Assembly: GCA_023268935.1 (NCBI GenBank)
Contig: JALRKK010000051.1
Span: forward strand, 1-33,875
DNA length: 33,875 nucleotides
Direction of reading: 5' to 3'
Source of the DNA: Glaciecola sp.
Lineage (GTDB): Bacteria; Pseudomonadota; Gammaproteobacteria; Enterobacterales; Alteromonadaceae
Part shown: piece by piece, positions 1 to 33,875 of the stretch
Position numbering within the stretch: the first letter of the stretch is position 1
Layout: every line of letters starts with the position of its first letter
Made by a program: the position numbers and the translations under genes
Notes under the pieces: model-generated
Seen by the model: the letters and a program-made list of their open reading frames with translations, nothing else
Told to the model about the DNA's origin: nothing
Database searches by the model: none

Positions 1-1
1 A

Positions 2-1219
2 GATGATTGTTATCGCCAAACTCAATCTATTTCTATTTCACAATTAGGCGGCGCCAAGTCACTAAAAGAACATATTCGCTTTATTCACGGTTTAGAAAAA
101 GCCGGAGATCTCAATCGAGAGCTTGAGTTCTTACCAAGTGATGAAGACTTAAACGAGCGCATTGTCGATAATATTGGCTTTACTCGTCCTGAATTATCTG
201 TGTTGATTTCGTATAGCAAAATGGTCTTAAAAGATGATTTAAATGTACCCGTTATCACCGAAGCTGAGCATTACAACCAGTTGTTAGTGAGTGCGTTTCC
301 CAAGCAATTACAGGACCGATATCAATCCCAGATGCAAGGCCACCCGCTTCGTAGTGAGATCATTGCGACTAAATTAGCCAATGTCATGATTAATGATATG
401 GGCTTTAATTTTGTGTTTCGTTTGCAAGAAGAAACGGGAAGTTCGGTACCTGAAATTGCGAAAGCCTACTCAATCGTCAAAGCTGTTTTTGGTATGGATG
501 TTGTGAGCGATGAGATTGAGCAACTAGACAATCAAATCAGTGCTGATGTGCAATTATCTTTGTTCGATCAAATTCGCAGGGCGTTGCGTCGTGGCGCTAG
601 ATGGTTTGTGCGTCAGTCAACATCTTTTACGTCAATTGAGGAGGCAATTGATTTTTATCGTCCTATCTATATGGATTTGCTGGACAATATTAATGATTAT
701 TTGGCCGATGATGAAGCGTCTACTTTGCTCAAAGCCCGTGATGAATTAGTCGCACAGGGCGTTCCAGTTAAGCTTGCGTACCGACTTGCAATGCTCAGTA
801 ATGCATTCAGCACATTTGATTTAGCACATATTGTTGCAGATGCTCAAACTCCCAAAGCAGTCACAGCGAGACTATATTTCCAATTAGGATCTCAATTGCA
901 ATTACATTGGTTCTTAAACCAAATCAATCGTCAGGCGGTCGATAATCATTGGCAAGCACTGGCACGATCTTCCTATCGAGAAGAGTTGGATCATCAGCAA
1001 CGTGCTATCACACAGAGCCTTATTAAGCGTTCCCAAAAGCTTTTTTCTTGCCAAGATGCTGATGCTTTATTAGACAATTGGATGGCTGAAAATACAGATT
1101 TGATCAGTCGCTGGTGTGGCATGATGAGTGAGTTCAAAACCAGTAAACAGCACGAGTTTGCTAAGTTTTCAGTCGCCTTACGAGAGCTTTTGTTGCTGAG
1201 TAACAAAATCCAACATTAA
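2..1219 (+). CDS. NAD-specific glutamate dehydrogenase (large GDH2/GdhB type), C-terminal part, 5' end outside window
   Basis: The reading frame is open from the first bases of the window, so this is the 3' portion (about 405 codons) of a longer gene; an apparent start near base 200 is internal. The visible residues include the segment NIGFTRPELSVLISYSKM followed by KDDL, characteristic of the C-terminal half of the roughly 1600-residue NAD-dependent glutamate dehydrogenases of Pseudomonas, Shewanella and Alteromonas. The family oxidises glutamate to 2-oxoglutarate and ammonia in the cytoplasm, mainly for amino-acid catabolism. The dehydrogenase catalytic core lies upstream and cannot be inspected here. 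The rest is helical, without membrane segments. A strong hairpin terminator follows the stop codon, so the gene ends its own transcript before pyrD. Confidence 0.88.
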   Translation, partial: DDCYRQTQSISISQLGGAKSLKEHIRFIHGLEKAGDLNRELEFLPSDEDLNERIVDNIGFTRPELSVLISYSKMVLKDDLNVPVITEAEHYNQLLVSAFPKQLQDRYQSQMQGHPLRSEIIATKLANVMINDMGFNFVFRLQEETGSSVPEIAKAYSIVKAVFGMDVVSDEIEQLDNQISADVQLSLFDQIRRALRRGARWFVRQSTSFTSIEEAIDFYRPIYMDLLDNINDYLADDEASTLLKARDELVAQGVPVKLAYRLAMLSNAFSTFDLAHIVADAQTPKAVTARLYFQLGSQLQLHWFLNQINRQAVDNHWQALARSSYREELDHQQRAITQSLIKRSQKLFSCQDADALLDNWMAENTDLISRWCGMMSEFKTSKQHEFAKFSVALRELLLLSNKIQH

Positions 1220-1243
1220 TTCAGCACATTACATAGGCAGATG

Positions 1244-1276
1244 AAACCGCTATATGGCATAATATAGCGGTTTTTT
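1244..1276 (+). terminator. Rho-independent terminator of the glutamate dehydrogenase gene
   Basis: A perfect 12-bp stem (AAACCGCTATAT with ATATAGCGGTTT) encloses a 6-base loop and runs into a T tract (bases 1271-1276). It sits 25 bases after the upstream stop codon and immediately before pyrD. Confidence 0.88.
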
Positions 1277-1299
1277 ATTACATGGCTCCGAAAGATTTT

Positions 1300-2310
1300 A
1301 TGATGTCTCTAGCACAAAGCGCACTTCTCAAATTAGAACCCGAAACCGCACACGACCTCACTATAGGTTGGTTAAAACGGTCACAGCGCAGTTTTCTTGA
1401 GGCAACTTATCGTCAAACTTTACCGAAAAAGCCAGTAACAGTATGGGGCAAAACGTTTCCCAACCCAGTCGGTTTAGCCGCAGGTTTAGACAAAAATGGG
1501 GAATGTGTAGACGCATTTCATGCGATGGGTTTTGGTTTTGTTGAAATTGGTACTGTCACCCCAGTTGGTCAGCCGGGTAATCCCAAGCCAAGACTGTTTC
1601 GCATCCCGCAAAAGCACGCAATTATCAACCGTATGGGCTTTAACAATCACGGTGTAGACTATTTACTCGAACAAGTAAGTAAAGCCAATAACCAAGGGAT
1701 TACTGGGATAAATATCGGTAAAAACAAAGCCACACCTGAAGAAGAGGCATTGTCTGACTATTTGATTTGTTTAGATAAAGTATATGCCCATGCCGATTAT
1801 GTCACGGTAAATATTTCATCACCAAACACTCCAGGGTTACGCAATCTTCAATACGGCAAAGCGCTTGATAATTTATTATCCGGGCTAAAAGCTCGTCAAG
1901 CTGAATTAGCGGACATACACAGCCTGTATACTCCAATCGTTGTTAAAATTGCACCCGATCTGAGCGATGAAGAATTGCAAAGTATTGCTCACTCCTTGGT
2001 GAACGCCAATATGGACGGTGTCATCGCCACCAATACTACCTTGAGCCGTGATGCCGTACAGGGGCTACCTCATGCCGAAGAAATGGGTGGGTTAAGTGGG
2101 TCGGTTCTGACTGAACGCAGCCTAACCGTTACTCAAGAACTTGTAAAACACCTCGATGGCACCATGCCTCTGATTAGTGTAGGTGGCATTGATAGTCCAG
2201 CCGCTGCACAAGCTCGTTTAGATGCCGGTGCAGACTTGGTGCAGGTTTATTCAGCCTTGATTTATCAAGGACCACCGTTGATCAAAGATATTGTTCTGGG
2301 ATTGCGCTAA
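1300..2310 (+). CDS. pyrD: Dihydroorotate dehydrogenase (quinone), class 2
   Basis: This is the membrane-associated FMN enzyme that oxidises dihydroorotate to orotate with quinone as acceptor, the fourth step of pyrimidine synthesis. The FMN-barrel motif [14 protein letters not shown] (about residues 55-68), the catalytic-serine loop [11 protein letters not shown] (about 171-181) and the phosphate-binding ends ISVGGI and [12 protein letters not shown] are all visible. An earlier in-frame ATG at 1282 lies directly against the terminator T tract and has no Shine-Dalgarno sequence. Starting at 1300 gives 336 residues, the length of the E. coli enzyme, and aligns its N-terminal quinone-tunnel helix. 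The stop overlaps the rlmKL start by one base (TAATG), so the two are translationally coupled. Confidence 0.95.
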
Positions 2311-4454
2311 TGCAGTTTATTGTCACCACATCCAGTGGCTTAGACCAGCTGTTAATGGATGAATGTCGTCAGTTATTACCTGAGTCACAATTAAAATTAG
2401 CACCTGGTAGAGTAATACTTGAAGGTTCTTTAGCAGACGCGTATCACCTTTGTCTTGGCTCACGTCTGGCCAACCGAGTGTTAGCAGTATTGACCTCAGG
2501 TGTAGTAAAAAATCAAGATGACTTATATCAATTAACTCAAACCGTTCAATGGCCTGAACAATTTGCCTCGTCATCGACTTTTATGGTGCAGTTCAATGGC
2601 ACTAATCGCTGGCTCAAAAACACCCAATTCGGTGCACTAAAAGTCAAAGACGGTATTGTCGATAGTTTTGTTGAAGCAGGTCTCAGACGGCCTGATGTAG
2701 CGAAACAACAACCGCAAATTATCATCAATGCGCGGTTACATAAAGACGAAGTAACTTTGTGTATCGATTTGTCAGGTCGGTCGCTGCACCAACGTGATTA
2801 TCGAGTTGCAACAGGCGAGGCTCCGGTCAAAGAACACATTGCAGCGGCCATGTTACATCGAGCAGGAATTGCCGATGCTTTAACCAAAGATGAGCCGCTG
2901 GTTTTATTAGACCCAATGTGTGGCTCGGGCACTCTGATTATTGAAGCAGTGAACATGGCCCGCCGAATTGCACCAGGTTTAGCTCGAAGCAAATGGGGAT
3001 TTGACGCCTGGCTCGGACACCAAAAATCGGTATTCAATAACATTGTGCAAACCTTCATTGAGGCTCAACGCGTAGACACCCCGCATCAGTTTTATGCTAA
3101 TGATGTTGATGCAAATACAATACGTATTGCCAAAGACAATGCCGGCAACGCTCAAGTTATGCGCTACATTCGTTTTTCCCAACAGGATGCCAGTACGTTA
3201 AAAGCACCTGTCTCACCTAAACTGGATGAAGATGGGTTGGCACTAACGCCGCACTGGTTAATCGCCAATCCGCCATATGGTGAACGTTTGGGTGAACTGC
3301 CTCAGCTATTGGGCTTGTTCCAACGTTGGGGAGCGTATCTCAAGCAAGAGTATGCCGGATGGCAAGTCAGTTTATTGAGCAGTAATCGCGATATATTACG
3401 TCAACTGCGCTTGAGAGCCAAAAAATCCTACAAGGTTATGAATGGTAAGCTCGAATGTGAAATTGTGAATTATGCATTGGATACCAATAACTGTTCACAC
3501 CAAGTCCAGCGTGATGGTCAAGACGCTTTTGCTAATCGCATTGCAAAAAACCTAAAAAAACTCAAACCCTGGATCAAACAACACCAGACGGATTGTTATC
3601 GTATGTATGATGCGGATTTACCAGAATACAACTGTGCAATCGACCGCTATGGCGACTGGTTAATCGTTCAAGAGTATGCCGCGCCAAAAGACATTCCGGA
3701 AGCAAAAGCCAAAGCACGTCTTCACGACATCATTATGCAACTCCCCATCGCAACCGGCGTAACACCTGATAAGATTGCGCTGAAAGTCAGAGAGCAACAA
3801 AAGGGCAAAGCTCAATATGAGCGTTTAAAGACACACAATAACCGATTTATTGTGCATGAGCACGAAGCAATGTTTTATGTCAATCCAACGGATTATCTGG
3901 ATGTGGGTTTATTCCTTGACCATCGTACCACGAGGCAATTGTTTAAAGCCGAAGCGAAGGGCAAGCGAGTGTTAAATTTATTTTGTTACACAGGCTCTGT
4001 CTCGGTCCACGCAGCCAAGGGCGGCGCTCAAACTGTGATGTCCGTTGATATGTCGAACACTTATTTGCAATGGGCTAAAGACAACTTTCGACTCAATCGA
4101 CTGCAAGGTGGCTATGGTTTCACGCAAGGAGATTGCGTAGCGTGGCTCAAAGACAACACGCAGCCATTTGACCTGATGTTCATTGATCCGCCATCGTTTT
4201 CTAATTCCAAACGCATGGAAGGTACTTGGGATGTGCAGCGCGACCATGTAAGCTTATTAACTTCAGCTGCAGAGAGTCTCACCCCGAAAGGCGTCGTGTA
4301 CTTTTCGAATAATTTGCGGGGATTTAAATTAGACCATAACGCGCTTGAGCAAATCGGTTACACCATTGAGAATATCTCTGAGCGAACATTGCCTAAAGAC
4401 TTTGCTCGAAATCCCAAAATTCATCAATGTTGGCGACTAGTGTATGCAGTTTAA
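2310..4454 (+). CDS. rlmL: Bifunctional 23S rRNA methyltransferase RlmKL (m2G2445 and m7G2069)
   Basis: This is a 714-residue fused methyltransferase, the usual length for RlmKL (YcbY). An N-terminal THUMP-type RNA-binding region is followed by the RlmL half, with the SAM-binding loop DPMCGSGT near residue 201 and the catalytic NPPYGER starting at residue 320. The C-terminal RlmK half has the SAM motif NLFCYTGSVSVHAA and the active-site motif DPPSFSNSKR starting at residue 626. The family modifies G2445 and G2069 of 23S rRNA during large-subunit assembly in the cytoplasm. The gene starts on the pyrD stop codon and overlaps the next gene by 11 bases, so it belongs to a tight run from pyrD to uup. 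Residues 1-60 show no signal peptide or membrane helix. Confidence 0.96.
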   Translation: MQFIVTTSSGLDQLLMDECRQLLPESQLKLAPGRVILEGSLADAYHLCLGSRLANRVLAVLTSGVVKNQDDLYQLTQTVQWPEQFASSSTFMVQFNGTNRWLKNTQFGALKVKDGIVDSFVEAGLRRPDVAKQQPQIIINARLHKDEVTLCIDLSGRSLHQRDYRVATGEAPVKEHIAAAMLHRAGIADALTKDEPLVLLDPMCGSGTLIIEAVNMARRIAPGLARSKWGFDAWLGHQKSVFNNIVQTFIEAQRVDTPHQFYANDVDANTIRIAKDNAGNAQVMRYIRFSQQDASTLKAPVSPKLDEDGLALTPHWLIANPPYGERLGELPQLLGLFQRWGAYLKQEYAGWQVSLLSSNRDILRQLRLRAKKSYKVMNGKLECEIVNYALDTNNCSHQVQRDGQDAFANRIAKNLKKLKPWIKQHQTDCYRMYDADLPEYNCAIDRYGDWLIVQEYAAPKDIPEAKAKARLHDIIMQLPIATGVTPDKIALKVREQQKGKAQYERLKTHNNRFIVHEHEAMFYVNPTDYLDVGLFLDHRTTRQLFKAEAKGKRVLNLFCYTGSVSVHAAKGGAQTVMSVDMSNTYLQWAKDNFRLNRLQGGYGFTQGDCVAWLKDNTQPFDLMFIDPPSFSNSKRMEGTWDVQRDHVSLLTSAAESLTPKGVVYFSNNLRGFKLDHNALEQIGYTIENISERTLPKDFARNPKIHQCWRLVYAV

Positions 4455-4698
4455 TTCATTGCGATATTGGTTGATAGGAGGGGAAGACTGCCACTTATGC
4501 GATGACGCCTCAGCATTGCTGGAGACGAGCTTACCAATACATATTATGAATGAAATTGCGTATGTGGATGTCAAATCCAGCACTGAGTTGTATCATCATT
4601 TTGCTGTCAAAATCCCAGTCATTTACGATACGAAAGCTAATCGCTTTATGACGTGGCCTTTTGGCAAAGAAGACATCAAACGGTTTTTCAAATTATGA
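4444..4698 (+). CDS. Glutaredoxin-like family protein (DUF836 type)
   Basis: An 84-residue protein with a thioredoxin-fold signature: a beta strand (LRYWLIGGEDC), the redox pair in CHLC at about residues 17-20, and the cis-proline region KIPVIYD at about residues 55-61. This matches the small glutaredoxin-like proteins often found between rlmKL and uup in gammaproteobacteria. The physiological substrate is unknown; a thiol-disulfide role is inferred from the CxxC motif only. It overlaps rlmKL by 11 bases upstream, and its TGA overlaps the uup ATG (ATGA) downstream, so translation of the three genes is coupled. Confidence 0.85.
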   Translation: MQFNSLRYWLIGGEDCHLCDDASALLETSLPIHIMNEIAYVDVKSSTELYHHFAVKIPVIYDTKANRFMTWPFGKEDIKRFFKL

Positions 4699-6623
4699 GT
4701 ATATTTCAAATTCGGCAAGGTACAGTGATTTATGGTCAGCCTCCTTTATTAGACGGTATTGACTTGGTTCTTGAGTCCAAAGAACGTGTGTGTATCGTTG
4801 GACGAAATGGCTCTGGCAAATCCACATTAATGAAAGTCATTGCGGGAGAGGTCATTCTAGATGACGGTCAACGGGTCGTCGAAAATGGCATATCGATAGC
4901 AAGACTGCCACAAGATCCTCCCGAATCCGTCGATATGTCTCTCTTTGATTATGTGGCTGAAGGGCTGGCTGAAGTCGGTAAATTGCTACAAGCGTATCAC
5001 GAACAATCCAACCTTGTCGCTCAAGACCCTTCTGAGCAAAACATTCAACGTTTGACCCAATTTCAAGAACAATTGGATACTCACAATGCTTGGCAGTTTG
5101 AGAATGCGATCGCTGCCACCTTGAGTTTGCTCAAATTACCAGCAGAAGTATCCTTATCCACGCTTTCTGGTGGCTGGCGACGCAAAGCTGCACTGGCGAG
5201 GGCGTTGGTCACAAAACCTGACATTTTATTGTTAGATGAACCAACTAACCACCTCGATATTGCTATGGTCAAATGGCTGGAGCAGTCATTAACGCAATAC
5301 CAAGGGTGCATCGTATTTATTAGCCATGATAGGGCGTTTATTCGCAGTATGGCGACGCGGATTATCGATCTCGATCGAGGAAAGTTGACATCTTATCCTG
5401 GTAACTATGCTACTTATCTTAACAAAAAAGCCCACGATTTGGCGGTAGAAGAAGAGCATAACGCTCAGTTTGACAAAAAACTCGCTCAAGAAGAAGTGTG
5501 GATCAGACAAGGCATCAAAGCTCGTCGTACCCGAAATGAAGGGCGTGTAAGAGCGCTCAAAAAACTACGCGAAGAACACAGTGCTCGCAGACAAGTGCAG
5601 GGGAGTGCCAAAATTGCTACCCAATCCGTGGCACCATCTGGTAAGCGAGTTTTTGAAGTAGAAGGATTAAATTATCAAATTGAAATCAAAACCATTGTTA
5701 AAGATTTGAACCTATACATTGCACGTGGCGATAAAATTGCTTTTATCGGTGACAATGGTTGCGGCAAATCGACTTTGATCCGTTTATTACTAGGTGAAAT
5801 AAAGCCCGATAGTGGCTCTATAATACAAGGCGCCAACCTTGAAATTGCGTATTTTGATCAACATCGCGAAGCTCTCGATTTGAATGCTACCGTCGCGGAT
5901 TGTGTGGCGGATGGCAAACAAGAAGTTATGGTAAATGGTCGACCGCGTCATATTATTAGCTATTTACAAGATTACTTGTTTGCCCCAGACCGAATTAAAG
6001 CTCCCGTCAGTGCCTTATCCGGTGGTGAGAAAAACCGCGTACTGCTTGCAAAACTGATGCTGAAACCTTCCAACTTACTGATTTTGGATGAACCCACTAA
6101 TGATCTGGATGTTGAAACTCTTGAACTCTTGGAGTCATTGCTGGTTGATTATGAAGGCAGTGTGATTCTGGTCAGTCACGACCGAGAATTTATCGATAAC
6201 GTCGTGACGAGTTCACTGGTCTTTGAGGGTGAGGGAAGGTTATCTGAATTTGTGGGGGGATATAGCGCAGCGCACAGTTGGTATGCTGAACAGAACAAAA
6301 AAGCATCAGAAAAAACCGCTTCTGGAACTAATATGACTGGGCAGAGTCCTAAAAGCCAAACAAAATCTGTCACAAAAACCAGTAACAAGTTATCATACAA
6401 AGATAGTCGAGAATTAGAGCAGCTTCCAAGTACCATTGAACGATTAGAAGCAGAATTACAAACACTAGAAACGCAGATCAATAGCAGCGATTTTTTTGCC
6501 CAGACACCTGCTGACCAACAACCAGTGTTTACTGCGCTATCCGAATGTCAAGCTCAGCTAGATACAGCTTATGAACGTTGGGACGAACTAGAAGCATTAC
6601 AAGAACAAATAAGCGGTAGTTAA
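4695..6623 (+). CDS. uup: ABC-F family ATPase Uup
   Basis: A 642-residue soluble protein with two ABC ATPase domains and no membrane segment, typical of ABC-F proteins acting on ribosomes or DNA. Domain 1 has Walker A GRNGSGKST (from residue 36), signature LSGGWRRKA and Walker B ILLLDEPTNHLD. Domain 2 has GDNGCGKST, LSGGEKNR and LLILDEPTNDLD. The last 80 residues form a charged coiled coil (ERLEAELQTLETQI), the Uup-type C-terminal domain. Uup is linked in E. coli to precise transposon excision and ribosome assembly. The frame is open upstream to 4653, but the ATG at 4695 overlaps the preceding stop as ATGA and gives the family N terminus (MSIFQIRQG). Confidence 0.95.
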   Translation: MSIFQIRQGTVIYGQPPLLDGIDLVLESKERVCIVGRNGSGKSTLMKVIAGEVILDDGQRVVENGISIARLPQDPPESVDMSLFDYVAEGLAEVGKLLQAYHEQSNLVAQDPSEQNIQRLTQFQEQLDTHNAWQFENAIAATLSLLKLPAEVSLSTLSGGWRRKAALARALVTKPDILLLDEPTNHLDIAMVKWLEQSLTQYQGCIVFISHDRAFIRSMATRIIDLDRGKLTSYPGNYATYLNKKAHDLAVEEEHNAQFDKKLAQEEVWIRQGIKARRTRNEGRVRALKKLREEHSARRQVQGSAKIATQSVAPSGKRVFEVEGLNYQIEIKTIVKDLNLYIARGDKIAFIGDNGCGKSTLIRLLLGEIKPDSGSIIQGANLEIAYFDQHREALDLNATVADCVADGKQEVMVNGRPRHIISYLQDYLFAPDRIKAPVSALSGGEKNRVLLAKLMLKPSNLLILDEPTNDLDVETLELLESLLVDYEGSVILVSHDREFIDNVVTSSLVFEGEGRLSEFVGGYSAAHSWYAEQNKKASEKTASGTNMTGQSPKSQTKSVTKTSNKLSYKDSRELEQLPSTIERLEAELQTLETQINSSDFFAQTPADQQPVFTALSECQAQLDTAYERWDELEALQEQISGS

Positions 6624-6626
6624 AAT

Positions 6627-8339
6627 ATGAAGAACCACTCAGCACGACGTCCATTATCAGCCATGGCTAAGCCACTTAACCTTTCTGCGCTTGCAATGAC
6701 AATCTCTATGTCATTTTCAAGCTTTGCTGCAACTTATTCAGTAGTTGAGTTACCCACCGAAGAACTCGGTGTAAATGTGTTTGCGCAAACGCTTGATGAA
6801 CAAGGCAATCCTGGAGTGGTGGTGCAAGACCATTACAATCCTCCACTAGATTTTTCATTGATTAACTTTGATTCGCAAACCCTTCAAGATAACTTAACCG
6901 ATATTGATGCTGCACGTGCTGGTAACCCGAATTTTGATGATTACAATTATTTAGTAGCCGTTGCACGCAGTGGTTCTCGAGAAAATAATGTATTTGTTCA
7001 ACAAATTGCTTTATATCAATCTTACCTAATCGATGGTCAGGCGGCACAACGTGTGATTGGTTTTGATGAAGAACGCGATGAGACCAATGGTTTTACATTT
7101 GGACCAGATGTCTACATTAATGATGCGATATCTCCAAGCCTTTATGTGGGTACCAGTGAAGGCGTGTTTGATAAGCTAAATTACACTAACGCTGACGATA
7201 CACAAATTACCTTTGTTTTACCAGAGTTCGAGCGTCGCGGTTTCATTGATCTAAATGGAAACATTGTTGCGTTAACTCCAGCTGAGGCAGCACTTGGCGG
7301 TATCAGTGAAGCAAATGGGGTCAATAGCAATCGTCATGTGGTGGGGCATCAAACCATTGCGATATCGAATCAGTTTCAAGTCTTAATTGACGACTGCAAT
7401 GATGAAACGGTAAGAGGCGATCAGCCTCTAGAGGCATGTTATCGCAATATTGCTCGAAATAATGCTTTAGCAACCACTAATTTTAGACAAGCAGTAAAAT
7501 GGGAAGTGGACAGCTCAGGTCAAATCATCAACCAGGAAAGTTTTGCCTACCCATTTGATTTTGTGCGTGACCCTAATGATTCCATTGAACGCATTTATTA
7601 CAGTAATGCGCGGGCAATTAATGACGCGGGTACCATTGTGGGCGAATCTTCGTTCGCCGACAGCAATGGCGATATTCAAAGGTTCTTAACCGCTGCGGTA
7701 TTTGCTGACGGACAAACTACCCCCTTTCTGAATGAAATCGGTCAAACACCCAGTTCAGCTTACGCTGTAAATGACAGTAATATGGTGACCGGTTTTTATT
7801 CTCGTGAGGTGAATGGCACTGTCCGTACCAAGTTTTACTTATATGACTTAGATGCTCAGCAAGCGACATTCCCAGATGATTTTTTTCCAGGCTCAGCTAG
7901 CTTAGGTCGCGATATAAATAACCATAATATTATTGTGGGTGAGGGCGAAATTGAGTCGGCAAATGTGCAAAACCGTCGTCGTCATGGCTTTATTTATTAT
8001 GCGGATACAAATGAGTTTATTGATTTGAACGATGCGATTGGTTGTGAAGCGCCATATACTATTGTCAGTGCGCAAGCCATTAACGATGATAACGTTATTC
8101 TTGCGAATGCATTAGTCAATCGGCAAGCGCGTAATGTACGAGGTGAACTGGTCACGGACGATGATGGTCAGGCTGTTATGGTAGATAAAATTATTCCTGT
8201 ACTATTAGAACCATTAGCAGATGGCGAGTTCATTGATTGCGATGCTCAAGATAATGTTATCCCTGAGCGAAAGGGGGCATCATCTTCTCTGTGGGCTTTG
8301 TTGACTCTAGGTTTGTTAGCATTTAGACGACGCAAGTGA
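6627..8339 (+). CDS. Secreted DUF3466 family protein with C-terminal sorting-like tail
   Basis: A 570-residue protein of unknown function. It has a Sec signal peptide (basic N terminus, hydrophobic run LSALAMTISMSFSSFA, likely cleavage near AFAA) and Asp/Asn-rich repeats around short ARAINDAGTIVGES-like units, the beta-propeller-like 'HAF' pattern typical of DUF3466 proteins. It ends in KGASSSLWALLTLGLLAFRRRK: small residues, one hydrophobic helix, then an Arg cluster, resembling GlyGly-CTERM/PEP-CTERM sorting tails though the exact Gly-Gly is absent. It follows uup by three bases, the usual neighbour of DUF3466 in Alteromonadales. No Shine-Dalgarno is obvious at 6627; an internal ATG at 6663 is an alternative start. 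Confidence 0.8.
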   Translation: MKNHSARRPLSAMAKPLNLSALAMTISMSFSSFAATYSVVELPTEELGVNVFAQTLDEQGNPGVVVQDHYNPPLDFSLINFDSQTLQDNLTDIDAARAGNPNFDDYNYLVAVARSGSRENNVFVQQIALYQSYLIDGQAAQRVIGFDEERDETNGFTFGPDVYINDAISPSLYVGTSEGVFDKLNYTNADDTQITFVLPEFERRGFIDLNGNIVALTPAEAALGGISEANGVNSNRHVVGHQTIAISNQFQVLIDDCNDETVRGDQPLEACYRNIARNNALATTNFRQAVKWEVDSSGQIINQESFAYPFDFVRDPNDSIERIYYSNARAINDAGTIVGESSFADSNGDIQRFLTAAVFADGQTTPFLNEIGQTPSSAYAVNDSNMVTGFYSREVNGTVRTKFYLYDLDAQQATFPDDFFPGSASLGRDINNHNIIVGEGEIESANVQNRRRHGFIYYADTNEFIDLNDAIGCEAPYTIVSAQAINDDNVILANALVNRQARNVRGELVTDDDGQAVMVDKIIPVLLEPLADGEFIDCDAQDNVIPERKGASSSLWALLTLGLLAFRRRK

Positions 8340-8351
8340 ACTTTTGATATT

Positions 8352-8379
8352 ACTGTTTCATCTAAAAATGACAGTTTTA
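8352..8379 (+). terminator. Weak candidate terminator after the DUF3466 gene
   Basis: ACTGT (8352-8356) and CAT (8359-8361) pair with ATGACAGT (8368-8375) around a TT bulge and a 6-base loop, followed by TTTAT. It is placed 13 bases after the stop codon. The stem is short and bulged, so this is only a candidate. Confidence 0.4.
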
Positions 8380-8436
8380 TTACAAATTGATTTATTGATT
8401 ATTTATTAATCTTTTCAGTACTTTAAGGCTTAACCC

Positions 8437-8460
8437 AAAAAAGAGGATAGTTGTCCTCTT
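8437..8460 (-). terminator. Terminator-like hairpin oriented on the minus strand
   Basis: A 7-bp stem, AAGAGGA (8441-8447) with TCCTCTT (8454-8460), has a 6-base loop. On the minus strand it is followed by a run of T (the A run at 8437-8440 on the plus strand). No minus-strand gene ends here, so it may stop antisense transcription or simply be a structured leader. Confidence 0.35.
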
Positions 8461-8494
8461 GCATCTCGTTTTGAACAGGCGTACTAATAATAAA

Positions 8495-8511
8495 GTTGAA
8501 TGATATTCAAC
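8495..8511. promoter_or_regulatory. Palindrome upstream of rmf, candidate operator
   Basis: GTTGAATGATATTCAAC is a perfect 7-3-7 inverted repeat centred 45 bases before the rmf ATG, where a promoter or operator is expected. It does not match the CRP consensus. The binding protein is unknown. Confidence 0.4.
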
Positions 8512-8547
8512 ATACATAGTAATTCTATATCATATTGAGGTATGCCA

Positions 8548-8724
8548 ATGAAGAGACAGAAAAGGGACAAAATGGCCCGTGCACATGCAAAAGGTTATCA
8601 GGCTGGTATTGCGGGTCGCGCTAAAGAAAATTGTCCATTCACAGAAACAGATGCACGTTCAGAATGGTTAGGCGGTTGGCGAGAGGCAGTAGAAGAGCGA
8701 ATATCAACATTTGGTATGCGCTAA
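8548..8724 (+). CDS. rmf: Ribosome modulation factor RMF
   Basis: A 58-residue basic protein that begins MKRQKRD and contains GYQAGIAGR and WLGGWREA, nearly identical to E. coli RMF. RMF binds the 30S subunit near the anti-Shine-Dalgarno region in stationary phase and, with HPF, pairs 70S ribosomes into inactive 100S dimers. An ATG at 8542 is also in frame, but the GAGG at 8537-8540 lies only one base from it and seven bases from the ATG at 8548, and the latter start matches the E. coli N terminus, so 8548 is preferred. The gene stands alone, with a palindrome upstream and a strong bidirectional terminator downstream. Confidence 0.95.
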   Translation: MKRQKRDKMARAHAKGYQAGIAGRAKENCPFTETDARSEWLGGWREAVEERISTFGMR

Positions 8725-8735
8725 ACAAATTACCA

Positions 8736-8768
8736 ACAAAAAAGGGAAGCGACGCTTCCCTTTTTTGT
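8736..8768. terminator. Bidirectional terminator between rmf and fabA
   Basis: A perfect 15-bp stem (ACAAAAAAGGGAAGC with its complement) encloses a 3-base loop GAC. A and T runs at its outer ends allow termination in both directions. It serves the convergent genes rmf (plus) and fabA (minus). Confidence 0.93.
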
Positions 8769-8785
8769 ATATGTACGAAGGGTTT

Positions 8786-9304
8786 TTAGAACGCAGACGT
8801 GTCCTGGAACAAACCGACTTTCAAATCCTTAGCAGTATAAATTACACGCCCATCAACCGATACTTCACCATCAGCCATACCCATAAATAACTTGCGTTTA
8901 ATCACACGTTTCATCGTGATTTTGTAGCTTACTTTTTTGGCTGTCGGTAAAATTTGACCGGTAAATTTTACTTCACCTACACCTAATGCTCTACCTTTAC
9001 CCGGGCCACCTGACCAACCCAAGAAAAAACCAACCAACTGCCACATTGCGTCTAGACCTAAACATCCCGGCATGACTGGGTCACCGGGGAAGTGGCAATC
9101 AAAAAACCAAAGATCAGGTGTAATATCGAGTTCTGCTTCAATATAGCCTTTACCATGTTCTCCACCATCATCGGTAATAGATACAATGCGATCCATCATG
9201 AGCATGTTCGGGGCAGGTAGTTGACTGTTACCTGGACCGAATAATTCACCTTGACTACAAGCGAGTAATTCTTCTTTTGTATAACTGTTCTGATCTAAGG
9301 TCAT
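8786..9304 (-). CDS. fabA: 3-hydroxydecanoyl-ACP dehydratase/isomerase FabA
   Basis: A 172-residue hot-dog-fold enzyme, the same length as E. coli FabA. It dehydrates 3-hydroxydecanoyl-ACP and isomerises trans-2- to cis-3-decenoyl-ACP, the branch point of anaerobic unsaturated fatty acid synthesis in the cytoplasm. The catalytic His is H71 in [14 protein letters not shown] and the catalytic Asp is D85 in GLDAMWQL, matching H70/D84 of E. coli. It is a single-gene unit. The upstream region carries an almost perfect FadR-type site, suggesting the activation by FadR that is known for E. coli fabA. The shared terminator with rmf follows the gene. Confidence 0.97.
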
Positions 9305-9335
9305 GTAATGTTCCTTTATAAAATGCAGTGCGTAA

Positions 9336-9362
9336 TTTATATGACAAGGACGCTTGTGACAA
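9336..9362 (-). promoter_or_regulatory. Predicted fabA promoter
   Basis: Read on the minus strand, TTGTCA (9357-9362) and TATAAA (9336-9341) are separated by 15 bases, 31 bases before the fabA ATG. The -35 element overlaps the FadR-type site, as in E. coli fabA. The short spacer fits a promoter that needs an activator. An inverted repeat ACAAG-N4-CTTGT (9344-9357) lies in the spacer, where E. coli has its FabR site. Confidence 0.45.
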
Positions 9363-9374
9363 GTCTGAACAGTT
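9358..9374 (-). promoter_or_regulatory. FadR-type operator upstream of fabA
   Basis: The minus strand reads AACTGTTCAGACTTGTC, which matches the 17-bp FadR consensus (AACTGGTCNGACNTGTT) except at two positions and closely resembles the E. coli fabA site. Its position over the -35 region is that of an activating FadR site. Confidence 0.7.
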
Positions 9375-9443
9375 ATCCGGTAGTTTTTACTTTTTATTTT
9401 GATGGGGTTTGATTATCCTAGACACTTACATAAGGACCTATCT

Positions 9444-9707
9444 ATGCAACCGACAAAAAGAAAAAAGAATCCTAACGCCAATGCTGAAAAGCAAAAGCGC
9501 TTTCGCGAAAAGCAAAAAGCCCTTGGTCGCAAAATGGTACGTGGCTATGTCAGTCCGAAAGCCCTGAAATGTTACTCAGAATTAAATGATAAAACGGGTT
9601 GGTCTGATTCTGAAATCCTGTCAAATGCGTTACGCATAACCTATGCTGCGTATAAAAAGGGTCAGATACGTGTGCTAAATCAATATCTAGAAGATAACAA
9701 CCTTTAA
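9444..9707 (+). CDS. Small basic protein of unknown function, possible ribbon-helix-helix type
   Basis: An 87-residue protein, not recognised with confidence. The N-terminal 30 residues are very basic and Gln/Lys-rich ([20 protein letters not shown]). Then comes a short strand ([12 protein letters not shown]) and two helices around [20 protein letters not shown], a pattern resembling a ribbon-helix-helix DNA-binding fold, so DNA or RNA binding is possible. A start at 9399 is in frame, but AAGGA at 9432-9436 lies seven bases before the ATG at 9444. The stop overlaps the convergent stop of the neighbouring photolyase-like gene by four bases, leaving no room for a terminator. It could have its own promoter in the region shared with fabA. 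Confidence 0.6.
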
Positions 9708-11188
9708 GGAAATGTCAGCAGACGGCGAGCCTCAGCTCTCACATCATCACGCTCACGAAACGACCATGCTCGCTCTCGTGCAACTTTGGCTGTGTCATCG
9801 ACATCAATAATTGGATTTGGATAATCAGGGGCATCGACAGACGGACTGAATAGGTCATAGTTCTGCTCAACACGCCAAGGTGTATGAAGTTGTTCTAAAG
9901 GCAGTTGTGCAAGCTCTGGACACCATTTTTTTATAAACACACCCTTATCGTCTTTTTCTTCGGATTGTTTGACTGGGTTGTATAAACGTATGGTGTGAAT
10001 ACCCGTCACCCCAGCTTGCATTTGAAATTGGGGGTAATGAATGCCCGGTTCAAAATCCAAAAACTGCTTTGCCAAATGATGCACTCCTAATCGCCAATCT
10101 AGATTCAAATGTAGGGTCAAAAAAGACACCAACATCGCGCGCATTCTAAAGTTAATATAGCCGGTGGCTATCACTGCTCGCATGTTGGCATCAATAATTG
10201 GAATGCCTGTTTTGGCTTCGCACCATGCATTTAACCTTGCTGCCACTAATTCTTCATCCGATTCATAAGGGTATTGTTCATATGCTTGATTGCGACAGTA
10301 AAATTGCATTTGCGGTTCACACTCGAATTTTTGCAAAAAATGATCATGCCAGTGCAAGCGAGAAATCATGGCATGGAGGGGGCGAGTCCAGCTTTTCGAT
10401 AAACCAGATTTTTGCTCTAATGTATATTGATACACTTGACGCAAAGACAGATTGCCCCATGCCAAGTAGGGCGAAATACGCGAACATGAAAAACGCGCAT
10501 CGTGTGGGCGAGAGATGTGTTTTTGATAGTTACGCCCACGCTCAACAAAAAAATCTTGAAACGTACGCCACGCCCAGGCTTCTCCACCACGTTGCATTAA
10601 TGGATTAGGTTGTTGCCACGCATCGGGCACATTATCTTGCAAGGGTTGGATTAACTGACTGGGAACAAACGAGATTTTTGATAAATCTGGCGTATCCAAT
10701 GATGCTTGCATGACTTCATGCCAGTGTGTTGGTGAGACTTCAATCCGCTTTGGGCCACGCTTGACTGTGCTATGCGGATATTCAATCCAATCGATGTGTT
10801 GTTCACGGCAATAGCGTTGCATGGCCTTATCACGAGTAAAAGTAATATCTAGCCCAATTTCTTGGTAAGAAAATATGCTCTGTATTAAAAAATACTGACC
10901 TAACCGATTGAAGGCATTTTGCACGTCATCGAGCATGACTAGGATTAATGTATTGTGATCATTAAGTGATTGCTGCATGTCGTGTAACGACTGGTACACA
11001 AAGCGCCAATGACGTTCATCGTAATGAGAATCAGCCATAACGCTAGGCTCAAAAACATACAATAATAAAGTAGGTACCCCTGTGGACTCTTGAGCTTTTA
11101 AGGGAGTGTGATCACATAACCTTAGATCTCGTTTGTACCAGACAACGTTTACTGAAGGCTTATGTCCAGTTGCGGATGAAGGTGCCAT
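9704..11188 (-). CDS. Divergent cryptochrome/photolyase family protein (FAD-binding)
   Basis: A 494-residue protein with an N-terminal photolyase alpha/beta domain ([18 protein letters not shown], residues 13-30) and a C-terminal FAD-binding domain ([18 protein letters not shown], about 327-344; LDWRLG at 363). An ungapped comparison of this segment with E. coli photolyase puts His384 where Asn378 contacts flavin N5, Phe388 at Trp382 and Glu312 at Trp306; only the middle tryptophan (W365 for W359) remains. It is therefore unlikely to use the classical Trp triad, and whether it repairs DNA or signals is open. An upstream in-frame ATG at 11248 adds 20 non-conserved residues; 11188 is preferred. 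It overlaps the end of the CRY-DASH gene by 29 bases, forming a two-gene unit. Confidence 0.85.
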
Positions 11189-12431
11189 GTGGATCGTAAA
11201 TATCAGTTTGCTTTTGTAAATTAAATTGGCGTAACCCGCGAGGATCACTCCCTACACCAGCTAAATACTGCCAATTTCCCCAATTGGCAGACGGGTCAAA
11301 ATCCACCAAAATGTGCTCAAAATAGGCTGCCCCATAGCGCCAATCTTGACCTAGTTCATGGATGAAACAACTTGCCACCAGCTGCCTTGCGCGATTTGAA
11401 GTGAAACCAGTAGAGCGCAACTGATTCATTGCAGCATTAATGATTGGGTAACGGGTAGTGCCATTGATCCATTGCTGCAATACCTTTTTGATGTGCTTAC
11501 CCGTAGGGAGTTTGTCTTGGATCCCCCGATGGAAAAACATTTTTTTACCGTATTTCGCCAACTGCCATTGGAAAAATTCACGCCATAATATTTCGAACAC
11601 CAACCAATACGTCGAATCATTTGCTTGATGCGATTCTTCAAAGCGTTTGACAGCCCAATATACTTGACGAGGCGATAAACAACCACAGGCCAACCACGCC
11701 GATAGCTTGCTAGAGAACTCCCAGCCATCAAGACCATTGCGCGTTTCTTTGTAAGTTAACAAAGCCTTGGTATCACTCATGTAATAGTGGATTTGCTTAA
11801 GCCCTGTAGAGGCGCCACCTTGCAAATGCTGTATGACGGATACTGGAGGAGGCTCTGAAAATTCTGGATATCCATCGCCCCAAGTACTTTGACGGATAAG
11901 GGGAGGAGGTAAAACAGCTGGCGCGGTCACTGGCTGTGATACTTCTGCGAATTTCTCTACCTTTTTGCGAAATGGCGTAAAGTGATCTGGCATTTCATTA
12001 AGCGTAAATGGTAAATCTGAGAAATGATATAAGGTATGACTGTTACCCGTGACAAATCCGCAGTTGGGTAGGGCGGTTTTCAACGCTTGCCATTGTCGTT
12101 GCTCATAAACACCTGGATAACTGTGTTTTCCAACAACATGAATAGTGTGTTCTGCAACCAACTCCTCAATGATGTTCACAGGGTTACCTACATAAACGTG
12201 CAAGGTTTGGCCTAATGCTTCGAGCTGTGCCGTTAAATCGCGCAAAGATTCAGCAATAAAACGCAGCCGATGATCGCCAATTGCGGTAAACCCGTAATGA
12301 TTGGTGTTAAGCCATTGTTCGTCCAAAACATAAATACAATGCAACGCATCCACTCGAGACACAATTTGATTAAACGCGTTGTTATCAGCTAAGCGCAAGT
12401 CATGCTGAAACCAATATAAACCTTTGGACAT
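11160..12431 (-). CDS. DASH-family cryptochrome (ssDNA-type photolyase)
   Basis: A 423-residue protein starting [13 protein letters not shown] (photolyase domain), with the CRY-DASH hallmarks [28 protein letters not shown] and [14 protein letters not shown] in the FAD domain. The flavin-N5 Asn (N383), W364 and W387 match E. coli N378, W359 and W382; the W306 position holds Gly311 in an ungapped alignment. CRY-DASH proteins bind FAD and a folate antenna and typically repair pyrimidine dimers in single-stranded DNA. The protein stops just after FIRNWT, a compact C terminus. GAGG lies seven bases before the ATG. The 56-base gap to the divergent phrB must hold both promoters. Confidence 0.92.
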
Positions 12432-12487
12432 TTGGCGACCTCAATATTTTGCATTTTTTACTGAATTTACCGAATTTTGGTTCAACT

Positions 12488-13918
12488 ATGACAGACAAAA
12501 TTACGATCCACTGGTTTAGAAACGACTTACGCATTGACGACAATCCGGCTTTGACGTCAGCGGCAAAGGCAGGAAGCATATTACCGGTTTATATTTACGA
12601 TACCTCGGCACCAGAGTCAGCACAATTAGGTGGTGCCAGCAAATGGTGGTTGCATCATTCATTACAGGCGCTCAATGCATCGCTTGATGGTAATTTATTG
12701 GTCTTGCAAGGGGAACCGCTGCAGGTATTGACGGATCTTATCAAGCAAAGCAAAGCCAATGCGATAGTCTGGAATCGAGGCTATGAGCCGTGGCAAATTC
12801 AACGTGACACATATATCAAGCAAGTACTTAAAGACCAAGGACTTGAAGTGCTCAGCTGTAATGGCCATTTGCTTTGGGAACCGATGAGTGTTGTCAAAAA
12901 AGATGGAACACCGTACAAAGTATTCACTCCATATTATCGCAAAGGCTGTTTAGCTCAACCTGAACCTCGTTTCCCGCTAGGGGTGCCGGATCTTAAGTTT
13001 GCTAAATACGATATGAAAGGGCTTGATATTGAAGACTTGCAACTTCTGCCCACCATATCTTGGGATACACAGATCAGAACCATGTGGGAACCTGGCAGCC
13101 TTGGCGCGAAAGCCAAACTCGCTCGCTATATTCAAGAAGCATCTGATAAGTATCAAGATGCGCGGAATTTGCCAGCGGTTAAAGGTACGTCACAGTTATC
13201 ACCGTATTTGCACTTTGGTGAGATTTCGGTCAATCAAGTGTGGTATGCGTTAAAAGATGCGTATGCAAACGATCCTGACAATCCACATCTTGATACGTTT
13301 TTATCCGAACTGGGCTGGCGTGAATTCAGTCATTACTTGCTGTATCACTGGCCATCCATTCCGACGGATAATTTTAACAACAAATTCGATGCCTTTCCTT
13401 GGCGAGATGATAGCGTTGCACTAAAGGCATGGCAAACAGGGCATACAGGTGTGCCTATCGTCGATGCCGGTATGCGTGAATTGTGGCAAACCGGTTATAT
13501 GCACAACCGTGTCCGTATGATTGTGGGCTCATTTTTGGTCAAGAACTTACTTCTTGACTGGCGTGAAGGCGAGCGCTGGTTTTGGGACTGCTTGCTGGAC
13601 GCAGATATGGCCGCAAATAGCGCAAGCTGGCAATGGGTTGCTGGTAGTGGTGCGGATGCGGCACCGTATTTCAGAGTATTTAATCCAGTGTTACAAGGTG
13701 AAAAATTCGATAAGCAAGGCGAATATGTGAAGCGGTATTGCCCTGAACTCAAACGTCTTCCTCCTAAATACATACATCAACCCTGGGCTGCACCGCAAGA
13801 TATTTTGCGTGCCTGTCAAATTACGTTAGGCAAGGAGTATCCCAAACCGATAGTAGACTTGAAGCAATCACGTCAACGCGCACTGGATGCGTTTCAACAA
13901 ATGAAGGCTGTGTCATAA
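12488..13918 (+). CDS. phrB: Class I CPD photolyase (deoxyribodipyrimidine photo-lyase)
   Basis: A 476-residue enzyme that splits cyclobutane pyrimidine dimers with blue light, using FADH- and an antenna pigment. The N terminus ITIHWFRNDLRIDDNPAL marks the antenna domain. In the FAD domain, TGVPIVDAGMRELWQTGYM, NRVRMIVGSFLVK and NSASWQWVAGSGADAAPYF are canonical. Electron-transfer tryptophans W305, W358 and W381 and the flavin-N5 Asn N377 correspond one for one with E. coli W306, W359, W382 and N378. An earlier ATG at 12449 adds 13 residues unlike the family; neither start has a clear Shine-Dalgarno. The stop overlaps the start of the next photolyase gene (TAATG), so the two are coupled. Confidence 0.96.
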   Translation: MTDKITIHWFRNDLRIDDNPALTSAAKAGSILPVYIYDTSAPESAQLGGASKWWLHHSLQALNASLDGNLLVLQGEPLQVLTDLIKQSKANAIVWNRGYEPWQIQRDTYIKQVLKDQGLEVLSCNGHLLWEPMSVVKKDGTPYKVFTPYYRKGCLAQPEPRFPLGVPDLKFAKYDMKGLDIEDLQLLPTISWDTQIRTMWEPGSLGAKAKLARYIQEASDKYQDARNLPAVKGTSQLSPYLHFGEISVNQVWYALKDAYANDPDNPHLDTFLSELGWREFSHYLLYHWPSIPTDNFNNKFDAFPWRDDSVALKAWQTGHTGVPIVDAGMRELWQTGYMHNRVRMIVGSFLVKNLLLDWREGERWFWDCLLDADMAANSASWQWVAGSGADAAPYFRVFNPVLQGEKFDKQGEYVKRYCPELKRLPPKYIHQPWAAPQDILRACQITLGKEYPKPIVDLKQSRQRALDAFQQMKAVS

Positions 13919-15459
13919 TGGGGGCTTTACGATTAATTCTAGGCGATCAGCTGACCCAACACATCACCGCTTTAGACGGTATCGATGAACGAAACGATGT
14001 GATACTGCTTGCTGAAGTGCGCAGTGAAGCGACGTATGTCAAACATCATAAGAAAAAAATCGCGTATCTTTTCAGTGCCATGCGGCATTTTGCACACAGT
14101 TTACGAAATCAAGGATATACGGTTCATTACACCGATTATTTGGCTGACGATAACGCCGGCTCTCTAGCAGACGAAGTAGCCTTGCGCGTTCAGCAATACC
14201 AGTGCAACGAAGTCATTTGCACATTCCCTGGTGAATATCGCGTGTTAGCAGATATGGAATCTTGGTCTGAACGTTTGTCTATGCCTGTTGATATTCGCGA
14301 CGATACTCGCTTTATTGCATCAGTTGAGGAGTTTGCTCACTGGGCAAAAGGCAAAAAACAATTGCGAATGGAGTTCTTTTACCGCGAAATGCGCAAAAAA
14401 CTCAACTCCTTAATGACGCCAGAAGGTCAACCCGAGGGAGGCAAATGGAATTACGATGCACAAAACCGCAAGGCACTGCCCAAAACACTCAGAGTTCCGC
14501 CTCCAACCCAGTTTGCGCCTGATGCGATCACTCAAGACGTATTAACGTTGGTCGATAGTGAATTTGCTGACCATTTTGGTCAGCTAGACGGATTTCACTA
14601 CGCTGTGACAAGGGATGACGCCTTACAGGTGCTTGAGGGCTTTATTCATGAACGCTTAGCACTTTTCGGGGATTATCAAGACGCCATGGCGCAAGGTGAA
14701 CCGTGGATGTTTCACTCACACATTGCCTTGTATTTGAATGCGGGTTTATTAACGGCGGATGAAATAGTTCAAGCGGTTGAAGCGGAATATCACGCAGGTA
14801 ATGCTCCACTAAATGCCGTTGAAGGGTTCATTCGCCAGGTTATCGGCTGGCGTGAATATGTGCGTGGTTTGTACTGGTTCAAAATGCCTGGCTATGAAAA
14901 AGAAAATTTTCTGAATGCCACTCGCGCGTTACCGGATTTTTATTGGACCGCCGATACCAATATGAATTGTTTAAAGCAATGCGTGCAAGAAACCTCAGAC
15001 AACGCTTATGCACATCATATTCAACGCCTAATGGTGTTAGGTAACTTTGCCTTACTGGCGGGTCTCGCTCCAGAAGAAGTGAATAATTGGTATTTACTCG
15101 TCTATGCCGATGCTTATGAGTGGGTCGAAATGCCGAATGTCTCTGGGATGGTGTTGTTTGCTGATGGGGGCGTATTAGCGTCTAAGCCATATGCAGCGAG
15201 TGGGGCATACATTAACAAAATGTCTAACTATTGCAAAAACTGTCAGTACCAAGTTAAAGAAAAAAGTGGAGAAACAGCCTGTCCGTTCAACTATTTGTAT
15301 TGGGATTTTTTAATTCGCAACCGCGAAACGCTTAAGTCAAACCACCGGATGGGCATGATTTATAATACATTAAATAAGATGGATGAGACCAAGGTAATTC
15401 AGATTCAAAAGGATGCACATAATTTTTTAAGCAAATTGGATAATCATGAAAAAGTCTAA
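13918..15459 (+). CDS. Fe-S bacterial cryptochrome/photolyase (FeS-BCP), probable (6-4) photolyase
   Basis: A 513-residue protein of the prokaryotic (6-4) photolyase group (Agrobacterium PhrB type). It begins LRLILGDQL, the group's signature N terminus. Four cysteines, C351, C439, C442 and C455, are spaced exactly as the [4Fe-4S] ligands of Agrobacterium PhrB (C350, C438, C441, C454). The His pair H366-H367 in YAHHIQR matches the catalytic histidine region, and [14 protein letters not shown] and [13 protein letters not shown] are FAD-domain motifs. Known members repair (6-4) photoproducts with FAD and a ribolumazine antenna. It is coupled to phrB upstream (one-base overlap) and to a DUF2256 gene downstream (14-base overlap). 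Confidence 0.95.
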
Positions 15460-15595
15460 TCTACCGACTAAAATGTGCCCGGTCTGCCAACGGCCTTTTA
15501 CCTGGCGTAAAAAATGGGAGCGAGATTGGGAGAACGTGAAGTACTGCTCAAAACGGTGCATGGGAGATCGGAACAAAATCGCTAAATCTTCCTAG
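15446..15595 (+). CDS. DUF2256 small zinc-finger-like protein
   Basis: A 49-residue frame starting at ATG 15446, inside the end of the FeS photolyase gene. It reads [20 protein letters not shown] and then [18 protein letters not shown], with two CxxC/CxxxC pairs (C11, C14, C34, C38) able to bind one metal ion. This matches DUF2256, a tiny family often found next to bacterial cryptochrome/photolyase genes. Its function is not known; a metal-binding helper role for the photolyase is inference from the constant neighbourhood. The overlap of 14 bases suggests coupled translation. Confidence 0.9.
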
Positions 15596-15636
15596 ATTCA
15601 GCCAATATTTTTAATGTAACAACTAAGAAGTAAAGA

Positions 15637-16134
15637 CTATTTTTGTTTCTGTTGCTTGGGTTTGTTGCTATTTGCCAGCACTATATCGCGGTCTTCTTTG
15701 GCTCTATTTAAACGTGCTTTGGCAAGTCCCACAAAAATATTGATCTGTTCCAAACTGCGGGGGATTTGGGTTACATGCCCAACGGATATGGACAAGAAAG
15801 GAGATAGGGGAGACACGTGATTACTGATTAGCGCTTCATTAAGCATGATTTTGAGGCGTTTTATTTTCTGATAGATACCATGTTCATCGCATGAGCGAAA
15901 GACCACATAAAAGTCATCTCGCCTAGCCCGAACCGCCATGTCATTTTTGCGTTGAACTATTGACTGCAGCATCACTTGCACCGTGCGTATGGCATAACAA
16001 GCATGAACTTTTCCATGGAACGATTGCATTAAAGCAAAATAATCGATATTGCAATACATCAAGGTGATGGGTTCATTGGATCGGATGCATTCAAGCCAGC
16101 TACGCGAAAACGGAATCGTCCATGGAGAGAGATT
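15637..16134 (-). pseudogene. Degenerate GGDEF domain, frameshifted 3' half of a receiver-GGDEF gene
   Basis: The frame is open from 16134 and encodes a recognisable GGDEF-like fold: SRSWLECIRSNEPITLMYCN, IDYFALMQSFHGK and VRARRDDFYVVF. The product site that should read GGDEF is RRDDF, so cyclase activity is unlikely. The first possible start (TTG 16062 or ATG 16059) lies inside the first beta strand and has no Shine-Dalgarno, so this piece is not a natural stand-alone gene. Its N terminus continues smoothly from the receiver gene upstream if one base is removed from the AAAA run (minus strand, 16133-16136). It looks like the second half of a disrupted response regulator; a sequencing indel is the alternative. 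Confidence 0.65.
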
Positions 16135-16531
16135 TTACATTGTAGCGTGGAGGCTTTTCCGCTGAAACCAAGGCATTTACGCGTTGCTCGATAAAAGCAA
16201 GACTCAAAGGCTTAATGACTACTTCACACATTGGATAGGCCGTGATCTGACGAATGTATCGTTCCACGACATCACTGTGTGACACAATAAAAACGGGAGG
16301 GATTTGATTGAATTCAAGATGCGACACGTATGCAGTCAAATCGATAAATCGTTCCCTGATCGGCATTAGATCCATCACAATCATTTGAAAAGGTTCTGCT
16401 GTTGGATTTAAGTATTTTGCTAACTCTCTTGAGCCTTTGACCAACACGACATCATACGTCTTGCTAAAACTAATACGCTTGAGTTTTGACTGTACCGGAT
16501 CATTATCAATCAGTAATAGCCGTGGTTTCAT
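16100..16531 (-). CDS. Response regulator receiver domain protein, probably truncated by a frameshift
   Basis: A 143-residue single receiver domain: acidic pocket D9/D11 in LLLIDNDP, phosphoacceptor D54 in MIVMDLMP, the switch residue S84 in FIVSHSD and K107 in VVIKPLS. After NVK (residue 133) the remaining ten residues are out of character, while the neighbouring frame continues into a GGDEF-like domain, so the original protein was probably a receiver-GGDEF regulator. No histidine kinase is adjacent. The gene is transcribed divergently from the recombinase, with a large palindrome between them. Confidence 0.8.
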   Translation of the reverse strand: MKPRLLLIDNDPVQSKLKRISFSKTYDVVLVKGSRELAKYLNPTAEPFQMIVMDLMPIRERFIDLTAYVSHLEFNQIPPVFIVSHSDVVERYIRQITAYPMCEVVIKPLSLAFIEQRVNALVSAEKPPRYNVKSLSMDDSVFA

Positions 16532-16606
16532 AATCCATTATGTGTTTGAGGTTTTTTATAAGCCTATACCAGAATGGGGATTTTGCCAGTTATAAATGCA
16601 CCTTAA

Positions 16607-16636
16607 TATGTCTAATACTCTTTAGTATTAGACATA
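16607..16636. promoter_or_regulatory. Perfect 12-bp inverted repeat between the receiver and recombinase genes
   Basis: TATGTCTAATAC (16607-16618) and GTATTAGACATA (16625-16636) flank a 6-base centre. There is no T run on either side, so it is not a standard terminator. In this 163-base divergent gap it may be an operator or a recombinase-related site. The rest of the gap is AT-rich with no other clear structure. Confidence 0.5.
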
Positions 16637-16694
16637 GTGATCCAGATAGATTATCATGCATTTGTAACTATTATTAAGCAATACAATACAAATT

Positions 16695-17933
16695 ATGCCT
16701 AAGCCTAAACCGACACCTTTATACCCGACATTTTCAGAGCTTCAAGTAATGTCACTTGATGATTATCCAATGCTGAATGATTTTGTCACAAGTGGCCCTG
16801 CATGGCGTGTGCAACACTGGCATTGGTGCAAAGATTTTTTGCTCTATATCGGACGCAATAAATCTGAGCATACTTATACGCGTTTTCGTAACGATGTTGA
16901 AAAGTTTCTATTATGGGTATTTTTGTATGAGCAACGTCCATTGGACGATTTGCGCAAAGCTGACATACTGCGATATATCGATTTTTGTGTACAACCGCCT
17001 TTAGATTGGATCAACACACAGCTCAATGACCGTTTCACCCTGCAATCAGGTTACTATCAATCCAACCTTGATTGGTCGCCGTTTCGCATGGTAATACCAA
17101 AACATGATAAAACACGTGAACCCGACTTAAGACAATATCGTCCGTCACACCAAACGTTAACATCAACATTTGTTGCGTTAAGTGCTTTATATCGGCATTT
17201 GATTGATGAAGAAATCTGCTTTGGTAATCCAGTTCCACTGGCAAAACGCGACTGCAAACATTTAATTAAAGATAGTCAGGTAAAGAATATCAGCCGGTTA
17301 ACCGAACATCAGTGGCAATATTTACTCGATACAGCAGTCGCGATGGCAGATGATGATGCACTATATGAGAGACATTTATTTATTATTGCCACCATGAAAA
17401 CCTTATTTTTACGTTTATCTGAGTTGTCAGAACGCAAGGATTGGACACCTTTGATGAGCCATTTTTGGTTAGATGACAGTAACAATTGGTGGTTTAAAGC
17501 CTACGGGAAAGGCAAAAAAATACGCGATATCACTGTGCCGCAAAGCTATTTGCCATTTCTTTCTCGTTATCGTGAATGGCGCGGACTATCACCTTTACCG
17601 TCACGTGGTGAACAAACCCTGTTAGTAGAAAAAATTCGTGGTCGTGGAGGTTTAACTGGGCGTCATATTGCACGTTTGGTCCAGGAGATTTTTGATGCTG
17701 CGTTCACTCGGATGAAGGCAGAGCAAGGACTCAATGCTGCGCAAAAATTACAAGAAGCCAGTACGCATTATTTGCGTCACACTGGTGCAAGTATGGAAAT
17801 TGAACGCAACCGTCCATTGAAAGATTTGTCAGAGGATCTGGGCCATGCCAGCAGCGCGACTACCGATACGGTTTATGTTCAAGTGGAACGAAAGAAACGT
17901 GCATCGTCCGGTAAAGATAGAAAAGTTGAGTGA
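16695..17933 (+). CDS. Tyrosine recombinase/site-specific integrase
   Basis: A 412-residue protein. The N-terminal part (about 35-180) is a SAM-like core-binding domain. The C-terminal catalytic domain has R240 in FLRLSEL, a beta-hairpin lysine in GKGKKIR (271-277), H358 and R361 in HYLRHTG, H384 in LGHASS and the nucleophile Y394 in TVYVQ, so the active site is complete. The family breaks and rejoins DNA through a 3'-phosphotyrosine intermediate. No phage or plasmid genes, excisionase, tRNA or direct repeats were noticed beside it, so it may be a solitary chromosomal recombinase or a remnant of an element. The start lacks a good Shine-Dalgarno; ATG 16695 is the first in frame. Confidence 0.88.
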   Translation: MPKPKPTPLYPTFSELQVMSLDDYPMLNDFVTSGPAWRVQHWHWCKDFLLYIGRNKSEHTYTRFRNDVEKFLLWVFLYEQRPLDDLRKADILRYIDFCVQPPLDWINTQLNDRFTLQSGYYQSNLDWSPFRMVIPKHDKTREPDLRQYRPSHQTLTSTFVALSALYRHLIDEEICFGNPVPLAKRDCKHLIKDSQVKNISRLTEHQWQYLLDTAVAMADDDALYERHLFIIATMKTLFLRLSELSERKDWTPLMSHFWLDDSNNWWFKAYGKGKKIRDITVPQSYLPFLSRYREWRGLSPLPSRGEQTLLVEKIRGRGGLTGRHIARLVQEIFDAAFTRMKAEQGLNAAQKLQEASTHYLRHTGASMEIERNRPLKDLSEDLGHASSATTDTVYVQVERKKRASSGKDRKVE

Positions 17934-17986
17934 ACTCCATTTGATATACCGAACCTAAGTGACATCAAGTATGGTAGTGATAGATG

Positions 17987-18448
17987 TCAGCAACAAGAAA
18001 AACTCAGCTTTTTGGTCATGCTAAAGGCATCGGTTCCATCTTGATAATATGATATGAGGTTTTTAGTAATGACAAAACCATAGCGTTTATAAGCAGCGAT
18101 CGCTTTTTGATTAGTTACTGCAACCTCTAAAGTCACATCCGTGTATGCCTTTACTTTTTGGTATTGAGCGATTACATAATCTAGAAGAGAATGCCATATC
18201 CCCTGCCCTTGAAAATCTGTAGTGATAACAATACTGTAAAGACGTAATTTTAAGGAGTTCTGCTTTGACAGCATAATGCAGTACCCAATTAGCGTTTCGC
18301 CCAAAAACGCTCCCCAAATACGATTGTTTTTTATAAAACGTATAAATTGTCGTCGTGAGAGCCGGTCAGTCACAAAATATGTCACTTCGATATTGCATAA
18401 AATGTCTAGCTCACACAAAGTAACTGGTTTAAAAACTAATGTTTTCAA
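17987..18448 (-). CDS. GNAT family N-acetyltransferase
   Basis: A 153-residue single GNAT domain with the acetyl-CoA pyrophosphate loop in TTDFQGQGIWHSLLDY (about residues 76-91) and the C-terminal NQKAIAAYKRYGF motif (about 113-125). It starts with TTG: the start overlaps the stop of the RimK-like gene as TTGA, with AGAGG nine bases upstream. The two proteins are therefore made in tandem and probably act in one pathway, such as acylation of an amine or peptide made by the ATP-grasp enzyme. In related gammaproteobacteria the GNAT next to this RimK type is often fused to a C39-like peptidase domain; that domain is absent here. The substrate is unknown. Confidence 0.85.
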   Translation of the reverse strand: MKTLVFKPVTLCELDILCNIEVTYFVTDRLSRRQFIRFIKNNRIWGAFLGETLIGYCIMLSKQNSLKLRLYSIVITTDFQGQGIWHSLLDYVIAQYQKVKAYTDVTLEVAVTNQKAIAAYKRYGFVITKNLISYYQDGTDAFSMTKKLSFSCC

Positions 18449-19893
18449 TAAGATAAACCTCTGGCCTCAAATCGTCGTAAAAATTCGTTCATGATCAACA
18501 TGTACAGTTCATTACCCAAATAAGCATCTTCAACTCCGTGATCAATACTCGGGTTATCATTCACTTCAAGCACATACGCTCGTCCATCCGCTTCTTTGAT
18601 GTCGACACCATACAAACCATTGCCAATAATACCGGCAGCCTTTATTGCGGCATTTAAGACTCTTTTGGGTACTTCAAAGGTCCCCATTGCACTGAAACCA
18701 CCTTCGGAAAAACGCTTACTGGAATGATTGTAGATTTGCCAATGACCGCGGGCCATCATATATTTACAAGCATATATTGCTCGACCATTTAGTACCCCTA
18801 TGCGCCAATCAAAATCAGTTTTTAGATACTCTTGCACAATCACCAGTGCTGATTGAGCAAACAATTCCGTTAACTTCAGCTGTAATTCAAAGCGGTCCTT
18901 TGCTTTGTACACGCCCTTAGAAAATGCACTCTCTGGTAACTTCAACACAACCGGATAACCTAACTCATTCTCAATATCTTCTATGGCATGCGTTTGATTA
19001 TCAGCAATAATAAGTGTTTTTAAACTAGGTATATTTTGGTAAGTAAATGCGTCGTGTAAAAACACTTTGTTGCAACAACGCAATATTGAAGTAGGATCAT
19101 CCATGACAATCAAGTCACTTGCCTCTGCAGCAATTGCCAATTCATAAGTGTGATGGTTTATCGCAGTGGTTTCTCGAATAAACAACCCATCGTATACCTC
19201 TATATCAAGCAGACGTGCCGCATCGACAATGTCTACATCTATTCCAAGTAAATGCCCTGCACGTTTAAAGCGCTTTAAAGCCCCTTGATTTGAAGGTGCA
19301 TGAGATTCTTCGGGATTAGCTAAAATGGCTAATTTCCATCGATATTTTTTGGTACGTACTGGCTTAAACCATTGTTGTTGACTCGCTTGAGATAAAATCA
19401 CACTGTGCGCAAATTCCTTTTGAGCATCATCTAAAAAGGAATATTGTGCATGTACAATTCGACACATCAAAATATCGTCGTCTTCAGTAATTTCACACAC
19501 CATAATGGGCAGTTCAAAGTGCACATAGATTTTGTCAGCGAACACTTTAGGAATATCTTTGGAGACGCCAAGCACAATGAGATGTTGCTGTGCATCTGGT
19601 AAATCCATACCTCGGCATTGTTCTTTTCTAATATACAGAACATCCTTTGCGTGTTTACGAAATTCATTGAGTTTTTTAACACTTGGTATTACCTGATGCT
19701 GTCTAGCTTCTGCCAGCAGTGAACAGTAATAACCACTACTCAAATATCGCGAATAGTCACACAAGTTTAGGACGCGAACTTTTTTGTCTGTTTTTTTGGG
19801 ATATTGTGCTAAATAATTACTAAGAGATAATGATTCCACAGCCATTGTGGGTAATGTAGTGGTTTCTTCTACGACGATTATTGTCCGTGCCAT
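18445..19893 (-). CDS. RimK-like ATP-grasp ligase with RLAN N-terminal domain
   Basis: A 482-residue protein. The first half resembles the RimK-like ATP-grasp N-terminal (RLAN) domain (NLCDYSRYLSSGYYCSLLAE, about 43-62). The second half is ATP-grasp: YPVVLKLPESAFSKGVYK (ATP lysine and glycine-type loop), IVQEYL, DFDWRIGVLNGRAIYACKY, and the metal site YVLEVNDNPSIDHGVED. The family joins an amino acid or amine to a carboxylate through an acyl phosphate. The real substrate is unknown; ribosomal protein S6 is unlikely given the extra domain. It forms a coupled pair with the GNAT gene and is divergent from the SRPBCC gene across 147 bases that show no distinctive element. Confidence 0.85.
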   Translation of the reverse strand: MARTIIVVEETTTLPTMAVESLSLSNYLAQYPKKTDKKVRVLNLCDYSRYLSSGYYCSLLAEARQHQVIPSVKKLNEFRKHAKDVLYIRKEQCRGMDLPDAQQHLIVLGVSKDIPKVFADKIYVHFELPIMVCEITEDDDILMCRIVHAQYSFLDDAQKEFAHSVILSQASQQQWFKPVRTKKYRWKLAILANPEESHAPSNQGALKRFKRAGHLLGIDVDIVDAARLLDIEVYDGLFIRETTAINHHTYELAIAAEASDLIVMDDPTSILRCCNKVFLHDAFTYQNIPSLKTLIIADNQTHAIEDIENELGYPVVLKLPESAFSKGVYKAKDRFELQLKLTELFAQSALVIVQEYLKTDFDWRIGVLNGRAIYACKYMMARGHWQIYNHSSKRFSEGGFSAMGTFEVPKRVLNAAIKAAGIIGNGLYGVDIKEADGRAYVLEVNDNPSIDHGVEDAYLGNELYMLIMNEFLRRFEARGLSY

Positions 19894-20040
19894 GTAGGTG
19901 CCGAGATGATGTCAATAGTGCGCAATTTATGTGGAATTATCATTCTTTGCAACAAATATAAATGCTATATAAACAATGATTTAGACTTTTATATAAACTT
20001 CTATCGTTTCTTTTCGTAAAAATGGAAAAAGGAGCCTAAT

Positions 20041-20475
20041 ATGTTTTCTATTCATGTTGAACACACGATTGCTAAACCCATTAATGATGTGTTCCGGATA
20101 CTGAGCGATCACCAAAACTATCATCAATTTAAAGCATGTGATGAATCTTCTCTGTTACTACAAGGTAAATCTAATACAAATGGGGACGGTGCTTTACGCT
20201 CAATTCGTCTTGGTAAAATCGTGTTTGAAGAAACCATCTTCGACTACCAGCCTCCGTATCAATTCCAATACAAAATTGTCAAATCAAAACCGTTTAAAGT
20301 GGAACATTATTTAGGAGAACTTAAATTAAATGAGGTACACGGAGGAACCCATGTGGTATGGCGTTCAAAAGGAGCTGTACCAAATTTATGGTTCGGTTGG
20401 TTAGCTGAAATATTCATTAATAAGCAAGGGCCAAAAGGATTTATGTCCATACTTAGGCAAATTGAACGAATGTAA
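20041..20475 (+). CDS. SRPBCC (START-like/polyketide cyclase) family protein
   Basis: A 144-residue protein with the helix-grip pattern: an N-terminal strand FSIHVEHTIAKPINDVFRILSDH, a run of antiparallel strands (VFEETIFDYQPPYQFQYKIV), and a C-terminal helix. Such folds hold hydrophobic ligands in a cavity, but the ligand cannot be read from sequence. A strong AAGGAG at 20029-20034 lies six bases before the ATG. It appears to be a single-gene unit; two weak hairpins (20477-20495 and 20511-20527) follow but neither has a convincing T tract. Confidence 0.78.
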   Translation: MFSIHVEHTIAKPINDVFRILSDHQNYHQFKACDESSLLLQGKSNTNGDGALRSIRLGKIVFEETIFDYQPPYQFQYKIVKSKPFKVEHYLGELKLNEVHGGTHVVWRSKGAVPNLWFGWLAEIFINKQGPKGFMSILRQIERM

Positions 20476-20612
20476 TGGTAAATTAGTATTTTACCGATAA
20501 GTCTTTGGTGTTGGGAATTTTTCCCAAAACATCACAAATCATTGTTTTTATTGAATTTATCAATCTTCATACTCTGTTTAAGTAACTTGCTTTACCCGAA
20601 TAAATCCGTATG

Positions 20613-20625
20613 TTGCACAGTGCAA
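20613..20625. promoter_or_regulatory. Palindrome TTGCAC-A-GTGCAA upstream of the TonB receptor gene
   Basis: A perfect 6-1-6 inverted repeat ends 27 bases before the receptor ATG, over the likely promoter or transcript start of the receptor-ABC operon. It does not look like a Fur box or a riboswitch. The regulator is unknown. Confidence 0.45.
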
Positions 20626-20652
20626 ATCTAAAAAATAACACAGTGGAACTCG

Positions 20653-23040
20653 ATGAAGCATACATATTTAGCAACCATAATAACCGCAACTCTGAGTCAG
20701 CCGGTAATAGCAGAGGAGAACATAGAAACCATTCAAATAAAAGGTCACAATCCACTTTCAACTGAATTACAAGACCATGATGTAATTCTTGGACAACGCC
20801 AGTCTCTCAACAGTGAAGAATTGCGTTTAAGTCCGCAACGTGCATTAACCGATATTATGCGTCAACAATTCACGAGCGTGAATTTGAATGATGTACAAAA
20901 CAACCCTTTTCAACCTGACGTGCAATATCGTGGATTTACCGCCTCTCCGCTCTTAGGATTGCCTCAAGGATTATCATTGTATCTCAATGGTGTACGCTTC
21001 AACGAGCCATTTGGTGATACGGTCAACTGGGATTTAGTTCCGTTAGATGCATTGGATAATGTACAGTTGTTTTCAGGATCGAATCCAGTGTTTGGACAGA
21101 ATACTCTCGGTGGTGCATTGAGTCTAAATACTAAAACGGGCTTTAGTCATACCACTACAAACGTGTCATTAACTGGTGGGCAATATGGCTCCAAAGAACT
21201 GTCGGTACAAACCGGTATCAATAATGGTACTTGGGCGGGTTATGTTATGGCTAACAAATATGAAGAAGATGGCTGGCGACGTTTTTCACCTTCAGAAATT
21301 CAACAACTGTTCACGAGCGTGAGCTATCGCAATGATTCAGGTCAAATTGATGTCAACTATTTAACGACCGACAACACCTTGGTTGGGAATGGTGCAATTC
21401 CTTTGGAAATTCTAGAATATGAAGGTCGTGACACGGTGTTTACCAGCCCAGATCAAACCAGTAATAAATTGGATTTTGTATCCGTTGTTACGCATTTCGA
21501 ATTGACTGAAGATCTTGAGTTTCATGGTAACTTCTTCATCCGTGAAAACACGACTTCATCCATCAATGGCGATGACTCAGACTATGGTGCCTGCCAGTTT
21601 GCCGATGGCCGCATTACCTTGTGTGAACTAGAAGATGATGACGATGATGAACATGTAATTGAAGATGTTATTCATGACGATGATGATGACTTACCACTGG
21701 TAGACGGAGTCGAAGTGGAAGCAGTCGATTTTATTGGTTATGAAGACTTAGCGTTATCCGAAATTACATCACTAGATCCATCCGTCTTAGATGGTACTTA
21801 CAATACTGGTCGTGCTGAAAACCAATCTTGGGGGTTTACGGCTCAATTTACCTATAACCACCAATTATTTGGTTTGCCCAGTGTCACTATCGCCGGTGCC
21901 ACACAGCAACGTGGTGATATTCATTATCGTGCAGATACACAATTTGGCATCTTGGATAATGATGATGCTCAAGGTACACGTAGTGTAGAAGCAACTCCGT
22001 TGATGGATGACGAAGCCCGTGTACGCTTAGATGTGGATACCAACCATCGCTCGCTATACGTAAGTAACACAACACAAATAAACCCAAAACTGCAGTTTAA
22101 CATTGCAGGACGATTTAATCATGACCACATCTTGATGGAAGATTTGATTGATGACGGTGAAGGCTCATTAGATGGCGATCACACTTTTGCTCAATTTAAC
22201 CCAGCGATTGGTATGTCTTATCAAGTCAGTGATGACACCGTGATGAACTTAAGCTGGGCTCAGTCATCACGAGTACCGAGTCCTGCGGAGCTAAGTTGTG
22301 CGGATGAAGACGATCCATGTCGATTACCAAACGGGTTTGTCGCGGATCCGCCTCTTGAACAAGTTGTGACTCGAACGCTTGAATTCAATGTCAACACGCA
22401 GATGGGCAATACAGAAGTGGATACAACCTTGTACCATTCTGATAGTATTGATGACATCATTTTCCAACAGGCTGGTAGTGTTGCATCACGTGGCTATTTT
22501 ATCAATATTGATAAAACCAGTCGTCAAGGCCTTGAGTTTGCTTTAACCCAGCATTATGACCATGCAAAATTAACCTTGGCATATAATTATCTAAACGCAA
22601 CGGTTGAATCACCCTTTACGTCTTTTGGTCCACAAAATCCACAAGGAGCCAACCGCCAGGTACAGCCAGGTGATACCATTCCTGGTCAACCCAAGCACCA
22701 AGTAAAAGTATTGGGACAATATGATATCAACCAAGATCTGCGCCTAGGTGGTGAATGGTTATTGGCGTCTGAACAGTACTATCGCGGTGATGAAGCAAAC
22801 GAAAATCCTACTATTGCAGGATATGGAATCGTAAATCTTTATGCTAATTATAATGTCAACGATAATTTGGTACTGTCTGTAAGAGCCAACAACGTCTTAG
22901 ATAAGGAATATTTTACCTTTGGCACGTATGGTGAAGCAGATGAAGTCCTTGAAGATATTTATCCTGATATTGAGTCGCCTATCTTCGTTGGTCCTGCACA
23001 TCCTCGCATGATCAGTGTTCAAGTGGACTATCAATTTTAA
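20653..23040 (+). CDS. TonB-dependent outer-membrane receptor with Asp-rich insertion
   Basis: A 795-residue receptor. It has a signal peptide with likely cleavage after VIA (residue 20), a TonB-box-like IETIQI just after it, a plug domain (about 55-165, with PLLGLPQGLSLYLNGVRF and NPVFGQNTLGGALS), then a beta barrel ending in VQVDYQF with the terminal Phe. An insertion around residues 307-356 is extremely acidic (EDDDDDEHVIEDVIHDDDDD), flanked by Cys314 and Cys324, and should lie in an external loop. A second loop has CADEDDPC. Acidic loops like these fit binding of a cation or its complex. A NitT/TauT-type ABC importer follows within 30 bases, so receptor and importer probably handle the same ligand. 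Confidence 0.92.
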   Translation: MKHTYLATIITATLSQPVIAEENIETIQIKGHNPLSTELQDHDVILGQRQSLNSEELRLSPQRALTDIMRQQFTSVNLNDVQNNPFQPDVQYRGFTASPLLGLPQGLSLYLNGVRFNEPFGDTVNWDLVPLDALDNVQLFSGSNPVFGQNTLGGALSLNTKTGFSHTTTNVSLTGGQYGSKELSVQTGINNGTWAGYVMANKYEEDGWRRFSPSEIQQLFTSVSYRNDSGQIDVNYLTTDNTLVGNGAIPLEILEYEGRDTVFTSPDQTSNKLDFVSVVTHFELTEDLEFHGNFFIRENTTSSINGDDSDYGACQFADGRITLCELEDDDDDEHVIEDVIHDDDDDLPLVDGVEVEAVDFIGYEDLALSEITSLDPSVLDGTYNTGRAENQSWGFTAQFTYNHQLFGLPSVTIAGATQQRGDIHYRADTQFGILDNDDAQGTRSVEATPLMDDEARVRLDVDTNHRSLYVSNTTQINPKLQFNIAGRFNHDHILMEDLIDDGEGSLDGDHTFAQFNPAIGMSYQVSDDTVMNLSWAQSSRVPSPAELSCADEDDPCRLPNGFVADPPLEQVVTRTLEFNVNTQMGNTEVDTTLYHSDSIDDIIFQQAGSVASRGYFINIDKTSRQGLEFALTQHYDHAKLTLAYNYLNATVESPFTSFGPQNPQGANRQVQPGDTIPGQPKHQVKVLGQYDINQDLRLGGEWLLASEQYYRGDEANENPTIAGYGIVNLYANYNVNDNLVLSVRANNVLDKEYFTFGTYGEADEVLEDIYPDIESPIFVGPAHPRMISVQVDYQF

Positions 23041-23069
23041 AGGATTGCAATAATAATAGAGAGAAAGCA

Positions 23070-24095
23070 ATGCGTTACATCTTGGTCCTGATATACATAT
23101 TAGTGTGCGGTTTTGGCAAAGCTGAGTCATTACCAGAAATCAAAGTGGGCGTATTGCAGTACGGTACGATCAATTGGGAATTATCGCATATTAAGTCTCA
23201 ACAACTTGATACACAAAATGGTTTTCAATTGGTCATCGTGCCTATGGCAAACAAAAATGCTGCTGCCATTGCTTTACAAAGTAATACTGTAGACGTCATT
23301 ATGTCAGACGTATTTTGGGTGGCAAGACAACGACATCTTGGGAAAGATTATCAAATCTTACCGATGCATAAAATCAGTGGTGGAGTATTTGGTAAACCTG
23401 ACTCACCATTTTCAATAAAAGCACTATCACAAGACACACTTGGGGTTGCAGGCGGAGCAACCGACAAAAATTTTGTGATCCTACAAAGCTATGCGGCTAT
23501 GCAAGATACGCCAATCACCATAAACCATGCAAAATTTGGCGCCCCACCCTTATTACACAGAATGTTTACTTCGGGACAGTTGGATTTGATGCTAAATTTT
23601 TGGCACTACAACGCTCGTGCAAGCGCTTCTGGATTTGTCAATCTGTTACCCGTCACTGAGATGCTGGCATACCTCAATATCCACACAGAAGTGCCTTTGA
23701 TGGGTTGGGTAGCCAGTGAAGCGTGGATGACTCACAATAAAACAGTATTTCAATCATTTGTGACACAATCTTGGCATACCAAACAGCGTTTTATTACAAA
23801 ACCAGTACTCTGGGAATCTGTTAGAGCGTTGACTAAAGCTGAAAATGATTATGTTTTTCAGGCGCTACGTGATGCTTATCCAGCAACAATTTTAACGGAT
23901 TTCACTCCCGTGCAAGCGAATGCGTTTGAACAACTGTTCAAGATTGTCGTTGATGCTGAACAAACTGCGCTTTTAGGCGATATGAAGCAGCTACCAGATG
24001 GAGTTTTTTGGCCTGAGTCTTATCCATTGTGGCAAACATGGCAACAACAATCTGCACATTTTACATCCCCTTTCACTGACGGCCAGGCAAGATGA
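23070..24095 (+). CDS. ABC transporter periplasmic substrate-binding protein, NitT/TauT (NMT1/SsuA-like) type
   Basis: A 341-residue protein with an N-terminal signal peptide (hydrophobic YILVLIYILVCGFG, cleavage near KAES). The mature part begins IKVGVLQYGTINWELSHI and contains NTVDVIMSDVFWVARQRHLG, a binding-protein pattern of the nitrate/sulfonate/thiamine-precursor (NMT1/SsuA) group. It should deliver the ligand to the permease encoded next; the ligand cannot be read from sequence. GAGAAAG precedes the ATG. The stop overlaps the permease start (ATGA), and the receptor gene ends 29 bases upstream, so it is the second gene of one operon. Confidence 0.87.
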   Translation: MRYILVLIYILVCGFGKAESLPEIKVGVLQYGTINWELSHIKSQQLDTQNGFQLVIVPMANKNAAAIALQSNTVDVIMSDVFWVARQRHLGKDYQILPMHKISGGVFGKPDSPFSIKALSQDTLGVAGGATDKNFVILQSYAAMQDTPITINHAKFGAPPLLHRMFTSGQLDLMLNFWHYNARASASGFVNLLPVTEMLAYLNIHTEVPLMGWVASEAWMTHNKTVFQSFVTQSWHTKQRFITKPVLWESVRALTKAENDYVFQALRDAYPATILTDFTPVQANAFEQLFKIVVDAEQTALLGDMKQLPDGVFWPESYPLWQTWQQQSAHFTSPFTDGQAR

Positions 24096-24829
24096 CCCAA
24101 ACTGTTTTGCGTTGGGGGAGTCTATTCACATTACTCATCATTTGGCAATTAAGTGTGTGGTGGTTCAGTCCCCAAGACTTGCCAAGCCCCGTAGCAGTGA
24201 TGCAAAGTCTTGTGTGGCATATAGACCAAGGCACATTACTGAATGATTTATGGGTCACTGTGACACGTGTCTTAATCAGCTTTGCCTGCGCGATGGTATT
24301 GGGCTGCATCGTTGGGATCATGATGGGTGCAAACCGAACGGTTAACCTGATTGGCGATGGTTTATTACTTATCTTATTGAATATACCCGCACTGGTCACC
24401 ATAATCTTAGCTTACATTTGGTTCGGTTTAGTTGAAGCTGCCGCCATTTTGGCCGTTGTGATCAATAAATTTCCAGTGGTCGTCATTACGATGCGAGAAG
24501 GTGCGCGTAATATTGATGAAGGTTTGTTAGATGTGGGACGCGTGTTTACGATTCCCAAACGCACTTTATTTTTGCAAGTTTATCTGCCTCAGCTGTATCC
24601 CTATATTATGACGTCTGCACGCAATGGCTTGTCACTGATTTGGAAAATTGTCTTAGTCGTTGAATTACTTGGACGCAGTGATGGTATAGGTTTTGCGCTG
24701 CATAGTTTTTTTCAGTTTTTTGATATTGCGAGTATTCTGGCCTATACCTGTGCGTTCGTCATGGTGATATTTGTATTAGAAGCGATTGCATTTAGACCAC
24801 TTGATAAGGTGATTGCGCGTGGTCGATAA
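24092..24829 (+). CDS. ABC transporter permease, NitT/TauT type
   Basis: A 245-residue inner-membrane protein with about six hydrophobic segments (for example LFTLLIIWQLSVWWF, VLISFACAMVLGCIVGIMM, GLLLILLNIPALVTIILAYI and ILAYTCAFVMVIFVLEAIAF). The cytoplasmic EAA loop that contacts the ATPase reads EGARNIDEGLLDVGRVFTI. This is the BPD-type permease of the nitrate/taurine/sulfonate group. It overlaps the binding-protein gene by four bases and the ATPase gene by 11 bases. Confidence 0.92.
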   Translation: MTQTVLRWGSLFTLLIIWQLSVWWFSPQDLPSPVAVMQSLVWHIDQGTLLNDLWVTVTRVLISFACAMVLGCIVGIMMGANRTVNLIGDGLLLILLNIPALVTIILAYIWFGLVEAAAILAVVINKFPVVVITMREGARNIDEGLLDVGRVFTIPKRTLFLQVYLPQLYPYIMTSARNGLSLIWKIVLVVELLGRSDGIGFALHSFFQFFDIASILAYTCAFVMVIFVLEAIAFRPLDKVIARGR

Positions 24830-25517
24830 GCTTACTATTCCAGAATACTCTTATGAAGATGCACTGGTCATTCAATCCATGCAATGGTCTATGGATGTTT
24901 CAAGAATAGCAATTGTGGGTCCATCAGGCTGTGGTAAAACCACCTTATTGCATCTATTGGCTGGGCTGTTATCCGATGTCCCTTCGCCACTTATTCCGAC
25001 GAACTCAATCAGTATGATGTTTCAAGAACCACGTTTAATGCCTTGGTTAACGGTCGCGCAAAATTTGCAATTAGTAAAACCTAATCTGACTGAAGTAGAT
25101 ATCATGAACATTCTGGATAGCATTGGTTTGCGTAAAAGCCAACACCATTATCCCAAACAACTCTCTGGCGGGATGCAAAGACGAGTTGCCTTGGCTCGTG
25201 CATTTTGTATTCAACCCGATGTTCTGTTACTCGATGAACCCTTTATTTCTTTAGATGCTCCGACGGCAAACGAATGTCGTAATTTGTTACAACGCTTACA
25301 GCAAGCTTATGGGACACAATTCATATTGGTTACGCATGACTTACATGAAGCCATCGATCTTGCAGATAAAGTCATTTTTTTAAGTAAAAGACCCGCAAAA
25401 GAGATATTGACGCTTAACGTAATTGACGAAAGAAGACTCAAGAAGACTACTCAGAATATTGTCGATCAACTTTTGATTCGCTACCCCAACTTGTTGTCTG
25501 GCGAGTTAGGTAAATAA
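24819..25517 (+). CDS. ABC transporter ATP-binding protein, NitT/TauT type
   Basis: A 232-residue ATPase with Walker A GPSGCGKT (residues 34-41), Q-loop Q69 in MMFQEPRLMPWL, signature LSGGMQRRVALARAF (from 115), Walker B VLLLDEP with E140, and H-loop H173 in VTHDLHEA. A TTG at 24813 is in frame, but AAGG at 24806-24809 places the ribosome at the GTG at 24819, which is preferred. It energises the importer formed with the two preceding genes. It is somewhat short compared with SsuB/TauB; the N-terminal strand is brief but all catalytic motifs are intact. No terminator was found after it. Confidence 0.92.
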   Translation: MVDKLTIPEYSYEDALVIQSMQWSMDVSRIAIVGPSGCGKTTLLHLLAGLLSDVPSPLIPTNSISMMFQEPRLMPWLTVAQNLQLVKPNLTEVDIMNILDSIGLRKSQHHYPKQLSGGMQRRVALARAFCIQPDVLLLDEPFISLDAPTANECRNLLQRLQQAYGTQFILVTHDLHEAIDLADKVIFLSKRPAKEILTLNVIDERRLKKTTQNIVDQLLIRYPNLLSGELGK

Positions 25518-25625
25518 CGTCACTTATCTCATTTCTCCTACTAAAGCACTAGTCACAAAGTGTATGTCTAAATGATGTTTTAATTCAGCAACTTGCCTTA
25601 TTCAGATATTTTTGTACTGAGGTAT

Positions 25626-25642
25626 TGTGTATCCGGTACACA
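25626..25642. promoter_or_regulatory. Inverted repeat TGTGTA-N5-TACACA upstream of the porin gene
   Basis: A 17-base dyad (TGTGTATCCGGTACACA) ends 23 bases before the porin ATG, in the likely promoter/5' leader. It may be an operator, possibly for a regulator of this cluster. No equal copy was seen at the other promoters of the region. Confidence 0.42.
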
Positions 25643-25665
25643 CAAACAACAAATAGGAACACAAC

Positions 25666-26784
25666 ATGAAACACTCTATCAAAGCCAGTTTGTTAGCATC
25701 AGCAGTTGCCTTTGCTTCTTTTGGCTCAAATGCAGCGGTTGAGCTGTATAACGAAGATGGCATGACGTTTAGCGCTGATGGTTTAGTTAACGTATTTTAT
25801 ACTAATACAAGCGTAGAAAATGCCGCTGGCGACACCAAAGACCAAAGCCGTGTCAAAATGGGTTTTTTACCAAACATTGTTGGTTTTAATTTCTCTAAAC
25901 AAGTTGGCGATACCAAAGTCGAAACGCGTCAGTCTTTTTGGGTATCGATCAATGATTCTGACTTAGTCCGTCGTGGCGAAGATGCGGGAACGGCTTCATT
26001 AATCGATGTGCGTCAATTTTACGCCAAAGTATCTGGTGACTGGGGTTCAGTATTACTAGGTAAAGACTTCGGTTTATTCAACCGTTCAAATATCCTTGGC
26101 GATGAGTTATTACTCGGTTACGGTCATACTTTATTTGGCTTAGAAGACGGTGGTAATGTATCGTTTGGTAATATTTCTACTGGTTACACCTACCCGTTCC
26201 CTAAATCACAGATTACCTATACGACGCCAACTAAAAATGGTTTAGCAGCATCAATCGGTATCTTTGATCCGAATAAAGTTGAAGCGGGTTCTGAAGAAAA
26301 CATGCCGCGCATTGAGTTTGAAGTCAAGTACACAGGTGAAAGTGTATCTGCATGGTTAAACGGTATGACCCAAGAGTCTGAAGGCGCAAACGTAGATGCT
26401 GACTCGCAAGGTCTTGGCTACGGTGTGAATTTCAAATCGAATGGTTTCTCTGTTACCGCTTCTGGTTACTCATCTGAAGGCGTTGGTAACACTGTGGGTC
26501 TAGATCAAAGTGTCTCACCAGATACCATGGAACAAGACGGATATTTACTTCAAGCAAGCTACACAGCTGGTGCAAACCGTTTTGTTATATCTACCGGTGA
26601 AAGCACGTACAAAAATACCACCGCCAATACCGAAGGCGATATCTCGAACACCACAGTTGCGATTTTCCACACGCTTAGCTCTGGCGTCATCTTAGTTGGT
26701 GAATACACTCAATCAGAAGATGATGTAATACTAGCTGGTAATGAAAATACTGGTTTTGCCATCGGTGCAGTCGTTACTTTCTAA
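25666..26784 (+). CDS. Gram-negative outer-membrane porin
   Basis: A 372-residue protein with a Sec signal peptide (KASLLASAVAFASFGSNAA, cleavage near SNAA, residue 24) and alternating amphipathic strands. It contains RQFYAKVSGDWGSVLLGKDFGLF, a typical porin strand-turn with Gly-rich turns, and ends in IGAVVTF with the C-terminal Phe needed for outer-membrane assembly. It should form a trimeric diffusion pore; selectivity is unknown. It follows the ABC importer genes by 148 bases with its own dyad and Shine-Dalgarno-like AGGAAC, and ends in a terminator, so it appears to be a separate transcript. Confidence 0.88.
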   Translation: MKHSIKASLLASAVAFASFGSNAAVELYNEDGMTFSADGLVNVFYTNTSVENAAGDTKDQSRVKMGFLPNIVGFNFSKQVGDTKVETRQSFWVSINDSDLVRRGEDAGTASLIDVRQFYAKVSGDWGSVLLGKDFGLFNRSNILGDELLLGYGHTLFGLEDGGNVSFGNISTGYTYPFPKSQITYTTPTKNGLAASIGIFDPNKVEAGSEENMPRIEFEVKYTGESVSAWLNGMTQESEGANVDADSQGLGYGVNFKSNGFSVTASGYSSEGVGNTVGLDQSVSPDTMEQDGYLLQASYTAGANRFVISTGESTYKNTTANTEGDISNTTVAIFHTLSSGVILVGEYTQSEDDVILAGNENTGFAIGAVVTF

Positions 26785-26812
26785 GTAAACACAAATTCGT
26801 TGTGATGTGATT

Positions 26813-26846
26813 GCGCTTTTTCAGTTCGCTGATTAAGCGCTTTTTT
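26813..26846 (+). terminator. Rho-independent terminator of the porin gene
   Basis: GCGCTT (26813-26818) pairs with AAGCGC (26835-26840). An inner CAG-TTCG-CTG mini-stem with the stable TTCG tetraloop sits inside, and six T follow. Confidence 0.8.
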
Positions 26847-26938
26847 ATTTATTAGGCTTTCGTCCAATCAACTTTAAATCGATTCTAATATGGAGTACTA
26901 TCAGAGCAGATGGAATGCTTCAATAAGGTAAAATAATA

Positions 26939-27604
26939 ATGTACAAATTACTTGTGGTTGATGACCACCCGATTTTTCGTCAAGCCATTGCGGGGATCAT
27001 CGAGAATGAATTTAAAGGGAGCACCATATTCCAGTCCGAAAGCATTCAAGAAGCGCATCAAATTATTCAACAACAAGGTGATTTAGATCTTGTTTTATTA
27101 GATCTGAATATGCCCAGCACATCGGGATTAAGTGGTCTGTTAGAACTGCGCAACGAATATCCCACTATACCCGTTGTCATTATTTCAGCAGAAAACGATA
27201 AACAACAAATCCTGCAAACGATTTCTTACGGTGCGGTGGGTTTTATCTCAAAATCCTCACCTGTTGAGCAAATTACTGAATCTTTGACATCGATTTTTGC
27301 TGGTAATGTGTGTTTACCATCTGACATTATTCGCACCGCATCAGACAAACCAGCGACCAAGAATAATAAAGAATTTGAAATTTTGCCTGAGAAAATGCAG
27401 CTTCTAACCCGTAAAGAATTAATTGTTTTAAAATACCTCACTCAAGGTGAAGCCAATAAATACATTGCGTATGAAATGAATATTTCAGAAACAACAGTAA
27501 AGTCGCACGTTTCGTCGATACTCAAGAAATTAGGCGCAACGAATCGAGTCAAAGTTGTTGTCGGTGCAGCGAACATTGACTTTGATCAGTATTTGAAGCG
27601 TTAG
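26939..27604 (+). CDS. LuxR/NarL-type two-component response regulator (ErdR-like)
   Basis: A 221-residue regulator. The receiver domain has D8/D9 in VVDDHP, phosphoacceptor D55 in LVLLDLNMP, S83 in VVIISAEN and K105 in GFISKSS. The C-terminal HTH reads LTRKELIVLKYLTQGEANKYIA and then MNISETTVKSHVSSILKKL, the NarL/FixJ type. The neighbouring hybrid kinase is the obvious partner. In Pseudomonas a related regulator (ErdR) works with ErcS'/NahK-type kinases in the ethanol-oxidation network, and the aldehyde dehydrogenase gene nearby suits that role; this is inference. AAGGT lies about nine bases before the ATG. Its stop overlaps the convergent kinase stop by four bases. Confidence 0.85.
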   Translation: MYKLLVVDDHPIFRQAIAGIIENEFKGSTIFQSESIQEAHQIIQQQGDLDLVLLDLNMPSTSGLSGLLELRNEYPTIPVVIISAENDKQQILQTISYGAVGFISKSSPVEQITESLTSIFAGNVCLPSDIIRTASDKPATKNNKEFEILPEKMQLLTRKELIVLKYLTQGEANKYIAYEMNISETTVKSHVSSILKKLGATNRVKVVVGAANIDFDQYLKR

Positions 27605-30090
27605 TTTAGTTTGAGTAGGTGTTGCAAAGACATCTTAAGTTTTAGGGGTTTAACCGGTTTATTCAACAAGGTTATGTGTTGCTGCTTGGTCAAAGTCTGA
27701 AGTTCAGGGCTATAATTTGCGGTGATCATAATAGTTGGTACGCGCTCGCCTCTCTCTCGATTTACGACTCTACTCACATCAAACCCATTTTCATCGTTTA
27801 AGTGATAATCTACAATTAACAAGTCACACCTATCGTTACGCACATCGCATGTGGCGGATAACTCTGTTAACGATTCGGCGGTCATAACGGTAAACCCCCA
27901 GTTCGATAACAAACTCTGCATACCTAAACAAATCGCTTGATCGTTATCAACCACCCAGATTGTGATGTTATTGTGCGATGCATCAGTGTGAAAATCCATT
28001 ACCGGTTGTGGTTTTTGTGCCAGTGATGTTTGCGGATAGGCAATTGGAATTTTGACCGAAAAACACGAGCCACGACCGAGTGTTGAACGCACATTAATTT
28101 CGTGGTCGAGCACCTTTGCCATTTTATCCACAATCGCCAGTCCTAAACCAAGACTTTGATGCGCTCTGGGAGAGGCTTTTAAGCGCTTAAATTCTTTGAA
28201 GATAATCCCCAAGTCGTCTTTGGCAATGCCATCTCCATTGTCCCAGACTTCGATATTGATAAAATCTCCCTGACGACGACAACCCAATAATACTTTTCCG
28301 TTCGGTGAGTGTCGCAATGCATTACTCAAATAATTACGTAATATTCGGGCTAATAAGACACTATCGGAGTTCACATATACACTACATGGAACGGATGTGA
28401 ACAAGACATTGTGTTTTACTGAAATTCGTTCGTAATCCGAGCTAATGTTAGACAGTAATTTATCGAGCGGGAAAATGGTCTTGTCTGCTTTCACCACTCC
28501 CGCATCGAGTTTAGAAATATCCACTAAAGACACAATTAAGTTTTCCAAATCAAACAATGAATTTTGCATGGAGTGCAGTAACTCAGGATTATTGGGATGC
28601 GAGTCGGTTTGCCCGATTAAAGCATTGACGAAAAGTTGTGCCGCATTGAGTGGTTGCAATAAATCGTGACTGACCGCAGCTAAAAACTTTGACTTGGATT
28701 CATTCGCTTCACGCAACTCATAAGTGCGCTGTTCTACTCGGTCTTCTAACTCGTCATACGCAATTTGCAATGCTTGGGCTGCATTTATACGATCAGTGAT
28801 ATCGGTAGTCAAAACAAAGAAGCCATCTACTTTCTGACTTGCATTACAATTCGGTACATACGATTTGAGCAAATAAATTTCATTGCCATATTCGTCGTTT
28901 TCACGACTCTCAAAACTCACCGTTTCTCCGTCTAACGCACGATTGATGAAAGGTTCTAATAGACCATAGTTGGGTAACTGTACCGTTTCATTGAGCTGCG
29001 TATTAACTAAAATGCGTGACTCCTTGCCATACCACGATTGATATTTCTTATTCACAAAACGGAAAGTTCGATCTTTATCGATATAAGCAATCATAGCCGG
29101 AATGTTATCGGTAATGGTACGCAACCATTTTTCATTTTCTTTTAACGTTTCAGCGTATAAATAGCTTTCAGTGATATCTGAATAGGTTAAGATGGATTTT
29201 GTATTTTCTAATTTTACACGCTTGATATGAAAGACCGACTCATCTTCCAAGATTTGCACCGTTTCGTTTTGGTCGGTTTCAAGCAAAAGTTCTACCTTGG
29301 ATTTAAGATTAAGGGTATGAATGTTTTTGGTGCGAAGTAATGTGTGTTTGGTTAAGCCGCTGTAGCGTAAAAACGCATCGTTCCACACTTCAGGCCGACC
29401 GTGCTCATTCAGTAATAACACCCCTTGTACAAGATTATTTAATAGATTTTGCAATAAGTCATTTTTGGCTTGAATCGCTTTTTCATAACGTTGTGTTTCG
29501 GCATGTTTCAGAGCGGTAATATCGGTAAATAACAAAACAATACCACCATCGTTAGTCGGCCTCTCAGTCAATTGGAACCAGCGCTGATTGGACATGTAAT
29601 ACACCGTAGTATTGTTTTTACCTGGGATGACATTAAGGATCACGCCTTGCTTTTTGGCGTTGGATTTGAGCTGATAGTAGTTATCCCCTACTTTTGGCTT
29701 TATTGGTGTTTCATACCAAAACGATTCAAACATGGTGTTTTGGAAGTTAATATTACCGTTCCCATCAAGCAAGACAAACGCCTCATTAATACTTTCAATT
29801 GCGTCGTGAAAACGCTGCTTGAGCAGATTTGCTTCATCATTCGCGACACTTAGCCTTTGGTTTGCTAGATGGAGTTGTTCTAGGGCTGAGTTGAGCTCTT
29901 TAGTTTTTAAGTTGACGTGCAGGGCGAGTTGTACTGAGTGTTCAAATACCGAATAGGCTGCATTGAGATTTCCCCCACCTTCTTCTACGCGATACATCAG
30001 CGCTTTGTTGATGGTTTGCAATTTGTGGTTTTCAGCTTGGAGGGCGGCGATTTGTTCACGCAACTCTGCATTAGTATCCATATCAGCCAT
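27601..30090 (-). CDS. nahK: NahK/ErcS'-type hybrid sensor histidine kinase with three PAS domains
   Basis: An 829-residue soluble kinase with no membrane segment. Order: N-terminal coiled coil (about 1-90), three PAS domains (around 95-200 INEAFVLLDGNGNINFQN; 215-320 VQGVLLLNEHGRPEVWND; 335-450 IPAMIAYIDKDRTFRFVNK), a coiled linker, HisKA with phosphoacceptor H475 in AAVSHDLLQPLNA, HATPase (NYLSNALRHS, DNGDGIAKDD, GLGLAIV), and a C-terminal receiver (VVDNDQ, LLIVDYHLND, LLNKPVKP). This is the architecture of NahK/ErcS', which is controlled by the FIST protein NosP. The frame opens earlier (30114), but GAGGA five bases before the ATG at 30090 decides the start; it overlaps the end of the FIST gene, so the two are coupled. 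Confidence 0.88.
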   Translation of the reverse strand: MADMDTNAELREQIAALQAENHKLQTINKALMYRVEEGGGNLNAAYSVFEHSVQLALHVNLKTKELNSALEQLHLANQRLSVANDEANLLKQRFHDAIESINEAFVLLDGNGNINFQNTMFESFWYETPIKPKVGDNYYQLKSNAKKQGVILNVIPGKNNTTVYYMSNQRWFQLTERPTNDGGIVLLFTDITALKHAETQRYEKAIQAKNDLLQNLLNNLVQGVLLLNEHGRPEVWNDAFLRYSGLTKHTLLRTKNIHTLNLKSKVELLLETDQNETVQILEDESVFHIKRVKLENTKSILTYSDITESYLYAETLKENEKWLRTITDNIPAMIAYIDKDRTFRFVNKKYQSWYGKESRILVNTQLNETVQLPNYGLLEPFINRALDGETVSFESRENDEYGNEIYLLKSYVPNCNASQKVDGFFVLTTDITDRINAAQALQIAYDELEDRVEQRTYELREANESKSKFLAAVSHDLLQPLNAAQLFVNALIGQTDSHPNNPELLHSMQNSLFDLENLIVSLVDISKLDAGVVKADKTIFPLDKLLSNISSDYERISVKHNVLFTSVPCSVYVNSDSVLLARILRNYLSNALRHSPNGKVLLGCRRQGDFINIEVWDNGDGIAKDDLGIIFKEFKRLKASPRAHQSLGLGLAIVDKMAKVLDHEINVRSTLGRGSCFSVKIPIAYPQTSLAQKPQPVMDFHTDASHNNITIWVVDNDQAICLGMQSLLSNWGFTVMTAESLTELSATCDVRNDRCDLLIVDYHLNDENGFDVSRVVNRERGERVPTIMITANYSPELQTLTKQQHITLLNKPVKPLKLKMSLQHLLKLN

Positions 30091-31231
30091 GAGTTTCCTC
30101 ACTGAGGTAGACACCTGTAAACGTCTGGTTTAGGTGAATGCCTTTGATGTGTTCGCCATAAGCATTAAAACCCACAATATTGTATTGCTGGTGCAGCTCC
30201 TTGGTCTCATTACACAAGCCTTTGTGTTCAACTTCAACACGGCGTAAAAAACAATCCATACCAAGTACCATGGCAGGCTTACCCAATTCTGACTGTAACT
30301 CTGACAGCTTTTCATGGAGGCCATCATTAATTGACCGCAATGACACTTTGTTTAACACGATCCCGATATCGACCGCACAATAGAACGACAGGCTGTGAAA
30401 CGCATCAGTTGCCCGTTGAATTGAACGAATGTAGTATTCATTGCCCACTTTAACCGCTAATGGATATAGCGCAAAATCATCTGGTTCAAGCGTTTCAACG
30501 GTTTTACCAACCAAATCGGCATAAACTTGAGCAGCTGGCTCTGCATTGATCTCAAATACTTGACGTGTAGCCGGATCGGCATCAGTCACCACTAATTTAC
30601 CCAGTGACTCTGCAATGTGATTTACGGTAAATACACGGAATTTTAATGTTGAATGGACATTGATTATCACGGCAGCGGAGTCATGAAATTTACCATCGTA
30701 TAACACGTAGGTATTATTGAGCATTTGGTCATCGCCAGCAGAGCCACCAAAGTGAGGGATACCAGACATCGCTGAATCGATATTTAACAAAAACTCCTCT
30801 TCTTTTGACGACAGCCCATCCACTAGGGATAATACAAAATTGTTTGGTACAAAATCATCTTCTTGACCAACCACAAGCCGAGCATTCAAGTCATTCATGA
30901 GTTCTTTTGCGGAAACAACATCGAACTCTTTTAAATTTGTGACCAGCGCGCTAGAAAAAATAAAATACTCAGAAGAAAAACTGACCGCCACTATGGTTTC
31001 ACGCTTGTATCCGTCTTTGGCGAATTCTCCTGCAGTCGTACAACCAAAACACGGTGTATGAGGAAATTGTTGTTGTAACTTTGTCGCGAGTTGGGATAAA
31101 TCATACTGAGACGAGCAGAATATTAAAATAAAAGCAGAATGAAAATCGCTAACGTTGAGTTGCCCTGAGATTTCGGCACATGCCACAGTCGCATCTAAGG
31201 AAGCAGAAGTAGCAGTGAGAGTATGGTTCAT
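30083..31231 (-). CDS. nosP: FIST-domain sensory protein, NosP-like (candidate nitric-oxide sensor)
   Basis: A 382-residue cytoplasmic protein with a FIST_N domain (FHSAFILIFCSSQYDL; CFGCTTAGEFAKDGY; GIPHFGGSAGDD) and a FIST_C domain ending in GFNAYGEHIKGIHLNQTFTGVYL, the characteristic NosP/FIST_C tail. In Pseudomonas, Vibrio and Shewanella, NosP is a haem protein that binds NO and inhibits the co-encoded kinase NahK. The eight-base overlap with the nahK-like gene supports the same pairing here; haem binding is not shown by the sequence. The in-frame ATG at 31264 adds a hydrophobic stretch unlike the family; ATG 31231 has AAGG nine bases upstream and is preferred. Confidence 0.83.
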   Translation of the reverse strand: MNHTLTATSASLDATVACAEISGQLNVSDFHSAFILIFCSSQYDLSQLATKLQQQFPHTPCFGCTTAGEFAKDGYKRETIVAVSFSSEYFIFSSALVTNLKEFDVVSAKELMNDLNARLVVGQEDDFVPNNFVLSLVDGLSSKEEEFLLNIDSAMSGIPHFGGSAGDDQMLNNTYVLYDGKFHDSAAVIINVHSTLKFRVFTVNHIAESLGKLVVTDADPATRQVFEINAEPAAQVYADLVGKTVETLEPDDFALYPLAVKVGNEYYIRSIQRATDAFHSLSFYCAVDIGIVLNKVSLRSINDGLHEKLSELQSELGKPAMVLGMDCFLRRVEVEHKGLCNETKELHQQYNIVGFNAYGEHIKGIHLNQTFTGVYLSEETHG

Positions 31232-31311
31232 ATATAGTAGCCTTGCATATAAAAAGACTATCATTCCTGAATAGTCCTTTTACATTTTATTTACATCACC
31301 TATTGGATGCA

Positions 31312-31329
31312 ATCCTTCTAAAGAAGGAT
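31312..31329. other. Short inverted repeat in the gap between the NosR-like and FIST genes
   Basis: ATCCTTCT and AGAAGGAT face each other across two bases. No T run follows on either strand, so a terminator is doubtful. It could be an operator for the nosP-nahK transcript, or chance. Confidence 0.3.
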
Positions 31330-31370
31330 AAACCAATACCTTAGTCTTATACTTAGTGTCATTACAGCGA

Positions 31371-33461
31371 TTAACTGACCTTGATAGCAATCGGCTTACC
31401 TTGCTTTGGCACTCGTTTGGTTTTACCTTTATATTTATCAATGACACATATTGAAGGGTTTTCAATGGTCACAACGCATTCTAAGCACTGAATACATTCT
31501 CGATAATTAATACTGCCGTCTTGTTCTATCGCATCAATATCGCATTTTTTGCTTTTGCACAGCTGACAAGGACTGCCGCACTCATCTCTTCTGCGAATCA
31601 ATTTGAACAATGGAAACGCCCCTAGAATGGCAAGTCCAGCGCCAAGAGGACACATATAACGACAATATACCTTGTGGATCTTCATGCTCAGCAATAACAG
31701 CAATACTGCATAAACAACAAATGGCCAAGTACGTACAAAGTACAAAGTGATACTGGTTTTAAATGGCTCAATTTCAGCCAGTTTTTCGGCGATAGCCATG
31801 GAATAAAACGCACTGCCCACGATCCCGAACAATAAGACATACTTTACATACTGTAAGTACTGATGGGTACTTGGAGTGATGTGGATTTGTTTTATGCGCA
31901 GCTTCTTGGCCAACATGCCTGCAAACTCTTGCAAAGCCCCAAATGGACATAACCATCCACAATACAGGCCTCGCCCAAATAAAAATAAACTGACAAAAAC
32001 AAAACACCATAAGATAAAGATCACAGGATCTAATAGGAATATCTCGATGATGAACCCATCATACAAAGCGAGCAGTAAAGTATAAATATTAACGACACTC
32101 AGCTGGCCTTGTGCATAAAAACCGATAAAGAATAGAACAAATAATAACGCTGAGCCCCTGCCCCAATGTACTAATTTTTCATGCGCTGCCAGCCTGCGTT
32201 GATAGATGAACATCAGGGTAATAATGACCAAATAGGTTACGGTTAGCGCAATGTGCCATATCTTACCTTCCCATATCGTAAGCCAAAGAGGTTTTGGAGT
32301 TTGTTCTAATGCATCTGGGTTGTCCATAAATAACGAGTTAGGTAACACAACATCATTGACAAAATGGTGCTGAGCAATGACCATAAAGGATGGATTATAG
32401 TCCACGCTCAATTCAAAGCGCATGGGCATAGATACTTCAAACCCCGTTTGTGATTTGAGCCGAAGCACTAATAGATCCTCATAATCAGGTAAATCAATCG
32501 CAAACGACGGCTCGTAAAAGTGATAAAAGTCGACATCACGAATAGAGACTGGAAAATCGTTTTGCATTAGGTTAAGACGTTTAGGTACAGTCTGCGGTCG
32601 AAACTCATCAGATAAAACAGAATAATCCCCGCGGCTCAGCACAAAAATACCCTGCTCACCCGGCTTTAAATTATCTAATAATCGAGCATACTCACGCTCA
32701 CCAAGAATGGCTTTACCAATCGGTTCGACCGTCAAAAAAGCGGTATACAATTCGATAAACTGGTCACTTTCTCCGGCATCTGCAATATCATCGATAGAGC
32801 GTCGAACTTCGCTCGGCAATTCTTGAATATCATCATAACGAACAGTCCATGGTTGAATGAAACCACCGGCAACGAGTTCATCCCAGCTAGAAGGCACGAT
32901 GGCTTTCGGATCAACGATTTTATTGGAAGGTGCGACAAACCCGTCCAACTTAGCTCGAGCAACTTTGAGTGCGGCAGTGATAATTGTATCGTTGATTACC
33001 AAAACGGACACCGTAGCTTTACTGACGCCATCAAAATACGTTGCATCGCCTGTGCGATCATCCGCCCCGATGATAAATCGTTCACGAATTGAATGCTCAA
33101 CATACTGTGCGGTAAAGTCATGCATGGGTTGAGGCCCCAATCCATGGATAAAGATTGGCTCATTGTGCTTGATGACTTTAAGCCCTGTAAGCTTACCTTG
33201 AGTATCTAAGCCAATTAGGACATTAATGGGTTCCCCAGCGAAGCCCATAAATGACGCAAAATCTTTTGATTCAAACACGTAACCAAGCAGCTGACTTAAT
33301 TGATAGACAGGAATTACTGGAATATCAGTATCTGGTGGCGCCACACGCGTGGCAGTTGGAAACAGTTCCGCTATATCAGGAGGGATATCCGTAGCATTCT
33401 CTCCTCTTACCGGAAAGATAAAGCACATAAGTAATGCAATAAGAATGAAAATATTACGCAT
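31371..33461 (-). CDS. NosR/NirI-like membrane protein with FMN-binding and 4Fe-4S domains
   Basis: A 696-residue inner-membrane protein. Order: signal/anchor segment (IFILIALLMCFIFPV, residues 4-18), periplasmic FMN-binding domain with DGVSKATVSV (Thr150 at the flavin-attachment position), about five to six membrane helices from roughly residue 400, CGWLCPFGAL and CRYMCPLGAG motifs, then a ferredoxin-like cluster region (CGSPCQLCKSKKC; CIQCLEC). NosR and NirI pass electrons across the membrane to periplasmic reductases; no nos or nir genes are here, so this one probably serves a different partner, perhaps in alcohol/aldehyde oxidation. ATG 33461 has AAGG six bases upstream; an upstream ATG at 33482 lies within the terminator. 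It precedes the nosP-nahK genes on the same strand. Confidence 0.85.
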   Translation of the reverse strand: MRNIFILIALLMCFIFPVRGENATDIPPDIAELFPTATRVAPPDTDIPVIPVYQLSQLLGYVFESKDFASFMGFAGEPINVLIGLDTQGKLTGLKVIKHNEPIFIHGLGPQPMHDFTAQYVEHSIRERFIIGADDRTGDATYFDGVSKATVSVLVINDTIITAALKVARAKLDGFVAPSNKIVDPKAIVPSSWDELVAGGFIQPWTVRYDDIQELPSEVRRSIDDIADAGESDQFIELYTAFLTVEPIGKAILGEREYARLLDNLKPGEQGIFVLSRGDYSVLSDEFRPQTVPKRLNLMQNDFPVSIRDVDFYHFYEPSFAIDLPDYEDLLVLRLKSQTGFEVSMPMRFELSVDYNPSFMVIAQHHFVNDVVLPNSLFMDNPDALEQTPKPLWLTIWEGKIWHIALTVTYLVIITLMFIYQRRLAAHEKLVHWGRGSALLFVLFFIGFYAQGQLSVVNIYTLLLALYDGFIIEIFLLDPVIFILWCFVFVSLFLFGRGLYCGWLCPFGALQEFAGMLAKKLRIKQIHITPSTHQYLQYVKYVLLFGIVGSAFYSMAIAEKLAEIEPFKTSITLYFVRTWPFVVYAVLLLLLSMKIHKVYCRYMCPLGAGLAILGAFPLFKLIRRRDECGSPCQLCKSKKCDIDAIEQDGSINYRECIQCLECVVTIENPSICVIDKYKGKTKRVPKQGKPIAIKVS

Positions 33462-33480
33462 ATACCACCTTGTAGAAAAC

Positions 33481-33508
33481 AAAAAGGCTCAGGATACTGA
33501 GCCTTTTT
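33481..33508 (-). terminator. Strong hairpin terminator after the aldehyde dehydrogenase gene
   Basis: A perfect 12-bp stem (AAAAAGGCTCAG with CTGAGCCTTTTT) has a GATA loop, and runs of T occur in both directions. On the minus strand it lies between the aldehyde dehydrogenase stop (33527) and the NosR-like start (33461). Confidence 0.88.
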
Positions 33509-33526
33509 ATTAGTTTAAGCGATTGC

Positions 33527-33875
33527 TTAGAAGAAACCTAGTGGATTGATGTCATAGCTGACTAATAGGTTCTTTGTTTGTTGATAGTGATCAAGCATCA
33601 TTTTATGCGTCTCACGACCAATACCAGATTTCTTATACCCACCAAACGCAGCGTGTGCTGGATATAGGTGATAACAGTTGGTCCATACACGACCCGCTTG
33701 GATCTTACGGCCAACGCGATACGCTCGGTTAGAATCACGAGTCCACAGACCAGCACCTAAACCAAATTCGGTGTCATTCGCGATGGCTAATGCTTCTTCT
33801 TCCGTTTTAAAAGTGGTCACAGCGATAACTGGGCCAAAAATCTCTTCTTGGAACACACGCATGCTGTTGTCACCT
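33527..33875 (-). CDS. exaC: NAD-dependent aldehyde dehydrogenase, ExaC/AldB type, C-terminal part (5' end outside window)
   Basis: The final 115 or so codons of an aldehyde dehydrogenase; the frame stays open to the window edge, so the start and the catalytic Cys lie outside. Motifs [50 protein letters not shown] and [20 protein letters not shown], ending DINPLGFF, are those of the ExaC/AldB group that oxidises acetaldehyde and related aldehydes in the cytoplasm. In Pseudomonas aeruginosa, exaC belongs to the PQQ-dependent ethanol oxidation regulon, which matches the NahK/ErcS' kinase and LuxR regulator nearby. A strong terminator follows the stop. The symbol is given by resemblance to this C terminus only. 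Confidence 0.9.

Follow-up and report, generated by a model that had tools for sequence, protein, structure and literature searches.

A photolyase gene island of Glaciecola combines three well-known photolyase families with a divergent photolyase-fold protein and the small protein DUF2256

Clustered photolyase genes have been described in cyanobacteria. The available part of PMC9649867 reports a UV-B-inducible photolyase operon of Synechococcus PCC 7335 that consists of two genes, a photolyase and a homologue of PhrSph98, and that is found in two cyanobacteria. We describe here an island from Glaciecola sp. in which, as in that operon (so far as the same part of the source describes it), photolyase genes are adjacent and overlapping. 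The gene content and spread differ, since the genes that recur here, in two phyla, encode CRY-DASH, an FeS-type (6-4) photolyase, DUF2256 and a photolyase/cryptochrome-fold protein that we call P1. Among individual photolyase genes, phr of Photobacterium profundum 3TCK has been tested experimentally, according to the accessible portion of PMC4019646. The portion of PMC9040609 available to us contains nothing on the cluster, and a literature search for DUF2256 and photolyase named together found no paper.

The window, meaning the whole 33,875-nucleotide stretch that was analyzed, comes from a metagenome-assembled genome of 89% estimated completeness, whose three PF03441 matches and one PF04244 match all lie within the island (9704–15595). 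As an earlier note on this DNA had claimed, four photolyase/cryptochrome genes and a DUF2256 gene are packed together there, with all five frames intact and with overlapping ends. They form two head-to-head units whose starts are 56 bases apart (12432–12487, from the coordinates). This previously proposed gap is correct provided that the plus-strand unit begins with ATG 12488; TTG 12449, further upstream, could also serve as its start. On the minus strand, the genes for CRY-DASH (11160–12431, 423 aa) and P1 (9704–11188, 494 aa) overlap by 29 nt. On the plus strand, the class III CPD photolyase gene (12488–13918, 476 aa) overlaps that of the FeS-type (6-4) photolyase (FeS-BCP, PhrB type; 13918–15459, 513 aa) by 1 nt, which in turn overlaps the DUF2256 gene (15446–15595, 49 aa) by 14 nt. 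The P1 open frame had initially been begun at GTG 11248, but ATG 11188 is the likely start. Pfam finds DNA_photolyase and FAD_binding_7 on three genes, DPRP on the FeS gene and DUF2256 on the small gene; an Rfam search of the whole window gave nothing at gathering scores.

Both promoters are presumed to lie in the 56-base gap. A scan for sigma-70-type sites found none inside 12432–12487, and the promoter scan returned 17 sites versus 15.7 in shuffles. No motif shared among the divergent gaps was evident by eye across 11 of them. The Pfam scan of ORFs from the window found no MerR/LitR-type regulator, as had been noted before. Elsewhere in the genome, an ECF sigma factor adjoins a ChrR-family anti-sigma factor.

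Well-known families account for three of the four enzymes. The CRY-DASH label holds, with TIGR02765 scoring 490.8 bits against a cut-off of 317.05. The protein has Q350 at the M345 position and Y389 at the W384 position, and a table in the available part of PMC7560933 marks CRY-DASH by Q and Y at two substrate positions, which on our own reading of that part correspond to E. coli M345 and W384. In both respects it resembles its family; its C-terminus is short, as in several relatives. The protein at 12488–13918 had been called a canonical class I enzyme, a label that has to be changed. Its best PDB match is 4u63, the class III enzyme PhrA of Agrobacterium (492 bits, versus 327–348 for plant-type cryptochromes and 276 for E. 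coli Phr), and in the tree it sits in the class III clade, apart from E. coli Phr. Equivalents of the CPD-contact and Trp-triad positions (E274, N341, M345, N378, W306, W359, W382, W384) are all present, and we found no difference from PhrA. The FeS-type (6-4) label was also right: the protein matches PhrB of Agrobacterium (4dja) over its full length at 621 bits. By alignment, C351, C439, C442 and C455 are the PhrB [4Fe-4S] ligands (conserved in 14/16 rows) and H367 is the active-site His366 of PhrB (His in 16/16 rows). It did not differ from PhrB in the features compared; the window gene is clustered with DUF2256. Judging from family knowledge and these conserved residues, CPDs would be repaired by the class III enzyme in duplex DNA and by CRY-DASH in single-stranded DNA, and (6-4) products by the FeS enzyme.

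P1 fits none of these families. It has PF00875 and PF03441 domains, with the antenna domain N-terminal and FAD_binding_7 at 201.8 bits, and no NCBIfam model reaches its cut-off on it. Membership in CRY-DASH is ruled out by the TIGR02765 score (160.4 against 317.05). The NewPHL/SPL photolyases, described in the accessible part of PMC13274461 as short proteins with an inverted domain order, are ruled out by the 494-aa length and the N-terminal antenna domain. The predicted structure (pLDDT 92.2) matches 4u63 in Foldseek with a TM score of 0.80 (E = 7.5e-24), and the FAD-core positions S238, R344 and D372 are retained. P1 is thus like the class I and III CPD photolyases in fold and FAD core, and sequence and model suggest a photolyase-fold flavoprotein that probably binds FAD. 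It differs from those enzymes at R226, E274, N341, M345, N378, W382 and W384, all replaced in P1. A classical CPD photolyase is ruled out by R277, F347, A351, H384 and M390 at the positions of E274, N341, M345, N378 and W384.

These replacements are characteristic of a whole group of proteins. P1 forms its own clade (SH-aLRT 100, in a tree with 28 P1 rows), and E274, N341, N378, W382 and W384 are replaced in 28/28 aligned P1 rows and again in 127/127 P1 ORFs (123 distinct). No class in the comparison has an active site like that of P1. R277, F347, H384 and M390 are invariant in all 127 ORFs, although for H384 and F347 this was partly selected in the 80 loci found by search patterns covering those motifs; the other 47 were selected without the patterns, and four genomes occur in both sets. 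At least 591 P1-related stretches were found in one scan. Phage carriage was dropped as a possibility: the 10 phage records are only 24–29% identical and so are not of the P1 type. By its sequences, P1 appears to be a widespread, uncharacterized photolyase-fold subfamily. The earlier description of P1 as a divergent photolyase-like protein therefore stands as to its divergence, now as a separate subfamily in one clade. An ordinary repair role is not supported, because the catalytic residues are replaced.

The loss of key catalytic residues could mean that P1 is a decaying, functionless paralogue. This is extremely improbable, since the frame is intact, dN/dS against the nearest relative is 0.054, and the replacement residues are identical in Proteobacteria and Bacteroidota. 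Like P1, the CRY-DASH (dN/dS 0.036) and class III (0.050) genes appear from these values to be under purifying selection. A second alternative is that P1 is a cryptochrome-like blue-light sensor, acting in signaling and not repair, as might be expected of a protein that has lost the CPD-contacting residues and kept the FAD core. We think this quite unlikely. The W382 position lacks Trp in 127/127 ORFs, so the usual photoreduction chain would be interrupted; the alignment (35/43 P1 genes) shows only short C-terminal tails; and among the 25 commonest Pfam families on the P1-flanking ORFs scanned (90/92 and 58/64 in two sets), no regulator family occurs on more than two.

The earlier note had suggested a dedicated photorepair set, which would be doubtful if the genes rarely co-occurred. 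They co-occur often, and the grouping exceeds chance. DPRP, the family to which Pfam assigns the FeS (6-4) photolyase, is found in 41/43 P1 genomes versus 47/252 others; all DPRP counts given here are of PF04244 matches and may include some of the relatives that lack the iron-sulfur cysteines. DUF2256 is found in 42/43 P1 genomes, and DASH in 38/43, versus 16 of 48 P1-negative genomes hand-picked from PF03441-positive ones. The complete five-gene island is present in 7/24 sampled genomes of the same family (P1 counted at about 278 bits or more; in two genomes P1 is in two pieces). Among 42 P1 loci from other genomes, 22 have DASH, 26 a DPRP/FeS-type gene and 30 DUF2256 no more than 5 kb from P1; one of the 42 (L044) was entered as 1,900 of its 3,196 bases, and its DASH, seen separately, is not among the 22. 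At 13 of the order's 42 P1 loci, the genes run DASH-P1-DUF2256-FeS on one strand; in a different arrangement, they extend to Bacteroidota. P1 stands alone at 10/42 loci (9 once the shortened locus is discounted) and at 32/80 loci of the pattern search, where some contigs end early. An apparent fusion of a FAD domain with a flavin reductase (L136:18–1583, on a 3.1-kb contig) was read as a frameshift run-on and is not claimed. The idea of a dedicated set thus gains from recurrence in other genomes and from overlapping or closely spaced frames, with no support for the class I label or for ordinary repair by P1.

This arrangement also bears on whether P1 might lack catalysis and serve CRY-DASH or the FeS enzyme as a partner, for instance as a heterodimer subunit or a DNA-binding adaptor, its chemistry having been lost and not replaced. 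At 22/42 loci, P1 directly follows DASH on the same strand, and at 18 of these the genes overlap or are at most 10 nt apart (spacings computed with longest frames). The replacement of E274, N341, N378, W382 and W384 fits this reading as well. However, the invariant R277, F347, H384 and M390 are what would be expected of a working site, and DASH was not found in 5/43 P1 genomes, one of them 82% complete. We consider a purely structural partner somewhat unlikely.

DUF2256 is the second distinctive member of the cluster. PF10013 matches it at 79.3 bits (cut-off 25), and C11, C14, C34, C38 and the W20-R-K-K-W24 motif are invariant in 31 sequences. In a fold search, YacG/FCS zinc fingers came out on top but were weak and not significant (best E 0.26), and Pfam groups DUF2256 with zf-FCS in the TRASH clan (PMC4047054, in the part available). 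Both are small four-cysteine proteins, whereas the invariant WRKKW and the W..V.YCS.RC pattern belong to DUF2256. We regard DUF2256 as a candidate zinc-finger-like accessory with putative metal binding.

DUF2256 is associated with photolyases. In the phylum sample it is present in 45/52 DPRP-positive versus 7/197 DPRP-negative genomes, and in the order sample 84/84 DUF2256 genomes have a PF03441 gene. One could argue that its function is unrelated and that it tracks photolyases only through a shared prevalence in lineages exposed to light. Of 41 genomes outside the order, only 18 have it at most 6 kb from DPRP or P1, against 23 that do not, and no Pfam family occurs on more than 3 of the 84 flanking ORFs (of 96) used in the search for a common neighbor of lone copies. 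Yet the link to DPRP persists within genera (odds ratio about 121, p about 4e-12; 11 genera, 122/196 PF03441-positive genomes), and 65/84 order genomes have DUF2256 within 6 kb of DPRP or P1, the remaining 19 comprising 8 with DPRP/P1 elsewhere and 11 with neither. Relatives also have the 14-nt overlap between the FeS gene and DUF2256, and DUF2256 adjoins DASH in three genomes that have neither DPRP nor P1. An unrelated function therefore seems rather improbable. Long open frames in five genomes that resembled DUF2256-photolyase fusions were rejected as chance frames in GC-rich DNA.

Taken together, we consider it probable that the island is a photorepair/photoreactivation module of two divergent units in which P1 and DUF2256 have the following roles. 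P1 would be a relative with the FAD fold in which the classical residues for CPD contact and the electron chain's inner tryptophan are gone and a conserved Arg/Phe/His/Met set takes their place; it most likely works on another substrate or in another context, alongside the DASH and FeS enzymes. DUF2256 would be a four-cysteine, zinc-finger-type accessory of non-classical photolyases, probably aiding DNA access or enzyme assembly. A bolder version, which we hold to be fairly unlikely, is that P1 represents a new class of photoenzyme, in which Arg277, Phe347, His384 and Met390 form a site that uses flavin chemistry against a lesion not repairable by its three neighbors, with DUF2256 as the shared accessory of non-classical bacterial photolyases. 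Candidate lesions include, for example, the Dewar isomer, which sunlight makes from (6-4) products, and (6-4) products in single-stranded DNA.

P1 and DUF2256, a tiny family whose presence closely tracks DPRP photolyases, are what stand out in this cluster. Should P1 have its own lesion to repair, bacteria would be able to reverse directly more kinds of sunlight damage than are now listed. Should DUF2256 prove necessary, work on isolated bacterial (6-4) photolyases may have assayed them without a natural partner.

Five genes with intact reading frames occupy positions 9704–15595 in two divergent units whose starts lie 56 bases apart. The leftward unit begins with CRY-DASH (DASH; 11160–12431), which overlaps by 29 nt the gene that follows, P1 (9704–11188, minus strand), encoding a protein of the photolyase/cryptochrome fold. 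The rightward unit consists of a class III CPD photolyase gene (12488–13918), an FeS-type photolyase gene (13918–15459) overlapping it by 1 nt, and a DUF2256 gene (15446–15595) overlapping the FeS-type gene by 14 nt. This confirms the compact photolyase and DUF2256 island described in the earlier note. The window makes up contig C42 in a MAG of 2.22 Mb that is 89% complete and in which we found no further match to PF03441 (FAD_binding_7) or PF04244 (DPRP, the family of FeS-type (6-4) photolyase) outside the island. Among the matches listed, the closest named P1 (81% identity) comes from a Glaciecola MAG with the same island, including the 56-base gap and the overlaps. Against this Glaciecola relative, dN/dS was 0.054 for P1, 0.036 for DASH and 0.050 for the class III gene, so all three are under purifying selection; synonymous sites were saturated for the FeS gene and DUF2256. 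A tyrosine-recombinase-type gene (16695–17933) lies about 1.1 kb past DUF2256. Between them (15637–16531), a small receiver-like ORF followed by a 141-aa GGDEF-type ORF with the signature RRDDF may represent a signalling gene that has been split or has degenerated.

Two of the earlier labels held. The CRY-DASH protein passed its curated cut-off (490.8 against 317.05 bits), and the FeS-type (6-4) photolyase matched Agrobacterium PhrB at 621 bits and retains the four iron-sulphur cysteines and the active-site His (H367). The class I label for the 12488–13918 protein did not. Among solved structures, the class III enzyme 4u63 scored highest (492 bits), ahead of plant-type cryptochromes (327–348 bits) and E. 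coli Phr (276 bits), and in a 77-protein tree its clade was separate from E. coli-type enzymes.

P1 is the divergent member. Its AlphaFold model was confident (pLDDT 92.2, pTM 0.92) and matched photolyases (4u63, E 7.5e-24, TM 0.80). In the same tree, built by a quick method without bootstrap, the 28 P1 rows formed one side of a single branch (SH-aLRT 100, length 1.55). The unity of this group is not in doubt; its placement among the classes is unsure, as the tree program warned that DASH and P1 sit on long branches that join. Positions compared between classes are numbered as in E. coli Phr, not counting the initiator Met. E274, N341, N378 and W382 are kept throughout the DASH (18), class III (13) and class I (18) rows. 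In all 28 P1 rows, E274 is replaced by R, N341 by F, N378 by H and W384 by M, and none has Trp at W382; M345 is A in 27 of 28, and R226 is I or L. The presumed FAD-core positions S238, R344 and D372 are retained. Across 127 P1 ORFs (123 distinct), R277, F347, H384 and M390 (P1 numbering) are invariant and Trp never occurs at the W382 position; 80 of these ORFs were retrieved with patterns that span the motifs around F347 and H384, and the other 47 independently of them. The subfamily table in PMC7560933 lists two substrate positions, one occupied by H, M, Q or V and the other by W or Y; the DASH and CPD rows suggest that these are M345 and W384. If so, P1, with A and M there, matches no row of the table.

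P1 was present in 43 of 295 sampled Enterobacterales genomes; weaker matches were other photolyases. The neighbourhood comparison proposed earlier supported linkage: within 5 kb of the 42 other P1 loci we found DUF2256 at 30, DPRP/FeS-type genes at 26, DASH at 22 and a class III gene at 7. Ten loci had none of these, one of which has DASH beyond the locus end analysed. The order DASH-P1-DUF2256-FeS with all genes on the same strand occurred at 13 loci and the divergent island at six, with the remainder showing partial patterns. With the window included, the divergent island is present in 7 of 24 sampled Alteromonadaceae genomes. FabA matched 12 of 58 flanking ORFs at 12 loci with the divergent arrangement, which suggests that in this family the island occupies a single site on the chromosome. 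In a wider scan (at least 591 related stretches), the best 80 loci extend to Bacteroidota. DPRP/FeS-type genes were found at 40, DUF2256 at 40, DASH at 28, the divergent island at 4 and none at 32, with several contigs ending early and four genomes shared with the order set; P1-DUF2256-FeS-DASH was the commonest complete order (10).

Several other arrangements were seen. One sampled genome (G204) carries DUF2256, DPRP, class III-type and DASH matches together on contig C88, a divergent island without a P1-type match; its DASH match contains one stop codon. P1-type genes (46–51% identity) also lie on large secondary replicons in plasmid records H1–H13, and plasmid-listed replicons carrying them belong to Pseudoalteromonas, Salinivibrio and Vibrio. 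A DUF6482 gene is divergent to P1 at two Vibrionaceae loci (L082:6646-6951, L100:3748-4053). Flavin-reductase-like genes (PF01613) matched in 24 of 122 P1 loci (e.g., L034:12696-13442; weak in L080 and L072), in several directly adjoining P1 or the FeS-type gene.

At the genome level, DPRP accompanied P1 in 41 of 43 genomes against 47 of 252 others, counting PF04244 family membership irrespective of cysteines, and DUF2256 in 42 of 43. DASH was present in 38 of 43 (22 adjacent, the window itself, and 15 of the 20 genomes that were checked because no DASH adjoins P1, at >370 bits); the same cut gave 16 of 48 hand-picked P1-negative genomes. All eight DPRP (PhrB-like) proteins checked for these cysteines at one set of P1 loci have none of the four iron-sulphur cysteines, and they lie beside P1 (L113:8595-10118, L128:8646-10133, L133:8604-10091, L108:8554-10035, L146:5285-6775, L124:5839-7344, L129:8573-10054, L138:2253-3728).

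Eight of the 80 loci encode, beside or near P1, a short protein that matches the FAD domain but not the antenna domain (L113:5883-7001, L128:5874-6992, L133:5796-7025, L108:5768-6991, L124:2465-3556, L146:8783-9940, L136:18-1583, L085:8539-9333). DASH was not seen there (p 0.045, some contigs being short). These proteins resemble the NewPHL/SPL type, a single-strand CPD photolyase according to PMC13274461. Since they occur where DASH is unseen, P1 may be a companion of single-strand photolyases, whether DASH or this short type.

DUF2256 tracks the DPRP photolyases closely. In the order sample it occurred in 71 of 88 DPRP genomes and 13 of 207 without DPRP (Mantel-Haenszel odds ratio ~121 within 11 genera, p ~4e-12), and in a phylum sample in 45 of 52 and 7 of 197. 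All 84 genomes of the order with DUF2256 (one by a match below the DUF2256 family cut-off) also carry PF03441, compared with 196 of the 295 sampled. In 65 of these 84, a DPRP or P1 gene lay no more than 6 kb from DUF2256, but outside the order this held for only 18 of 41 genomes. Three genomes with neither DPRP nor P1 carry DUF2256 next to DASH, and this speaks against iron-sulphur cluster insertion as its only role. K9, C11, C14, W20-R21-K22-K23-W24, W28, V31, Y33-C34-S35, R37 and C38 are invariant in 31 sequences. The model was moderate (pLDDT 84.3, pTM 0.55); a fold search placed YacG and an FCS finger among its top matches, none significant. DUF2256 is assigned to the TRASH clan (PMC4047054). 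We found no open-licence paper treating photolyase and DUF2256 together, and no link to photolyases in the accessible portions of the DUF2256 literature.

As noted earlier, no MerR/LitR-type gene appeared among the Pfam-scanned window ORFs, which cover part of the short ORFs. The window's genome has a single B12-binding_2 match, inside an 877-aa frame. On contig C84, an ECF sigma factor adjoins a ChrR-family anti-sigma factor (TIGR02451, 178 against 124.5 bits). In Vibrio cholerae, blue light induces operons with cryptochrome/photolyase genes, and ChrR/sigma-E and MerR act in the response (PMC5241685). By analogy, we infer that the C84 pair may be linked to the island.

PMC9649867 counts only two earlier reports of photolyases in operons and describes one two-photolyase operon, in two cyanobacteria; PMC4019646 gives a predicted operon with one phr gene. 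The accessible portions of the open-licence literature on multi-photolyase clusters yielded no description of this cluster. In the proposed division of labor, the class III enzyme would repair CPDs of double-stranded DNA and DASH those of single strands, while (6-4) products would fall to the FeS enzyme. P1 would bind FAD and work through a different active site, and DUF2256 would act as an assisting protein.
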